DNA of 64,000 bases from Methylomarinovum caldicuralii (lineage in GTDB: Bacteria > Pseudomonadota > Gammaproteobacteria > Methylococcales > Methylothermaceae), in the NCBI RefSeq assembly GCF_033126985.1, contig NZ_AP024714.1:1116001-1180000 (forward strand). The letters run 5' to 3'. The position numbers and the translations under genes were made by a program. The notes under the pieces are model-generated. The model was not told the origin of the DNA, did not search any database, and worked only from the letters and a program-made list of their open reading frames with translations. Below, one piece after another: positions 1 through 64,000 of this stretch. Positions within the stretch are counted from its first letter, which is position 1. Every line of letters begins with the position of its first letter.

Positions 1-578
1 TTGAGGGAGCAGAGAATGAACAGCGGCACCATCACGGTGCGCGACCAGTAGGAAACCTTGTCCAGGTGGAACGGGAACCACTTGGGGAACAGCATGATCT
101 CCACCGGGATGAAGGGTACCCCCCGCCAGGGGATCTGCCGGAACATGGCCAGCATGATGCGGGTGAAGACGTTGGCCTTGGCGGCCCCGCCTTGCGAGAG
201 GATGAAGTCACGCGCTTTGCGCATGTGGGGGGCGTCAGGGGAGTCGCCGGCCAGCTTGAGGGCGTAATAGGCCTTGACCGAACAGCTGATGTCGCCGCGG
301 CCGCCGGTATAGAGGGGCCAGCTGCCGTCGGCCTGCTGGCGGGCGCGGATGTAGTTGGCCAGTCTGGCCTGCAGGATCTCGTCCACCTCGTCCATGTGGT
401 GCATCATCAGGATGTACTCGGACGGGATGGTGCAATCGGCTTCGAACTCGTACAGCCAGTAGCCTTCCGGGTGCTGGTCGGCAAGCAGGGCGTCGCGGGC
501 CCTGGCGATGGCCTGATCCAGCAGGTCCCGGGCGGTGTCAAGCGCGTCTTGGCGTTGCAATGCGGAGAGCTGGGTCAT
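1..578 (-). CDS. shc: Squalene-hopene cyclase, N-terminal part (runs off the window)
   Basis: Squalene-hopene cyclase folds squalene into hopene/diplopterol at the inner membrane, the committed step of hopanoid synthesis. About 192 N-terminal residues are visible; the family is usually 630-720 residues, so the catalytic DXDD region lies outside the window. The frame read from ATG at 578 is open to the window edge. It shows GYWLYEFEAD near residue 39, typical of the class II triterpene cyclase N-terminus, followed by SEYILMMH and a QW-type repeat, QQADGSWPLYTGG, near residue 81. The start overlaps the 3' end of the squalene synthase gene by 41 bases, so the two form one operon that makes and then cyclises squalene. 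The family call is secure; the rest of the gene is unseen. Confidence 0.93.
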   Translation of the reverse strand, partial: MTQLSALQRQDALDTARDLLDQAIARARDALLADQHPEGYWLYEFEADCTIPSEYILMMHHMDEVDEILQARLANYIRARQQADGSWPLYTGGRGDISCSVKAYYALKLAGDSPDAPHMRKARDFILSQGGAAKANVFTRIMLAMFRQIPWRGVPFIPVEIMLFPKWFPFHLDKVSYWSRTVMVPLFILCSL

Positions 579-1713
579 GGATTGGGCCTCTGTTGTTGGT
601 ATGGTCGGGTTTTGGATGGGCGCCGATGGCACTCAGATCGAGCCATTCGGCCTTTGCCGGCCCCGGCAGCCCGCGGCTGGCGAGGGCGAACAGGGCGCGC
701 AGAAAATCGTCGTGGCGGTGGCAAATGCGGGTGGCGACGATGGTGGCCTTGACGCTGCGGCGCGAGATCTTGACCTCGTCCCCACGGCGGTAATAGGGAT
801 GCGCATCAATCTTGCGCAGGGTCAGCACCGCCATTCCCAAGGCCCACAGGCAGAAATCCCGCAGGCCGGTTTCGTATTCCGGGATCAGCAGGGTGTATTC
901 CAGGGCGTTGCGCAGATGGCCGTGGGCGATGGCGATGAGATCCCGCAGCCCGGCGACGAAACGCGGATCGTTGTGGCCGGGCCTGAGCTTGTCCAGGGAA
1001 AAGCATTGGCGTTGAAAGACATCCTGGGGCAGCCAGCAGACCCCGCGTTCCAGATCGGTCCAGACGTCCTTGAGAATGTTGGTCATTTGCAGCCCCTGGC
1101 CGAAGGAAACCGCCAGCGGCATCATTTCGTTGCGGTGCTGGGCAATGTACTGGGAATAGTTGCAGAACACCCGGGTCAGCATCTCACCCACGACACCGGC
1201 CACGTAGTAACAGTAGTGGTTCATGTCCTGCAGGGTCGGCAGGCCGTGGCTCAAATCGCGGTCCTGGAAATCGGCCATGCCGTGCCCCATAATGTCCACG
1301 CAGGTGGCCAGCGCCTCGCGGTCGTCCCGGGAGAAGCCGTGGGTGATGGCGATGACGCGGGGGATGACCCGGATCAGCGCGTGTTCGGCCGGCGGTGTCT
1401 GCTCGGAAAGCAGGGCGGCGAACTCCTGGGCGAAGGATTCGGCATCGGCCCGCCCTTGGACCACGGCGACGAAGCGTTCGCAGAAGCGGCGCTTGGTGTC
1501 GCGGTCGAGCAGGGGCTCGTCCTCGATGGTATCAACGATGCGGCACAACAAGTAGCCGTTGGCGACCACCTGGTGGACCGGCTCGGGAAGCTGGGGGATC
1601 GTCAGGGCGAAGGTGCGCGAAACCCCTTCGAGCAAATGGGCCTGAAAGGCCGCGTCATCCAACGCGTTCAGGTCCCTGGCGACGCTGGCTGCAGCGCTTC
1701 CATTCATCGACAC
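538..1713 (-). CDS. sqs: Squalene synthase (eukaryote-like SQS type)
   Basis: This enzyme condenses two farnesyl diphosphates head to head and reduces the product to squalene, the cyclase substrate. The 391-residue protein has the first aspartate motif DTIED at residues 61-65, a central YCYYVAGVVGEML segment (about 168-180) and a second motif, QMTNILKDVWTD (209-220). At this length, and with the YxxYVAG motif, it resembles eukaryotic and Methylococcus-type squalene synthases more than the shorter HpnC/HpnD pair of about 280 residues used by most hopanoid producers. The start could be GTG at 1713, which is better spaced from the GGGGGA ribosome site, or ATG at 1707. The cyclase gene follows with overlap. 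A good promoter (1767-1794) lies just upstream, abutted by an insertion sequence. Confidence 0.88.
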   Translation of the reverse strand: MSMNGSAAASVARDLNALDDAAFQAHLLEGVSRTFALTIPQLPEPVHQVVANGYLLCRIVDTIEDEPLLDRDTKRRFCERFVAVVQGRADAESFAQEFAALLSEQTPPAEHALIRVIPRVIAITHGFSRDDREALATCVDIMGHGMADFQDRDLSHGLPTLQDMNHYCYYVAGVVGEMLTRVFCNYSQYIAQHRNEMMPLAVSFGQGLQMTNILKDVWTDLERGVCWLPQDVFQRQCFSLDKLRPGHNDPRFVAGLRDLIAIAHGHLRNALEYTLLIPEYETGLRDFCLWALGMAVLTLRKIDAHPYYRRGDEVKISRRSVKATIVATRICHRHDDFLRALFALASRGLPGPAKAEWLDLSAIGAHPKPDHTNNRGPIHDPALRIATPRRA

Positions 1714-1766
1714 GAATCAATTTCCCCCTTGAGGATGCCGCAACGGGCAAGCTGATGGAATGGCTT

Positions 1767-1794
1767 ATTCTAGAGGTTTTGCCCGGACGGTCAA
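1767..1794 (-). promoter_or_regulatory. Probable sigma-70 promoter of sqs-shc
   Basis: Read leftward there is a -35 TTGACC (1794-1789), a 16-base spacer and a -10 TAGAAT (1772-1767), about 55 bases before the squalene synthase start. The first base of the -35 box is also the first base of the target duplication of the adjacent insertion sequence, so the insertion stopped just short of destroying the box. Confidence 0.6.
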
Positions 1795-1803
1795 GGGATG
1801 TTG

Positions 1804-3065
1804 CAGGGCAATCGCATGAATATACCCCACGAAGATGATGGTTTAAGATTCGATGACTTGCAGCAGATTACTTGGAGATTAGAGACTTCTTCTCTGAGGA
1901 GCATGCTTTTTGTGGGAGGCACAGATGCTGGAAAAGCCCCTGGCGCTGAGCGAGGTGTTCGTATCGATTCCGGACCCGCGACAATCATCGAAGGTAACTT
2001 ACGATCTGGTGGAAGTGCTGGTGGTTGTGGTGTGCGCGGTGATCTGCGGTGCCGATACGTTGGTGGAGATTGAACTTTGGGGCAAAGAGAAGCTGGATTG
2101 GCTGCGTCGATATGTGCCCTTGCCGCATGGGATTCCGTCCCACGACACCCTAGGGAGGATTTTGGCGATGATCGATCCGGAAGCGTTCGGATCGGCCTTC
2201 CAGCGCTGGGCGGTGAGCGTGGTTCCGGCATTGGAAGGTCAGGTGATCGCCATCGACGGCAAGACCAGTCGGCGCAGCCGGTCCAAGGGGCAGGATCCCC
2301 TGCATCTGGTCAGTGCCTTTGCGGCTCAGTACCGGTTGGTGGTCGGTCAAGAGGCGGTGGCCGACAAATCCAACGAGAAGACGGCCATTCCCGCCCTGCT
2401 GGAGACCCTGGCCTTGAAAGGATGCGTGGTGACCCTCGATGCCATGGGGACCGATCCCAAGATTGCCAAGGCCATCCGTGACCGGGGGGCCGACTATGTA
2501 CTGGCGGTCAAGGACAACCAGAAAGGTCTGTCCGAATCGATCCGGGATTTCTTCCAGGCCTTTCAGGACGCGCCGGACAAAACCCCGCATCAGCAATGCG
2601 AGACGGTCGACAAGGCGCATGGTCGCCTGGAAGTGCGACGCTGCTATGTGTTCGACCAGCTCGACGGCCTGGACCGGCCCCAGCGCTGGCCGGATCTGGC
2701 CTGCTTTGCCGTGGTCGAGTCCGAACGCACCGTCGCCGGCAAAACCACCCGGGAACGGCGTTTCTACATCACCAGCCTGCCGGCCGATGCCGAACGGCTG
2801 GCCTCGGCGGTGCGCCAGCATTGGGCGGTGGAGAACCCGCTTCACTGGTGTATGGATGTCGTATTCAACGATGATCAGATGCGCCTTCGAACCCGACATG
2901 CGGCTCATAACCTGGCGCTGCTCAAACAGATGGTGCTCAATCTCTTTCGCCTCGACCACACCAAACGCCGCGGGGGCATCAAGGCAAGACGGCTCCTGGC
3001 CGCCTCCAGTGACCACTACCGGGCTCAGTTGCTTGGATGGACGTAGCGTTCATGCGATTGCCCTG
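1804..3065 (+). mobile_element. ISAs1-family insertion sequence, intact copy 1
   Basis: The element is 1262 bp. It is bounded by 17-bp terminal inverted repeats, CAGGGCAATCGCATGAA at 1804-1820 and its reverse complement at 3049-3065. It is flanked by a perfect 10-bp target duplication, agggatgttg, at 1794-1803 and 3066-3075. Ends beginning CAGGG and 8-10 bp duplications fit the ISAs1 family. It carries one intact transposase gene and lies in the intergenic region between the divergent sqs and hpnH units. A second, inverted and frameshifted copy is at 14011-15263; the near identity of the two suggests recent activity. Confidence 0.95.
1925..3046 (+). CDS. ISAs1-family DDE transposase (intact)
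   Basis: The product is a 373-residue transposase for cut-and-paste movement of its own element. Visible family marks are the first catalytic Asp context AIDGKTSRRS, the second in VVTLDAMGTDP, and the Glu region VENPLHWCMDVVFNDD near the C-terminus, the hallmark of the ISAs1/H-repeat group. I chose ATG at 1925 because GGGAGG lies five bases upstream; a TTG in frame at 1910 is less likely. The run of six G at 2484-2489 keeps the frame here, whereas the second copy has seven. The stop is 19 bases inside the right end of the element. Confidence 0.93.
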   Translation: MLEKPLALSEVFVSIPDPRQSSKVTYDLVEVLVVVVCAVICGADTLVEIELWGKEKLDWLRRYVPLPHGIPSHDTLGRILAMIDPEAFGSAFQRWAVSVVPALEGQVIAIDGKTSRRSRSKGQDPLHLVSAFAAQYRLVVGQEAVADKSNEKTAIPALLETLALKGCVVTLDAMGTDPKIAKAIRDRGADYVLAVKDNQKGLSESIRDFFQAFQDAPDKTPHQQCETVDKAHGRLEVRRCYVFDQLDGLDRPQRWPDLACFAVVESERTVAGKTTRERRFYITSLPADAERLASAVRQHWAVENPLHWCMDVVFNDDQMRLRTRHAAHNLALLKQMVLNLFRLDHTKRRGGIKARRLLAASSDHYRAQLLGWT

Positions 3066-3072
3066 AGGGATG

Positions 3073-3100
3073 TTGTTTTTTCGCCTAAAGCCGCTAAACT
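3073..3100 (+). promoter_or_regulatory. Possible promoter of hpnH-hpnB
   Basis: TTGTTT (3073-3078), a 16-base spacer and TAAACT (3095-3100) form a plausible sigma-70 promoter about 160 bases before hpnH. The first three bases of the -35 belong to the right-hand copy of the IS target duplication. Before insertion this box lay back to back with the sqs -35. The 3101-3260 leader shows no other feature I can name apart from the GGAGAG ribosome site before hpnH. Confidence 0.35.
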
Positions 3101-3260
3101 AGGCCGCCAAGGTTTCCATCGACCTGACAGGCTTTTCCTGTGGCGCAGATGCAACAGGCCGGATCGTCCCGGCGCTTGATTCTGCGGCCCAAACAGAGCT
3201 AAATAGTAGGAAATCGCCGCCCGGGTCTGCCGCCGAAGAATACCAAAACGGAGAGAGAAA

Positions 3261-4355
3261 ATGGGCATCCCATTGAAACAACAAGCCGCTGTCGCCCGCT
3301 ATCTGATCACGCAGAAACTCAAAGGGGTGAAGCGCTACCCGCTGGTGCTGATGCTCGAACCGCTGTTCCAGTGCAACCTGGCCTGCGCCGGTTGCGGCAA
3401 GATCGACCACCCCGACGAAATCCTCAAACGCCGCCTGTCGGTGGCGGAGTGCCTGGAGGCGGTGGACGAGTGCGGTGCCCCCATCGTGTCCATCCCCGGT
3501 GGCGAGCCGTTGCTCCACAAGGAGATGCCCCAGATCGTCGAGGGTATCATCGCCCGCAAGAAGTTCGTCTATCTGTGCACCAACGCCCTCCTGCTCAAGA
3601 AGCGGATGAAGGACTACACCCCGTCGCCCTATCTGACCTTCTCGGTACACCTCGACGGGCTGAAGGAGCGCCACGACGCCTCCGTCTGTCAGGAAGGGGT
3701 GTTCGAGCGCGCCGTCGATGCCATTCGGGAGGCGCTGGCACGCGGCTTCCGGGTCACGGTCAACTGTACCCTGTTCCAGGGCGAGTCGGCCGAGGAGATC
3801 GCCGAGTTCCTCGATTTCTGCAACGGTCTCGGAATCGAGGCGGTGACCATTTCGCCGGGGTTCCAGTACGAGAAAGCGCCGCGCCAGGACGTCTTCATCC
3901 GCAATTCCGAAACCAAGGAACTGTTCCGGAGGCTGTTCCGCATTGGCAAGGAAAGGCAGGCCAAGTGGCGTCTGAACCACTCCTCCTTCTATCTCGATTT
4001 TCTCGCCGGCAACCGCGCCTACAGCTGCACCCCGTGGGGCAATCCCACCCGTAACGTGTTCGGCTGGCAGAAGCCGTGCTATTTCCTCGCCGACGAAGGT
4101 TACGCCAAGACCTTCAAGGAGCTGATGGAAACCACCCCCTGGGACAAGTACGGCACCGCCAGGAATCCCAAGTGTGCCAACTGCATGGCCCACTGCGGTT
4201 ACGAACCCACGGCAGTGGAAGACGCCATGGCCCATCCGCTGCAGGCGGCCTGGGTGGCGCTGATGGGGCCGCGCACCGAAGGTCCGATGGTGCCGGACCC
4301 GGAAATGGCCCGCAAAGCCAGGGAAGCCGACTCCCTGGCCGAAGCTGTCGAGTAA
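3261..4355 (+). CDS. hpnH: Adenosylhopane synthase, radical SAM protein HpnH
   Basis: HpnH joins the adenosyl radical of S-adenosylmethionine to diploptene, giving adenosylhopane, precursor of all C35 extended hopanoids. The 364-residue protein has the radical SAM cysteines C38, C42 and C45 in FQCNLACAGCGKID, then the SIPGGEPLL glycine motif and a C-terminal cysteine-rich segment, NPKCANCMAHCGYEP, as in the SPASM-like tail of this family. ATG at 3261 follows a GGAGAG ribosome site. hpnB starts 18 bases downstream. The divergent squalene synthase and cyclase genes across the IS supply its substrate. The family call is firm; the activity is taken from characterised homologues. Confidence 0.95.
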   Translation: MGIPLKQQAAVARYLITQKLKGVKRYPLVLMLEPLFQCNLACAGCGKIDHPDEILKRRLSVAECLEAVDECGAPIVSIPGGEPLLHKEMPQIVEGIIARKKFVYLCTNALLLKKRMKDYTPSPYLTFSVHLDGLKERHDASVCQEGVFERAVDAIREALARGFRVTVNCTLFQGESAEEIAEFLDFCNGLGIEAVTISPGFQYEKAPRQDVFIRNSETKELFRRLFRIGKERQAKWRLNHSSFYLDFLAGNRAYSCTPWGNPTRNVFGWQKPCYFLADEGYAKTFKELMETTPWDKYGTARNPKCANCMAHCGYEPTAVEDAMAHPLQAAWVALMGPRTEGPMVPDPEMARKAREADSLAEAVE

Positions 4356-4373
4356 TCCCGTCTTATTTCAGCG

Positions 4374-5480
4374 ATGGCCTGGTTCGAGGGCGCCGCAGCT
4401 TTGGCTGCGGCGCTTTGGATTGTGGTGCTGCTGCTGCCATGGCAGCCGTGGCGCAACCGGGAAGTGCTGGAGCCGCAGCCGGAAAGGATGGCCGATACGG
4501 CCGCGCTGACAGTGCTCATTCCCGCCCGCAACGAAGCCGCGGTCATCGCCCAGACCCTGGCGGCGCTGGCGGGGCAGGTGCCGGGCCTTCGGGTCGTGGT
4601 GGTGGACGACGGCTCCGACGACGGCACCGCCGAGGTCGCCCGCGGGGTGGCGGGCCTGCGCTTGACCGTGGTGCCGGGCGCGCCTTTACCGCCGGGATGG
4701 AGCGGCAAGCTCTGGGCCCTGGAGCAGGGCCTGCGGCACATCGAAACCCCGAACGTGTTGCTGCTCGACGCCGACATCGAACTCAAGCCCGGCATGCTGG
4801 CGGCGCTGCTGGCCAAACAGGCGGAAGGCTGGGATCTGGTCTCCATCATGGCCCTGCTGCGCACCCGGTCCCGGTGGGAAAAGCTGCTGATGCCGGCCTT
4901 CGTCTATTTTTTCAAGCACATCTATCCCTTCGCCCTGGCCAATTCTCCCCGGATTTCCTGGGTTGCCGCCGCCGCCGGCGGCTGCATTCTGGTCCGCACC
5001 GAGGCCCTGCGGCGCTGTGGCGCTTTCGCCAGTCTCCGGGACGCCCTCATCGACGACTGCACCCTGGCGACCCGGGTCAAGGCGCTGGGTTACCGCACCT
5101 GGATCGGTCTGTCCCACGGGGTGGTCAGCCACCGGGCTTACGACGATCTGGAAACGATCTGGAACATGGTGGCGCGCACCGCCTATACCCAGTTGGGTTA
5201 TTCGCCGCTGTTGCTGGGGGTTTGCACCCTGATGCTGGGGTGGATGTTCCTGGTGCCGGTGCTGGCGGCCGCCATTCCTGCAACCCGGCTGTGGGGGGCG
5301 GCGGCCTGGGGGGCGATGACGCTTTCCTTGCTGCCCACGGTGCGTTTCTACCGTCTGTCACCCCTGTGGGCGTTGCCGCTGCCGGTGACCGCCGCTTTCT
5401 ATCTGGCGATGACCTGGAGCTCTGCCTGGCGCTACTGGCACGGCATCCGCAGCCGCTGGAAAGGGCGGGTGTACGGTTGA
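4374..5480 (+). CDS. hpnB: Hopanoid-associated glycosyltransferase HpnB
   Basis: This is a membrane-bound family 2 glycosyltransferase found in hopanoid loci; its exact substrate is not established. The 368-residue protein has an N-terminal membrane segment (about 5-23), the nucleotide-sugar fold start TVLIPARNEAAVI (about 45-58), VVVDDGSDDGTAEVA, the metal-binding LLLDADIE and the GWSGKLWALEQG segment characteristic of HpnB. Hydrophobic C-terminal helices span about residues 280-350. It follows hpnH by 18 bases in the same direction and is therefore co-transcribed. Its stop lies one base from the convergent apt stop, with no terminator visible between them. Confidence 0.9.
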   Translation: MAWFEGAAALAAALWIVVLLLPWQPWRNREVLEPQPERMADTAALTVLIPARNEAAVIAQTLAALAGQVPGLRVVVVDDGSDDGTAEVARGVAGLRLTVVPGAPLPPGWSGKLWALEQGLRHIETPNVLLLDADIELKPGMLAALLAKQAEGWDLVSIMALLRTRSRWEKLLMPAFVYFFKHIYPFALANSPRISWVAAAAGGCILVRTEALRRCGAFASLRDALIDDCTLATRVKALGYRTWIGLSHGVVSHRAYDDLETIWNMVARTAYTQLGYSPLLLGVCTLMLGWMFLVPVLAAAIPATRLWGAAAWGAMTLSLLPTVRFYRLSPLWALPLPVTAAFYLAMTWSSAWRYWHGIRSRWKGRVYG

Positions 5481-5481
5481 T

Positions 5482-6012
5482 TCAGAAATGCAGCAGGCTG
5501 TGGACCGGGTAGGGTGACAGGCGCTGGCGGCCGCCCAGTTCGTCCAGCTCGATGACGAAGGCCAGAGCGTAGACCTCGGCCCCCAGACGTTCCACCAGCT
5601 CGCAGCTGGCCCTGGCGGTGCCGCCGGTGGCGAGCAGATCGTCCACCAGCAGCACCCGGTCGCCGGGGCCGCAGGCGTCGATGTGGGCCTCCAGGGTGTT
5701 TTCCCCGTATTCCAGGGCGTAGGAGACGCTCTGGACGTCGTAGGGAAGCTTGCCCGGTTTGCGCAGGGGGATGAAGCCGACCCCCAGTTCCCAGGCCGCC
5801 AGGCTGCCGAAGATGAATCCCCGCGCCTCCATGCCGGCCACCGCGGTGATCGGGGCGCCGACGAAGGGATGGATGAGGTGGTGGACCGCCAGGCGCAGGG
5901 TCGCCGGATCGCGCACCAGCGGGGTGATGTCCTTGAACAGAATCCCGAGTTTGGGGAAGTCGGGGATGTTGCGGATCTTCTCCCGCAGCCGGCTCTGCCA
6001 GTCCATGGTCAT
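5482..6012 (-). CDS. apt: Adenine phosphoribosyltransferase
   Basis: Apt salvages adenine by joining it to PRPP to give AMP in the cytoplasm. The 176-residue protein has the normal family length, [14 protein letters not shown] near the start, EARGFIFG, and the PRPP-binding loop [14 protein letters not shown]. The ATG at 6012 overlaps the dxs stop (ATGA), so the two are translationally coupled; a second in-frame ATG at 6006 is the alternative start. The link to dxs may only reflect shared expression. Near an HpnH locus, though, adenine salvage could recycle adenine released when adenosylhopane is trimmed by the nucleosidase HpnG, which is not in this window. That link is inference. Confidence 0.93.
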
Positions 6013-7895
6013 GCGATGATCTTGAGCTTGTCGTGCTGTTGGAGGAAATGCGCGATGTTGCGGCGGATGCCGTCGGCGTCCAGTTCCACTTCGCTGAGCA
6101 GCTCCTCGCGGCTGCCGTGCTCGACGTAGCGGTCCGGCAGGCCAAGATTGAGCACCGGCAATGGCAGGCCGTGGGCCACCAGGCATTCGTTGACGGCACT
6201 GCCGGCGCCGCCCATGACGGCGTTTTCCTCCACCGTGACCAGATAGTCGTGGCTGCGGGCCAGCTCCGCCACCAGGTCTTCGTCCAGCGGCTTGACGAAG
6301 CGCATGTTGGCGACGGTGGCGTCGAGACCTTCCGCCGCTTCCAGGGCCGGCGCCACCATGGCGCCGAAGGCGAGGATGGCCACCCGTTTGCCGCGGCGGC
6401 GGATCTCCCCCTTGCCCAGCGGCAGGGTGGTGGCGTCTCGCTGCAGACGGACGCCGGGACCGGTGCCGCGGGGATAGCGCACCGCCGCCGGCCGCCCTGA
6501 GGCGATGGCGGTGTTGAGCATCTGATAGCATTCGTTTTCGTCCGCCGGGGCCATGACGATCATGTTGGGGATGCAGCGCAGGAAGCTGAGATCGTAGGCG
6601 CCGGCATGGGTGGGGCCGTCGGGGCCGACCAGGCCGGCGCGATCGATGGCGAACACCACCGGCAGGTTCTGCAGCGCCACGTCGTGGATCAGTTGATCGT
6701 AACCGCGCTGCAGGAAGGTGGAGTAGATCGCCACCACCGGTTTCAGCCCTTCGCAGGCCATGCCCGCGGCCACGGTGACGGCGTGCTGTTCGGCGATGCC
6801 GACGTCGAAATAGCGTTCGGGGAAGCGCTCGGAAAATTCCACCAGCCCTGAACCTTCCCGCATCGCCGGGGTGATGCCGACTAGCTTGGGTTCGCGCTCG
6901 GCGGCGTCGCACAGCCAGTGGCTGAACACCTGGGTGTAGCTCAGCCCCTTGCTGGGTGCCTTGGTCATGCGGTCCTTGGACGGATCGAAGGGGGAGACGC
7001 CGTGGTAGGTCACCGGATCGCGCTCGGCCGGCAGATAGCCTTTGCCTTTCTTGGTGATGACGTGGAGGAACTGCGGCCCCTTCAGTTCGCGGATGTTGCG
7101 CAGGGTCGTGATCAGGGTGTCCAGATCGTGGCCGTCGACGGGGCCGATGTAGTTGAAGCCCAGTTCCTCGAACAGGGTGCCCGGCGCCACCATGCCCTTG
7201 ACGTGCTCTTCGGCGCGGCGGGCCAGCTCCCAGACCTCCGGCACCCGCGACAGAATCTGCTTGCTCCCCTGGCGTACGGTGGTGTAGAGCTTGCTCGACA
7301 GGATCTTGGCCAGGTAGTTGGTCATCGCCCCGACATTGGGGGAAATGGACATCTCGTTGTCGTTGAGGATCACCAGCAGGTTGGCGTCCAGGGCACCGGC
7401 GTGGTTGAGGGCTTCGAAGGCCATGCCTCCGGTGAGCCCGCCGTCGCCTATGATCGCCACCGCGCGCTGGTCGCGTCCTTCCAGGGAAGCGGCGATGGCC
7501 ATCCCCAGGGCGGCGGAGATAGAGGTGCTCGAATGGCCCACGCCGAAAGCGTCGTAGGGGCTTTCGCTGCGCTTGGGGAACGGCGTCAGGCCACCGCGTT
7601 TGCGGATGGTGGGCAGGCGGTCGCGGCGGCCGGTGAGGATCTTGTGGGGATAGGCCTGATGGCCCACGTCCCAGACCAGGCGGTCGTGGGGCGTGTTGTA
7701 AACGTAATGGAGGGCGATGGTCAGTTCCACCGTGCCCAGGCCGGCGGCGAGATGGCCGCCGGAGCGGCTCACGCTCTCCAGCAGGAAATGGCGCACTTCC
7801 TCGGCCAGCTGCGTCAGCTCGGCTTCACTGAGCCGGCGCAGGTCGTCGGGAGAATCGATGCGGCTGAGCAGGGGATAGTTCTTGAGATCGATCAT
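6009..7895 (-). CDS. dxs: 1-deoxy-D-xylulose-5-phosphate synthase
   Basis: Dxs condenses pyruvate and glyceraldehyde-3-phosphate with thiamine diphosphate, the first and flux-controlling step of the MEP isoprenoid pathway, and so feeds farnesyl diphosphate to the nearby squalene and hopanoid genes. The 628-residue protein has normal length. It shows [13 protein letters not shown] near residue 78, the thiamine-binding [18 protein letters not shown] and, in the transketolase pyrimidine domain, [25 protein letters not shown]-17-GATAAT promoter stands 43 bases upstream. apt overlaps the stop by four bases. Placing dxs beside hopanoid genes makes sense for a bacterium with heavy triterpenoid demand. 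Confidence 0.97.
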
Positions 7896-7937
7896 AAGCG
7901 GTATGGGCTGGAGGGGATGTCAGGTGGAACGGAAGCC

Positions 7938-7966
7938 ATTATCCAACGCGGCCTGGTGCGGTGCAA
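7938..7966 (-). promoter_or_regulatory. Probable sigma-70 promoter of dxs-apt
   Basis: Read leftward: -35 TTGCAC (7966-7961), a 17-base spacer and -10 GATAAT (7943-7938). Each box differs from consensus at one or two positions. It lies between the stop of the small membrane gene at 7971 and the dxs start at 7895. Confidence 0.6.
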
Positions 7967-7970
7967 GCGC

Positions 7971-8138
7971 CTAGCCGTCCTCGTGTTCCAGGCGGATGCC
8001 GATGATTTCCAGGACGATGGCGACCATCAGGATGGCCAGGCTGCCGGCCCACAGTTCCGGAGCCAGCCACAACAGCAGCGCGCCGAAGCCGACCAGCATC
8101 GAGCCCAGCAGGCGGCGACGGAGGGTGTTTCTCAGCAT
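7971..8138 (-). CDS. Small two-helix membrane protein
   Basis: This is a 55-residue protein of unknown function. From ATG at 8138 it has a basic N-terminus (MLRNTLRRRLLG) followed by two hydrophobic helices, about 11-27 and 31-47, and an acidic tail, LEHEDG, so both ends probably face the cytoplasm. Similar short proteins occur in other gammaproteobacteria by my recollection, without a named family. The frame stays open further upstream, but only this part looks like a protein. It lies upstream of dxs and diverges from the helical protein gene at 8262. The intergenic 8139-8261 must hold both promoters; I see only weak boxes there. Confidence 0.6.
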   Translation of the reverse strand: MLRNTLRRRLLGSMLVGFGALLLWLAPELWAGSLAILMVAIVLEIIGIRLEHEDG

Positions 8139-8261
8139 GACCTTCAATTCCCAGAATGCAGGTCGGTTATTGTAACACTCCGAAACGACGGTATGCTTGC
8201 AGTTTGCCGGGGATTTGGCCACCATAGCCGCGAGATTGCCATTCCTGTAAGGAGCGAGTCT

Positions 8262-9032
8262 ATGAGCCAAGACAATACCCACGAATCAAAACCGCAACCG
8301 CAAGCGGGTGCCGAGTCCCCCAAGGCGGGTGAAACCCCTCAGGCCGAGTCCCAGCGTCAGCGCGAAGAGGCCATGGCCTGGCTCGAGGCTTCGGTGCGCG
8401 AGGCGGTGGCCAAGGGGGAGGACATCCGTGAAACCGTCCGCCGCCTGACCGTCGAGGCCCTGTCCGAAGGCCGTCTGAATGCCGAGGAAGTGCGTCAGGT
8501 GATCGAATCGGTTCTGAAGGGGGCCGGTGCCGGGATCGAGAAGCACGGATCCCGGGCTCGGGAGGCCTTGGAGGAAGTCCTGCGCGGCCTCGAGGACGGT
8601 CTTATCAAAGCGGCGGAGGCCTCTAAGCTGGCGTTGGAGGAGGCCGCCAGCCGGGCCCAGGAATTCGCCGAACAGGACGTCAAACTGGCTCTGGAGCAGT
8701 TGCGCAATCTGGAGCGGGTCTATCTCGACACCCTCACCGAGGTGGCGAAACGGGGCTCCGAGCAATTCCGCACCATTCTCGACGACCTGGTCCGTCACGC
8801 CCGCAACAGCGGCACTGCCATCGGCGAGTATCTGGCGGAGGTGATGGAGGAGCTGCCGCGCAAACTCCGGGAAGCGGGGGAATGGGGGCTGAAGGCGGTC
8901 AGCGAGAGCGCCCGGGTGGCCGGTTCCCAGCTGGCGGCCATCGCCAGCGGCTTCCTTGCCGGCATCGCCGACGCCCTGGACCGGCAGGCCAAGCGTTTGG
9001 GCGGAGAAGACGAGCACCGTAGAAAAAGCTGA
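8262..9032 (+). CDS. Helical, phasin-like protein (resembles DUF6781)
   Basis: The 256-residue product has no recognised enzymatic motif. ATG at 8262 follows a good AAGGAG site. After a polar, disordered N-terminus (about 1-30) the sequence is almost continuous amphipathic helix, rich in Ala, Glu, Leu and Arg with heptad-like spacing (LALEEAASRAQEFAEQ, LEQLRNLERVYLDTL). This pattern suits coiled-coil or surface-binding proteins such as phasins. A mildly hydrophobic stretch, SQLAAIASGFLAGIADAL, lies near the C-terminus (about 225-243). The stop overlaps the start of the ABC1-kinase gene (TGATG), so the two products are made together and probably act together. From memory it resembles DUF6781 proteins; I am not sure of that. 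Confidence 0.6.
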   Translation: MSQDNTHESKPQPQAGAESPKAGETPQAESQRQREEAMAWLEASVREAVAKGEDIRETVRRLTVEALSEGRLNAEEVRQVIESVLKGAGAGIEKHGSRAREALEEVLRGLEDGLIKAAEASKLALEEAASRAQEFAEQDVKLALEQLRNLERVYLDTLTEVAKRGSEQFRTILDDLVRHARNSGTAIGEYLAEVMEELPRKLREAGEWGLKAVSESARVAGSQLAAIASGFLAGIADALDRQAKRLGGEDEHRRKS

Positions 9033-10729
9033 TGTGGCTGGAGGCCGTCACCGCGGTCCATGATCTGGGGCGTCTGTACGACCTGAGCGTCATCCTGCTC
9101 CGCTACGGGTTTGCCGGAGTCGTGCGCCGGCTCGGGTTGGCGCACGTGTTCGAACAGGCGGGCAAGGCGCTCCATTGGAAAGGGGTGGAGGAGCTGGTCC
9201 GGCTCGATACCCCCCAGCGCATCCGCCGGGCCCTGGAGGAAATGGGGCCGACTTTCATCAAACTGGGACAGGTTCTCGCCACCCGCGTGGACCTGTTTCC
9301 GCCGGACTGGATCGCCGAATTCGAGAAGCTCCAGGATCAGGTGCCGCCGCTGCCCTTCGAGCAGCTGCGCCCGCAGCTGGAAGAAGACCTCGGCGCCCCG
9401 GTGGAGGAGGTGTTCGCCGAATTCGAATATCGGTCCCTGGCCGCCGCCTCCATCGCCCAGGTGCACCGGGCGCGGCTCTACAGCGGCGAACGCGTCATCG
9501 TCAAGATCCGCCGCCCCGGCATCGAGGCAATCGTCGAGGCCGACCTGCGCCTGGTCGAGCGCCTGGCCCGTATCGCCGAAAGCGAGATCCGGGAGCTGCG
9601 GCGCTATCGGCCGGTGGAGATCGTCCATCAGTTCGCTTCTTCCCTGCGCCGGGAAATGGACCTGGAGAACGAGGCCCGCAACGCCGAGCGCATGGCCGGC
9701 AACTTCGCCCGCGATCCCTGGATCGTGATCCCGAAGATGTACTGGCAGTGGTGCTGCGAGCGCCTCAACGTTCAGGAATACATCGAAGGGATTCCGGCGC
9801 ACAAACTGCAGCTGGCCGAGGCCGCCGGTCTCAACCGCAAGATCCTGGCCCGGCGCGGTTGCGATGCAGTGTTGAAGATGATCCTCATCGACGGTTTCTT
9901 CCATGCCGACCCCCATCCCGGCAATCTGATCTTCCTGCCCGGCAATCGCATCGCCTTCATCGACTTCGGCATGGTCGGGCGGCTGTCGGAAACGCGCCGC
10001 TACCAGATCGTGGACATGCTGGCGGCGGTGATCGACCGTGACGCCCGTACCGCGGTCAACGTGTTGCTCGACTGGGCCGGTGACGTCCAGGTGGACGTGG
10101 ACGCCCTGACCACCGACGTGGACGTTTTCATCGACACCTACCACGGCCTGCCTCTCAAGCAGCTCAAGATCGCCAACATCCTCACCGATCTCACCAATCT
10201 GATGCGCAGCTACGACCTGGCGCTGCCGCCGGATCTGGCCCTGCTGTTCAAGGCGCTGCTCACCCTCGACGGCATGGGCCGCCAGGTGGACCCGGATTTC
10301 GACCTCATCGCCGCCGCCACCCCTCACGTACGCCGGGCCCTGCTCAACCGTTACCGGCCTGACATCGTCCTCAGGCGCGGCTGGCGCACCGCCGCCGACA
10401 TGCTCGACGTCGTCCAGGCGCTACCCAACGACCTGCGCCAGCTCATCAAAGCCCTCAAGACCGGCTCGTTGCGTTTCAACGTGGACGTCAACCAGCTCGA
10501 CTACTTCGGCTGGATCATCGACCGCGCCGCCAGCCGACTGGCCGTGGGCATGGTGACTTCCTCGCTGATCATCGGCTCGGCCATCGTCATGACCGTTCCC
10601 GGCGGCCCGACCCTGTGGGGCCTGCCGCTGCTCGGGGTGCTGGGATTCGCCGGCGCCGGAATCGGCGGAGTGTGGCTGCTGATTTCCATCTGGAAGGGGG
10701 GGCACCTGCCCCATGGCGAGGAAGATTGA
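9032..10729 (+). CDS. ABC1/UbiB-family atypical kinase or ATPase
   Basis: The 565-residue protein belongs to the ABC1 (UbiB/ADCK) protein-kinase-like family, whose members support ubiquinone synthesis through ATPase activity on lipid intermediates. Visible marks are the KxGQ-type motif in TFIKLGQVLATRVDLFPP (about 77-93), the alanine-rich loop AAASIAQVHRARLY (about 138-151), the catalytic-loop region FFHADPHPGNLIFLP and the metal-binding IDFGMVGRL. Two C-terminal hydrophobic helices (about 505-555) anchor it in the inner membrane, as in UbiB. It is not next to ubiE/ubiJ, the usual ubiB neighbours. It could be the ubiquinone UbiB or a paralogue partnered with the helical protein encoded just upstream, which it overlaps by one base. 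Confidence 0.85.
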   Translation: MWLEAVTAVHDLGRLYDLSVILLRYGFAGVVRRLGLAHVFEQAGKALHWKGVEELVRLDTPQRIRRALEEMGPTFIKLGQVLATRVDLFPPDWIAEFEKLQDQVPPLPFEQLRPQLEEDLGAPVEEVFAEFEYRSLAAASIAQVHRARLYSGERVIVKIRRPGIEAIVEADLRLVERLARIAESEIRELRRYRPVEIVHQFASSLRREMDLENEARNAERMAGNFARDPWIVIPKMYWQWCCERLNVQEYIEGIPAHKLQLAEAAGLNRKILARRGCDAVLKMILIDGFFHADPHPGNLIFLPGNRIAFIDFGMVGRLSETRRYQIVDMLAAVIDRDARTAVNVLLDWAGDVQVDVDALTTDVDVFIDTYHGLPLKQLKIANILTDLTNLMRSYDLALPPDLALLFKALLTLDGMGRQVDPDFDLIAAATPHVRRALLNRYRPDIVLRRGWRTAADMLDVVQALPNDLRQLIKALKTGSLRFNVDVNQLDYFGWIIDRAASRLAVGMVTSSLIIGSAIVMTVPGGPTLWGLPLLGVLGFAGAGIGGVWLLISIWKGGHLPHGEED

Positions 10730-10737
10730 GGCAAAAG

Positions 10738-10762
10738 AAAACCCGGCCGAGGCCGGGTTTTC
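10738..10762. terminator. Bidirectional intrinsic terminator
   Basis: An 8-bp perfect stem, acccggcc/ggccgggt, with a two-base loop is flanked by A on the left and T on the right. It can end transcription of the ABC1-kinase operon from the left and of the small membrane-protein gene (10775-11137) from the right. Confidence 0.8.
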
Positions 10763-10774
10763 CAGGAATGGGCG

Positions 10775-11137
10775 TCAGGATAACCCCAAAGCGATGCCGA
10801 AGGTGTTGGCCGCCAGGATCAGATAGCAGATCACCGCCAGGGTGGCGTGGGCGAGAATCAGTCCCTTCTGCACCTGACCGGTCCGATAGCGCTTGTGCCC
10901 GGCCATCACTCCGAGGAGGACGATGATCACCACCAGGGCGATGTTGACATAGACGCGCTTGTCCCCCTGCAGCGCGGCGCCGATGGCCAGCAGGGCGCCC
11001 AGGACGGCAAAACCGGCATGGGTGAGGATGAATTGACGTTCCACCGGCCGGCCGCGGAGCAGATCGGCAGCGATCGTCACTCCCAGAATAGCGACGAGAG
11101 TGAAAGCAGCCAGCGAAGCGGTCAAAAGTACGTTCAT
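10775..11137 (-). CDS. Four-helix inner-membrane protein of unknown function
   Basis: This 120-residue protein is mainly four hydrophobic helices, about residues 4-24, 36-57, 63-80 and 91-116. The loops are short, with basic residues (GHKRYRTGQVQ) between helices 3 and 4. The pattern resembles small cytochrome-b561-like or DUF420-like membrane bundles. I see only scattered histidines (H40, H80, H96), so haem binding is possible but not supported. It has its own transcription unit, ending at the bidirectional hairpin at 10738-10762. I do not recognise the family. Confidence 0.7.
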   Translation of the reverse strand: MNVLLTASLAAFTLVAILGVTIAADLLRGRPVERQFILTHAGFAVLGALLAIGAALQGDKRVYVNIALVVIIVLLGVMAGHKRYRTGQVQKGLILAHATLAVICYLILAANTFGIALGLS

Positions 11138-11185
11138 CGGCTTACCTCCCTTAACTGTTGGTTCCGACTTCGATCGAGTCTTGAA

Positions 11186-13125
11186 TTATACGACCGGCGG
11201 TTCCAGCAGGCTACCGGAACCTTGCGGTTGCATCTTCTCCAGCGCTTCCAGCACCAGCAGCCCGCCTTCGTTGATGTTGGCACGGCCGACAAGCCCCGCC
11301 GCGCGGGCCATTTCCAGGGCATTGTCGAAGGTTTCCCGCGGCAGTCCGCTGCGCCGGATGGCTTCCTTCAAATTGCGCGGCAGAATCCGTACCTTGCGCT
11401 CTTTCACATACAGAGTGCCCACTTCCGCCAGGGCTTTGAGCAGGCGCACGATGACCGGATTGATCGGATTGCCGAAACCTTCCGGCACCCCGGCCAGGGC
11501 GCGGTCGAGCAGGGCGCCGGCTTCGGTTTCCACCACGTTTCCGTCGGGAAGCACGTCGATCAGATGGCGTGCCTCCAGTTTTTCCAGGGCCCAGCGGATC
11601 CGTTCCCGCGGTAACCGCTTTTCCAGTTCGGCATAGATTTCATCCACGCTGAGGCCCTGTTCGGGGATGTGGTGGAACACGGTCATTTCGTAGCGGCTCA
11701 GATGCGGCCAGCGTTTCCCCTGGGCTGCGAGACGGGCATACAGACAGCCGGACTCGGTGGGTTCCTGGCTTCCGATCAGGTATTGCTCGCGCGCTTCCTG
11801 CCACCATTCCAGATTGGGGGCGCTGAAGGTGCGCTGCGGCAGGCTGACGGTTTTGACCGCCGTGGCGCTCACATCGCGCAGGTGCGTTTCCTGATCGGCC
11901 AGCACCCGACGTCCCGGTTCAGTGGGGACGAAATATTCACGGCCCTTGGGGTCTTCCGTGGTCCGGATCAGGGCGAAGGATTCGAGGCTGTAAAGGGCCT
12001 CGCGCAGTTCAAAGTTGTCGTCATACCAGCGCTGCAGATCCTTGGCTTCGGCGAAGCGCGAGGCGATCTGGCGATATTTCTCGGGCATCTCGTCGAGTTT
12101 GCGGCCGTAGCGTTCCAGCAACGCCTTGTACTGCCGGATCTTGCGGTCGATCATTTCCCGTCGCAGACGGGGGAAGGTAGGCAGATCCTCCGGGTTCTGG
12201 GCCGTTTTTTCCAGCAATTCGGCCGCGGCCTTGAGCACTTCGGCCTCTTCCTGCTCTATGGAAAAACCCCACACGGTCAGGTCATCGCCATCGAGCCACA
12301 GGCGATAGACTTCCAGGGCCCATTCCCCGGCAGGCAGCAGATTGCCTTCCGCATCCACATAGGCGAGGGACTGGAGTTCGGCCAAAGCGTCGGCGGCGAT
12401 GTTGGCGTCATTGGTATGCTCCGCCAGAAGACGCAGGATTTCCTCACTCAGCACCGGGGCCTCGGCCGGCCCGAAACCGCCCAGTTCCAGGGTTTTTTTA
12501 CCGCCCGGCCCAGGATGGTGAAATTGAAGATATCGGAAGCGGGTGCGCTGTAGGCGATCAGGCGCATGGCTTCGAGCAGGTGTTCTTCATGGTCCGGGGT
12601 GCTGAGACGGGCCGATTCGGTGGGGCCAAGCGGAAGATGACGGATGCGCTCGGCCAGCGCTCCGCTGATGTTCAGTTCCGGCTCTAGGGTTCGGTAAGCT
12701 TCCAGGACGGTCTTTCCCGCTTCGGTCAGTTGCAGGATATCGGTTTTGCGTTTGGGATCGTGCTGCACAGCGGCAAGACCACGCTCGGTCAATGGTCCTT
12801 CCCCGATTGGTCCGACCCCACCGGCGCGCTCGGCGCTTTTCAGCAGGGTGATGATTTCGCTGCCTATCCAGCGCCAGCCTTCCTTCCATTCCGCGGTCGG
12901 AGCCAGTTGGCCCTGCCGCTGGAGCTGGCGGATCGCCTGGACGATCCGGGTGCCCCAGTAGGTCGGGGTCCAGTGCAGGGGTTTTTCCTGGCGTGCCAGT
13001 CCTTCGGCTTCCAGCTCCAGCAGCAACGGTTACTCGGTCGGATCGACCAGCGTATGGGCCTGCCGGCCTTCCTGATCGGCCAGCAGGAGATCGAGCATTT
13101 GGGCGTGTTCGCGGGTAATAATCAC
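11186..13125 (-). pseudogene. DUF505-like protein gene, interrupted by a stop and a -1 frame change
   Basis: A leftward gene starts at GTG 13125, nine bases after an AAGGAG site, and begins VIITREHAQMLDLLLADQ. Codon 32 is an in-frame TAA (13032-13030), after which the same frame continues as PLLLELEAEGLARQE. Near 12493-12499 the frame shifts by -1 at a run of seven A, after which the sequence continues to 11186 as a 422-residue frame. If both breaks were bridged the product would be about 646 residues, the size of the DUF505 family, which is of unknown function and is found in archaea and some proteobacteria. The sequence is rich in short helices resembling tandem winged-helix or antiparallel helical repeats. 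The shift site reads A AAA AAA C in the upstream frame, a -1 slippery sequence; the TAA argues for true decay. The family call is from memory. Confidence 0.65.
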
Positions 13126-13204
13126 TGGTGGATTCTCCTTGTTGTTGAATTTCTGATGCTGGCGTAACGTGGTGACCCTTGGAGAGAAATTCAAGGGCGG
13201 GAAT

Positions 13205-13229
13205 AAAAAAGGGCAGTCAAAGACTGCCC
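13205..13229 (-). terminator. Intrinsic terminator of the yccA-like gene
   Basis: Read leftward, gggcagtc-ttt-gactgccc forms an 8-bp stem followed by six T (A on the plus strand at 13205-13210). It lies 20 bases past the stop of the Bax-inhibitor-1 family gene. Confidence 0.85.
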
Positions 13230-13251
13230 TCGGGTGCTGGTGTGGGGATGG

Positions 13252-13920
13252 TTACTCGTCGCCCGCCAGAAAGCCCAGGATGTGAAGCAGGCTGGTGAAC
13301 AGGTTGTAGATGGCCACGTACAGGGTCACGGTGGCGAGGATGTAGTTGGTTTCGCCGCCGTGGACGATCTGGCTGGTTTCGAACAGGATCAGCCCGGCCA
13401 TCAGCACCATGAACATGGCCGACACCGCCAGAGCCAGCCCCGGCAGGTGGAAGAAGATCGCCCCCAGGCCTGCGAGGAAGGCGACCAGAATGCCGGCGAA
13501 CAGGAAACCGCCCAGGAAACTGAAGTCCCGACGCGATACCAGCGCGTAGCCCGACATGCCGAGAAAGATCAGCCCGGTGCCGCCCAGGGCCGTCATCACG
13601 ATCTGATGGCCGTTGGGAATGAATTTCAGGTACAGGCTCAGGATCGGTCCCAGGGTCATGCCCATGAAGCCGGTGAGCAGGAACACGAACAGCAGGCCCC
13701 AGGCGCTGTTGCTGAACTTCTGGGTCAGAAACAGCAGGCCGAAATATCCCACCAGGGTGACGATCAGGCCCGGATGGGGCAGGTTCAGGGCCATCGACAG
13801 CCAGGCGGTGAAGGCGCTGAACAACAGGGTCATCGCCAGCAGGGCGTAGGTGTTGCGCAGCACTTTGTTGGTTTGCAGAACCCCGACCTGGGGTTGGCGC
13901 ATGACGCGGACTCGACTCAT
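13252..13920 (-). CDS. yccA: Bax inhibitor-1/YccA family membrane protein
   Basis: The 222-residue inner-membrane protein has seven hydrophobic helices and the family's GLxLFxTSQIVHGGETNYI-like segment near the C-terminus (AGLILFETSQIVHGGE). In E. coli, YccA binds and restrains the membrane protease FtsH; other members act as pH-sensitive calcium leak channels. ATG at 13920 follows a strong GGAGG site, and the N-terminal extension MSRVRVMRQPQVGVLQTNKV is typical of YccA proteins. It is a single-gene unit with its own terminator. The second IS copy begins 90 bases upstream, so its promoter must lie in 13921-14010 or within the IS end. Confidence 0.9.
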   Translation of the reverse strand: MSRVRVMRQPQVGVLQTNKVLRNTYALLAMTLLFSAFTAWLSMALNLPHPGLIVTLVGYFGLLFLTQKFSNSAWGLLFVFLLTGFMGMTLGPILSLYLKFIPNGHQIVMTALGGTGLIFLGMSGYALVSRRDFSFLGGFLFAGILVAFLAGLGAIFFHLPGLALAVSAMFMVLMAGLILFETSQIVHGGETNYILATVTLYVAIYNLFTSLLHILGFLAGDE

Positions 13921-14010
13921 GAATGGATCCTCCAAAAAAAATGTTGTGATATCGAATATCGGACCTGTAAAGCGTAGCGAAGTTGCCCGCGGATTGATAG
14001 TCGTCCGCGC

Positions 14011-15263
14011 CAGGGCAATCGCATGAACGCTACGTCCATCCAAGCAACTGAGCCCGATAGTGGTCACTGGAGGCGGCCAGGAGCCGTCTTGCCTTGATAC
14101 CCCCGCGGCGTTTGGTGTGGTCGAGGCGAAAGAGATTGAGCACCATCTGTTTGAGCAGCGCCAGGTTATGAGCCGCATGTCGGGTTCGAAGGCGCACCTG
14201 ATCATCGTTGAATACGACATCCATACACCAGTGAAGCGGGTTCTCCACCGCCCAATGCTGGCGCACCGCCGAGGCCAGCCGTTCGGCATCGGCAGGCAGG
14301 CTGCTGATGTAGAAACGCCGTTCCCGGGTGGTTTTGCCGGCGACGGTGCGTTCGGACTCGACCACGGCAAAGCAGGCCAGATCCGGCCAGCGCTGGGGCC
14401 GGTCCAGGCTGTCGAGCTGGTCGAACACATAGCAGCGGCGCACTTCCAGGCGACCATGCGCCCTGTCGACCGTCTCGCATTGCTGATGCGGGGTTTTGTC
14501 CGGCGCGTCCTGGAAGGCCTGGAAGAAATCCCGGATCGATTCGGCCAGACCTTTCTGGTTGTCCTTGACCGCCAGTACATAGTCGGCCCCCCCGGTCACG
14601 GATGGCCTTGGCAATCTTGGGATCGGTCCCCATGGCATCGAGGGTCACCACGCATCCTTTCAAGGCCAGGGTCTCCAGCAGGGCGGGAATGGCCGTCTTC
14701 TCGTTGGATTTGTCGGCCACCGCCTCTTGACCGACCACCAACCGGTACTGAGCCGCAAAGGCACTGACCAGATGCAGGGGATCCTGCCCCTTGGACCGGC
14801 TACGCCGACTGGTCTTGCCGTCGATGGCGATCACCTGACCTTCCAATGCCGGAACCACGCTCACCGCCCAGCGCTGGAAGGCCGATCCGAACGCTTCCGG
14901 ATCGATCATCGCCAAAATCCGCCCCAGGGTGTCGTGGGACGGAATCCCATGCGGCAAGGGCACATATCGACGCAGCCAATCCAGCTTCTCCCTGGCCCAA
15001 AGTTCAACCTCCACCAACGTATCGGCACCGCAGATCACCGCGCACACCACAACCACCAGCACTTCCACCAGATCGTAGGTTACCTTCGATGATTGTCGCG
15101 GGTCCGGAATCGATACGAACACCTCGCTCAGCGCCAGGGGCTTTTCCAACATTTGTGCCTCCCACAAAAAGCATGCTCCTCAGAGAAGAGGTCTCTAATC
15201 TGCTGCAAGTCAATCGAATCTTAAACCATCGTCTTCGTGGGGTATATTCATGCGATTGCCCTG
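14011..15263 (-). mobile_element. ISAs1-family insertion sequence, copy 2 (inverted, defective)
   Basis: This 1253-bp copy has the same 17-bp ends as copy 1 (14011-14027 and 15247-15263). Its own perfect 10-bp duplication, tcgtccgcgc, is at 14001-14010 and 15264-15273. Compared with copy 1 it has an 11-base deletion between short gatta repeats in the leader, one extra T in the leader and one extra G in the transposase gene, which exactly explains the 9-bp length difference. The duplication differs from that of copy 1, so the insertions were independent. Its right-hand end stops 14 bases before the -35 box of the SRP RNA promoter. Confidence 0.94.
14030..15152 (-). pseudogene. ISAs1-family transposase, frameshifted
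   Basis: This is nearly the same protein as the intact transposase at 1925-3046, but a run of seven G (C at 14587-14593) replaces six, moving the reading frame after VTLDAMGTDPKIAKAIRDRG. Upstream (15152 to about 14594) and downstream (about 14590 to 14030) frames are otherwise conserved, so this is one recent lesion, either real or a homopolymer sequencing error. The product would lose the C-terminal third, including the catalytic Glu region VENPLHWCMDVVFNDD, and be inactive. It might still be mobilised by copy 1. Confidence 0.93.
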
Positions 15264-15277
15264 TCGTCCGCGCCGTC

Positions 15278-15306
15278 TTGCAAATCGGTTTCCAGACCAG
15301 GATAAT
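15278..15306 (+). promoter_or_regulatory. Probable sigma-70 promoter of ffs (and possibly dnaX)
   Basis: TTGCAA (15278-15283), a 17-base spacer and GATAAT (15301-15306) predict transcription from about 15313. That leaves a 5' leader of about 40 bases before the mature SRP RNA, as expected for a precursor trimmed by RNase P. The IS end at 15263 leaves the promoter intact. Confidence 0.7.
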
Positions 15307-15352
15307 ACGACGCTTTCCTGCAGGCGCGATGCCGGCACATGAACGATTCCAT

Positions 15353-15464
<112 letters not shown>

Positions 15465-15487
15465 GCCTTTATCTTCCCGGTTGCTCC

Positions 15488-17047
15488 ATGAGCTATCTGG
15501 CCCTGGCCCGCAAGTGGCGTCCCAAGCGTTTTTCCGAAATCACCGGTCAATCCCACGTGGTCAAGGTGCTGCAGGGGGCGCTGATCCACGACCGCATCCA
15601 CCACGCCTATCTCTTCACCGGCACCCGCGGGGTGGGCAAGACCACCCTGGCGCGCATTTTCGCCAAGGCCCTCAACTGTGACCAGGTCAGCGACGGCGAG
15701 CCCTGCGGCCGCTGCCAGACCTGCCGGGAGGTGGACGAAGGCCGCTTCGCCGATCTGATCGAAGTGGACGCCGCTTCCCGCACCCGGGTGGAGGACACCC
15801 GGGAACTGCTGGAGAACGCCCAGTTCGCACCCACGGCGGGGCGCTATAAGATCTATCTGATCGACGAAGTCCACATGCTCTCCGGACACAGTTTCAACGC
15901 CCTGCTCAAGACCCTGGAGGAGCCGCCGCCCCACGTCAAATTCCTGCTGGCGACCACCGATCCGCAGAAGATACCGGTCACGGTGCTGTCGCGCTGCCTG
16001 CAGTTCAACCTGACCCGCTTGAGTCCGGCCCAGATCGAGCGGCGGCTGGCGGAGATCCTGGCGGCCGAGCGCGTGCCCTACGAGGCGGAGGCGCTGAAGC
16101 TGCTGGCCCAGGCTGCCGACGGCAGCCTGCGCGACGCCCTCAGCCTGCTGGACCAGGCCATCGTCTATGGAGACGAGGCGGTGCGCGGGGCTGCGGTGGC
16201 GGAAATGCTCGGCGGGGTGACCCGTCGCGCCGTCCAGGGGGTGGTGGAGGCGCTGGCGGCCGCGGACGCCAGGGCGGTGATGGCCGAGGTCGGGCGACTG
16301 GCCGAACAGGCCGCCGACTTCGGGGAAGTGCTCAAGACCCTGTTGAGTCTGCTGCACCGCATCGCTCTGGCCCAGCAGCTGCCGGAAACGGTGGACCAGG
16401 ACGAAGCCCGCGACTGGCTGCTGGCCCAGGCGCAGGCGTTGAGCCCGGAGGACGTGCAGCTGTATTACCAGATCGGGCTTCTGGGCCAGAAGGACCTGCC
16501 CTGGGCGCCGGATCCCCGCACCGGCTTGGAGATGACGCTGCTGCGGATGCTGGCGTTTCGGCCGGCAGCGCCGGGGGCGGCGCCCGCCATGCCGGTGAGG
16601 AAGCCGGCCGCGGTGGCGGAGGAGCCGGCGGTGCAGGAAGAAACGCCCATGCCCACGCCGGAAGCGCTCCCCGCTTGGAACGACCTGGTCCAGCGGATGC
16701 GTCTGCCGGGGATGGTCCAGGAACTCGCCCACCACTGCGTGCTCGAAAAGCTGGAAGGCGACCGCTGCGAGCTGGTGCTCGAGCCAGCCTTCGAACATCT
16801 TGCCGGCGACCGCCTCAAGGCCCGGCTGGCGGAAGCACTGGCGGCAGCGCTCAAGCGGCCGGTGAAGCTGGCGATCCGCATCGGTGAGGTGAACCAGGAA
16901 ACCCCGGCGGCCGCGCGGGAGCGGGAGCAGGCGGCGAGGCAGCAGGCGGCGGAGCAGGCGATCGCCGGAGACGAGACGGTCAAGCTGATCGAGGAAACCT
17001 TCGATGCCCGCATCGTGCCGGGTTCGGTTCGGCCGCGGAAAGATTGA
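15488..17047 (+). CDS. dnaX: DNA polymerase III subunit tau/gamma
   Basis: This is the clamp-loader ATPase that opens and loads the sliding clamp and links the replicative polymerases. The 519-residue protein starts MSYLALARKWRPKRF at 15488. It has the P-loop GTRGVGKTT near residue 45, the zinc module CGRCQTC, the DEVH-type Walker B in YLIDEVHMLS and an SRC-like sensor in TVLSRCLQF. It is shorter than the E. coli tau (643 residues), with a Pro/Ala linker near residues 360-395 and a short C-terminal domain. I saw no A AAA AAG slippery site of the kind E. coli uses to make gamma. ybaB and recR follow closely, the classic dnaX-ybaB-recR operon. Confidence 0.96.
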   Translation: MSYLALARKWRPKRFSEITGQSHVVKVLQGALIHDRIHHAYLFTGTRGVGKTTLARIFAKALNCDQVSDGEPCGRCQTCREVDEGRFADLIEVDAASRTRVEDTRELLENAQFAPTAGRYKIYLIDEVHMLSGHSFNALLKTLEEPPPHVKFLLATTDPQKIPVTVLSRCLQFNLTRLSPAQIERRLAEILAAERVPYEAEALKLLAQAADGSLRDALSLLDQAIVYGDEAVRGAAVAEMLGGVTRRAVQGVVEALAAADARAVMAEVGRLAEQAADFGEVLKTLLSLLHRIALAQQLPETVDQDEARDWLLAQAQALSPEDVQLYYQIGLLGQKDLPWAPDPRTGLEMTLLRMLAFRPAAPGAAPAMPVRKPAAVAEEPAVQEETPMPTPEALPAWNDLVQRMRLPGMVQELAHHCVLEKLEGDRCELVLEPAFEHLAGDRLKARLAEALAAALKRPVKLAIRIGEVNQETPAAAREREQAARQQAAEQAIAGDETVKLIEETFDARIVPGSVRPRKD

Positions 17048-17065
17048 GAAATTGAGGAGGTAGCG

Positions 17066-17392
17066 ATGAAAAATCCCCTAGGCGCCTTGATGCAGCAAGC
17101 GCAGGAAATGCAGGAGAAGTTCAAGCAGCTCCAGGAAGAACTGGAGCAGGCCGAGGTGGCAGGCGAGGCCGGCGGCGGCCTGGTGAAGGTGGTGATGAGC
17201 GGCAAGCGCGAAGTGCTGCGCCTGTCCATTGATCCCAGTCTGTTCAAGGAGGAGGAAAAGGAGATCCTCGAGGATCTGGTGGCGGCGGCGGTCAACGACG
17301 CCGTCCACAAGGTGGAGCGGATGAAGCAGGAGAAGATGGCCGAGCTGGCCGGTGGCATGCAGCTTCCGGGCGGGATGCAGCTGCCCTTCTGA
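17066..17392 (+). CDS. ybaB: YbaB/EbfC nucleoid-associated protein
   Basis: A small dimeric DNA-binding protein that coats the nucleoid and is usually encoded between dnaX and recR. The 108-residue sequence starts [20 protein letters not shown], the typical N-terminal helix, then has a short beta-rich centre ([20 protein letters not shown]) and a C-terminal helix. The tail ends with a short repeat, [19 protein letters not shown] site precedes ATG 17066, and recR begins one base after its stop. The function is inferred from the family; its role with RecR is not fully settled in any organism. Confidence 0.93.
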
Positions 17393-17393
17393 G

Positions 17394-17990
17394 ATGGACC
17401 GCGGCGACAGCCTTCAGCGCCTGATGGAAGCCTTGCGCTGTCTTCCGGGGGTCGGTCCGCGCGGCGCCCAGCGCATGGCCTTTCACCTGCTGCAGCAGGA
17501 CCGCGACGGCGCCCGCCGGCTGCACCAGTGTCTCGGCGAGGCGCTGGAGAAGATCCGCCGCTGCCGGGTGTGCCGCACCCTGACGGAGGAGGAAGTCTGC
17601 AGCCGTTGCCGCGATCCGCGCCGCGATCGCAGCCTGCTGTGCGTGGTGGAGACCCCCGCCGACGTCCTGGCCGTTGACCAGGCCACCGTGTTCCAGGGGC
17701 TGTTCTTCGTGCTCCACGGCCATCTGTCGCCGCTCGACGGCGTCGGTCCCGAGGATCTGGGGCTGGACCGTCTGGAACGGCGTCTGGGCGAAGGCGAGGT
17801 GAAGGAGGTGATCCTGGCCACCAATTCCACCGTCGAGGGCGAGGCCACCGCCCATTACGTCGCCGAACTGGCGCGCCGCCACGGAATCGCCGTCAGCCGC
17901 ATCGCCCACGGCGTGCCGGTGGGCGGAGAACTGGAATACCTGGACGCCAACACCCTGGCTTACGCCTTCGAGGGACGGCGGCGGTTCTAG
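17394..17990 (+). CDS. recR: Recombination mediator RecR
   Basis: RecR works with RecO (and RecF) to load RecA on single-stranded gaps. The 198-residue protein, of normal length, has the N-terminal helix-hairpin-helix [17 protein letters not shown] (about 16-32), the four-cysteine zinc finger [18 protein letters not shown] (about 56-73), the Toprim domain with [16 protein letters not shown] and a C-terminal Walker-B-like region ending [13 protein letters not shown] at 17394 directly follows the ybaB stop. The gene ends at 17990, 11 bases before the convergent rsgA stop. Confidence 0.96.
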
Positions 17991-18000
17991 CCCGGTGCTT

Positions 18001-18897
18001 TCAGGAAATCTCAGGCAGTTTCCCCAGCAGCTTCAGATAGCGCCGGTAGCGCGCCTGACTGATCTCTCCCTGTTCCACGGCCTTGCGCACCGCGCACCCC
18101 AGATCGTCCACGTGACGGCAGTCGTTGAAACGGCAGCGGGGGATGTAGGGGCGAAACTCCCGGTAGCCGTGGGCCAGCTGACGGAAGTCGATGCCGGCCA
18201 GACCGAAGACAGCCACCCCCGGGGTATCGATGAGGATGCCACCCTCGGGCAGATGGAACAGCATCGCCGTGGTGGTGGTGTGGCGGCCGCGGCGGGTGGT
18301 GGCCGACAGTTCGCCGATGCGCACGTCGCGATCAGGAATCAGGGTCCGCAGCAGTGAGGATTTGCCGACGCCGGACTGGCCGGCGAACATTGATGCCTTG
18401 TCTTTCAGGGCGTCCCGCAGAGCGGTGATGCCAAGGCCGGTCTTGGCGCTGACTTCAAGGACGGGATAGAGCGCCCGGTAGGGGGCGAGATCGTCGTTGA
18501 GCCGCTGGCGGCGGGCAGGATCAAGCAGGTCGATCTTGTTGACCACGATCAGGGGCGTCAGGTCGTGGTTTTCGCACACCACCAGGTACTGATCCACCAG
18601 CAGCAGATCGTAAGGGGGTTCGGGGGCGATGACGATGAGGACCTGATCGAGGTTGGCCGCTACCGGCCGCAAGCGGCCGCCGCGGCCGGGCCGGGTCAGC
18701 AGGGTCTTGCGCGGCAGAACCTCGACGATACGGCCGTGGCCGGGATCGGTCTGCTCCCAGCGCACCCGGTCGCCCACGCAGGGGACCGGCACGCGCCGCA
18801 GGGCATGGCAGAGGAAAATGTCCCCCTGTTCGTCCTCGACGGCCCAGCCCCTGCCATAGTGGGCGACGACCAGGCCGCTGCGCAGGGGGACGCTCAC
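18001..18897 (-). CDS. rsgA: Ribosome small-subunit-dependent GTPase A
   Basis: RsgA is a circularly permuted GTPase that checks late maturation of the 30S subunit. The 298-residue protein has an N-terminal OB-fold (about 5-65), the permuted G4 motif VVNKIDLL, the G1 P-loop GQSGVGKSSLL, the G3 DTPGV and a C-terminal zinc knuckle, CRFNDCRHVDDLGCAV. Its order (G4-G5-G1-G2-G3) confirms the permutation. Its start overlaps the Ste24 protease stop by four bases, so it is the second gene of a leftward operon. In E. coli rsgA neighbours orn in the opposite direction, as it nearly does here. Confidence 0.96.
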   Translation of the reverse strand: MSVPLRSGLVVAHYGRGWAVEDEQGDIFLCHALRRVPVPCVGDRVRWEQTDPGHGRIVEVLPRKTLLTRPGRGGRLRPVAANLDQVLIVIAPEPPYDLLLVDQYLVVCENHDLTPLIVVNKIDLLDPARRQRLNDDLAPYRALYPVLEVSAKTGLGITALRDALKDKASMFAGQSGVGKSSLLRTLIPDRDVRIGELSATTRRGRHTTTTAMLFHLPEGGILIDTPGVAVFGLAGIDFRQLAHGYREFRPYIPRCRFNDCRHVDDLGCAVRKAVEQGEISQARYRRYLKLLGKLPEIS

Positions 18898-20159
18898 GCC
18901 GCCACGGTTTCCCGTTTGCCGCCAGCCCGTTTCAGGTGTGCGATGCGGATCGCCGCCGGCGGATGACTGTAGTGGAAGGCGGCGTACAGCGGATCGGGCG
19001 TCAGGGTGGCGGCGTTGTCACGATAGAGTTTCACCAGCGACCGCACCAGCGGATCGGCGCCGGTGAGGGCGGCGGCGAATTCGTCGGCCTCGAACTCGTA
19101 CTTGCGCTGGATCCATGCCAGCACCGGCTGCAGGAAGGTACTGAACACCGGCAGGATCAGCATGAACAACAGCAGGGCGGTGGCGTTGGAGGGGCGCGAA
19201 ACCCCAAGGCCCTCGTAGAACCAGGGCTGCTGGGCCAGCCAGCCGAGCAGGGCCAGTCCTGCGAAACTGAGGACCGCGCTGGTGAGCAGCATCTTGATCA
19301 CGTGCCTGCGCTTGAAGTGGCCCAGTTCGTGGGCCAGCACCGCTTCCAGTTCCTCCGGTTCCAGCGCCTCCATCAGGGTGTCGAAGAAGACGATGCGCTT
19401 GTTGCTCCCCAGGCCGGTGAAATAGGCGTTGCCGTGGCCGCTGCGGCGCGAGCCGTCCATGACGAAGATGCCCTGGCTCTTGAAGCCGCAGCGCTGCAGC
19501 AGGCGCTGGATGCGCGCGCGCAGCTGGGCGTCTTCCAACGGCGTGAACTTGTTGAACAGGGGGGCGATGAGGGTGGGATAAGCCCAGCTCATCAGCAGTG
19601 AGAATCCCATCAGGATGGCCCAGGCGATCACCCACCACCAGGGGCCGGCGCTTTCCATCACCCACAGGATCAGGGCCAGGAGCGGTGCTCCGATGGCCAG
19701 CGAGAGCGCTCCCTGGAGCAGCAGGTCCTTGACGAACTGGGCCGGGGTGGTGCGGTTGAAGCTGAATTTCTCCTCCACCACGAAGGTCTGATAGATCGAC
19801 AGCGGCAGCTCCGCCAGGCTCATGAGCAGCATCACCGTCAGGATCAGAGTGACGCCGTGGGAGATGGGGCCGAGATCGAAGCGGTCGAGCCCGTGATCGA
19901 TGGCGTCGATGCCGCCGCCGAGGGTGAAGATCAGCAGCAGGACCGCGTTCCAGGCGCGGCCGGCCTCGATGACCTTGAGTTTGGCCAGGGTGTAGTCGGC
20001 AGCCTTGCGATGCGTTTCCGGGGTGATGACGCCGCTGAATTCCTCGGGAACCCGGTCGCGATGGGTGCGCACGTGATGGGCGTGGCGCTTGGCAAGCCAG
20101 AATTCCAGGGCCAGGGAGGCGAACAGGGCAGCGAGAAAAATCAGCGTGAACGTGTTCAT
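18894..20159 (-). CDS. M48 family (Ste24-type) membrane zinc metalloprotease
   Basis: A 421-residue inner-membrane protease related to the CAAX prenyl protease Ste24. The zinc motif HELGHFKRRH lies about two-thirds along (AVLAHELGHF), with the third ligand in the later EFEADEFAA segment. N- and C-terminal hydrophobic helices and the N-terminal region EKFSFNRTTPAQFVKD match the Ste24 group rather than the shorter HtpX. In bacteria these enzymes probably cut misfolded membrane proteins, since protein prenylation is absent. ATG at 20159 was chosen because it opens the first hydrophobic helix, MNTFTLIFLAALFASLALEF. It diverges from orn across 90 bases and overlaps rsgA downstream. Confidence 0.92.
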   Translation of the reverse strand: MNTFTLIFLAALFASLALEFWLAKRHAHHVRTHRDRVPEEFSGVITPETHRKAADYTLAKLKVIEAGRAWNAVLLLIFTLGGGIDAIDHGLDRFDLGPISHGVTLILTVMLLMSLAELPLSIYQTFVVEEKFSFNRTTPAQFVKDLLLQGALSLAIGAPLLALILWVMESAGPWWWVIAWAILMGFSLLMSWAYPTLIAPLFNKFTPLEDAQLRARIQRLLQRCGFKSQGIFVMDGSRRSGHGNAYFTGLGSNKRIVFFDTLMEALEPEELEAVLAHELGHFKRRHVIKMLLTSAVLSFAGLALLGWLAQQPWFYEGLGVSRPSNATALLLFMLILPVFSTFLQPVLAWIQRKYEFEADEFAAALTGADPLVRSLVKLYRDNAATLTPDPLYAAFHYSHPPAAIRIAHLKRAGGKRETVAA

Positions 20160-20204
20160 GTCGGGGACCGCACAAGTGGCTAACGAGTGCCAAAGCTTAG
20201 CCTC

Positions 20205-20213
20205 TGCTACAAT
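20205..20213 (+). promoter_or_regulatory. Possible extended -10 promoter of orn
   Basis: TGCTACAAT (20205-20213) is an extended -10 box (TGn followed by TACAAT) 36 bases before the orn start. The -35 region is poor, which extended -10 promoters tolerate. Confidence 0.45.
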
Positions 20214-20249
20214 CGCTGACAAGCGACAGACCATAAGGATACCGACTTC

Positions 20250-20801
20250 ATGAGCGACAGCCCTGAAAACCTCAACCTCATCTGGATCGACCTGGAGATG
20301 ACTGGTCTCGATCCCGACCATGACGTCATCATCGAAATCGCCACCGTCGTCACCGACAAGGATCTCAACGTGCTCGCCACCGGCCCGGTGATCGCGATCC
20401 ACCAGCCGGAGGAACGGCTGGCGGCGATGGACAAGTGGAATCAGGAGCATCACGGGGCCTCCGGCCTGATCGAGCGGGTGCGCAGGAGCCAGGTGCGGGA
20501 ACGCGAGGCCGAGCGTCAGACCCTCGAATTCCTCAAGCGCTGGGTGCCGCCGGGCGAATCCCCCATGTGCGGCAACAGCGTGTGTCAGGACCGCCGTTTC
20601 CTGGCCCGCTGGATGCCGAACCTGGAAGCCTATTTTCATTACCGCAACCTTGACGTCTCCACCCTCAAGGAGCTGGTGCGCCGCTGGGCGCCTGATCTGA
20701 AGGAGGGATTCAAAAAGAAGAACGCCCACGAAGCCCTGGCTGATATCCTCGAGTCCATCGAGGAGCTGAAGTACTACCGCGAGCACTTCATAAAATATTG
20801 A
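20250..20801 (+). CDS. orn: Oligoribonuclease
   Basis: Orn degrades 2-5 nucleotide RNA ends and pGpG, finishing RNA turnover and c-di-GMP breakdown; it is essential in many gammaproteobacteria. The 183-residue protein shows the DEDDh exonuclease motifs: [13 protein letters not shown] (Exo I), a central [16 protein letters not shown] (Exo II) and [11 protein letters not shown] with the catalytic His (Exo III). Length and sequence are standard. Because it degrades pGpG, it could influence flagellar control by c-di-GMP in a bacterium with this polar flagellar system. Confidence 0.97.
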
Positions 20802-20846
20802 TTGCACAGAACTTGTACGGTTTTTCCGCGTCCAATCCCAGAGTGT

Positions 20847-20852
20847 TATAAT
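20847..20852 (+). promoter_or_regulatory. -10 box of the hicBA promoter
   Basis: A perfect TATAAT (20847-20852) stands 29 bases before the hicB start, with only a weak -35 candidate (TTTCCG, 20823-20828). A strong -10 with a weak -35 fits a promoter under autorepression by the antitoxin, as in other hic loci; no clear operator palindrome was seen. Confidence 0.55.
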
Positions 20853-20880
20853 TCCCTGATTTGTTCTGATTGGAGGCGTC

Positions 20881-21096
20881 ATGTCCAAGCGTACTTTTAC
20901 ATTGGAATATTGGCGTGACGAGGGTTGGTACGTGGGTCGTTTGAAAGAGGTGCCCGGCGTGTTCAGTCAGGGGGCCACGCTTGAAGAGCTGGAAGAGAAT
21001 CTCCAGGAGGCCTATCGCCTGATGCTGGAAGAAGATGCCGCCTCCCAGGATCTTCCGCCCATGGAGACCAAGGAAGTCGTCCTGGATGTGGCGTGA
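20881..21096 (+). CDS. hicB: HicB family antitoxin
   Basis: A 71-residue antitoxin with the partial RNase H-like HicB fold: FTLEYWRDEGWYVGRLKEVP at the start, then GVFSQGATLEELEENLQEAYRLMLEED, the usual helix. It is short and lacks an obvious C-terminal DNA-binding domain, so autoregulation may need the HicA-HicB complex. A GGAGG ribosome site precedes ATG 20881. The antitoxin gene comes first and the toxin start overlaps its stop (GTGA), which couples their synthesis. It sits between orn and gyrA. Confidence 0.9.
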   Translation: MSKRTFTLEYWRDEGWYVGRLKEVPGVFSQGATLEELEENLQEAYRLMLEEDAASQDLPPMETKEVVLDVA

Positions 21097-21269
21097 AGCG
21101 TGAGCAGTTCATCCGCGAACTGGAAGCTGCAGGATGCCGACTGAAACGGCATGGCAGCAGACACGACCTCTACGTCAATCCTCGAAACGGGAAACAGGCG
21201 CCCGTACCCAGGCATCGGGAGATCAAAAACACCCTGTGCCGCCTGATCAGACAGCAATTGGGAATCTGA
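21093..21269 (+). CDS. hicA: HicA family mRNA interferase toxin
   Basis: A 58-residue RNA-cleaving toxin with a double-stranded-RNA-binding fold. GTG at 21093 overlaps the hicB stop. The sequence [20 protein letters not shown] is followed by the catalytic His in the GSRH segment, then [12 protein letters not shown], all diagnostic of HicA. Toxin and antitoxin look intact, so the locus is probably functional. Its stop lies seven bases before gyrA, so transcripts from the hic promoter may run into the gyrase gene. Confidence 0.9.
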
Positions 21270-21276
21270 AAGTCAT

Positions 21277-23814
<2,538 letters not shown>

Positions 23815-24891
23815 ATGCGCGTCTATAACTTCAGCGCCGGCCCGTCCATGCTGCCGGAGGCGGTTCTGCAGCGGGCCCGGGAGGAAATGCTCGACTGGCA
23901 GGGAAGCGGCATGTCGGTGATGGAAATGAGCCACCGTGGCCCGCACTTCAGGCAGATCGCCGAGAACACGGAAGCGTTGCTGCGGCAGCTGCTGGGGGTT
24001 TCCGACGACTATCACTGCCTGTTCCTGCAGGGTGGGGCCACCGGCCAGTTCGCCGCCATCCCCATGAACCTGCTCGGCGAGCGCCGCGTCATGAACTATG
24101 TCCTCACCGGTTCCTGGGGCAAGAAGGCGGCTGCCGAGGCGAAAAAATACGGTGAAGTGAGGATCGCCGCCAGCAGCGAGGCGGAGAAGTTGACCACCAT
24201 CCCCGATCCGGCCGCCTGGGACGTGGACCCGGAGGCGGTTTATCTTCACTACACCAGCAACGAGACCATCGGCGGGGTGGAGTTTCCCTTCGTTCCCGAG
24301 GTGGACGTGCCGTTGGTGTGCGACATGTCCTCCGACATCCTGTCGCGTCCGGTGGACGTCAGCCGCTTCGGGGTCATCTACGCCGGGGCCCAGAAGAACA
24401 TGGGGCCGGCGGGGATCACCGTGGTCATCGTGCGCAAGGATCTGCTGCGCACGCCGCATCCGGCCACGCCCCAGGTGTTCGACTACGCCCGGCAGGCCGA
24501 AGCCGGCTCCATGCTCAACACCCCGCCCACCTACAGCTGGTACCTGTTGGGGCTGGTGCTGGAATGGCTGCGGGACCAGGGCGGGGTCGAAGGCATCGAA
24601 AAGCGCAACGTCGAAAAAGCCGGGCTGCTGTATGGCGCCATCGACGCTTCCGATTTCTACCGCAACCCCGTCGATCCCCGTTACCGCTCGCGCATGAACG
24701 TGCCCTTCACCCTGGCCGATCCTTCCCTGGACAGCCTGTTCCTCGAGGAGGCCAAGGCCGAAGGTCTGGTGAATCTCAAGGGCCACCGTTCCGTCGGCGG
24801 CATGCGGGCGAGCATTTACAACGCCATGCCTCTGGAAGGGGTGCAGGCACTGGTGCAATTCATGCGGGAGTTCGAACGACGTCATGGCTGA
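23815..24891 (+). CDS. serC: Phosphoserine aminotransferase
   Basis: SerC moves an amino group from glutamate to 3-phosphohydroxypyruvate (serine synthesis) and also acts in pyridoxal phosphate synthesis. The 358-residue protein has the family start VYNFSAGPSMLPEAVLQRA, an FLQGGATGQFAAIPMNL cofactor-binding segment and the Schiff-base lysine in YAGAQKNMGPAGITVV. It begins directly at the gyrA stop, and its 3' end overlaps the serA-like gene by eight bases. The order gyrA-serC-pheA-hisC-tyrA-aroA is a known gammaproteobacterial supraoperon. Confidence 0.97.
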   Translation: MRVYNFSAGPSMLPEAVLQRAREEMLDWQGSGMSVMEMSHRGPHFRQIAENTEALLRQLLGVSDDYHCLFLQGGATGQFAAIPMNLLGERRVMNYVLTGSWGKKAAAEAKKYGEVRIAASSEAEKLTTIPDPAAWDVDPEAVYLHYTSNETIGGVEFPFVPEVDVPLVCDMSSDILSRPVDVSRFGVIYAGAQKNMGPAGITVVIVRKDLLRTPHPATPQVFDYARQAEAGSMLNTPPTYSWYLLGLVLEWLRDQGGVEGIEKRNVEKAGLLYGAIDASDFYRNPVDPRYRSRMNVPFTLADPSLDSLFLEEAKAEGLVNLKGHRSVGGMRASIYNAMPLEGVQALVQFMREFERRHG

Positions 24892-26059
24892 ATTCAAGAT
24901 CCGGACCTACAATAACATCGCCATCGCCGGGCTGGAGCGCTTTCCCCGCGATCGTTATGAAGTGGCCTCGGAGATCCAGCATCCCGATGCCATCATCCTG
25001 CGTTCCCACAACCTCCACGACGAGCCGCTGCCGGAGACGGTCAAGGCCATCGGCCGCGCCGGGGCCGGGGTCAACAACATTCCGGTGGCCGAATGCAGCC
25101 GGCGCGGCATCGTGGTGTTCAACACCCCGGGCGCCAACGCCAACGCCGTCAAGGAACTGGTGATCGCCGCCATGCTGCTGGCGGCGCGCAACATCTGCCA
25201 GGGCTGGGACTACGTCCGCCATTTGGAGGGCGACGACCACCAGATCCACAAACAGGTGGAGGCGGGCAAGAAGCGTTTCGCCGGTTTCGAGCTGGCGGGC
25301 AAGATGCTCGGTGTGGTGGGCCTCGGCGCCATCGGCGTGCGAGTGGCCAACAAGGCCTTGGCGCTGGGGATGAACGTCAGCGGTTACGATCCCTACGTCA
25401 CCGTGGAGCGGGCCTGGCAGTTGTCGTCTTCGGTGATCCAGGCCTCCAGCCTCGACGAGCTGCTGGGGATCTGCGACTTCGTCACCCTCCACATGCCGCT
25501 CACCGATCAGACCCGCGGCTGCATCGACCAGGGCCGGCTGGCGTCCATGAAGGACGGGGCGGTGCTGCTCAACTTCTCCCGCGGGGGGCTGGTGGACGAG
25601 GCCGCGGTGCTGGCGGCGCTCGATGCCGGCAAGCTCCACGCCTACGTCACCGATTTCCCCACCAACGCCCTCAAACGCCATCCCAAAGCCATCTGCCTGC
25701 CCCATCTGGGCGCCTCCACCCGCGAAGCGGAAGAGAACTGTGCGGTGATGGTGGCCGACCAGCTCCGCGACTTTCTCGAGAACGGCAACATCCGCCATTC
25801 GGTCAACTTCCCCGAGGCGGTGATGACGCGGGCGCCGGGGACGACCCGGCTTTCCATCCCCCACGCCAACGTGCCGGCGATGGTGAGCCAGATCTCCGCC
25901 TGCCTGGGGGAAAAGGGCATCAACATCGTCGAGCTGCTCAACAAGTCGCGGGGCGAGATAGCCTATACGCTGATCGATGCCGAAGGGGAAGTGGGCGAGG
26001 ACGTGGTCGATGCCATCCGCACCATCGACGGCGTGCTGGCGGCGCGGCGGATTCCTTAA
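24884..26059 (+). CDS. serA: D-3-phosphoglycerate dehydrogenase
   Basis: This enzyme oxidises 3-phosphoglycerate to 3-phosphohydroxypyruvate, the SerC substrate. The 391-residue protein has a substrate domain, the NAD fold GVVGLGAIGVRVANKAL (about 142-158), LLNFSRGGLVDE with the catalytic Arg, the catalytic His in LPHLGASTREAEE and a C-terminal ACT domain (about 320-390) for allosteric control. Closely related 2-hydroxyacid dehydrogenases are possible, but the gene pair with serC and the ACT domain favour SerA. In the classical Pseudomonas supraoperon serC is followed directly by pheA, so the insertion of serA here is unusual. Confidence 0.93.
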   Translation: MAEFKIRTYNNIAIAGLERFPRDRYEVASEIQHPDAIILRSHNLHDEPLPETVKAIGRAGAGVNNIPVAECSRRGIVVFNTPGANANAVKELVIAAMLLAARNICQGWDYVRHLEGDDHQIHKQVEAGKKRFAGFELAGKMLGVVGLGAIGVRVANKALALGMNVSGYDPYVTVERAWQLSSSVIQASSLDELLGICDFVTLHMPLTDQTRGCIDQGRLASMKDGAVLLNFSRGGLVDEAAVLAALDAGKLHAYVTDFPTNALKRHPKAICLPHLGASTREAEENCAVMVADQLRDFLENGNIRHSVNFPEAVMTRAPGTTRLSIPHANVPAMVSQISACLGEKGINIVELLNKSRGEIAYTLIDAEGEVGEDVVDAIRTIDGVLAARRIP

Positions 26060-26073
26060 AGCGGAGCCTTGCG

Positions 26074-27159
26074 ATGGCAGGGGAGGACAAGCTGAGCCCG
26101 TTGCGGGAGCGTATCGACGCCATCGATGCAGAGATCCTGGCGCTGATCGCCGAGCGTGCCCGCATCGCCCAGGAAGTGGGGCGGGTCAAGCAGGAAGCCG
26201 GCGAGCGCGACAACTTCTACCGTCCTGAACGGGAGGCCCGGATCCTCCGACGGGTGCGCGATGCCAACCCCGGTCCCCTGGACGACGAGACCGTGGTGCG
26301 GATCTTCCGCGAGATCATGTCCGCCTGCCTGGCGCTGGAAAAACCCTTGCAGGTGGCCTTCCTCGGACCGGAGGGTACCTTCACCCAGCAGGCGGCCTAC
26401 AAGCATTTCGGCCAGTCGGTTCAGGTCCAGCCCTTCCCGGCCATCGACGAGATCTTCCGCGCCGTCGCCTCCGGCGCCTGCCACTTCGGGGTGGTGCCGG
26501 TGGAGAACTCCAGCGAGGGGGTGGTGACCCACACCCTGGACAGTTTCCTCGGCACCTCGCTGTTGATTTCCGGTGAAGTCGTGCTGCGTATTCATCACGC
26601 CCTGCTGAGCCGCTGCCGGTCCCTCGACGAAGTGCAGGAAGTGCTGGCCCACAGCCAGGCCCTGGCCCAGTGCCGCGAATGGCTCGACCGTTTTCTCCCC
26701 AATGTCAAGCGCACGCCGGTGAGCAGCAACGCCGAGGCGGCCAGGCTGGCGGCCATCGTCCCCGGCAGCGCCGCCATCGCCAGCGAGGTGGCGGCCCGGA
26801 TCTACGAACTCAACGTCCTCGAGCGCAACATCGAGGACGATCCGGACAACACCACCCGCTTTTTGGTCATCGGCCGCCAGGAGGTCGGTCCCACCGGGGA
26901 CGACAAGACCTCGCTGCTGGTGTCCACCGGCAACCGTCCCGGCGCTTTGTACCAGGTTCTGCAGCCTTTCGCCGCTCACGGCATCAGCATGACCAAGATC
27001 GAATCGCGTCCGAGCCGGCGGGGCATGTGGGATTACGTCTTCTTCATCGACATCGAAGGCCACCGGGACGACCCCGGGGTGGCCCGGGCCTTGCGGAATC
27101 TGGAGCAGAAGGCGCAGATGGTGAAATGGCTGGGATCTTATCCGAAGGCGGTGATTTGA
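26074..27159 (+). CDS. pheA: Bifunctional chorismate mutase/prephenate dehydratase (P-protein)
   Basis: It converts chorismate to prephenate and then to phenylpyruvate, leading to phenylalanine. The 361-residue protein has an AroQ chorismate mutase domain (about 1-90, LRERIDAIDAEILALIAERA), the dehydratase domain (about 92-270; VAFLGPEGTFTQQAAYKHFG and the catalytic TTRFLVIG motif) and an ACT domain (about 278-361) with the phenylalanine-binding GALYQVL and ESRPSR segments for feedback inhibition. ATG at 26074 lies 15 bases after serA. Confidence 0.97.
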   Translation: MAGEDKLSPLRERIDAIDAEILALIAERARIAQEVGRVKQEAGERDNFYRPEREARILRRVRDANPGPLDDETVVRIFREIMSACLALEKPLQVAFLGPEGTFTQQAAYKHFGQSVQVQPFPAIDEIFRAVASGACHFGVVPVENSSEGVVTHTLDSFLGTSLLISGEVVLRIHHALLSRCRSLDEVQEVLAHSQALAQCREWLDRFLPNVKRTPVSSNAEAARLAAIVPGSAAIASEVAARIYELNVLERNIEDDPDNTTRFLVIGRQEVGPTGDDKTSLLVSTGNRPGALYQVLQPFAAHGISMTKIESRPSRRGMWDYVFFIDIEGHRDDPGVARALRNLEQKAQMVKWLGSYPKAVI

Positions 27160-27160
27160 C

Positions 27161-28279
27161 ATGATCGATTTCCACATGCTTGCCGTGCAGCCGGTGCTGG
27201 GGCTGACGCCCTACCAGCCCGGCAAACCCATCGAGGAACTGGCCCGCGAACTGGGGCTGGAGCCGGCGGAAATTGTCAAGCTGGCCTCCAACGAGAATCC
27301 CCTCGGGCCTTCGCCCAAAGCCTTGGATGCGATGCGCCGGGCATTGCCGGAAACCGCCCGCTATCCCGACGGCAGCGGTTTCGCCCTCAAGCATAAGCTG
27401 GCGCGGAAGCTGGGCGTGCAGCCGCAGCAGATCACCCTGGGCAACGGTTCCAACGACGTCTTGGATCTGATCGCTCGGGTGTTCTTGGGGCCGGGGCGCA
27501 GTGCGGTGTTTTCCGAGCACGCTTTTGCCGTCTATCCCATCGCCACCCAGGCGGTGGGGGCCAGGGCGCGGATCGCCCCGGCCCACGACGGCAGCCGCGG
27601 GCCCCGCTACAGTCACGATCTGGGGGCGATGCTCGACCGGGTGAGCGGCGACACCACGGTGGTGTTCATTGCCAATCCCAACAATCCCACCGGCACCTAT
27701 GTCACCCGCAAGCAACTGGAAGACTTCCTCGCTGCCCTGCCGGAACGGGTGATCGCCGTGGTGGACGAGGCCTATTTCGAGTACGTCGAGCGCGATGACT
27801 ACCCCGACGCCCTGGCCTGGCTCGACCGCTTTCCCAACCTGATCGTCACCCGGACCTTTTCCAAGGCTTACGGGCTGGCGGGATTGCGGGTCGGTTACGC
27901 CGTCTCCCATCCCCAGGTGGCCGAGCTGCTCAACCGGGTGCGCCAGCCCTTCAACGTCAACCATGTGGCGCTGGCCACCGCGGAGGCAGCCCTGGACGAC
28001 GAGAACCATCTGCGCAAGACCCGCCATACGAACCGGGAAGGGCTGATGCAGCTGGAAGCCGCTTTCCAACGTCTGGGGCTGGACTACATTCCTTCCATCG
28101 GCAACTTCATCACCGTGGATGTGGGCCGTGAGGCCCAGCCGGTCTTCGACGCCCTGCTGCGACAGGGCGTGATCGTACGCCCGGTGGCCAACTATGGTCT
28201 TCCCAACCACCTGCGGGTGTCGGTGGGCACGGCGGCGGAGAACGCGGCCTGCATCGCGGCCTTGGAAAAGGTTTTATAG
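27161..28279 (+). CDS. hisC: Histidinol-phosphate/aromatic aminotransferase
   Basis: A PLP-dependent class I aminotransferase of 372 residues. It has LASNENPLGPSPKALDAM near residue 42, the substrate/PLP aspartate region VVDEAYFEY and the Schiff-base lysine in TRTFSKAYGLAGLRVGY. HisC enzymes act on histidinol phosphate and often on aromatic keto acids. Its place between pheA and tyrA, away from other his genes, suggests the aromatic role (phenylpyruvate and 4-hydroxyphenylpyruvate) is important here. It starts one base after the pheA stop. Confidence 0.93.
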   Translation: MIDFHMLAVQPVLGLTPYQPGKPIEELARELGLEPAEIVKLASNENPLGPSPKALDAMRRALPETARYPDGSGFALKHKLARKLGVQPQQITLGNGSNDVLDLIARVFLGPGRSAVFSEHAFAVYPIATQAVGARARIAPAHDGSRGPRYSHDLGAMLDRVSGDTTVVFIANPNNPTGTYVTRKQLEDFLAALPERVIAVVDEAYFEYVERDDYPDALAWLDRFPNLIVTRTFSKAYGLAGLRVGYAVSHPQVAELLNRVRQPFNVNHVALATAEAALDDENHLRKTRHTNREGLMQLEAAFQRLGLDYIPSIGNFITVDVGREAQPVFDALLRQGVIVRPVANYGLPNHLRVSVGTAAENAACIAALEKVL

Positions 28280-28281
28280 CG

Positions 28282-29148
28282 GTGATCGAACGCCTCTGCA
28301 TCATCGGCATCGGCCTGATCGGCGGTTCTGTGGCCCTGGCGGCGCGGGCCCAGGGACTGTGCCGGGAGATCGTCGCCGCCGACCGGGAGGAGGAAGCGCT
28401 GCGGCAGGCGGAGAAGCGGGGTATCATCGACCGCGGTTACCGGGACATCGGCAAGGCGGCGGAGGAAGCGGATGCGGTGGTGATCGCCACGCCCGTGGGC
28501 AGGATGGCCGCGGTGTTCGAAGCCCTGAAGCCTGTCTGGTCGCCCCGGGCCTTCTATACCGACGTGGGCAGCACCAAGGCCAGCGTGGTGCAGGCGGTGG
28601 AAAGCGTGTTCGGCCGGGTGCCGGAAAATTTCGTCCCCGCCCACCCCATCTCCGGGAGGGAGTTGAGCGGTGTGGCGGCGGCGCTTCCGGATCTGTTCGC
28701 CGGCAAGAAGGTGATCCTGACGCCGCTGCCCCACACCGACGTCCACGTGCTCGAACGGGTCAGGGCTTTCTGGCAGGGGCTGGGCGCCGAGGTTCACGAC
28801 ATGAGTGTGGCGCATCACGATCACGTGCTCGCGGCCACCAGCCACCTGCCCCACGTGATCGCCTACTGCCTGACCCACCTGCTCGGACGCAAGGACGAGA
28901 AGGACGAGATCTTCCAGTACGCCGCCGGCGGTTTCCGGGATTTTTCCCGCATCGCCGGCAGTTGTCCGGTGATGTGGGCCGACATCTGTCTCGCCAACCG
29001 CGACGAGATTCTCAAGCTGCTGCGCCAGTTCGAAGGGGAATTGCAGCGGTTCGACGAACTTTTGAGCCGCGGCGACCGCCAGGCCATCCACGATTATTTC
29101 GCCGAGGCCCGCGCGGCCCGGCAACGGTTTTTGGATCGACACAGTTAA
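28282..29148 (+). CDS. tyrA: Prephenate dehydrogenase
   Basis: TyrA oxidises and decarboxylates prephenate to 4-hydroxyphenylpyruvate, leading to tyrosine (or arogenate to tyrosine in some members). The 288-residue protein starts at GTG 28282, three bases after hisC, with the NAD-binding LCIIGIGLIGGSVALAAR, then VGSTKASVV, PAHPISGRELSGVAAA and HDHVLAATSHLPHVIAY with the catalytic His. It is a single-domain form without a fused mutase or ACT domain. In Pseudomonas it is fused to aroA; here the two genes are separate, six bases apart. Confidence 0.95.
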   Translation: MIERLCIIGIGLIGGSVALAARAQGLCREIVAADREEEALRQAEKRGIIDRGYRDIGKAAEEADAVVIATPVGRMAAVFEALKPVWSPRAFYTDVGSTKASVVQAVESVFGRVPENFVPAHPISGRELSGVAAALPDLFAGKKVILTPLPHTDVHVLERVRAFWQGLGAEVHDMSVAHHDHVLAATSHLPHVIAYCLTHLLGRKDEKDEIFQYAAGGFRDFSRIAGSCPVMWADICLANRDEILKLLRQFEGELQRFDELLSRGDRQAIHDYFAEARAARQRFLDRHS

Positions 29149-29154
29149 AGAGAC

Positions 29155-30474
29155 ATGAGCAAACGCATCGACTTCATCGCCCGCTCCGGCGGGCATCTGG
29201 AAGGCCAGGCCCGGGTGCCGGGGGACAAGTCCATTTCCCACCGCGCCATCATGCTCGGTTCCATCGCCGAGGGCGAGACCTGCGTGCAGGGGTTTCTGGA
29301 GGCCGAGGACGCCCTGGCGACGCTGGCGGCCTGCCGGCAGATGGGGGTCAGGATCGAGGGGCCGGAGCAGGGCCGCGTGACCATCCGCGGGGTCGGCATG
29401 CACGGTCTCAAGGCGCCCGGTGAACCTTTGTATCTGGGCAATTCCGGCACCTCCATGCGCCTGCTCTGCGGCCTGCTCGCCGGCCAGCCTTTCGACAGCG
29501 TTCTCACCGGTGACGAATCCCTGTCGCGCCGTCCCATGCGCCGGGTCACCGAACCGCTGCGGCAGATGGGCGCGGAGATCGACACCACTCCCGACGGCAC
29601 CGCCCCGCTCCACATCCACGGCGGCCGCAAGCTCCACGGCATTCACTACGACATGCCGGTGGCCAGCGCCCAGGTCAAATCGGCGCTGCTGCTGGCGGGG
29701 CTGTATGCGGAAGGGGAAACCTGCGTCACCGAACCGGCGCCGACCCGCGACCACACCGAACGCATGCTCGACGGCCTGGGTTACGAAGTGCGGCGGCAGG
29801 GCAACCGGGTCTGCCTGCGGGGCGGCGGCAGGCTGACCGCCGCCGATCTGGACGTGCCGGCGGACATCTCCTCGGCGGCGTTCTTTCTGGTGGGGGCCAG
29901 CATCGCCCCCGGCTCCGAGCTGATTCTGGAACACGTGGGCATCAATCCCACCCGCACCGGCGTCATCGACATCCTGCGCCTGATGGGCGCCAAGATCGAA
30001 GTGCTCAATCCCCGCATGGTGGGGGGGGAGCCGGTGGCGGATCTGCGGGTGGTGCACCGTCCCCTGAAGGGCATCCACATCCCGGAAAAGTTCGTGCCCC
30101 TGGCCATCGACGAGTTTCCGGTGCTGTTCGTCGCCGCCGCCTGCGCCGAGGGGGAGACGGTGCTGACCGGTGCCGAAGAGCTGCGGGTCAAGGAAAGCGA
30201 CCGCATCCAGTCCATGGCCGACGGCCTGCAGATCCTCGGCATCGATGCCCGCCCCACGCCCGACGGCATGATCATCCAGGGCGGCCGCATCGGCAGCGGC
30301 CGGGTCCACTCCCACGGCGACCACCGCATCGCCATGGCCTTCGCCATCGCCGCCCTCAGAGCCTCGGGGCCGATCGAGATCGAGGACTGCGCCAACGTCA
30401 ACACCTCCTTCCCCGGCTTTGCCGAGCTGGCCGGGCGTCTGGGGCTGGCGATCGAGGTGGTGGAACATGACTGA
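29155..30474 (+). CDS. aroA: 3-phosphoshikimate 1-carboxyvinyltransferase (EPSP synthase)
   Basis: AroA adds enolpyruvate to shikimate-3-phosphate, the sixth step of the shikimate pathway and the target of glyphosate. The 439-residue protein has PGDKSISHRAIMLGSIAEG (about 21-39), LGNSGTSMRLLCGLLAGQ (about 97-114) and RVKESDRIQSMADGLQ-like sequence at LRVKESDRIQ. The alanine in LAGQPF after the NSGTSMR loop may place it among class II-like enzymes, but I cannot settle the class by eye. The stop overlaps the cmk start by eight bases. Confidence 0.96.
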   Translation: MSKRIDFIARSGGHLEGQARVPGDKSISHRAIMLGSIAEGETCVQGFLEAEDALATLAACRQMGVRIEGPEQGRVTIRGVGMHGLKAPGEPLYLGNSGTSMRLLCGLLAGQPFDSVLTGDESLSRRPMRRVTEPLRQMGAEIDTTPDGTAPLHIHGGRKLHGIHYDMPVASAQVKSALLLAGLYAEGETCVTEPAPTRDHTERMLDGLGYEVRRQGNRVCLRGGGRLTAADLDVPADISSAAFFLVGASIAPGSELILEHVGINPTRTGVIDILRLMGAKIEVLNPRMVGGEPVADLRVVHRPLKGIHIPEKFVPLAIDEFPVLFVAAACAEGETVLTGAEELRVKESDRIQSMADGLQILGIDARPTPDGMIIQGGRIGSGRVHSHGDHRIAMAFAIAALRASGPIEIEDCANVNTSFPGFAELAGRLGLAIEVVEHD

Positions 30475-31162
30475 CGTCCCGGTACTCACCATCGACGGGC
30501 CCAGCGGGGCCGGGAAGGGGACTGTCAGCCGCCGCATCGCCAAGCGCCTGGGCTGGCATTTCCTAGACAGCGGCGCCATCTACCGGGCTCTGGCCTGGGC
30601 AGTGCAGCGGCGCGGGGTGGATCTGGACGACGAAGATGCCGTGGCTCGGGTCGCCAGCGATATGAAGCTGGAATTTGTTTGCAACGATGCCGTCCAAGTC
30701 ATTGTGGACGGTGAAGATGTGACCGACCGCCTCGCTACCGAAGACGTGGGGCGGATCGCCTCGAAGATCGCCGCCTATCCCAAGGTCCGCCGGGCCCTGC
30801 TGGAGAAGCAGCGTGCCTTCCGCCGTCCCCCGGGGCTTGTGGCCGACGGCCGTGATATGGGAACGGTGGTGTTTCCCGACGCGCCTTACAAGGTCTTTCT
30901 CACCGCCAGCGCCGAGGAAAGGGCTAGACGCCGCTTTTTGCAGTTGAAAGCCCAGGGATTGGATGTTAATCTTGACCAAATAATCAAGGACTTGGAAGAG
31001 CGGGATCGGCGCGACCGGGAGCGCAAGGAGTCGCCGTTGGTGCCGGCCGGGGATGCGGTCGTCATCGACTCCTCGAATCTCACGGTCGATGAAGTAGTCG
31101 AACGGATTCTGGCCCGGTTGCCGCAGGCGCTGAAGAGTCCGCGTGGGGCCTCCGCTTCATAG
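30467..31162 (+). CDS. cmk: Cytidylate kinase
   Basis: Cmk phosphorylates CMP and dCMP with ATP. The 231-residue protein has the P-loop IDGPSGAGKGTVSRRIAKRL at its start, FLDSGAIYRALAWA (CMP binding), GRDMGTVVFPDAPYKVFLTA and the LID region RDRRDRERKESPLVPA. ATG at 30467 overlaps aroA. The cmk-rpsA order is one of the most conserved gene pairs in proteobacteria. The middle of this gene (30660-30980) uses more A/T than its neighbours but encodes normal Cmk sequence. Confidence 0.97.
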   Translation: MTDVPVLTIDGPSGAGKGTVSRRIAKRLGWHFLDSGAIYRALAWAVQRRGVDLDDEDAVARVASDMKLEFVCNDAVQVIVDGEDVTDRLATEDVGRIASKIAAYPKVRRALLEKQRAFRRPPGLVADGRDMGTVVFPDAPYKVFLTASAEERARRRFLQLKAQGLDVNLDQIIKDLEERDRRDRERKESPLVPAGDAVVIDSSNLTVDEVVERILARLPQALKSPRGASAS

Positions 31163-31243
31163 GGAAGCGGGGGTGTCGTTCAACCTAACGAAATTTAGAT
31201 CGTTTTGACAGACCCGGCCCGGCCGGGCGTGGAAGTTATCAAC

Positions 31244-32914
<1,671 letters not shown>

Positions 32915-32935
32915 GCCCCTTGCCGGCCAAACGAC

Positions 32936-32964
32936 GAGGGGGCGTCAGCGCCCCCTCTTTCTTT
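32936..32964 (+). terminator. Intrinsic terminator after rpsA
   Basis: gagggggcg-tca-gcgccccctc forms a nine-to-ten-bp GC stem followed by tttcttt. It separates rpsA from ihfB, whose start is only 15 bases further on, so ihfB depends on readthrough or on a promoter inside this short gap. Confidence 0.85.
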
Positions 32965-32978
32965 GTGGGGCGGCAATC

Positions 32979-33296
32979 GTGAACAAATCCGAACTGATCG
33001 AAAATCTGGTCGAGCGCCTGGCCAGGGAAAAGGGGATCGAGCTCAACGTCAAGGACGTGGAGCTGGCGGTCAAGCACATCATCGACTATATGGCCGACGC
33101 CCTGGCCTCAGGCCAGCGGATCGAGATCCGCGGTTTCGGCAGCTTTTCGCTGCGTTACCGGCCACCGCGTATGGGGCGCAATCCCCGCACCGGCGAGCCG
33201 GTGCCGCTGCCGGCCAAACACGTGCCGCATTTCAAACCCGGCAAGGACCTGCGCGAGCGGGTCAACGCCGCGGCTCAAGGTAGGGTGGAGGAATAA
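32979..33296 (+). CDS. ihfB: Integration host factor subunit beta
   Basis: IHF beta pairs with IHF alpha to bend DNA sharply at specific sites, and supports sigma-54 promoters by looping DNA. The 105-residue protein starts at GTG 32979 ([14 protein letters not shown]) and has the DNA-intercalating proline arm [24 protein letters not shown]. The C-terminal extension (AAAQGRVEE) is typical. Its place after rpsA is conserved in gammaproteobacteria. IHF could assist the sigma-54 promoter proposed before fliL; that is inference. Confidence 0.97.
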
Positions 33297-34577
<1,281 letters not shown>

Positions 34578-34581
34578 GGAC

Positions 34582-34683
34582 GGAAGCGGAGGCTTGGCTT
34601 CCGGGACGCGGTGAATCCGTCCCTGGACGCTCGAAACCCGGCCATCCAGGCCGGGTACGTCCTCCAGCCAAGCCTCCGCTTCC
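34582..34683 (+). repeat. Branched palindromic intergenic element, copy 1
   Basis: This 102-bp element lies between serS and adk. Its outer arms GGAAGCGGAGGCTTGGCT (34582-34599) and AGCCAAGCCTCCGCTTCC (34666-34683) are perfect complements. Inside lies a conserved core that begins GGGACGCGGTGAATCC, continues CCCTGGACGCTCG and ends with a hairpin, CCCGGCC-atcca-GGCCGGG. The core recurs at 35403-35505 (inverted) and 46709-46812. No open reading frame or promoter is apparent; it may act as a 3' mRNA structure or terminator for serS. The remaining 34684-34732 leads to the adk ribosome site (AAGGAG). Confidence 0.85.
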
Positions 34684-34714
34684 TCGGCTCCAGTGCGCGG
34701 CCACGTGAGAATGA

Positions 34715-35383
<669 letters not shown>

Positions 35384-35402
35384 AGGATTATGGATCAAAA
35401 CC

Positions 35403-35505
35403 GGATGCCGGTGCTTCCTTCGAAGGGCGTGCCCGGCCTGGACGGCCGGGTTCGAGCGTCCACGGATGGATCCACAGCGTCCCTGAGAAGGAAGCACCGG
35501 CATCC
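35403..35505 (-). repeat. Branched palindromic intergenic element, copy 2 (inverted)
   Basis: This 103-bp element lies between adk and leuC, with the core in the opposite orientation to copies 1 and 3. Its perfect 18-bp arms are GGATGCCGGTGCTTCCTT (35403-35420) and the complement at 35488-35505, unrelated in sequence to the arms of the other copies. Read leftward the core is GGGACGCTGTGGATCC, ATCCGTGGACGCTCG, then the hairpin CCCGGCC-gtcca-GGCCGGG. From 35506 to 35575 the sequence holds only the leuC leader, in which I see no clear promoter and a weak ribosome site. Confidence 0.85.
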
Positions 35506-35575
35506 AAGCTCCTCAGGCAACTTCGATTTTCCCCGTCGGTCGAACCGACAATAACCTGACCGCAACGACGAGAAC

Positions 35576-36976
35576 ATGGCTAAAACCTTATACGACAAGA
35601 TCTGGGACGCCCACGTCATCCGCACCGAGGAGGACGGCAGCTCCCTGCTTTACATCGACCGCCAGCTGATCCACGAGGTCACCTCGCCCCAGGCCTTCGA
35701 AGGCCTGCGCCTGGCCGGGCGCAAACCCTGGCGTTTTGATGCCAATCTGGCGGTGGCCGACCACAACGTGCCCACCAAGGACCGCGACCGGGGCATCGCC
35801 GATCCGGTTTCCCGCCTGCAGGTGGAGACCCTGGAAAAGAACTGCCGCGAATTCGGCATCCCGGTGTTCTCCATGAGCGACCACCGCCAGGGTATCGTCC
35901 ACGTGGTGGGGCCGGAGGAAGGCTTCACCCTGCCCGGTATCACCCTGGTGTGCGGTGACTCCCACACCTCCACCCACGGCGCCCTGGGGGCGCTGGCCTT
36001 CGGCATCGGGACCTCGGAGGTGGAGCACGTGCTTGCCACCCAGACCCTGTGGATGAAGAAGGCCAAAAACATGCTCGTCAAGGTCAACGGCCACGTGGGG
36101 CCGGGGGTGACGGCCAAGGACATCGTCCTGGCCATCATCGGCGCGATCGGCACCGCCGGCGGTACCGGTTACACCATCGAATTCGCCGGCGAGGCCATTG
36201 AGGCCCTGTCGGTGGAAGGGCGCATGACGGTGTGCAACATGGCCATCGAGGCCGGCGCCCGCGCCGGGCTGATCGCCGTGGACGATGCCACCATCGAATA
36301 CCTGGAAGGCCGCCCTCTGGCTCCCAAGGGAGAACTGTGGGACCGGGCCGTCAGCGCCTGGCAGAACCTCCACAGCGATCCCGACGCCGAGTTCGACAAG
36401 GTGGTGGAATTGGATGCCGGCGCCATCGAACCCCAGGTGACCTGGGGCACCTCGCCGGAGATGGTGGTGCCGGTCAGCGGCCGGGTGCCCGATCCGTCTC
36501 AGGAAAAGGATCCCACCAAGCGCAAGGGCATGGAGCGGGCCCTGGAATACATGGGCCTGGCACCCAACACCCCGATCGAGGCCATCCGACTGGACAAGGT
36601 CTTCATCGGCTCCTGCACCAACTCGCGCATCGAGGACCTGCGGGCGGCGGCGGCGGTCATCAAGGGCCGCAAGGTGGCCGACACCATCAAACTGGCGATG
36701 GTGGTGCCCGGTTCCGGGCTGGTGAAGGAACAGGCCGAAGCCGAGGGGCTGGACAAAGTCTTCCGCGAGGCCGGCTTCGAATGGCGCGATCCGGGCTGCT
36801 CCATGTGCCTGGCCATGAACGCCGACCGCCTGGAGCCGGGGGAACGCTGCGCCTCCACCTCCAACCGCAATTTCGAAGGGCGCCAGGGTTACGGCGGCCG
36901 CACCCATCTGGTGAGTCCGGCCATGGCGGCCGCGGCCGCGATTGCCGGTCATTTCGTCGACGTGAGGAAGTTCTGA
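35576..36976 (+). CDS. leuC: 3-isopropylmalate dehydratase large subunit
   Basis: LeuC with LeuD isomerises 2-isopropylmalate to 3-isopropylmalate in leucine synthesis, using a 4Fe-4S cluster. The 466-residue aconitase-family protein has [19 protein letters not shown], then the cluster cysteines in [13 protein letters not shown] and [15 protein letters not shown]. Length and sequence are standard. leuD begins within its stop (TGATG). The leuCDB-asd-fimV order matches Pseudomonas and relatives. leuA is not in this window. Confidence 0.97.
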
Positions 36977-37620
36977 TGCTAGCATTCGATCGAATCAAAT
37001 CCCAGGTGATCCCGCTGGACCGCGCCAACGTGGACACCGACGCCATCATCCCCAAGCAGTTTCTGAAATCCATCCGCCGCACCGGTTTCGGGCCGTTCCT
37101 GTTCGACGAGTGGCGCTATCTGGACCGGGGCGAGCCGGACATGGACTGCAGCAACCGGCCCAAAAACCCCGACTTCGTCCTCAACAAGCCGGAATACGCC
37201 CACGGCCAGATCCTCCTGACCCGGGAGAACTTCGGCTGCGGCTCCTCGCGCGAGCACGCCCCCTGGGCCCTGGCCGATTACGGCATCCGCGTCATCATCG
37301 CCCCGAGCTTCGCCGACATCTTCTACAACAACTGCTTCAAGAACGGCATCCTGCCCATCGTCCTCGACGCCGAGACGGTGGACCAGTTGTTCCGCGAAGT
37401 GGGGCCCGGCTACGAGCTGGAGGTGGTGCTGGAAACCCAGACCATCACCAAACCCGACGGCACCGTGATCGGTTTCGACATCGACCCCTCGCGCAAGGAA
37501 CGCCTCCTCAAGGGTCTGGACGACATCGCCCTGACCCTGGCCTTCGCCGAGGACATCCGCGCCTACGAGAACCGGCGCCACGAGGAGGCGCCGTGGCTGT
37601 TCGCACCCATTCAACCCTGA
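36976..37620 (+). CDS. leuD: 3-isopropylmalate dehydratase small subunit
   Basis: The swivel-domain subunit of isopropylmalate isomerase. The 214-residue protein has [20 protein letters not shown] at the start, the [20 protein letters not shown] substrate loop and a C-terminal [19 protein letters not shown] 36976 shares a base with the leuC stop, indicating translational coupling needed for equal subunit amounts. leuB follows 14 bases downstream. Confidence 0.97.
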
Positions 37621-37634
37621 ACCAAAAAGAGAAT

Positions 37635-38720
37635 ATGAGCAAGAAAATCGCAGTTTTGCCCGGTGACGGCATCGGCCCGGAGATCGTCCGCGAAGCCCTG
37701 AAGGTGCTCGACTGCCTGCGCCAGGAATTCGATGTTGCGGTGGAAACCGAAGAAGCCCTGGTGGGCGGGGCCGCCTACGACGCCACCGGCACCCCCTTGC
37801 CCCCCGAAACCCTGGAACTGGCCAAGGCCGCCGACGCGGTTTTGCTGGGGGCGGTCGGGGGGCCGCGCTGGGAGCCGCTGGACTATTCGGTGCGCCCGGA
37901 GCGGGCTCTGCTGGGGCTGCGCTCGGAGCTGGGCCTGTTCGCCAACCTGCGCCCGGCAGTGCTCTATCCCCAGCTGGCTGACGCCTCCACCCTCAAGCCG
38001 GAGGTGGTTTCCGGCCTCGACATCCTCATCGTCCGCGAACTGACCGGCGGCATCTACTTCGGCAAGCCGCGTGGGGTGCGGACCCTGGACGACGGCGAGC
38101 GGGTCGGCATCAACACCCTGATCTACAACGAGTCGGAAATCCGCCGCATCGCCCAGGTGGCCTTCGACACCGCCATGAAACGGGGCAAGCGCCTGTGCTC
38201 GGTGGACAAGGCCAACGTCCTCGAATGCACCGAGCTGTGGCGCGAGGTGGTCACCGAGGTGGGCAGGGACTACCCGGCGGTGGAACTGAGCCACATGTAC
38301 GTGGACAACGCCGCCATGCAGCTGGTGCGGGCGCCCAAGCAGTTCGACGTCATGGTGACCACCAACCTGTTCGGCGACATCCTTTCCGACTGCGCCGCCA
38401 TGCTCACCGGCTCCATCGGCATGCTGCCCTCGGCCTCCCTGGACGAGAAGGGCAAGGGCATGTACGAGCCGATCCACGGCAGCGCCCCGGACATCGCAGG
38501 CCGTGGCATTGCCAATCCCCTGGCGACCATCCTGTCGCTGGGCATGCTGTTCCGTTACACCTTCCATGACGAGGACATCGCCGCGCGCATCGACAAGGCG
38601 GTGGAAGCGGCCCTCGACAGCGGCGTGCGCACCGCCGACATCTGGTCGGAAGGGACCCGCAAGGTGTCCACCGCGGAGATGGGCGATGCGGTGGTGGCGG
38701 CGTTGCGGGCCCAGGCTTAG
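37635..38720 (+). CDS. leuB: 3-isopropylmalate dehydrogenase
   Basis: LeuB oxidises 3-isopropylmalate with NAD to 2-oxoisocaproate. The 361-residue protein has [17 protein letters not shown] at the start, the substrate arginines in the [20 protein letters not shown] region, the [13 protein letters not shown] motif and the metal/NAD region [23 protein letters not shown] 37635 follows an AAGAGAAT ribosome site. It is one operon with leuCD and probably asd, nine bases downstream. Confidence 0.97.
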
Positions 38721-38729
38721 GAGGTCGGT

Positions 38730-39755
38730 ATGAGTGATAAAACCTACGACGTTGCCGTGGTCGGCGCCACCGGCGCCGTCGGCGAGGCGATGCTGGAGAT
38801 CCTGGCCGAGCGGGATTTCCCTGTGGGCGAAGTCTATGCCCTGGCCAGCGCCCGATCCGAGGGGGAGAAGATCCGCTTCAGGAACCGCACCCTGGTGGTC
38901 CAGGATCTGGCCAAGTTCGACTTCAAGAAGGCCCAAATCGGCCTGTTTTCCGCCGGGGCGGCGATTTCGGCCCAGTACGCCCCCATCGCCGCCGAGGCCG
39001 GCTGCGTGGTGATCGACAACACCTCCCAGTTTCGCTACGACGACGACATTCCCCTGGTGGTGCCGGAGGTCAATCCCGATGCCATCGCCCGCTACAAGAA
39101 CCGTGGCATCATCGCCAACCCCAACTGCTCCACCATCCAGATGGTGGTGGCCCTGAAGCCCATCTACGACGCCGTCGGCATCGAGCGCATCAATGTCGCC
39201 ACCTATCAGGCGGTGTCCGGTTCCGGCAAGGAGGCCATTGAGGAACTGGCGATGCAAACCGCCTACCTGCTCAACGGCAAACCCATCGAGCCCAAGGTGT
39301 ATCCGAAGCAGATCGCCTTCAACTGCCTGCCCCACATCGACGTCTTCCTCGACAACGGCTACACCAAGGAAGAGATGAAGATGGTGTGGGAAACCCGCAA
39401 GATCATGGGAGACGAATCCATCCAGGTGAATCCCACCGCAGTGCGGGTGCCGGTGTTCTACGGCCACAGCGAGGCAGTGCACATCGAAACCCGGACCAAG
39501 ATCAGCGCCGACGAGGCCCGCTGCCTGCTGGAACAGGCCCCCGGGGTGGTGGTGCTCGACAAACGCGAACCGGGCGGTTATCCGACCGCAGTGACCGAGG
39601 CCGCCGGCCGCGATCCGGTCTATGTAGGCCGGATCCGGGAGGACATCTCCCACCCCCGCGGGCTGAATCTGTGGGTGGTGGCGGACAACGTGAGAAAAGG
39701 GGCGGCCCTCAACAGCGTGCAAATTGCGGAGTTGCTGGTCAAAAAATATATTTAA
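38730..39755 (+). CDS. asd: Aspartate-semialdehyde dehydrogenase
   Basis: Asd reduces aspartyl phosphate to the semialdehyde, the branch point to lysine, diaminopimelate, threonine and methionine. The 341-residue protein has the NADP motif VVGATGAVGEAMLEIL (about 10-25), the catalytic Cys133 in IANPNCSTIQMVVAL and the substrate-binding and catalytic His region around RVPVFYGHSEAVHIE. A GGAGG site lies upstream of ATG 38730. It ends 46 bases before fimV, in the order asd-fimV known from Pseudomonas. Confidence 0.97.
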   Translation: MSDKTYDVAVVGATGAVGEAMLEILAERDFPVGEVYALASARSEGEKIRFRNRTLVVQDLAKFDFKKAQIGLFSAGAAISAQYAPIAAEAGCVVIDNTSQFRYDDDIPLVVPEVNPDAIARYKNRGIIANPNCSTIQMVVALKPIYDAVGIERINVATYQAVSGSGKEAIEELAMQTAYLLNGKPIEPKVYPKQIAFNCLPHIDVFLDNGYTKEEMKMVWETRKIMGDESIQVNPTAVRVPVFYGHSEAVHIETRTKISADEARCLLEQAPGVVVLDKREPGGYPTAVTEAAGRDPVYVGRIREDISHPRGLNLWVVADNVRKGAALNSVQIAELLVKKYI

Positions 39756-39801
39756 GCTATTCTTACAGGAAAGCCAAGAACAGCTCAATAGGAGATCCAA
39801 A

Positions 39802-42279
39802 GTGCGCAAATTCGCGAAGACCCTGGCGGTGATGGGCGTTCTGACGCCAGCCGGCGTGAATGCACTGGGCGTGGGGGAGATCAAGCTCCACTCCGCCTTG
39901 AATCAAAAGTTGCTGGCGGAAATTCCGATTCTGGCCGCACCGGGCGAGGATCCCGACCAGATTCAGGTGCATCTGGCGTCACCCCAGGCCTTCGCAAGAG
40001 CAGGACTTTCCCGACCTTACGACCTTACCCGGTTACGCTTCTCCAAACCGCTGCGCAAGCCCGACGGCAGTCTGGTCGTCCAGGTCACTTCCACCGACGC
40101 CATCCGGGAGCCGTTCCTCGATTTCCTCGTCCAGGTTGAATGGCCCCAAGGACAGATGCTGCGGGAATTCACCGTGTTGCTGGACCCGCCGCTCACCTAT
40201 GACGATGTGGTCAAAGTGGCCCAGACTCCGCCCGGGATCACCCCGGGCCCGGTCCAGCGCAGCCGTTCCAGTGCCACGGTGAACGCGGGTCTGAGCCAGG
40301 GGCAGGCGATGGCTTACGGGCCGGTGCGGCGCAACGAATCCCTGTGGAAGATCGCCGAGAAGCTCAAGCCGGACGCCGCGATCACCACCGAGCAGATGAT
40401 CATGGCGCTGTACCGCAAGAACCCGCGGGCGTTCGAGCACGACAACGTCAACGAACTCAAGGCCGGCGTAACCCTGAAGGTGCCGGAGCGCGAGGAAATC
40501 CTCTCCCTTTCCCCCAGGGAGGCGCGGCAGGCGTTTCATCGCCATTATCAAAACTGGCTCGCCCAGCGCGCGCCGGAACCTGAGCCCCAGAAGGAAGCAG
40601 CAGAGGATGTCAAGCAGCCCCAGCTGAAGCTGGAAGCGCCGAAGGAAACCGAACTCGCCAAGGCCGAGACGGTCGACATCCCGGTGGTGGAAGGCCCGGA
40701 ACCGGCCGCCAATCCGGCCACGGCTGAAGAGCTGGCGGCGTTGCGGTCCGAGAATGAAGCCCTGAAGGCCCGTCTCGACGCCCTGGAAACTCGCCTCGAC
40801 GCGCTGCTGGAGATGAAGAATGCCGCCCTGGCCGGCGTCGCCGCTGCCGGACGCACGCAACCGGCGCCTTCCCAGCCGGCACCTTCCCAACCGGCGGAAG
40901 CGGTGACGCCGGAACCTGCAGCGTCCGAGGCGAAAAAACCGGCGGCCCCCAAACCCTCCGCTGCGGTGGAGAAAGCCGCGGCCAATTCGGAACCGGCCAC
41001 GCAACCGCCGAAACCAAAACCCCAAACCAAACCGCGACCTGAAATCAAACCACGGCCGGTTTCGACCGCCCAGGCCGGAGAATCCGGCTGGGGTAATCCG
41101 CTCTACCTGTCTCTGGGTGGTGGCAGCCTGCTGCTGCTGGGCGTGGCCGGCTGGTTGATCTGGCGTCGCCGTGCCCTGGCGGACGCCCAGGCGGACAGCC
41201 TGTTGGTGGATATGGACACAGCGCCAGCGCCCGCTGTGATCCACGCCGAGGAGAAGCCGGCCGAGGTTTCCGCCGCTGACACCGCGCCGGAAGCGGCGGC
41301 CGTTACGCCGGTCAGCGGGGTCGAGGTGGCGGAAAGCTCCTTCCTCAGCGAATTCACGCCGAGCGATTTCGACATTCTCGAGGCAGACAACGAGGCCGTC
41401 GATCCCATCGCCGAAGCCGATGTCTATCTGGCCTACGGGCGTTATCAGCAGGCGGAGGAATTGATCAAACAGGCCCTGGCGGAGGAGCCGGCCAATCGTG
41501 CGCTGCAGTTGAAGCTGCTGGAAATCTACTACGCCAACGAAGACGCCGATGCCTTCGAGAAGTATGTCCGTGAGCTACAGCAGGCCGGCGCCCCGCAGGA
41601 TCCCGAATTCTGGAGCAAGGTCGAGGAGATGGCCCGCGAACTGGAGATCGGGAGCGATTTGTTCAGCGGGGGCGATGCAGCCCCGGCCGCAGCGGCCGAC
41701 GCTAAGGTCAATAAGGACGAAGCCGGCCCTGAAGCGGCTGTCGCGACTTTCGATCTGACCGATAGCGGCGCAGAATTCCCCTCAGCGGCCGGGGATACGC
41801 CGCTTACCCCGGAAGAAGAAGCGAAGCCTTCCGGCATCGGGGAATCAGTGGCTGCGACCGGAGCGACGACAGTGGCCGACGAGGATGAGGAACTGTCCCA
41901 GGGGCTGGATTTCGACCTGGGGAATTTCAATCTGGAAGCGCTGCAGAACCAGGACCGGGACGACGAAGATCGCGGGCCGGAGCAGGTCGCCGAAGAAGAC
42001 GACAACGTGCTGGCGTTTTCCGTTGCCAACGAAGCCGGTTCGGGGAATCCGGAAACACCGGCGGAAGCAGAGGAAGCAGCCCAGGAGGACGAGGAACACT
42101 TCGACCTCACCGACATGGACGAGCTGGACACCAAGCTGGATCTGGCCCGGGCCTACGTCGATATGGACGATATGGAATCGGCCCGGGCCATTCTGGAGGA
42201 AGTGCTCAGCCACGGAAACGAAAAACAGCAGCAGGAGGCCAGGGAGTTGCTGGACCGGGTCGGCATGGCTTCTTCCTGA
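39802..42279 (+). CDS. fimV: FimV-like pole-organising protein
   Basis: FimV/HubP proteins bind peptidoglycan at the old pole and recruit type IV pilus, chemotaxis and flagellar placement factors. The start is GTG 39802, eight bases after TAGGAG, giving 825 residues: a signal peptide (KFAKTLAVMGVLTPAGVNAL, then GVGEIKLHSALNQKLLAEIP), a conserved periplasmic beta domain, a LysM-like region (about 171-230), a short coiled coil (about 310-335), a Pro/Ala-rich stretch with repeated PAPSQ (about 350-430), one membrane helix (about 434-452), then an acidic cytoplasmic part with TPR helices and the FimV C-terminal motif LDLARAYVDMDDMESARAIL. It is probably the polar hub for the ParC/ParP and FlhF systems encoded downstream; that link is inference from Vibrio HubP. 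Confidence 0.93.
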   Translation: MRKFAKTLAVMGVLTPAGVNALGVGEIKLHSALNQKLLAEIPILAAPGEDPDQIQVHLASPQAFARAGLSRPYDLTRLRFSKPLRKPDGSLVVQVTSTDAIREPFLDFLVQVEWPQGQMLREFTVLLDPPLTYDDVVKVAQTPPGITPGPVQRSRSSATVNAGLSQGQAMAYGPVRRNESLWKIAEKLKPDAAITTEQMIMALYRKNPRAFEHDNVNELKAGVTLKVPEREEILSLSPREARQAFHRHYQNWLAQRAPEPEPQKEAAEDVKQPQLKLEAPKETELAKAETVDIPVVEGPEPAANPATAEELAALRSENEALKARLDALETRLDALLEMKNAALAGVAAAGRTQPAPSQPAPSQPAEAVTPEPAASEAKKPAAPKPSAAVEKAAANSEPATQPPKPKPQTKPRPEIKPRPVSTAQAGESGWGNPLYLSLGGGSLLLLGVAGWLIWRRRALADAQADSLLVDMDTAPAPAVIHAEEKPAEVSAADTAPEAAAVTPVSGVEVAESSFLSEFTPSDFDILEADNEAVDPIAEADVYLAYGRYQQAEELIKQALAEEPANRALQLKLLEIYYANEDADAFEKYVRELQQAGAPQDPEFWSKVEEMARELEIGSDLFSGGDAAPAAAADAKVNKDEAGPEAAVATFDLTDSGAEFPSAAGDTPLTPEEEAKPSGIGESVAATGATTVADEDEELSQGLDFDLGNFNLEALQNQDRDDEDRGPEQVAEEDDNVLAFSVANEAGSGNPETPAEAEEAAQEDEEHFDLTDMDELDTKLDLARAYVDMDDMESARAILEEVLSHGNEKQQQEARELLDRVGMASS

Positions 42280-42292
42280 GCGCCCGCTCGTT

Positions 42293-42976
42293 TCAATCTC
42301 TTTGGGATGCGGCCGGCCCGCCATCGTCGAGATGGCGGGCCGTTTTCTTGAGTTCGTTCCAGATGCGTTCGACGTGTGAAGGATCCGCCTGCGCCAGCGC
42401 GGCTTCCAGTTCCCCGGCGAGCCGGTGGAGTTCGGCAAAGCCGCAAAAGCCGGCGCCGCCCCGCAGCTGGTGAACACGGGGCCGGGCTTCGTCCCATTGC
42501 TGACGGTACAAAAGATCCTCGATCTGATTCAGGGATGCAGGCAGTTCGGCGAGGAATTTCCGTTGCAGCGCTCGGGGGCGGGGGCAGTTGGGGATGTCTG
42601 CCTGCGGCAGCGGCAGGAAAGCCGCTACCGTTTTTCGCAGCCGTTCCGGGGTGATGGGCTTGACCAGCGAGCCGTCGAATCCCGCCGCTTTCAAGCGTTT
42701 TTCGGCATCCGGGTCCAGGTTGCCGGAGATGGCGATCACCGGAATCGTTCGATTGGGACCTTGGGTCCTGCGCAGCCGTTCCACCACCGTTTCCCCCCGT
42801 TGCGCCGACAGTTGCAGATCGACCAGCGCCAGTGCGAACGCCTGCGTCTGCATCCGGGTGCAGGCTGCCTCGGCGGTGGTCGCCACCTGGACTTCCAGGC
42901 CCCATTGTTGCAGCTGGGTCGTCAGAATCAGGCTGGTGATTTCATCGTCTTCGACGACGAGTACGGATGCGGGCAT
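42293..42976 (-). CDS. Orphan receiver-Hpt phosphorelay protein
   Basis: The 227-residue protein has an N-terminal receiver (about 3-121; acidic pocket VVEDD, phospho-acceptor Asp53 in LALVDLQ, Lys106 in LVKPI) joined to a C-terminal Hpt domain (about 135-215) with His169 in RVHQLRGGAGFCGF. It has no output or kinase domain, so it can only pass phosphate within a relay. The ATG at 42976 opens a normal receiver start, MPASVLVVEDDEITSL. It is convergent with fimV and divergent from the fliL operon. This arrangement occurs as the C-terminal half of hybrid kinases; here it stands alone. Partner kinase and output are not visible in the window. Confidence 0.88.
   Translation of the reverse strand: MPASVLVVEDDEITSLILTTQLQQWGLEVQVATTAEAACTRMQTQAFALALVDLQLSAQRGETVVERLRRTQGPNRTIPVIAISGNLDPDAEKRLKAAGFDGSLVKPITPERLRKTVAAFLPLPQADIPNCPRPRALQRKFLAELPASLNQIEDLLYRQQWDEARPRVHQLRGGAGFCGFAELHRLAGELEAALAQADPSHVERIWNELKKTARHLDDGGPAASQRD
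42315..42347 (+). terminator. Probable terminator after fimV
   Basis: A perfect 10-bp stem, ggcccgccat/atggcgggcc, with a seven-base loop is followed by gttttctt. It lies 36 bases after the fimV stop, inside the 3' coding end of the convergent receiver-Hpt gene, so the sequence serves both strands. Confidence 0.65.
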
Positions 42977-43170
42977 GGTCGTCAATTTTTGGACACGAAC
43001 GGCGCTATGAAATTGGGAAACGGGTGACGGGATTTTGTCATTTTCTCCCGCCGTCAACAAGGGCATAACGGTGGAGGGCTGCCCAACCGAGAACCGGTAA
43101 GCGCCCGGATTCGGCTATGCTCGTAGAGAGCTTGACGTCCATCGTCTGGGCGTGAAGGGGCTTCGGTAAA

Positions 43171-43189
43171 GTTGGCCCGTAATATGCTT
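43171..43189 (+). promoter_or_regulatory. Sigma-54 (-24/-12) promoter of the fliL operon
   Basis: TTGGCCCGTAATATGCTT has the invariant GG (43174-43175) and GC (43186-43187) separated by exactly ten bases, close to the consensus TGGCAC-N5-TTGCA. Predicted transcription starts near 43199, 17 bases before the fliL ATG. This fits polar flagellar systems in which a FleQ/FlrC-type activator and RpoN switch on this operon. No activator gene is in the window. Confidence 0.65.
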
Positions 43190-43215
43190 ATGAACTCTCC
43201 GAGGAGGTCATAACG

Positions 43216-43737
43216 ATGGCAGAAAACGACGATCTGGATCTGGGGGAGGAAAAGAAGTCCTCCAAAAAGTGGCTCATCATCGCCGCAGTGCTGGTGCTGC
43301 TGCTGGGCGGCGGTGGGGCGGCCCTGTTCTTCCTCGGGCTGCCGCCTTTCAGCGGCGGGACCAAAGCGGCAGACGATGAAACGGCCGCTGAGGAGGCGGA
43401 AAAGCCCGGCAAAAGCCCCAAGGAGGCCCACTTTTACGAATTCAAGCCGTTCATCGTCAATTTTCCCCCGGGGGGCGGGGCCCGCTATCTGCAGGTCGGT
43501 TTCAGCGCGCTGGCCTTCGACGAGGATTCCATTGAGGCGATCCAAAAGCATGCCCCGATGATGCGCAACAATCTGCTGTTATTGCTGGGACGCTACAAGC
43601 CCGAGGATCTCAACAGCGCCCAGGGCAAGGAGGCGCTGCGTCAGGGGATCACCGAGGAAATCCAGAAGGTACTCGATCTGCAGAGCGACGGCGGCAAGGT
43701 CGAGGGCGTCTTCTTCACCCAATTCGTGATGCAGTAA
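43216..43737 (+). CDS. fliL: Flagellar basal-body protein FliL
   Basis: FliL forms a ring around the stators at the basal body and supports torque. The 173-residue protein has an acidic cytoplasmic N-terminus (AENDDLDLGEEKKSSKK), one membrane helix (about 18-42, rich in Leu and Gly) and a periplasmic stomatin-like domain beginning FYEFKPFIVNFPPGG and ending GVFFTQFVMQ, the conserved family end. A GAGGAGG ribosome site precedes ATG 43216. It is first gene of the fliLMNOPQR-flhB operon, behind the sigma-54 promoter. Confidence 0.95.
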   Translation: MAENDDLDLGEEKKSSKKWLIIAAVLVLLLGGGGAALFFLGLPPFSGGTKAADDETAAEEAEKPGKSPKEAHFYEFKPFIVNFPPGGGARYLQVGFSALAFDEDSIEAIQKHAPMMRNNLLLLLGRYKPEDLNSAQGKEALRQGITEEIQKVLDLQSDGGKVEGVFFTQFVMQ

Positions 43738-43742
43738 GGGCC

Positions 43743-44783
43743 ATGTCACTGGACGATCTGCTTTCCCAGGACGAGATCGACGCCCTGCTTCACGGCGTCG
43801 ACGAAGGCGAGGTCAAGACCGAGGACGAAGAGGGCAATTTCTCCCCCGAGGGCGTGCGTTCTTACGACTTCACCAGTCAGGACCGCATCGTCCGCGGGCG
43901 GATGCCGACCCTGGAGATGGTGAGCGAACGCTTCGCCCGCTATTTCCGCATCAGTCTTTTCAACCTGTTGCGCCGCACCGCCGAGGTCACCTTCACCGGC
44001 ATCCAGGTGTCGAAGTTCTCCGAATTCATCAACAGCCTGTTCGTTCCCACCAATCTCAACCTGATCCGCCTCAAGCCGTTGCGGGGCAGGGCCCTGATCG
44101 TCATGGAACCGACGCTGGTGTTCACCGCGGTGGACAACTATTTCGGCGGCACCGGCCAGTTCTACAACAAGATCGAGGGGCGCGAATTCACCCCCACGGA
44201 GATGCGGATCATCCAGATCCTGTTGGAAATGGCTTTCAAGGATCTCAAGGAAGCCTGGCGGCCGGTCATGGATGTGCAGTTCGAGTATCTCAACTCCGAG
44301 GTCAACCCTCAGTTCGCCAACATCGTCAGCCCGCCGGAAATCGTCGTCACCTCGACCATTCACATCGAACTGGAAGGCGGGGGCGGGGATTTTCACATCT
44401 GCCTGCCGTATTCGATGATCGAGCCGATCCGTGAACTGCTCGATTCCATCCAGAGCGAGCGCGGCGACATCGACGATCGCTGGCAACGGGCCATGCGTTA
44501 CGAGGTCATGGAAACCCAGGTGGAAGTCTACGGCATCCTGCTGGAAAAACAGCTGACGCTGGAGGACGTGCTGAACTTCGAACCGGGGGATGTGATCCCG
44601 GTGGAGATTCCCGAACAGGTGACCCTGTTTTCGGAGGACGTCCCGCTTTTCCATGGCCGGGTCGGGGTTTCCAACGGCAATTACGCGGTCAAGATTCAGG
44701 AGAAGGTGGAGCGGGGGCCCGATGTCACCCCGGTGACGCAGATTATCGATCAGATCGAAGCAGAGGAAGACGCCGATGAGTGA
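43743..44783 (+). CDS. fliM: Flagellar motor switch protein FliM
   Basis: FliM is the C-ring protein that binds phosphorylated CheY and sets rotation direction. The 346-residue protein begins with the CheY-binding peptide, LLSQDEIDALLHGVDEG (about 6-22), followed by the middle domain starting DRIVRGRMPTLEMVSERFAR and a C-terminal SpoA domain with VEIPEQVTLFSEDVPLFHGR. Length is slightly above E. coli FliM (334). The stop overlaps the fliN start by eight bases. Confidence 0.97.
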   Translation: MSLDDLLSQDEIDALLHGVDEGEVKTEDEEGNFSPEGVRSYDFTSQDRIVRGRMPTLEMVSERFARYFRISLFNLLRRTAEVTFTGIQVSKFSEFINSLFVPTNLNLIRLKPLRGRALIVMEPTLVFTAVDNYFGGTGQFYNKIEGREFTPTEMRIIQILLEMAFKDLKEAWRPVMDVQFEYLNSEVNPQFANIVSPPEIVVTSTIHIELEGGGGDFHICLPYSMIEPIRELLDSIQSERGDIDDRWQRAMRYEVMETQVEVYGILLEKQLTLEDVLNFEPGDVIPVEIPEQVTLFSEDVPLFHGRVGVSNGNYAVKIQEKVERGPDVTPVTQIIDQIEAEEDADE

Positions 44784-45264
44784 GGAAGAATTCGAATCCC
44801 AGGAAAATCCGCCTGAGGAAGAACAGAACCCGGAAGGCGGGAGCGAGGAATCCTTGGAGGATGTCTGGGGTGAGGCGCTGGCGGAGCAGGCCGAATCCGG
44901 CCAGGCGGAAGAGGCGCCGGAGATCACCCGGGCCGACTATGAAACGCTGGAGCAGGAGGGGGACCAGAGGCAGGCGCTGCAGACCCGGGAGGAGGGCGAG
45001 GACAATGTCAACCTCGACGTGATTCTCGACATTCCGGTGACCATTTCCATGGAGATCGGCCGCACCCGCCTGAGCATCCGCAACCTGCTCCAGCTCAACC
45101 AGGGTTCAGTGGTGGAACTGGACCGCCTGGCGGGGGAGCCGATGGACGTGCTGGTCAACGGCACCTTGATCGCCCACGGCGAGGTGGTGGTGGTCAACGA
45201 CAAGTTCGGCATCCGCCTGACCGACGTCATCAGTCCGGCGGAACGGGTACGGCGGTTGCGCTGA
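44776..45264 (+). CDS. fliN: Flagellar motor switch protein FliN
   Basis: FliN forms the lower rim of the C-ring and docks the export ATPase complex. The 162-residue protein has an acidic, low-complexity N-terminus (about 1-75, many Glu) and a C-terminal SpoA domain: [40 protein letters not shown] and [20 protein letters not shown]. The N-terminal extension makes it longer than E. coli FliN (137). It overlaps fliM upstream, and fliO begins at its last base. Confidence 0.97.
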
Positions 45265-45665
45265 TGCGGAGTCTGGGGCCGATCGCCATGATGACGGTTT
45301 CTCCCGCGCTCGCCGCTGCCCCGGCCGGCGGGATGCCGCCCGTGGCGGCGGGGCAGTGGCTGGCCGGTCTGGTGGTGGTGGTGCTCCTGGTTTTCCTCGC
45401 TCTGTGGGGTCTGAAGCGCCTGACCCAGTGGCAGGCGCCGGCCGGCGGGAAAATCCGGCTGCTGGGGGGGATCGCCCTCGGCGGCCGGGAAAAACTGCTG
45501 GTGGTGGAGGTGGGGGAGACCCAGTTGGTGCTGGGGGTGGCCCCGGGAAGGGTGCAGACCCTGCACGTTCTGGAAGGGGAACGCCGTCTCCATGCCGGGG
45601 AACCGGCCACGCCCCCTTTCGCCAGACAGCTGCAACAGGTTCTGAACAAGCGACAGACGTCATGA
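45264..45665 (+). CDS. fliO: Flagellar biosynthesis protein FliO
   Basis: FliO is a small bitopic membrane chaperone that helps assemble the FliP ring of the export gate. The 133-residue protein has an N-terminal signal-like segment (about 5-18, APAGG), one membrane helix ([20 protein letters not shown], about 31-50) and a cytoplasmic beta-rich domain, [20 protein letters not shown], typical of FliO. ATG 45264 shares its first base with the fliN stop, and fliP overlaps its end by four bases. Confidence 0.92.
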
Positions 45666-46402
45666 AAAGGTGGACGATCACGGGATTGCTGCTGCTCCTT
45701 CCCTGGGCGGCGTGGGCGGCGCCCGGGCTGGAGGCGGTGCAGGTGACCGCCGCGCCGGACGGCGGCACCCGCTACACCATCTCCATCCAGGTGCTGGCGC
45801 TGATGACCGCGCTGACGGTGCTGCCGGCGCTGCTGCTGTCCATGACCGCCTTCACCCGCATCATGGTGGTGCTGGCGATCCTGCGCCAGGCCCTGGGCAC
45901 CGGCCAGACCCCCAACAACCAGATCCTGCTGGGGGTGTCGCTGCTGCTGACCCTGTTCATCATGATGCCGGTGTTCGATAAGGCCTATAAGAGCGGGGTC
46001 GAGCCCTACCTGGAGGAGAAGATCGAGGCCGGCGTGGCCCTGCAGCGGGCGCTGGTGCCGCTGCGCAAGTTCATGCTGCGTCAGACCCGCGAGAGCGATC
46101 TGGCCCTGTTCGTGCGGCTGTCGGGGCGCGAGGACCTGGAATCGATGGACGACGTTCCCCTGACCCTGCTGCTGCCGGCGTTCATGACCTCGGAGCTGAA
46201 GACCGCGTTCCAGATCGGCTTCATGCTGTTCCTGCCGTTTCTGGTCATTGACCTGGTGGTGGCCAGCATTCTCATGTCCATGGGGATGATGATGCTGTCG
46301 CCGGTCATCATCTCGCTGCCGTTCAAGCTGATGCTGTTCGTGCTGGTGGACGGCTGGGCCCTGGTGATGGAAACCCTGGCGGCCAGTTTCTACACCGTCT
46401 AG
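45662..46402 (+). CDS. fliP: Flagellar export gate protein FliP
   Basis: FliP forms a pentamer in the core of the flagellar type III export gate. The 246-residue protein has a cleavable signal ([20 protein letters not shown]), then hydrophobic helices with [21 protein letters not shown] and [20 protein letters not shown], the Met-rich [13 protein letters not shown] region and [17 protein letters not shown] near the end, all hallmarks of FliP. ATG 45662 was chosen over in-frame upstream codons because it opens the signal peptide. fliQ follows by seven bases. Confidence 0.97.
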
Positions 46403-46409
46403 CGGGAAG

Positions 46410-46679
46410 ATGGACAGCAGCACCGTCATGACCCTGGCCCACGACATGCTGTGGGTCACCCTCAAGCTGGGGGCGCCGATCCTGCTGGCGGTGCTGGCGG
46501 TCGGTCTGGTGATCGCCATGTTCCAGGCGGCGACCCAGATCAACGAGATGACCCTCACTTTCGTGCCAAAGCTCATCGTCGTGGCGCTGGTGTTGGTGCT
46601 GGCCGGCCACTGGATGCTGCGCCTGCTGACCGACTACACCCGGGCGCTGTTCGAGAACATTCCGGCGTTGATCGGCTGA
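46410..46679 (+). CDS. fliQ: Flagellar export gate protein FliQ
   Basis: FliQ wraps the FliP/FliR core of the export gate. The 89-residue protein has two hydrophobic helices (about 17-40 and 52-76) with the family motif MFQAATQINEMTLTFVPKLI in the connecting turn. Length is exactly that of other FliQ proteins. It is followed not by fliR directly, as usual, but by a 170-base gap filled by palindromic element copy 3. Confidence 0.97.
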   Translation: MDSSTVMTLAHDMLWVTLKLGAPILLAVLAVGLVIAMFQAATQINEMTLTFVPKLIVVALVLVLAGHWMLRLLTDYTRALFENIPALIG

Positions 46680-46708
46680 CGATGGTGGATCGGCCGAGGG
46701 GCTATGAA

Positions 46709-46812
46709 GGTGCCGGGGAGCCGGGTCCGGGGGACGCGGTGAATCCATCCCTGGACGCTCGGTACTCGGCCGTCCGGGCCGAGTACGCCCCCGGACCCGC
46801 CTCACCGGCACC
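46709..46812 (+). repeat. Branched palindromic intergenic element, copy 3, inside the flagellar operon
   Basis: This 104-bp element lies between fliQ and fliR. Its long outer arms (46709-46734 and about 46787-46812) pair over about 26 bp with two mismatches. The core GGGACGCGGTGAATCC, ATCCCTGGACGCTCG ends in the hairpin CTCGGCC-gtccg-GGCCGAG. Compared with copy 1 the inner stem shows a paired change (C-G to T-A), so base pairing is conserved. The frame from ATG 46682 crosses the whole element without a stop (55 codons) and ends at 46849, on the first base of the fliR start. Confidence 0.85.
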
Positions 46813-46848
46813 CTGGCGGTGGTCCCGAAGGCAATCCCGGAGGCGGTG

Positions 46849-47622
46849 ATGGCGTTTACGGAAGCCCAACTGTTCGACTGGCTGGCCCGCTTCCTGTGGC
46901 CCCTGATCCGCATCGGCGCCCTGCTGGCGGCGATGCCGGTGTTCAACAGCCGTTCGGTGCCGATGCGGGTGCGGGTGATCTTGGCGGTGACCGTGACCGT
47001 CGCGGTGCTGCCGCTCCTGCCGCCGCCGCCCCGGGTGGAGCTGATCGGCCTGGAGGCCGTTCTGGTGGCGATCCGGGAAACCGTGATCGGCCTGGCCATC
47101 GGCTTCGTCCTCCAGGTGAGCTTCGCCGCCCTGGTGTTCGCCGGTCAGAACATCGCCTACAGCATGGGGCTGGGGTTCGCCGCCATGCTCGATCCCCAGC
47201 TCGGGGTCCAGGTGCCGATCATCTCCCAGGTCTATCTGCTGTTGGCGACCCTGCTGTTTCTGGGGCTCGACGGCCATCTGGTGATGATCGAGATGATCGC
47301 CGCCAGCTTCCAGGTTCTGCCGCCGGGGCTGGGGGCGGTAAGCCGCGACCAGTTGTGGCTGCTGGTGCGCTGGAGCGCCACCGTGTTCAGCGCTGGAGTG
47401 TTGCTGTCGCTGCCCATCGTCATCGCCCTGCTGTTTGTCAACATCGCCCTGGGGGTTGCCACCCGCGCCGCCCCCCAACTCAACATCTTCTCGGTGGGGT
47501 TCCCGATCACCCTGCTGTTGGGGCTGGGGCTGATCTGGCTGACCCTGCCGCAGGTCCTGGAGCGTTTCGCCGCCGGGCTGCCGGCCGCTTTCGAACTGGT
47601 CCGCAAACTGCTGGGAGTGTGA
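46849..47622 (+). CDS. fliR: Flagellar export gate protein FliR
   Basis: FliR caps the FliP/FliQ helical assembly of the export gate. The 257-residue protein starts MAFTEAQLFDWLARFLWPLI and has six hydrophobic helices, with GLAIGFVLQVSFAALVFAGQ and the family segment NIAYSMGLGFAAMLDPQLGV, typical of FliR. ATG 46849 has GGAGG five bases before it and overlaps the stop of the open frame that crosses the palindromic element. flhB begins one base after its stop. Confidence 0.96.
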   Translation: MAFTEAQLFDWLARFLWPLIRIGALLAAMPVFNSRSVPMRVRVILAVTVTVAVLPLLPPPPRVELIGLEAVLVAIRETVIGLAIGFVLQVSFAALVFAGQNIAYSMGLGFAAMLDPQLGVQVPIISQVYLLLATLLFLGLDGHLVMIEMIAASFQVLPPGLGAVSRDQLWLLVRWSATVFSAGVLLSLPIVIALLFVNIALGVATRAAPQLNIFSVGFPITLLLGLGLIWLTLPQVLERFAAGLPAAFELVRKLLGV

Positions 47623-47623
47623 C

Positions 47624-48766
47624 ATGGCGGAGGAGGACAGCGGCCAGGAACGCACAGAAGACCCTACCCCCAAACGCCTCGAGGACGCCCGCAGGAAAGG
47701 ACAGATTCCGCGCTCGCGGGAGCTCAACACCTTCGCGGTGGTGATGGCGGGGGTGGCCGGCTGCGGTCTGCTGGCCCAGTACATGGCGGCACGGTTGGAG
47801 CGGATCATGCGCGGCAACTTCCGTCTCGACCGGGCCGACGTCTTCGAGCCCCGCGCCCTGGCCGAACACAGCCTGGCGACCCTGTTCGACGGCCTGCTGC
47901 TGCTGGCCCCGTTTCTGGGGCTGATGACCGTGGTGGCGCTGCTCGCCCCCATCGCTCTGGGCGGCTGGGTGGTCAGCTGGGAGAGTCTGAGCCCCAAGCT
48001 GGACAAACTCAATCCTCTGGCCGGATTCAAGCGCATGTTTTCGGTCCGCGGCCTGGTGGAGCTGCTCAAGTCGCTGCTCAAGGTGGTGCTGCTGGCGGCG
48101 GTGGCGGCCCTGATTTTCCAGGTCTTCGGGGACGAGGTCCTGCGCCTTGCGGACGAAGATCTGCATCAGGCGCTGGCCCGCGGTCTGGATTTTCTCTGGC
48201 TCTCCAGCCTGCTGCTGGCGGCGGGGCTGGTGGTGCTGGTGGCCATCGATGTTCCCTATCAGCTCTGGGACCATCACCGCAAGCTGAAGATGACCCTGCA
48301 GGAAGTCAAGGACGAATTCAAGGAGTCGGAAGGCCGTCCCGAGGTGAAGTCGAAAATCCGTCAGCTGCAGCGCGAGCGGGCCCAGCAGCGGATGATGGAC
48401 GAGGTGCCCAAGGCGGACGTGGTGGTTACCAACCCGACCCACTTCGCCGTCGCCCTGCGTTACGACCAAAGCCAAGGCGGGGCGCCGACGGTGGTGGCCA
48501 AGGGGGTCGATCTGATCGCCGCCCAGATCCGCCGCAGGGCTACCGAGGCCGGGGTGCCGTTGGTGGCGGCGCCACCGTTGGCACGGGCTTTGTATTACAG
48601 CACAGAGCTGGAACAGGAAATTCCGGAAGGGCTGTATCTGGCGGTGGCCCACGTGTTGGCCTACGTCTATCAGCTCAAGGCCGCCAGGGGTCCGGGCGAG
48701 CGCCCCCCGCCGCCCAAGGACCTGCCGGTTCCGGACGAGTTCCTCCAGGGGGAGGCGGCCGACTGA
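47624..48766 (+). CDS. flhB: Flagellar export switch protein FlhB
   Basis: FlhB opens the export gate and switches substrates from rod/hook to filament after self-cleavage. The 380-residue protein has the N-terminal EDSGQERTEDPTPKRLEDAR, four hydrophobic helices (about 30-215) and the cytoplasmic domain with the autocleavage site NPTH in VVVTNPTHFAVALRYDQ (about 268). Compare the separate flhB-like gene at 62262, which lacks NPTH. Length matches E. coli (382). Confidence 0.97.
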   Translation: MAEEDSGQERTEDPTPKRLEDARRKGQIPRSRELNTFAVVMAGVAGCGLLAQYMAARLERIMRGNFRLDRADVFEPRALAEHSLATLFDGLLLLAPFLGLMTVVALLAPIALGGWVVSWESLSPKLDKLNPLAGFKRMFSVRGLVELLKSLLKVVLLAAVAALIFQVFGDEVLRLADEDLHQALARGLDFLWLSSLLLAAGLVVLVAIDVPYQLWDHHRKLKMTLQEVKDEFKESEGRPEVKSKIRQLQRERAQQRMMDEVPKADVVVTNPTHFAVALRYDQSQGGAPTVVAKGVDLIAAQIRRRATEAGVPLVAAPPLARALYYSTELEQEIPEGLYLAVAHVLAYVYQLKAARGPGERPPPPKDLPVPDEFLQGEAAD

Positions 48767-48824
48767 TCCCGTCCCTCCCGGTTCCAGCCCTGTTTACGGA
48801 GATTGAGCCCGGGAGACCGACACG

Positions 48825-50921
48825 ATGAATCGGACTGCGATCCTGTCCCGCCTGCGCCAGCTCGGCGGTGCCGGTCTGGGGGCGCCCCTGTTGGTGCTGC
48901 TGATCCTGATGCTGCTGGTGATACCGCTGCCGGCGTTCGTGCTGGACCTGTTCTTCACCTTCAACATCGCCCTGTCGCTCATTATCCTGCTGGTGGTGAT
49001 CTACACCGCCAAGCCGCTGGAGTTCGCCGTGTTTCCGACGGTGCTGCTGGTGGCGACGCTGATGCGCCTGGGGCTCAACGTCGCCTCCACCCGGATCGTG
49101 CTGCTGGAGGGTCACGAAAGCCCCGATGCCGCCGGCAAGGTGATCGAGGCTTTCGGTGCCTTTGTCATCGGCGGCAACTTCGCCGTCGGTCTGGTGGTGT
49201 TCGCCATTCTGGTGATCATCAACTTCGTGGTGGTTACCAAGGGGGCCGGCCGGGTGTCCGAGGTCAGCGCCCGTTTCACCCTGGACGCCATGCCCGGCAA
49301 GCAGATGGCCATCGACGCCGATCTCAACGCCGGCCTCATCGATGCCGACGAGGCCCGCGCCCGCCGCGAGGAGATCGCCCGCGAGGCGGATTTCTACGGC
49401 GCTATGGACGGGGCCAGCAAGTTCGTCCGCGGCGACGCCATCGCCGGCATCCTGATCCTCTTCATCAACGTCATCGGCGGGCTGGCCATCGGCATGGGGC
49501 AGCACGACATGCCCCTGGCGGAGGCCACCGAACGCTACGTGCTGCTGTCCATCGGTGACGGTCTGGTGGCCCAGATTCCCTCCCTGCTGCTGTCGGTGGC
49601 CTCGGCGATTCTGGTGACCCGGGTCGGCAGCGGCAGCGAGGACGTGGGGCAGCAGTTTAGCGCCCAGTTTCTCAATCATCCCCGGGCCCTGGCCATCAGC
49701 GCCGGGGTGATCCTGCTGCTCGGTCTGGTCCCCGGCATGCCGCACCTACCGTTTCTGCTGCTGGGGACCCTGCTCGGCGGCAGCGCCTGGTGGCTGATGC
49801 AGCGGGCCCGGCAGGCGGCGGTGGAGGCGGGGCCGGTGGCGGAAACGCCGGCGGCCGGTGGGGAGGCCGAGGTCAAGGAGCTGACCTGGGAGGACGTGAT
49901 GCCGGTGGACCGCATCGGCCTCCAGGTGGGGTACCGGCTGATCCCGCTCGTGGACAAGCAGCAGGGAGGGCAGCTCATGGGGCGGATCAAGGGAGTGCGC
50001 AAGAAGCTGTCCCAGGAGCTGGGCTTCCTGATCCCACCGGTGCACATTCGCGACAACCTGGATCTGCCGCCCAACGCCTATCGCCTGCAGATTCTCGGCG
50101 TCACGGTGGGCGAGGCCGAGATCCATCCCGACCGGGAAATGGCCATCAATCCGGGACAGGTGTTCGGTTCGGTCCAGGGCATCGAGGGCCAGGACCCGGC
50201 CTTCGGTCTCGATGCGGTGTGGATCGAGCCGGCCCAGAAGGACCACGCCCAGGCGCTTGGTTATACCGTGGTGGACCCGGAGACGGTGATCGCCACCCAT
50301 CTGAGCCAGGTGCTGCAGGATCACGCCTACGAGCTGTTCGGCCACGAGGAGGCCCAGCAGTGGCTCGACAATCTGGCCAAGGTCGCCCCCAAGCTGGCCG
50401 AGAGCCTGGTGCCCGACACCATTCCGCTGACCCTGCTGGTGAAGGTCTTGCAGAACCTGCTCAAGGAAAAGATTCCCATCCGCGACATGATCACCATCGC
50501 CGAAACTTTGGCGGAATACGGGCGCACCAGTCAGGATCCCGACGCTTTGACCGCCGCGGTGCGCGCCGCCCTCGGCCGCGCCATCGTCCAGCAGATCAAC
50601 GGCTTGGCCGAAGAACTGCCGGTCATCACCCTCGATCCCGAATTGGAACAGTTGTTGCAAAAGACTTTGCAGAGTGCCGGCGCCGAAGGCGCCGGTGTGG
50701 AACCGGGACTGGCGCAACGGATTCACCAGTTGCTCGAGGAACAGGCAAGGAAGCTGGAGACGGCCGGCAAGCCGGCGGTGCTGTTGGTGTCCTCGATGCT
50801 GCGGTCGTGGCTGGCGCGTTTCGTGCGCCACACCATTCCCGGCCTCCACGTCCTGTCCTACAACGAGGTGCCTGAAGATCAGCAGGTCAAGGTGGTCGGC
50901 GTCGTCGGCCAGCGGGCCTGA
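48825..50921 (+). CDS. flhA: Flagellar export gate protein FlhA
   Basis: FlhA is the large export-gate subunit, whose nonameric cytoplasmic ring receives substrate-chaperone complexes. The 698-residue protein has eight hydrophobic helices in its first half, the conserved FHIPEP loop motif MRLGLNVASTRIVLLEGHES, RFTLDAMPGKQMAIDADLNA and a cytoplasmic C-terminal domain from about residue 350. A 58-base gap after flhB holds no recognisable -24/-12 promoter, so it is probably transcribed with the operon. Confidence 0.97.
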   Translation: MNRTAILSRLRQLGGAGLGAPLLVLLILMLLVIPLPAFVLDLFFTFNIALSLIILLVVIYTAKPLEFAVFPTVLLVATLMRLGLNVASTRIVLLEGHESPDAAGKVIEAFGAFVIGGNFAVGLVVFAILVIINFVVVTKGAGRVSEVSARFTLDAMPGKQMAIDADLNAGLIDADEARARREEIAREADFYGAMDGASKFVRGDAIAGILILFINVIGGLAIGMGQHDMPLAEATERYVLLSIGDGLVAQIPSLLLSVASAILVTRVGSGSEDVGQQFSAQFLNHPRALAISAGVILLLGLVPGMPHLPFLLLGTLLGGSAWWLMQRARQAAVEAGPVAETPAAGGEAEVKELTWEDVMPVDRIGLQVGYRLIPLVDKQQGGQLMGRIKGVRKKLSQELGFLIPPVHIRDNLDLPPNAYRLQILGVTVGEAEIHPDREMAINPGQVFGSVQGIEGQDPAFGLDAVWIEPAQKDHAQALGYTVVDPETVIATHLSQVLQDHAYELFGHEEAQQWLDNLAKVAPKLAESLVPDTIPLTLLVKVLQNLLKEKIPIRDMITIAETLAEYGRTSQDPDALTAAVRAALGRAIVQQINGLAEELPVITLDPELEQLLQKTLQSAGAEGAGVEPGLAQRIHQLLEEQARKLETAGKPAVLLVSSMLRSWLARFVRHTIPGLHVLSYNEVPEDQQVKVVGVVGQRA

Positions 50922-50944
50922 GCCCAGAAGGGGGAGCATGAAGC

Positions 50945-52357
50945 ATGAAGATCAAACGTTTCCTGGCGCCGGACATCCGCCAGGCGCTGCAGCAGGTCAA
51001 AGAGCAACTGGGGCCGGATGCAGTGATCCTGTCGAACCGCAAGACCGATGACGGGGTGGAGATCGTCGCCGCCCGTGACTTCGATGTGGAAATCGTCGAT
51101 TCCGTGTCCAAGGCGCCCAAACCCGAAGCGGTATCCAAAACCAAGCCGGCGTCTAAGGTCAGAGCGGGGAAGGTGACCCCCAAGCCGGCGTTCTCCGCCA
51201 AAGGGTATTCGGCGGTGGCGGAGATGGGCAAACGGGCAGGCGCCACACCCAAGTCAAAGGCGAGCGCCCGCGACACGAAACCGGTGGCCGACCGGACACG
51301 TCCTGCGCCCAAATCCAAGGCGCGGATTTACAAGCCGGAATTCCCCAAGGTCCAGTCTGCCGAATCCAGCCAGCCGGGTTCCCTTCAGGATGAACCGCGT
51401 CAGCACCCGGCAGGAACGCAGCAGGAAGATGCTCTGGCAGTGGTCCGCCAGGAGCTGAAGCAAATGCGCCGTCTGCTCGACCGCCATCTGCCTCGCGACG
51501 CCAGGCAGGAAAGCCTGCGCGATCATCCCGTCCCGCTGGCGCTGTTCCGGCTTCTGAACGAACAAGGGTTCTCGCGCTCCCTGGCAATGAGCCTGGCTCA
51601 GCAGGCCGGTGCCGAGGCGGAAGTCGAAGACGCCCTTGCCCTGGTGCGCCGCTTGCTGGCGGAACGACTGCCAGTGATGGACGACCCGCTGCTCGACTAC
51701 GGCGGCATCGTCGCCCTGGTGGGGCCCACCGGGGTCGGCAAGACCACCACCATCGCCAAGCTGGCGGCCCGTTTCCGGCTCAAGCACGGTCCCCGCCAGA
51801 TCGCCCTGGTGACTACCGACAACTACCGCATCGCCGCCCACGAGCAGCTCAGCACCTATGCCCGCATCCTCGGCGTGCCGGTGCGGGTGGCGGGCAATCC
51901 GGACGAGCTTCAGGCCATCGTCCGCAGTTTCATGGACAAGAAACTGGTGCTCATCGACACCGCCGGCATGAGCCAGCGGGACCTGCGGCTGGCGGAGCAG
52001 TTCGCCCTGCTGCGCGACAGCCGGGTCGCCATCGAAACCTATCTGGTGCTTTCCGCCGCCAGCCAGTTGCCCAGCCTCTACGAGGCCCTGGACGCCTTTG
52101 CCGGCTTCCAGCCCAAGGCCTGCATCTTGACTAAACTTGACGAAGCAGGGGTGATGGGGCCTGTGTTGTCATCCCTGGTGGAACGCGGCCTGCCTGCCGC
52201 GTTCGTCACCGACGGGCAGCAGGTGCCGGAGGATCTGCATCCCGCCCGCAGCGATGATCTGATCGCCAGGGCTTTTGCGACGTTGACAGCAGACGAGCAT
52301 CCCCCGGCGGACGTGGATTTTGCCTTTGAGGGTTGGGTCAACCATGCAAGCGTTTAA
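50945..52357 (+). CDS. flhF: Flagellar placement GTPase FlhF
   Basis: FlhF is an SRP-type GTPase that marks the pole where a flagellum is built. The 470-residue protein has an N-terminal basic/low-complexity B domain (KIKRFLAPDIRQALQQVKEQ, then a Lys/Pro/Ala-rich part to about 150), an N-domain and the GTPase: G1 LVGPTGVGKTTTIAKLAARF (about 257-276), TTDNYRIAAHEQL, the DTAGM motif at VLIDTAGMSQRD and TKLDEAG. The stop overlaps the flhG start by 14 bases. Presence of FlhF and FlhG predicts polar flagella in low number. Confidence 0.96.
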   Translation: MKIKRFLAPDIRQALQQVKEQLGPDAVILSNRKTDDGVEIVAARDFDVEIVDSVSKAPKPEAVSKTKPASKVRAGKVTPKPAFSAKGYSAVAEMGKRAGATPKSKASARDTKPVADRTRPAPKSKARIYKPEFPKVQSAESSQPGSLQDEPRQHPAGTQQEDALAVVRQELKQMRRLLDRHLPRDARQESLRDHPVPLALFRLLNEQGFSRSLAMSLAQQAGAEAEVEDALALVRRLLAERLPVMDDPLLDYGGIVALVGPTGVGKTTTIAKLAARFRLKHGPRQIALVTTDNYRIAAHEQLSTYARILGVPVRVAGNPDELQAIVRSFMDKKLVLIDTAGMSQRDLRLAEQFALLRDSRVAIETYLVLSAASQLPSLYEALDAFAGFQPKACILTKLDEAGVMGPVLSSLVERGLPAAFVTDGQQVPEDLHPARSDDLIARAFATLTADEHPPADVDFAFEGWVNHASV

Positions 52358-53216
52358 TACAGATCAAGCCGCCGGCATTCGCCGGTTGAGCGATACGCGG
52401 CCGATACGCGTCTTCGCCGTTGCCAGCGGCAAGGGTGGGGTCGGCAAGACCAATGTCGCGGTGAACCTGGGGGTAGCGCTGGCCCTGCGGGGACGCCAGA
52501 CCGCCCTGCTCGATGCCGACATGGGGCTGGCCAATGTGGACATCCTGCTCGGTTTGCAGCCCCGCTACAACCTCTCCCACGTGATTTCCGGTCAGCGCAG
52601 CCTGGACGAGATCCTGGTGGAAGGCCCGGCGGGCATCAAGATCGTGCCGGCAGCCTCCGGTCTCCAGCAGATGGCGGAACTGTCGTCGATGGAGCAGGCC
52701 GGCCTGATCCGAGCCTTCAGTGAGTTGCAGGTGCCGCTGGAGGTGCTGATCGTCGATACCGCCGCCGGCATTTCCGGCACCGTGGTCAATTTCGCCCGTG
52801 CCTGTCAGGAAATCGTCGTGGTGGTCTGCGACGAGCCCACCTCGCTCACCGACGCCTACGCCTTCATCAAGCTGCTCAACCGCGATTACGGCATCTACCA
52901 TTTCCAGATTCTCTGCAACCAAATGCGCAGCGATGCCCAGGGGCGGGAGCTGTTCGCCAAGCTGTGCCGAGTGACCGAACGCTATCTGGACGTTTCCCTG
53001 CACTACTTCGGCGCCGTGCCTTACGACGACAAAGTGCGCCAGGCGGTACAGCTGCAGCGGCCGGTGGTCACTGCCTTCCCCGCCAGTCCCGCGGCCCGGG
53101 CGATCGAAAAGCTGGCCGACAAGGTCGAGCAATGGCCGGTGCAGGACACCCCCTCCGGTCAGCTGGCCTTTTTCTTCGAACGCATGATCCAGTACGCCGT
53201 GGAGGGCGCGGCATGA
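52344..53216 (+). CDS. flhG: Flagellar number regulator FlhG (FleN, MinD-like ATPase)
   Basis: FlhG is a MinD/ParA-type ATPase that limits flagellar number by restraining FlhF and the FleQ-type activator. The 290-residue protein has the deviant Walker A VASGKGGVGKTNVAVNLGVA (about 30-49), the switch LLDADMGLANVDILLG and a C-terminal amphipathic region for membrane binding ([16 protein letters not shown]). The N-terminal NTDQAAGIRRL contains the DQAxxLR-like motif that stimulates FlhF GTPase. ATG 52344 lies inside the flhF end; the fliA start overlaps its stop. Confidence 0.95.
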   Translation: MQAFNTDQAAGIRRLSDTRPIRVFAVASGKGGVGKTNVAVNLGVALALRGRQTALLDADMGLANVDILLGLQPRYNLSHVISGQRSLDEILVEGPAGIKIVPAASGLQQMAELSSMEQAGLIRAFSELQVPLEVLIVDTAAGISGTVVNFARACQEIVVVVCDEPTSLTDAYAFIKLLNRDYGIYHFQILCNQMRSDAQGRELFAKLCRVTERYLDVSLHYFGAVPYDDKVRQAVQLQRPVVTAFPASPAARAIEKLADKVEQWPVQDTPSGQLAFFFERMIQYAVEGAA

Positions 53217-53944
53217 AAGGGGCGGTCGCCTACGCTCAGGTACAGGCGCTGGATTTCGACACCGTGGTGTCCCGCTATACGCCGCTGGTACAGCGGATCG
53301 CCCATCATCTCAAGGGCCGTCTGCCTGCCAGCGTGCAGATCGACGATCTGATCCAGGCCGGCATGATTGGTCTGCTGGAGGCCAGCCGCCAGTACGACGC
53401 CAGCCAGGGCGCCAGTTTCGAAACCTACGCCGGTATCCGCATCCGCGGCGCCATGCTCGACGAGGTGCGCCGTTACGACTGGACCCCGCGCTCGGTCCAC
53501 CGCAAGGCGCGGGAGATCTCCGAGGCCATGTACCGCATCGAACGCCGCACCGGCCGCGACGCCCGCGATACCGAGGTGGCCGAAGAGCTGGGCATCTCCC
53601 TCGACGAATACCACAAAATCCTCCGGGACGCGGTCGGCTGCCGCCTGTTCAGCATTGAGGAGTTGAGCGAAACCGGCGACGCCTTCCTCGAGGACCACAG
53701 CGGCGGCGATGCCGACCTGCCGGTGGAACAGCTGAGCCGCGAGCGCTTCAAGGCGGCGCTGGCGGACGCCATCGCCAGCCTCCCGGAACGCGAGCGCCTG
53801 TCGATCTCGCTGTATTACGAAGAGGAAATGAACCTCAAGGAGATCGGCCAGGTGCTGGGGGTGAGCGAATCGCGGGTGTGCCAGATCAACAGCCAGGCAT
53901 TGTTGCGGCTGCGGGCCCGGATGCGCGACTGGCTCGGCGGCTGA
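53213..53944 (+). CDS. fliA: Flagellar sigma factor sigma-28
   Basis: FliA directs RNA polymerase to late flagellar and chemotaxis promoters once FlgM is exported. The 243-residue protein has sigma region 2 ([57 protein letters not shown]), region 3 and region 4 with the helix-turn-helix [20 protein letters not shown]. It overlaps flhG by four bases (ATGA). The 65-base gap to cheY shows no convincing sigma-28 box (TAAA-N15-GCCGATAA). Confidence 0.96.
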
Positions 53945-54009
53945 ACCGGGAAAACCGTCTATATTTAGAGACAACAACTGCAAGTTTAACGGACCAGAGG
54001 GGTTTGGCT

Positions 54010-54396
54010 TTGGACAAGAACATGAAAATCCTGGTGGTGGACGATTTTTCCACCATGCGCCGTATCATCAAGAACCTGCTGCGGGATCTGGGATTCACCA
54101 ACGTCGCCGAGGCCGACGACGGCCAGACCGCCCTGCCCAAGCTGCAGGCCGGGGATTTCGATCTGCTCATCACCGACTGGAACATGCCAGGCATGACCGG
54201 CATCGACCTGCTCCGGGCGGTGCGGGCCGACGAGAAGCTGGCCAACCTCCCGGTGCTGATGGTAACCGCCGAAGCCCGCCGCGAGCAGATCGTCGCCGCC
54301 GCCCAGGCCGGAGTTAATGGTTACATCGTCAAGCCGTTCACCGCCGCGACCCTGAAGGAAAAGCTGGAAAAGATCTTCGAACGGCTGGAGGCCTGA
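54010..54396 (+). CDS. cheY: Chemotaxis response regulator CheY
   Basis: CheY carries the phosphate signal from CheA to FliM. The 128-residue single receiver has [20 protein letters not shown] at the start, the phospho-acceptor Asp56 in [11 protein letters not shown], the signalling Thr in MVTAEAR and the conserved Lys in YIVKPFTA. I chose TTG 54010 because AGAGGGG (53996-54002) is seven bases upstream and the alignment with E. coli CheY (129 residues) is then complete; ATG 54022 is the alternative. cheZ follows by four bases. Confidence 0.95.
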
Positions 54397-54400
54397 GGCA

Positions 54401-55171
54401 ATGACGGAAGCGGTGGAAAAACTCGATGCTTCCCTGGAGGCGCGCCTGGCCCGGGCCAATGCGTTGGTGGCGGCGCTGGAACAGGGGGACGAGGACGAGG
54501 CGGACCGGGTGCTGGACGAGATCGGCCGGGTGCGTCAGAGCATGCTGTTCCAGGAGATCGGCCGCCTGACCCGCCAGCTCCACGATGCCCTCACCGGCTT
54601 CATGCTCGACGACAGGCTGGCGGATCTGACCGAACGGGAGATGCCTGATGCCCGCGAGCGCCTCAAATACGTCATCACCCTGACCGAGCAGGCCGCCAAC
54701 ACCACTCTCAACGTGGTGGAGCAGGTGCTGCCGATGGTCGATGATCTTAGCGCCAGGACGTCTTCGCTGTCACAGCGCTGGCGCCGCCTGTTGCAACGGG
54801 AGATGTCCTTCGAGGAATTCAGGGAATTCAGTCGTGACATCAGTACCTTCCTCGACGAGCTCGACAGCGGCCTGAGCCAGGTGCAGGGGCAGCTCAACGA
54901 AGTGCTCATGGCCCAGAGCTTCCAGGATCTGACCGGTCAGATCATCCGCCGCGTCATCGATCTGGTGCAGGAAGTCGAGAACAGTCTGGTGGAGCTGATC
55001 CGCTTCGCCGCCAGACAGGGGGGCGGGCAAGCGGTCAAAACCGAGAAGAAAGCGGAACAAGCGGACAAGAAGATCGAAGCCCAGGGTCCGGTGGTGCCGG
55101 AGGTGGATCAGAGTGGGGCGGTCACCAGCCAGGACGAGGTGGACGATCTGCTTTCCAGTCTGGGGTTCTAA
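54401..55171 (+). CDS. cheZ: CheY phosphatase CheZ
   Basis: CheZ dephosphorylates CheY-P to end the signal. The 256-residue protein is a long helical hairpin with a four-helix core. The catalytic Gln lies in LMAQSFQDLTGQIIRRVIDL (about 168-187). After a charged linker (about 205-240) it ends with the CheY-binding C-terminal helix SQDEVDDLLSSLGF, very close to that of E. coli. Length and location between cheY and cheA are standard for polar flagellates. Confidence 0.96.
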   Translation: MTEAVEKLDASLEARLARANALVAALEQGDEDEADRVLDEIGRVRQSMLFQEIGRLTRQLHDALTGFMLDDRLADLTEREMPDARERLKYVITLTEQAANTTLNVVEQVLPMVDDLSARTSSLSQRWRRLLQREMSFEEFREFSRDISTFLDELDSGLSQVQGQLNEVLMAQSFQDLTGQIIRRVIDLVQEVENSLVELIRFAARQGGGQAVKTEKKAEQADKKIEAQGPVVPEVDQSGAVTSQDEVDDLLSSLGF

Positions 55172-55181
55172 GGAGGCATCG

Positions 55182-57245
55182 ATGGCGATCGATCTCAATG
55201 ACGAAATCCTCCAGGATTTCCTGGTGGAGGCGAGCGAGATTCTCGAGCAGCTCGGCGAGCAGCTGGTGGATCTGGAGCAAAGCACCGAAGACGCCGATCT
55301 GCTCAATGCCATCTTCCGCGGCTTCCATACCGTCAAGGGCGGAGCCGGTTTCCTCGGCATCACCGCGCTGGTGGATCTGTGCCACAAGGCCGAGGACGTC
55401 TTCAACGTGCTGCGCCAGGGAGAGCGCAAGGTGTCCCCGCCGCTGATGGATGCGGTGCTCAAGGCCCTCGATGTCATCAACGACATGATGGCGCAGATCC
55501 GCGCCGGAGAGGAGCCGGAGGCGGCCGATCCCGAGCTGCTGGAAACCCTGTTGGGTTTCGCCACGCCGGAATCGGAAGAAACCGAAGCCCCCGCACCGGA
55601 ATCTTCAGTCCCTGAATCCGAAGTGGAAGCGCCTGCTGCTGAAACACAGGCTGCCGCCGATCCCGTAGAGGCCGAATTCGAAGCCATGCTTGAGGCGGCG
55701 GAAGGGAAACAGACAGGTGGCGATGACGAGATCACCGAGGAGGAATTCGAGCAGTTGCTCGACGCCCTTCACGGTGAGGGTGGCGCCCCCGGCAAACCGA
55801 AGAAGACCGGGCCGGCACCGCAAAAGCCCGAGGCCGGTGACAGTGACGAGATCACCGAGGAGGAGTTCGAAGCGCTTCTGGATCAGCTGCATGGTCCGGG
55901 AAAATTCAGGGGCGCGCCGGAGAAAACCGCCGCGCCGGCGGCGCAACCCGCCCCCAAACCTGCGGCCCAGGATAAACCCAAAACGCCACAGAGCACGGCG
56001 GAAAAACCCGCCTCGGCCAAGAAGGAACCGCGGCTGAAGGTGGTCGGCGGGGCGGATGCCCACAAGCCGCAAAAGCCCCAGGGCGAATCCACCGTCCGCG
56101 TTGATACCCAGCGGCTCGACGAGATCATGAACATGGTCGGCGAGCTGGTGCTGGTGCGCAACCGCTTCAAGACCCTGGGGGCGCTGCTGGACAACGAAGA
56201 GATGGCCAAGGCGGTGGCCAACCTGGATGTGGTCACCTCGGACCTGCAGCTGGCGGTGATGAAGACCCGGATGCAGCCCATCAAAAAGGTCTTCGGCCGT
56301 TTCCCCCGAGTGGTGCGGGATCTGGCGCGTAGCCTCAAGAAAGAGGTTCGTCTGGAGATGCAGGGGGAGGAGACCGATCTCGACAAGAACCTGGTCGAAT
56401 CCCTCGCCGATCCCCTGATCCACCTGGTGCGCAACGCCGTCGACCACGGTATCGAAATGCCCGACGAGCGCGAGAAGGCGGGCAAGCCCCGGGAAGGGAC
56501 GGTGCTGCTGACCGCCGCCCAGGAGGGTGACCACATCGAGCTGACCATCGAGGACGACGGCAAGGGCATGGATCCCGAAGTGCTGCGGCGCAAGGCGGTG
56601 GAGAAGGGACTGATGGACGGGGAAAGCGCCGCCCGCATGAGTGACAAGGAATGCTATCAGATCATCTTCATGCCCGGCTTTTCCACCAAGAGCGAGATTT
56701 CTGACATCTCCGGCCGCGGGGTGGGGATGGACGTGGTCAAGACCCGCATCGACCAGATGAACGGCAGCGTCGAGGTGGATTCGGTCAAGGGCAAGGGCAC
56801 CAAGATCGCCATCAAGGTGCCGTTGACCCTGGCGATCATGCCCACGCTGATGGTGAAACTGGAGGATCAGGCCTTCGCCCTGCCGCTGGCCAGCGTGGTG
56901 GAGATCCTGGATCTCGATCTGGACAAGACCAACGTCGTGGATGGCCAGGAGGTGGTCATCGTCCGCGATCAGGCCCTGCCGCTGTTCCATCTCAAGCACT
57001 GGCTCATCCACGGGGGCTGCAGCGACGGCGACTGTTACGGCGGCCATGTGGTGGTAGTGAACGTCGGCGGCCGCCATGCGGGCTTCGTGGTTGATCATCT
57101 CATCGGCCAGGAAGAGGTGGTCGTCAAGCCTTTGGGAGCAAAGCTCCACGGTCTCGACGGTCTGGCCGGGGCGACCATCACCGGTGACGGCATGATCGCC
57201 CTGATTCTGGATGTCCCCAGCCTGATGAAACGTTATGCGGCCTGA
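55182..57245 (+). CDS. cheA: Chemotaxis histidine kinase CheA
   Basis: CheA passes phosphate from ATP to CheY and CheB under receptor control. The 687-residue protein has the P1/Hpt domain (1-105) with His49 in FHTVKGGAGFLG, then a long low-complexity linker (about 125-310) in place of a clear P2 domain. Next are the P3 dimerisation domain (TVRVDTQRLDEIMNMVGELV), the P4 ATPase (HLVRNAVDHGIEMPDEREKA, DDGKGMD, GRGVGMDVVK) and the P5 CheW-like domain. The linker carries two copies of a DEITEEEFExLLDxLHG motif at residues 182 and 222. ATG 55182 follows AAGGAGG. The stop overlaps the cheB start by 11 bases. Confidence 0.96.
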   Translation: MAIDLNDEILQDFLVEASEILEQLGEQLVDLEQSTEDADLLNAIFRGFHTVKGGAGFLGITALVDLCHKAEDVFNVLRQGERKVSPPLMDAVLKALDVINDMMAQIRAGEEPEAADPELLETLLGFATPESEETEAPAPESSVPESEVEAPAAETQAAADPVEAEFEAMLEAAEGKQTGGDDEITEEEFEQLLDALHGEGGAPGKPKKTGPAPQKPEAGDSDEITEEEFEALLDQLHGPGKFRGAPEKTAAPAAQPAPKPAAQDKPKTPQSTAEKPASAKKEPRLKVVGGADAHKPQKPQGESTVRVDTQRLDEIMNMVGELVLVRNRFKTLGALLDNEEMAKAVANLDVVTSDLQLAVMKTRMQPIKKVFGRFPRVVRDLARSLKKEVRLEMQGEETDLDKNLVESLADPLIHLVRNAVDHGIEMPDEREKAGKPREGTVLLTAAQEGDHIELTIEDDGKGMDPEVLRRKAVEKGLMDGESAARMSDKECYQIIFMPGFSTKSEISDISGRGVGMDVVKTRIDQMNGSVEVDSVKGKGTKIAIKVPLTLAIMPTLMVKLEDQAFALPLASVVEILDLDLDKTNVVDGQEVVIVRDQALPLFHLKHWLIHGGCSDGDCYGGHVVVVNVGGRHAGFVVDHLIGQEEVVVKPLGAKLHGLDGLAGATITGDGMIALILDVPSLMKRYAA
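55722..55901 (+). repeat. Duplicated DEITEEEF motif in the CheA linker
   Basis: Within cheA, residues 182-198 (DEITEEEFEQLLDALHG) and 222-238 (DEITEEEFEALLDQLHG) are near-identical at protein level, 40 residues apart, and separated by a Pro/Lys/Ala-rich spacer. The DNA of the two copies is also similar (gacgagatcaccgaggagga in both), which suggests a tandem duplication. Confidence 0.9.
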
Positions 57246-58287
57246 GACCGTCTTCCGCAATGGCTCCCATTCCGCCGCCGCCCCGATCCGGGTGCTGGTG
57301 GTGGACGACTCGGCCTTCATGCGCCGGCGCCTGACCGAGATCCTCGAGGAGGACCCCCACCTGTGCGTGGCCGACGCGGCCGCCAACGGCGCCGAGGCGG
57401 TGCGCAAGGTCGGACGTATCCGGCCGGACGTGGTGCTCATGGACGTGGAGATGCCGGTCATGGACGGCATCGAGGCGGTCCGGCGGATCATGCGCCAGCA
57501 TCCGGTCCCGATTCTGATGTTCTCCGCCCTGACCCACGCCGGCGCCAGGGCGACCCTCGACGCCCTGGAAGCCGGCGCGGTGGATTTCCTGCCCAAACGG
57601 CTGGAGGACATCCACAGCGACCAGGGCACCGCCAAGCTGATCCTGCGCCAGCGCATCCGGACCGTGGTCCGCCGGCGCCCGATACGGGAGAGCGCCCCGA
57701 AGATGCAGGGCGATGTTCCGGTGGCGCTCGGCCGCCCCGGGATGGTGGTGATCGCCGCCTCCACCGGAGGCCCTGTGGCCCTGCAGAAAGTTCTGGCCGC
57801 CCTGCCGCAGCGCACCCCCTTTCCGTTGCTGCTGGTGCAGCACATGCCGGCGAATTTCACCCCTGGTTTCGCCGAGCGTCTCGACCAGACGGCCCGCATC
57901 CAGGTACGGGAGGCTGTTGACGGCGACCGGTTGCGTCCCGGCACCGCCCTGCTGGCTCCGGGTGGCATGCAGATGGCCTTGGACGGCGGCGGCCGTATCC
58001 ACCTGCGCAAGCCGGCGGAGGGGGAGATTTACCGCCCCAGCGCCGACGTCACTTTCGCCTCCGTGGCCGAGCATTTCCGCGGCCGGGTACTGGCGGTGGT
58101 GCTGACCGGCATGGGTGCCGACGGCTGCGCCGGTGCCCGACGCCTGAAAGCCCGGGGAGCGAAAGTCTGGGCCCAGGACGAGGCCAGCTGTGTGGTCTAC
58201 GGCATGCCCCGGGCGGTGGCCGAGGCCGGTCTGGCGGACCGGGTGCTGCCGTTGAACCGGATCGTAGCGGCGTTCGGAGGCGGGTGA
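57235..58287 (+). CDS. cheB: Chemotaxis methylesterase CheB
   Basis: CheB removes methyl groups from chemoreceptors when phosphorylated, giving adaptation. The 350-residue protein has a receiver (about 17-135; VLVVDDSAFMRRRL, Asp70 in VVLMDVEMPVMDG) and a C-terminal methylesterase with Ser176 in AASTGGPVALQK, the catalytic His in LVQHMPANFTPGFAERLD and Asp in VLTGMGADGCAGARRL. It overlaps cheA by 11 bases. The matching methyltransferase gene, cheR, is not in the window. Confidence 0.96.
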   Translation: MRPETVFRNGSHSAAAPIRVLVVDDSAFMRRRLTEILEEDPHLCVADAAANGAEAVRKVGRIRPDVVLMDVEMPVMDGIEAVRRIMRQHPVPILMFSALTHAGARATLDALEAGAVDFLPKRLEDIHSDQGTAKLILRQRIRTVVRRRPIRESAPKMQGDVPVALGRPGMVVIAASTGGPVALQKVLAALPQRTPFPLLLVQHMPANFTPGFAERLDQTARIQVREAVDGDRLRPGTALLAPGGMQMALDGGGRIHLRKPAEGEIYRPSADVTFASVAEHFRGRVLAVVLTGMGADGCAGARRLKARGAKVWAQDEASCVVYGMPRAVAEAGLADRVLPLNRIVAAFGGG

Positions 58288-58293
58288 GCGGCG

Positions 58294-59034
58294 ATGGACC
58301 CCCTCAGCCTCGTCGGTCTGGTCATTGCTCTGGTAGCCATCGTCGGCGGCAATCTGCTCGAGGGCGGCAGCCCGGCCTTCCTGGTCAACGGGCCGGCGCT
58401 GCTGATCGTTCTGGGAGGGAGCCTGGGGGCGGTGCTGTTGCAGACGCCGCCGGCCCAGTTCCTGCGGGGGTTGAAACTGCTGCCCTGGATCGTGATCCCC
58501 CCGAAGCTCGATCTGGAGTCCTCGATCCGCAAGGCGGTGCGCTGGAGCCAACTGGCGCGCAAGGAAGGATTGCTGGGACTGGAGAACGAAATCGACCGGG
58601 AACCGGACGCTTTCGTGCGCAAGGGCCTGCAGTTGCTGGTCGACGGCAACGAAACCGAAATCATCCGTGACGCCCTGGAGCTGGAGATGAACATCCGCGA
58701 ACGCCGCTATCACGCCGCTGCCAGGATCTTCGAGGCGATGGGGGGCTATGCGCCGACTCTGGGGATCCTGGGGGCGGTGCTGGGGCTGATCCAGGTGATG
58801 CAGAACCTGACCGATCCGGAAAAACTCGGCAGCGGGATCGCCATCGCCTTCGTCGCCACCATCTACGGGGTGGGTCTGGCCAATCTCGTGTTTCTCCCCA
58901 TCGCCAACAAGCTAAAAGCCCTGCTCCATCATCAGAGCATGGCCCAGGAGCTGATGCTGGAGGGCATCCTCGCCATCGCCGAGGGGGAAAACCCCCACAA
59001 CGTTGAACTCAAACTGCGGGGATTTTTGGTATGA
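58294..59034 (+). CDS. motC: Flagellar motor stator protein, MotA family (MotC type)
   Basis: The product is a MotA/PomA-type stator subunit that forms the ion channel with its MotB-type partner. The 246-residue protein has four hydrophobic helices (about 5-22, 33-50, 147-168, 178-200) and the cytoplasmic loop with LRGLKLLPWIVIPPKLDLES and YHAAARIFEAMGGYAPTLGI typical of MotC. Its place right after cheB and before a MotD-type gene matches the motCD pair of Pseudomonas, which supports swarming-type high-load motility. A main motAB pair is not in this window. Confidence 0.9.
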   Translation: MDPLSLVGLVIALVAIVGGNLLEGGSPAFLVNGPALLIVLGGSLGAVLLQTPPAQFLRGLKLLPWIVIPPKLDLESSIRKAVRWSQLARKEGLLGLENEIDREPDAFVRKGLQLLVDGNETEIIRDALELEMNIRERRYHAAARIFEAMGGYAPTLGILGAVLGLIQVMQNLTDPEKLGSGIAIAFVATIYGVGLANLVFLPIANKLKALLHHQSMAQELMLEGILAIAEGENPHNVELKLRGFLV

Positions 59035-59837
59035 GGATTCGCAATCGCCGTCCGGCCGCCCCGGAACCGGAAACGGAAAACCACGAACGCTGGCTGGTTT
59101 CCTATGCGGATTTCATCACCCTCCTGTTCGCTTTTTTCGTGGTGATGTACGCCATTTCCAATCTCAATGCCGGCAAGTACCGGGTCATGGCTAGATCTCT
59201 GGAGAAAGCCTTCAAGGAAAAGAAGGAAACCCCGGCGGCCAAGGTGAGCGATCCGATCCAGATCGGTGAGACGCCGCGCTCCCCGGCTCCCATCCAGGTG
59301 GATACCGGCCTGGCCGGAGAGCAGGTGCGCCTGGCGCGGATTTCCGAGCAATTGGAGGAGGTGCTGGCGCCTTACATCGATCAGGATCTGATCGCGGTGG
59401 AGCGAAATCCCTATTGGGTCGCGGTGGAGATGAAAAGCGGCATGCTGTTTCCCAGCGGCAGCGCCGAGCTGAACCCGGAAGTGGATCCGGTGATCGCCAA
59501 GCTGGCGGAGGTGGTGCGGCAGATGCCGGCGAACCCGGTCTACGTCGAGGGCCATACCGACAACGTGCCGATCCACAACCGGCTTTTTCCTTCCAACTGG
59601 GAGCTGTCGGCGGCCCGGGCCGCCAGCGTCGTCCGCCGCCTCATCCATTACGGCGTGGCGCCCCCCAGGCTGGCTGCGGTGGGTTACGGTGCCGAGCACC
59701 CGGTGGCGGACAACGGCACCGCCGAGGGACGTTATCGCAACCGCCGTGTGGTGATGGTGCTGCAGTCCAAGACCCTGGCGCGTTATCCGGTGACGGGCGG
59801 CGAAAGGCAGCGCCTGCTGGCGCAGCCCCGGGAGTGA
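59031..59837 (+). CDS. motD: Flagellar motor stator protein, MotB family (MotD type)
   Basis: This peptidoglycan-anchored stator subunit has 268 residues. After a short cytoplasmic N-terminus comes one membrane helix with the ion-binding Asp in SYADFITLLFAFFVVMYAIS (Asp at about 26), a periplasmic linker and an OmpA-like domain (about 165-250) with VYVEGHTDNVPI and WELSAARAASVVRRL, which binds the cell wall. Phe-rich residues beside the Asp do not by themselves tell proton from sodium use. Its start overlaps motC by four bases. Confidence 0.92.
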   Translation: MRIRNRRPAAPEPETENHERWLVSYADFITLLFAFFVVMYAISNLNAGKYRVMARSLEKAFKEKKETPAAKVSDPIQIGETPRSPAPIQVDTGLAGEQVRLARISEQLEEVLAPYIDQDLIAVERNPYWVAVEMKSGMLFPSGSAELNPEVDPVIAKLAEVVRQMPANPVYVEGHTDNVPIHNRLFPSNWELSAARAASVVRRLIHYGVAPPRLAAVGYGAEHPVADNGTAEGRYRNRRVVMVLQSKTLARYPVTGGERQRLLAQPRE

Positions 59838-59842
59838 GTGAC

Positions 59843-60643
59843 ATGCGGGTTTGGGCGGTATCCAATCAGAAGGGAGGCGTCGGCAAGACCACCACCGTCG
59901 CCAATCTGGCCGGCCTGCTGGCCCGGGGCGGCGAGCGGGTGCTGGTGATCGACCTCGACCCCCACAGCTCCTTGAGCGTCTACTTCGGTTTCGATCCCGA
60001 GCAGGTGGAAAGCGGGGTTTACGACCTGTTCCGCGCAGCCATGCAGCGCCAGCCCCTTGCGCCCAAAAGCCGTATCCAGCCGACTCCGGTGGAGAATATC
60101 GACATCCTGCCCGCCGCTATGGCGCTGGCGACCATCGAACGCCAGGCCGGCGCGGTGGAGGGGCTGGGGCTGGTGATCCGGCGCGCCCTGGGCGAAATCG
60201 CGCCGGATTACGAGCGGGTGTTGATCGACAGTCCGCCGATGCTCGGGGTATTGATGGTCAACGCCCTGGCGGCCTGCGAGCGCCTGTTAATTCCGGTCAT
60301 CGCCGATTTTCTCTCCCTGGGCGGGCTGGAGCGGATGCTGCGAACCCTGGCGATGATCGACCGCTCGCGCCGCCAGCCGTTGCCCTATCTGATCGTGCCC
60401 ACCCTCTACGACCGCCGGCCGCGGATTTCCGCCGACACCCTCAGGGTGCTGGAGGATCGTTACGGCGAGCACCTCTGGCCCAGCGTCATCCCCCAGGACA
60501 CCAAGGTGCGTGAAGCCAGCCGGGCCCATCTGCCGTTGTGTCACTACCATCCCAGATCCCGGGCGGCACTCGCCTATGAAACCCTGCTGGATTACCTGCT
60601 CGAGCAGGAAGACCAGCCAACCCTTCAGGCGGCATCGGCATGA
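59843..60643 (+). CDS. parC: ParA-like ATPase ParC, chemotaxis array placement
   Basis: The product is a ParA/MinD-type ATPase of 266 residues with the Walker A SNQKGGVGKTTTVANLAGLL at its start, LVIDLDPHSSLSVYFGF and a switch region VLIDSPPMLGVLMVNAL. In Vibrio the homologue encoded in the same position (between cheB/motor genes and cheW) is ParC, which forms a polar gradient and brings chemoreceptor arrays to the pole together with ParP. That role is transferred by synteny. It should not be confused with topoisomerase IV subunit ParC. ATG 59843; the stop overlaps parP by four bases. Confidence 0.87.
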   Translation: MRVWAVSNQKGGVGKTTTVANLAGLLARGGERVLVIDLDPHSSLSVYFGFDPEQVESGVYDLFRAAMQRQPLAPKSRIQPTPVENIDILPAAMALATIERQAGAVEGLGLVIRRALGEIAPDYERVLIDSPPMLGVLMVNALAACERLLIPVIADFLSLGGLERMLRTLAMIDRSRRQPLPYLIVPTLYDRRPRISADTLRVLEDRYGEHLWPSVIPQDTKVREASRAHLPLCHYHPRSRAALAYETLLDYLLEQEDQPTLQAASA

Positions 60644-61263
60644 CGGATTCCCTGACCTCCCCCGACACGGAACTGCAGGCTTATCTGGAGGCGCTGTTGA
60701 CTCTGCCTCCGGAACCGGCGCAGCGCTCTCCGACACCGGAGCCGGTACGCTGCCCGCCTTCTGGGAAAAAGCCGGCTGCGGACGGTTTGGAGGCGTCTTC
60801 CGGCCCGCCGCTGCCGCCGGGCTGCCCGGACGGATTGGGGGCGCGGTTTCCGGTTCTGCGCTTCAGACTGGGAAATCTGCGTTTCGCCGCCCCGCTGGCC
60901 CATCTCCGCGGTGCCTGGGAGATCAACGCCGATGCCCTGCGGCCGTTGTCCGGCCCGGGCCTGGTGGGTGAGATGGCGCAGCTGGGCGAAGACTGGATCG
61001 TGCTGGACACCGCCGCCCTGATCGTTTCCGGAGGCAGGCTGGAGGTGGATTACCGCTGGGCTCTGCCCACCGCACTGGGGACGTTCGCGCTTGCCTGCGA
61101 GGCGGTGGAGCGGGAAATCGACGTGGCGGCGTCCCAGGTCCGCTGGCGTGAGGATCAAAGCCGCCGTCCCTGGTTGTTGGGCATGGTGGGCGGAACGGAA
61201 AAATGTCCTTTGCTCGATATCGAAATCCTGGTGGCCGACTGGCAGGCCCGGTCGCAGAAATAA
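60640..61263 (+). CDS. parP: ParP-like CheW-domain protein
   Basis: The 207-residue protein has a Pro/Thr-rich disordered N-terminus (about 1-65) and a C-terminal CheW-like (AIF) domain from about residue 68 (RFPVLRFRLGNLRFAAPLAH) to LLDIEILVADWQ. In Vibrio, ParP joins ParC to the arrays by binding CheA and receptor signalling tips. The gene lies between parC and cheW, in the Vibrio order. It is distinct from the true CheW at 61282. The function is by synteny and domain, not direct evidence. Confidence 0.85.
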   Translation: MTDSLTSPDTELQAYLEALLTLPPEPAQRSPTPEPVRCPPSGKKPAADGLEASSGPPLPPGCPDGLGARFPVLRFRLGNLRFAAPLAHLRGAWEINADALRPLSGPGLVGEMAQLGEDWIVLDTAALIVSGGRLEVDYRWALPTALGTFALACEAVEREIDVAASQVRWREDQSRRPWLLGMVGGTEKCPLLDIEILVADWQARSQK

Positions 61264-61281
61264 TGTTTTGGAGGAATGCAT

Positions 61282-61758
61282 ATGGCGGAAGCAGCGAAAA
61301 AACTGAAAGATGAACTGATTCAATGGGTGACCTTCCGGCTCGGGGAGGAAACCTACGGCATCAACGTGATGCAGGTGCAGGAGGTGCTCCGGGTCAGCGA
61401 GATCGCGCCTGTTCCCGGCGCGCCGGACTACGTCATCGGCATCATCAACCTGCGCGGCAACGTGGTCACCGTCATCGACACCCGGGCGCGCTTTGGCCTG
61501 CCGTCGAAGGAACCGGACGACCTGTCCCGGATCGTCATCATTGAATCCAACAATCAGGTGATCGGCATTCTGGTGGACAGCGTCGCCGAGGTGGTCGAGC
61601 TGCGCGGCGACGAGATCGAGGTGGCCCCCAACATGGGCAACGAGGAGAGTGCCCGCTACATCCAGGGGGTGAGCAGCCGCAAGGGCGAGTTGCTGATTCT
61701 GGTGGACCTCAACAAGCTGTTGACCGAGGAGGAAATGGCCGAAGTCGGAGGGCTGTGA
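61282..61758 (+). CDS. cheW: Chemotaxis coupling protein CheW
   Basis: CheW links receptors to CheA in the array. The 158-residue protein has the standard CheW fold: WVTFRLGEETYGINVMQVQE, PGAPDYVIGIINLRGNVVTV, DTRARFGLP and GILVDSVAEVVELRGDEIE, ending in LLILVDLNKLLTEEE. I chose ATG 61282 rather than ATG 61276 because GGAGG (61270-61274) is seven bases before the former and one before the latter. A DUF2802 gene follows, as in Pseudomonas and Vibrio. Confidence 0.96.
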   Translation: MAEAAKKLKDELIQWVTFRLGEETYGINVMQVQEVLRVSEIAPVPGAPDYVIGIINLRGNVVTVIDTRARFGLPSKEPDDLSRIVIIESNNQVIGILVDSVAEVVELRGDEIEVAPNMGNEESARYIQGVSSRKGELLILVDLNKLLTEEEMAEVGGL

Positions 61759-61830
61759 CCACCGCCGGCTTGATGGAGAACGGATGGCGCGCGACAATGA
61801 ATGCTTTGTTTTCCACGCCTACGTTTGCCG

Positions 61831-62253
61831 ATGTTCGGGTTGTCGCCGCCGTTTGTCCTGTTGATCGCCGTTTTGCTGGCGGTCGTCCTTGTCGAGGCGA
61901 TCCTTGTGGCCTGGTTGTGGCGGCGGCACTGGCGGCTGGAGCAGTCTCTGCGCGAGTGGGAGGCAAGGCAGCGCCGGCAGCATCAGGATATCGCCGGGCT
62001 GTGTGCCGCAGGTCTGCAGGTCGATGCCCGTCTGGCCCGTTTGGAACGGATGCTGGCGGAAACCCGCGAATGGCTGCAGGCCGCCGGTCCGGCGGAGGGA
62101 ACCGGCGGGGCGGTCGCCTATCAGACCGCGATTGAGCGGATCCGGGAAGGGGCCGGCGTTGAGGAACTGGTGAGCGAGTGCGGTTTCACCCGCGAGGAGG
62201 CCAACCTGCTGATCCGCCTGCACCGCGACGAAACCGGCGCCGGTTTCTCCTGA
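61831..62253 (+). CDS. DUF2802 membrane-anchored protein
   Basis: The 140-residue protein has an N-terminal membrane helix (PPFVLLIAVLLAVVLVEAIL, about 6-25), a basic patch, a coiled coil (about 40-90, EARQRRQHQDIAGL...) and a C-terminal helical module, YQTAIERIREGAGVEELVSE followed by CGFTREEANLLIRLHRD, that marks DUF2802. The tail resembles a DNA- or protein-binding helix-turn-helix. Genes of this family follow cheW in many polar flagellates but have no settled role. ATG 61831 opens the hydrophobic helix; an in-frame ATG at 61801 would add ten residues. Confidence 0.85.
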   Translation: MFGLSPPFVLLIAVLLAVVLVEAILVAWLWRRHWRLEQSLREWEARQRRQHQDIAGLCAAGLQVDARLARLERMLAETREWLQAAGPAEGTGGAVAYQTAIERIREGAGVEELVSECGFTREEANLLIRLHRDETGAGFS

Positions 62254-62261
62254 CGCCCGCC

Positions 62262-62558
62262 TCAGTCCGCCTCCGGGCCTGACTTGCCGCTGAGCCAGTA
62301 AGCGAAGGCGATCACCTCGGCGACGGCCACGTACAGCTCCCTTGGAATCTCCTCGCCTAGCGGCACCCGCGATAAGACCTTGGCCAGCTGTGGATCGTGG
62401 TGCACTGGCACCTGGTGGTCTTCCCCGGTGGCGATGATGCGCCCGGCGGTTTCCCCGTGGCCTTTGGCGACGATGCGGGGAGCCGAGGTGCCGTCGTATT
62501 TGAGGGCCACGGCCAAGTCCGGCGGATTGACGGTCGTGGTGTCGGGTTTGCGGCTCAT
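62262..62558 (-). CDS. FlhB-like C-terminal-domain protein without the NPTH site
   Basis: The 98-residue cytoplasmic protein matches the C-terminal domain of FlhB (VNPPDLAVALKYDGTSAPRI, VPVHHDPQLAKVLSRVPLGE, ELYVAVAEVIAFAYWLSG). FlhB cleaves itself at NPTH; here the site reads NPPD, so cleavage is not expected. Such stand-alone FlhB-like proteins lie next to fliK in many bacteria, and in some they can partly replace the FlhB C-terminal fragment. The ATG overlaps the fliK stop by four bases (ATGA), so both are co-translated. The full FlhB is encoded at 47624. Confidence 0.88.
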   Translation of the reverse strand: MSRKPDTTTVNPPDLAVALKYDGTSAPRIVAKGHGETAGRIIATGEDHQVPVHHDPQLAKVLSRVPLGEEIPRELYVAVAEVIAFAYWLSGKSGPEAD

Positions 62559-63703
62559 GCTTCCTCGTTCAGCAAGGGTCCTGCGGCGGCCGGTTCCGGG
62601 GTCGGGGGCGGCAGCGGCCGTTCCGTCACCTGCAAGCGGGCCGGCGTCAGCCCCGCCAGGGACAGGCGTCGTTCCAGTTGTTCCAGATGCTGCGCGAACA
62701 GGCGCCGGGTGTCCGGCCGCTCCCCCCAGAAGTAACTGCTGATCTGCCGCCCGCTCAGGACGATGCGGGCCCGGATCGTGCCCAGGGATGCCGGCTGCAG
62801 TTCCAGGTCCACCGACCACAGCGGCCGGGAAGCTTCCGCATCAGCGCCGTTTCTTTCCTGTTCCCTTTTGATGACCAGGGTCAGCACCTCCAGGCTTTGG
62901 TCATCGTGATAGGGGATCTCTAGATGCCAGACGGTTTCGGGGCGGTCCGGTTGCGGCAGTGAGGCCAGCTGGTCGACGGTGATCCGGGCCAGCGCCGCGG
63001 TGACTTTCCGGCTCAGGGAATCGAGCAGGGTTTCCAGCGTCCGGGAGTGGGCCTCCCTTGACGGGAGTGTATCGGATGGGGAGGATGCGTGCTCTGGAGA
63101 CGGATGCAGCGGCAGGGCTGGGCGCTCGCGAAGGGCGTCCGCCAATTGCCGGAGCTGGTGTTTGAGATCCGGCGGCCGGGAGGCGGCGGACGCCTCCGCC
63201 GGGATATCGGCAAACAGCCCGCTGCGGCGGACGGCCTGGCGCAGACGGTCGGGGGAAACCAGCTCGGTCTGCCGTGGCAGTGCCTGCCGCAATTGTTCGA
63301 GCTGACGGCGTACCGGTTCGGGTATTCGGGGGTCGCCGGCCAGTTGCAGCAGGGCCGGCAGGCTCTGGGTCAGCGGCTGTTGCTGCGGCAGGACATTGCG
63401 GAGCAGTTGGGCGGGGGCGTCGCCACTGGAAGCCGGTTGCAGCACCCGCAGCTGGGGTTGCGGGCCGCCCTGGACGACCTCCAGCCGGACCTGTCCCCCG
63501 GCGGGCAGGGAAACCTGCGTGTCGGCGATCACCCGGCTGCCGAGCATTTCCAGCATCACCTGGTTGGGACCGGTCTGGGCCAGCACCCGGGCCTGGATGC
63601 GCTGTCCCGGCTGCAATACCTGCAACGGGGGAACCGGTTGGGAAGGGGCGCTGCTGCGCCCGAGCACCGGAATCAGCGCTTGCAGGGCCCGGCGGATTTC
63701 CAT
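62555..63703 (-). CDS. fliK: Flagellar hook-length control protein FliK
   Basis: FliK acts as a secreted ruler for hook length and triggers the FlhB substrate switch. The 382-residue protein has an N-terminal region with an OB-like segment (QPGQRIQARVLAQTGPNQVM...), a Gln/Pro/Leu-rich middle and a conserved C-terminal hook-control domain (about 250-355) with WHLEIPYHDDQSLEVLTLVI, LGTIRARIVLSGRQISSYFW and HLEQLERRLSLAGL. The C-terminal domain is FliK-type; the N-terminal half is divergent, as is usual. It is paired with the FlhB-like gene downstream, and both diverge in direction from the cheW operon. Confidence 0.85.
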   Translation of the reverse strand: MEIRRALQALIPVLGRSSAPSQPVPPLQVLQPGQRIQARVLAQTGPNQVMLEMLGSRVIADTQVSLPAGGQVRLEVVQGGPQPQLRVLQPASSGDAPAQLLRNVLPQQQPLTQSLPALLQLAGDPRIPEPVRRQLEQLRQALPRQTELVSPDRLRQAVRRSGLFADIPAEASAASRPPDLKHQLRQLADALRERPALPLHPSPEHASSPSDTLPSREAHSRTLETLLDSLSRKVTAALARITVDQLASLPQPDRPETVWHLEIPYHDDQSLEVLTLVIKREQERNGADAEASRPLWSVDLELQPASLGTIRARIVLSGRQISSYFWGERPDTRRLFAQHLEQLERRLSLAGLTPARLQVTERPLPPPTPEPAAAGPLLNEEA

Positions 63704-63705
63704 GT

Positions 63706-64000
63706 TCAGAAGGCCAGCATCTTCTGAATCTGCCAGATTTCCTCCCGCGCGGTTTCCAGCACGTTCATGCTGGTGTCGGCGTCCAGCCGTCCGGCGAGCA
63801 GTTTGCGGTAGGCGGGCACGGTGTCGATCCGGGGAACCTGGCGGATCTCCGGGGAACCGATGAAACTGTGCAGCTGCGACACCAGGACGATGTCGAGATA
63901 GTCCGGTTCCGGGCCTGCGTCGTGGAACCAGTCCTCGGCTTTGCGGGCGATGACGGCGAAGTCCTCGGGGAAGTCCCAGCGCCGCATGATGGCCGCCCCC
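63706..64000 (-). CDS. HDOD-domain protein, C-terminal part (5' end outside the window)
   Basis: Coding sequence continues past the window edge in frame (GAAIMRRWDFPEDFAVIARK), so the methionine at 63987 is internal rather than a start. The visible 98 residues match the C-terminal end of HDOD (HD-related output) proteins: LLRRW-like segment, then a helical region, LDIVLVSQLHSFIGSPEIRQ, and a final AREEIWQIQKMLAF. HDOD proteins are signalling proteins without the catalytic HD residues. It ends two bases before fliK starts and would be the upstream gene of that leftward operon. Confidence 0.7.
   Translation of the reverse strand, partial: GAAIMRRWDFPEDFAVIARKAEDWFHDAGPEPDYLDIVLVSQLHSFIGSPEIRQVPRIDTVPAYRKLLAGRLDADTSMNVLETAREEIWQIQKMLAF

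Follow-up and report, generated by a model that had tools for sequence, protein, structure and literature searches.

The window, by which is meant the whole stretch of 64,000 nucleotides from Methylomarinovum caldicuralii that was analyzed, contains a flagellar and chemotaxis gene cluster with fliM, cheY, cheZ, cheA, cheB, two mot-type genes, parC, parP, and cheW (Table 1). The order cheY-cheZ-cheA-cheB-mot genes-parC-parP-cheW, in which the mot genes were named by eye, places the kinase in the gammaproteobacterial flagellar CheA branch, a branch and locus type that we take to be the F6(-type) class. Read from its first ATG, cheB starts within the last 11 bases of cheA (57235-57245).

Table 1. 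Genes, domains and linker features of the window (positions are those of the window).
Feature	Position	Strand	Description	Evidence
fliM	43743..44780	+	N-terminal peptide LLSQDEIDALLHGV	Sequence
cheY	54022..54396	+	124 aa	Pfam
cheZ	54401..55171	+	C-terminal peptide SQDEVDDLLSSLGF	ORF, Pfam
cheA	55182..57245	+	687 aa	ORF, translation, Pfam, AlphaFold
CheA domains			P1 (Hpt 8-108), linker ~128-302, P3 302-362, P4, P5 (CheW-like 556-684); no P2	Pfam, AlphaFold
Predicted disordered linker	55578..56093	+	Residues 133-304	AlphaFold pLDDT mostly <50 outside motif helices
Degenerate motif copy 3	55656..55706	+	ADPVEAEFEAMLEAAEG, residues 159-175	Profile; predicted helix 161-174
Motif copy 1	55725..55775	+	DEITEEEFEQLLDALHG, residues 182-198	Profile; predicted helix 186-196
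Motif copy 2	55845..55895	+	DEITEEEFEALLDQLHG, residues 222-238	Profile; predicted helix 226-237
parC	59843..60643	+	ParC-type ParA-family ATPase, 266 aa	Orthologue profile
parP	60640..61263	+	ParP-type protein, divergent CheW-like domain, N-terminal LQAYLEALL	Pfam, profile

The Hpt, H-kinase_dim, HATPase_c, and CheW domains of Pfam are present in the window CheA and in all 40 members of an alignment of related proteins (A4). No match to a P2 or CheY-binding domain (PF07194, PF09078) was found in the window CheA, and no P2 model occurs among the Pfam families listed for the 40 aligned CheA at E values up to 0.01. HMMER is a weak test for P2, as it reported none in three CheA (L103-L105) with linkers that look P2-like by eye; it did detect the domain in one other CheA (L166). 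That P2 is missed by HMMER is also noted in a CheA survey (PMC10782961). A better test is the AlphaFold model of the window CheA (40 sequences, mean pLDDT of 77.5), in which no P2 fold is seen and no strand precedes residue 364. The sole helices predicted between residues 128 and 308, with block pLDDT values of ~59-64, are those of the three motif copies, and they lie in a linker rich in Ala, Glu, and Pro. The first-pass annotation had described this CheA as having no recognizable P2, a description that agrees with both the Pfam results and the model. A PDB sequence search with the linker returned two matches only, both unrelated and with E >1; the best 50 of 620 Foldseek matches to the CheA model were to chains of CheA or of histidine-kinase-like proteins. 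According to the same survey, P2-less proteins make up more than half of all CheA, and P2 is read as dispensable (PMC10782961).

The two full motifs lie at CheA residues 182-198 and 222-238, exactly where they had been placed on first inspection, and a third, degenerate copy precedes them. Scored against the motif profile, the full copies reach 57 and 67, versus -16 for the third. Copies 1 and 2 are alike at 15 of 17 residues, but the 51 bases that encode them agree at only 38 positions, which makes a recent duplication of the motif at the DNA level unlikely. In the alignment of 40 CheA, nothing between D97 and R306 is invariant except F229 and L233 of copy 2, and near-invariant I, H, and G residues also fall within the motif, amid a linker that is otherwise poorly conserved. 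Such a pattern does not fit the idea that the motifs merely space the domains or keep the chain soluble, without binding any particular partner. Although the predicted disorder and the Ala/Glu/Pro-rich composition of the linker would suit a spacer, as would the dispensability of P2 itself for phosphotransfer in E. coli (PMC10782961), this explanation carries very little probability.

The motif is widespread among related kinases. The linkers of fetched loci supplied 117 core matches, and the profile made from them has the consensus [SG]D[ED]I[TS][DE][DE]EF[ED]ALLD[QE]LHGKGK. In 68 readable linkers, from gammaproteobacterial genomes and the window, copies scoring >=10 number one in 8, two in 30, three in 27, and four in 3; a comparison of copy number, as proposed when the motifs were first noticed, thus yields between one and four copies of the full motif per gammaproteobacterial linker. 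For example, a Pseudomonas aeruginosa CheA (L001) carries four copies, and Vibrio CheA at two loci (L128, L169) carry three each. In a named-genome scan of 48 gammaproteobacterial loci, 46 had readable linkers (L142 and L184 being unreadable), and 45 of these contain a looser pattern, [ILVMF][STN]xxE[FILVM][DE]x[LIVMFA][LIVMF], with 121 matches versus 0.05 expected in shuffled linkers. The sole linker without it (L185) carries LDDLDFDSLLDAFHGKG. The loose core alone is not rare, since the corresponding DNA pattern gave 24 matches in the whole genome versus 11 in a reversed control; four of the 24 are FliM, CheZ, and the two CheA copies.

Outside this group, the loose pattern gave one match in seven readable linkers grouped by eye as P2-bearing, and one in 11 further linkers. 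Three linkers of Betaproteobacteria (P2 there untested by fold) and five of Campylobacterota lack it. The full profile found no match in ten CheA of other kinds (L102-L109, L111, L112), although some of their linkers, as extracted, were short and one was empty. Judged by these sequence comparisons, the motif is a trait of the gammaproteobacterial CheA family. Extending the motif to every P2-less CheA was considered and rejected; a VSxxELExAF stretch occurs in only 5 of 26 alphaproteobacterial linkers and in none of the three betaproteobacterial or five Campylobacterota linkers.

Several individual loci deserve mention. Some alphaproteobacterial CheA have a motif of their own, EVSxxELExAF, which resembles the gammaproteobacterial motif in form and not in sequence and is found once or twice per linker in the 5 of 26 readable linkers (one query, 30 loci); loci with such a motif are L171 (9890-12790), L192 (9947-12733), L224, L225, L230, and L244. 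Campylobacterota CheA linkers (L151, L154, L156, L180) contain a DYxxMSxxxVEAEIERLL-type stretch, which L154 and L180 have in duplicate and which does not match the gammaproteobacterial pattern; L154 is a CheA-receiver fusion. A Photobacterium toruni plasmid (L002, NZ_CP101697.1) encodes cheY, cheZ, cheA, cheW, and a further chemotaxis gene, its CheA has one full motif, and neither parC nor parP lies within the 9.9 kb covered. A Pseudomonas aeruginosa record labelled as a plasmid (L001, NZ_CP131792.1; 847 kb, typed as conjugative) bears an flhF-fleN-fliA-che-mot-ParA cluster, which in this species is presumably chromosomal as a rule. Finally, a MAG contig labelled Klebsiella pneumoniae (L139, CAMATU010000250.1) encodes a motif-type CheA together with ParC, perhaps as the result of a binning error.

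The N-terminal peptide of FliM binds CheY. In contrast to P2, this peptide and that of CheZ bind preferentially to CheY in its phosphorylated form, which speaks against the CheY-docking reading of the CheA motifs. The earlier quotations of the FliM start, MSLDDLLSQDEIDALLHGV, and of the CheZ end, SQDEVDDLLSSLGF, are accurate. The FliM peptide and the CheA consensus both fit the arrangement hydrophobic-[ST]-x-[DE]-E-hydrophobic-[DE]-A-L-L. They differ in that FliM has Q after the S/T where CheA has D or E, and I or V where CheA has F; in addition, the CheA motif has an extra DxLHGKGK and lies within a linker, whereas the FliM peptide is N-terminal. The CheZ peptide shares E-hydrophobic-[DE]-x-L-L-x-x-L with the CheA motif, but its chain ends in GF, its Q and V differ from CheA, and the window CheZ lacks the leading hydrophobic residue. 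The resemblance to FliM is real, but in the single pattern that had been proposed as common to CheA, FliM, and CheZ, FliM has V at the position of the last L.

When a nine-column profile of the CheA motif was run against 78,058 windows from the six-frame ORFs of the stretch, the FliM N-terminus ranked second and the CheZ C-terminus sixth among non-CheA windows. With a reverse profile made from FliM and CheZ, the CheA copies did not appear in the top 30 of the stretch. At the level of these profiles, the resemblance is one-sided. Covariation between the CheA motif and FliM was tried as a test of a shared ligand and proved uninformative either way, as the FliM peptide is nearly invariant in 29 FliM. 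One parallel change in CheZ and CheA is known as a single case (G008), in which CheZ has DDILSDLGF and CheA has EFEKVLDKLHG. An AlphaFold model of CheY, CheZ, and the N-terminal part of CheA joined in a single chain (L121) had a pTM of 0.30 and supports no claim of a contact; in its best ten-residue blocks, the CheA motif helices reached pLDDT 78-84 and the CheZ peptide 52-66.

One paper assigns FliM and CheZ a common face of CheY and cites a 1997 title according to which that face overlaps the CheA-binding surface of CheY (PMC3774744). FliM/CheZ-like docking of CheY by the CheA motifs is a plausible proposal, and a common ligand of the CheA motif, FliM, and CheZ, as first suggested from the shared pattern, is a reasonable hypothesis. 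No description of FliM-like motifs in CheA was found in a full-text literature search, to which most subscription papers were closed, and a term search of one CheA survey in its preprint version returned neither "motif" nor "FliM".

The motifs may instead bind a different partner in the array or the pathway. Candidates include the receiver domain of CheB, CheV, CheW, a receptor, or another CheA chain, or the motifs could be oligomerizing helices of the SHOCT type (PF09851, a short helical Pfam family). The SHOCT consensus has an ITxEEFE-type start, and the family matches 26 of the 40 aligned CheA at E values up to 0.01, with a best value of 2.3e-9. Of ten CheA tested singly, one (L117) lies above the curated cut-off, at 32.4 versus 27 bits. 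The likeness, a short helix with this type of start, is nevertheless incomplete, as the best CheA stretches span the second half of the model only (profile positions 11-27 of 28) and mostly fall below the cut-off; the window CheA, for instance, scores 15 bits. As for the remaining candidates, no result singles out any one of them, and this group of explanations as a whole appears improbable.

A more specific alternative is offered by ParP and ParC. In published accounts, the LID (localisation and inheritance domain) of Vibrio CheA is placed between P2 and P3, is bound by the AIF domain of ParP, and is reported only in CheA that occur with ParC and ParP (PMC7534058, PMC5706961). The motif likewise lies in the CheA linker before P3, and it has in common with the LID both this linker and the kind of CheA. 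The motif region is probably the published ParP-binding LID, with the residue limits of the latter taken second-hand. It could accordingly be supposed that the motifs are simply the LID, bound by ParP to tether chemotaxis arrays to the cell pole, and that they resemble FliM and CheZ only through a coincidence of helix starts.

The distribution of ParP and ParC bears directly on this supposition. Profiles were built from orthologues, ParP being sought in 71 whole genomes and ParC in 30 of them. Because the ParP and ParC profiles also pick up CheW and ParA proteins weakly, no genome is free of hits, and the cut was placed at a gap in the scores: >~80 bits for ParP versus a CheW background of ~40-57, and >280 for ParC versus a ParA/Soj background of up to 212. 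Five genomes with low ParP-profile scores (G010, G147, G131, G142, G086) were counted as ParP-positive from their gene neighborhoods. By this cut, under which a very diverged ParP could escape, 13 of the 71 genomes have no detectable ParP, and nine of the 13 have no ParC either. Profile hits in Dyella and Lysobacter were rejected as ParP on checking and are plain CheW.

The motif is present in all 56 ParP-positive CheA with readable linkers, as would be expected of a ParP site. It is also matched in all 12 readable ParP-negative linkers, eight of which come from genomes also lacking ParC, with best scores from 13 (a degenerate copy in G023) to 67. In four ParP-negative genomes (G001, G137, G024, G095), it is at full strength, scoring 59-67. 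Similarly, five of ten named genomes have the motif with neither ParC nor ParP above background, namely Allochromatium palmeri, Dyella acidisoli, Dyella monticola, a Hydrocarboniphaga MAG, and Acidithiobacillus sp. YTS05; at least two of the named loci (L117, L133) lie in genomes that also belong to the larger genome set, which leaves the two counts partly dependent on each other. The Acidithiobacillus sequence is a complete chromosome, although there too the profiles could have missed a very diverged ParP. A Photobacterium MAG (L141) with neither gene may be incomplete and was left out of the negatives, and the remaining four named genomes have ParC, with ParP above background in Salinivibrio only. 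The LID is thus published as confined to ParC/ParP species, whereas the CheA motif described here is not so confined.

A relationship to ParP is visible in the strength of the motif. The best score is lower without ParP (median 34, n = 12) than with it (median 64, n = 56); Mann-Whitney tests, calculated without regard to phylogeny, give p = 0.0005 (whole motif), 0.007 (tail), and 0.05 (core). Matching for CheA identity leaves a deficit without ParP (-16.6, t = -5.2, n = 64, again ignoring phylogeny). These comparisons omit three cut linkers (G067, G072, G154), and the identity-matched test further omits the window and three loci (L062, L093, L110). The best copy has lost its LHG-type tail in 3 of 12 ParP-negative linkers versus 1 of 52 ParP-positive ones (Fisher p = 0.019, likewise uncorrected for phylogeny), two of the three ParP-negative losses coming from one genus.

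As the motif persists where neither ParP nor ParC is detected, the proposal that it serves solely as a ParP site is weakened. Either the motif does more than serve ParP, or it is lost more slowly than ParP itself. At the same time, the higher scores in the presence of ParP, even at matched divergence, indicate that ParP may share the motif or add a constraint to it. The suggestion in the first-pass annotation that ParP binds these motifs is therefore unlikely as the whole story, although the higher scores favor a part for ParP, and the explanation by the LID and helix-start coincidence together is rather unlikely. These results can be read simply: the core would serve an older partner, and the full motif would serve ParP as well.

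Some further loci illustrate the variety of ParC and ParP arrangements. At one (L094, G172), where neither ParC nor ParP is detectable in the genome, CheA has three motif copies in which the core ITDDEFEALL is kept and the LHG tail is lost. A parC gene without detectable ParP occurs at L057 (G095), L038 (G139), L076, and L096 (the last two in G052 and G173); at L057, L076, and L096, cheW directly follows parC. At L099 (9075-10056) and in G010, the ParP candidate beside parC looks like any CheW domain apart from its N-terminus, which resembles that of ParP and is of the YLDALL type (DDYLDALL), and other ParP candidates are very diverged. The N-terminus of the window ParP is itself a short conserved motif, in which Y15 and L20 are invariant among 15 ParP.

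The reading that we prefer, at a probability of roughly 0.48 and so a little under even odds, is that short helical motifs in this P2-less CheA dock CheY in place of P2 and are partly shared with ParP. The flexible linker that joins P1 (phosphotransfer) to P3 (dimerization) would present two full motifs and one degenerate helical motif as docking peptides. These would keep CheY, and perhaps CheB, near P1, which is the job done elsewhere by P2. By analogy with the FliM and CheZ peptides, they would bind the alpha4-beta5-alpha5 face of CheY. Where ParP is present, the less universal flanks and the LHGKGK tail would probably be used by ParP as well, making the stretch the published LID. That the ligand is CheY, which of its faces is bound, and how core and tail share the work are inferred from these likenesses and distributions. 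In position between P1 and P3 and in the proposed role of keeping CheY near P1, the motifs would be comparable to P2. They differ from it in kind: P2 is a folded domain, present as one copy in the vast majority of cases according to the survey (PMC10782961), and CheA of the window type have one to four short motifs in a disordered linker.

Extended to the family, and put forward more tentatively still, a large gammaproteobacterial branch of CheA, including those of Pseudomonas, Vibrio, and Shewanella, may have swapped P2 for one to four short helical peptides of FliM/CheZ-like form. In that case, a single face of CheY would be contested by the kinase, the phosphatase, and the motor, each with this kind of peptide, and ParP would recognize the CheA peptides too in order to tie arrays to the pole.

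A conserved, repeated peptide at the place of P2 offers, for one large group of CheA, a direct and testable answer to how P2-less kinases find CheY. Docking of CheY on CheA is itself already known; the new point, if this answer is true, would be docking by means of short motifs. If the LID and the motif are one and the same, then the LID is not confined to species with ParP, and polar anchoring of chemotaxis arrays may build on an older docking peptide.
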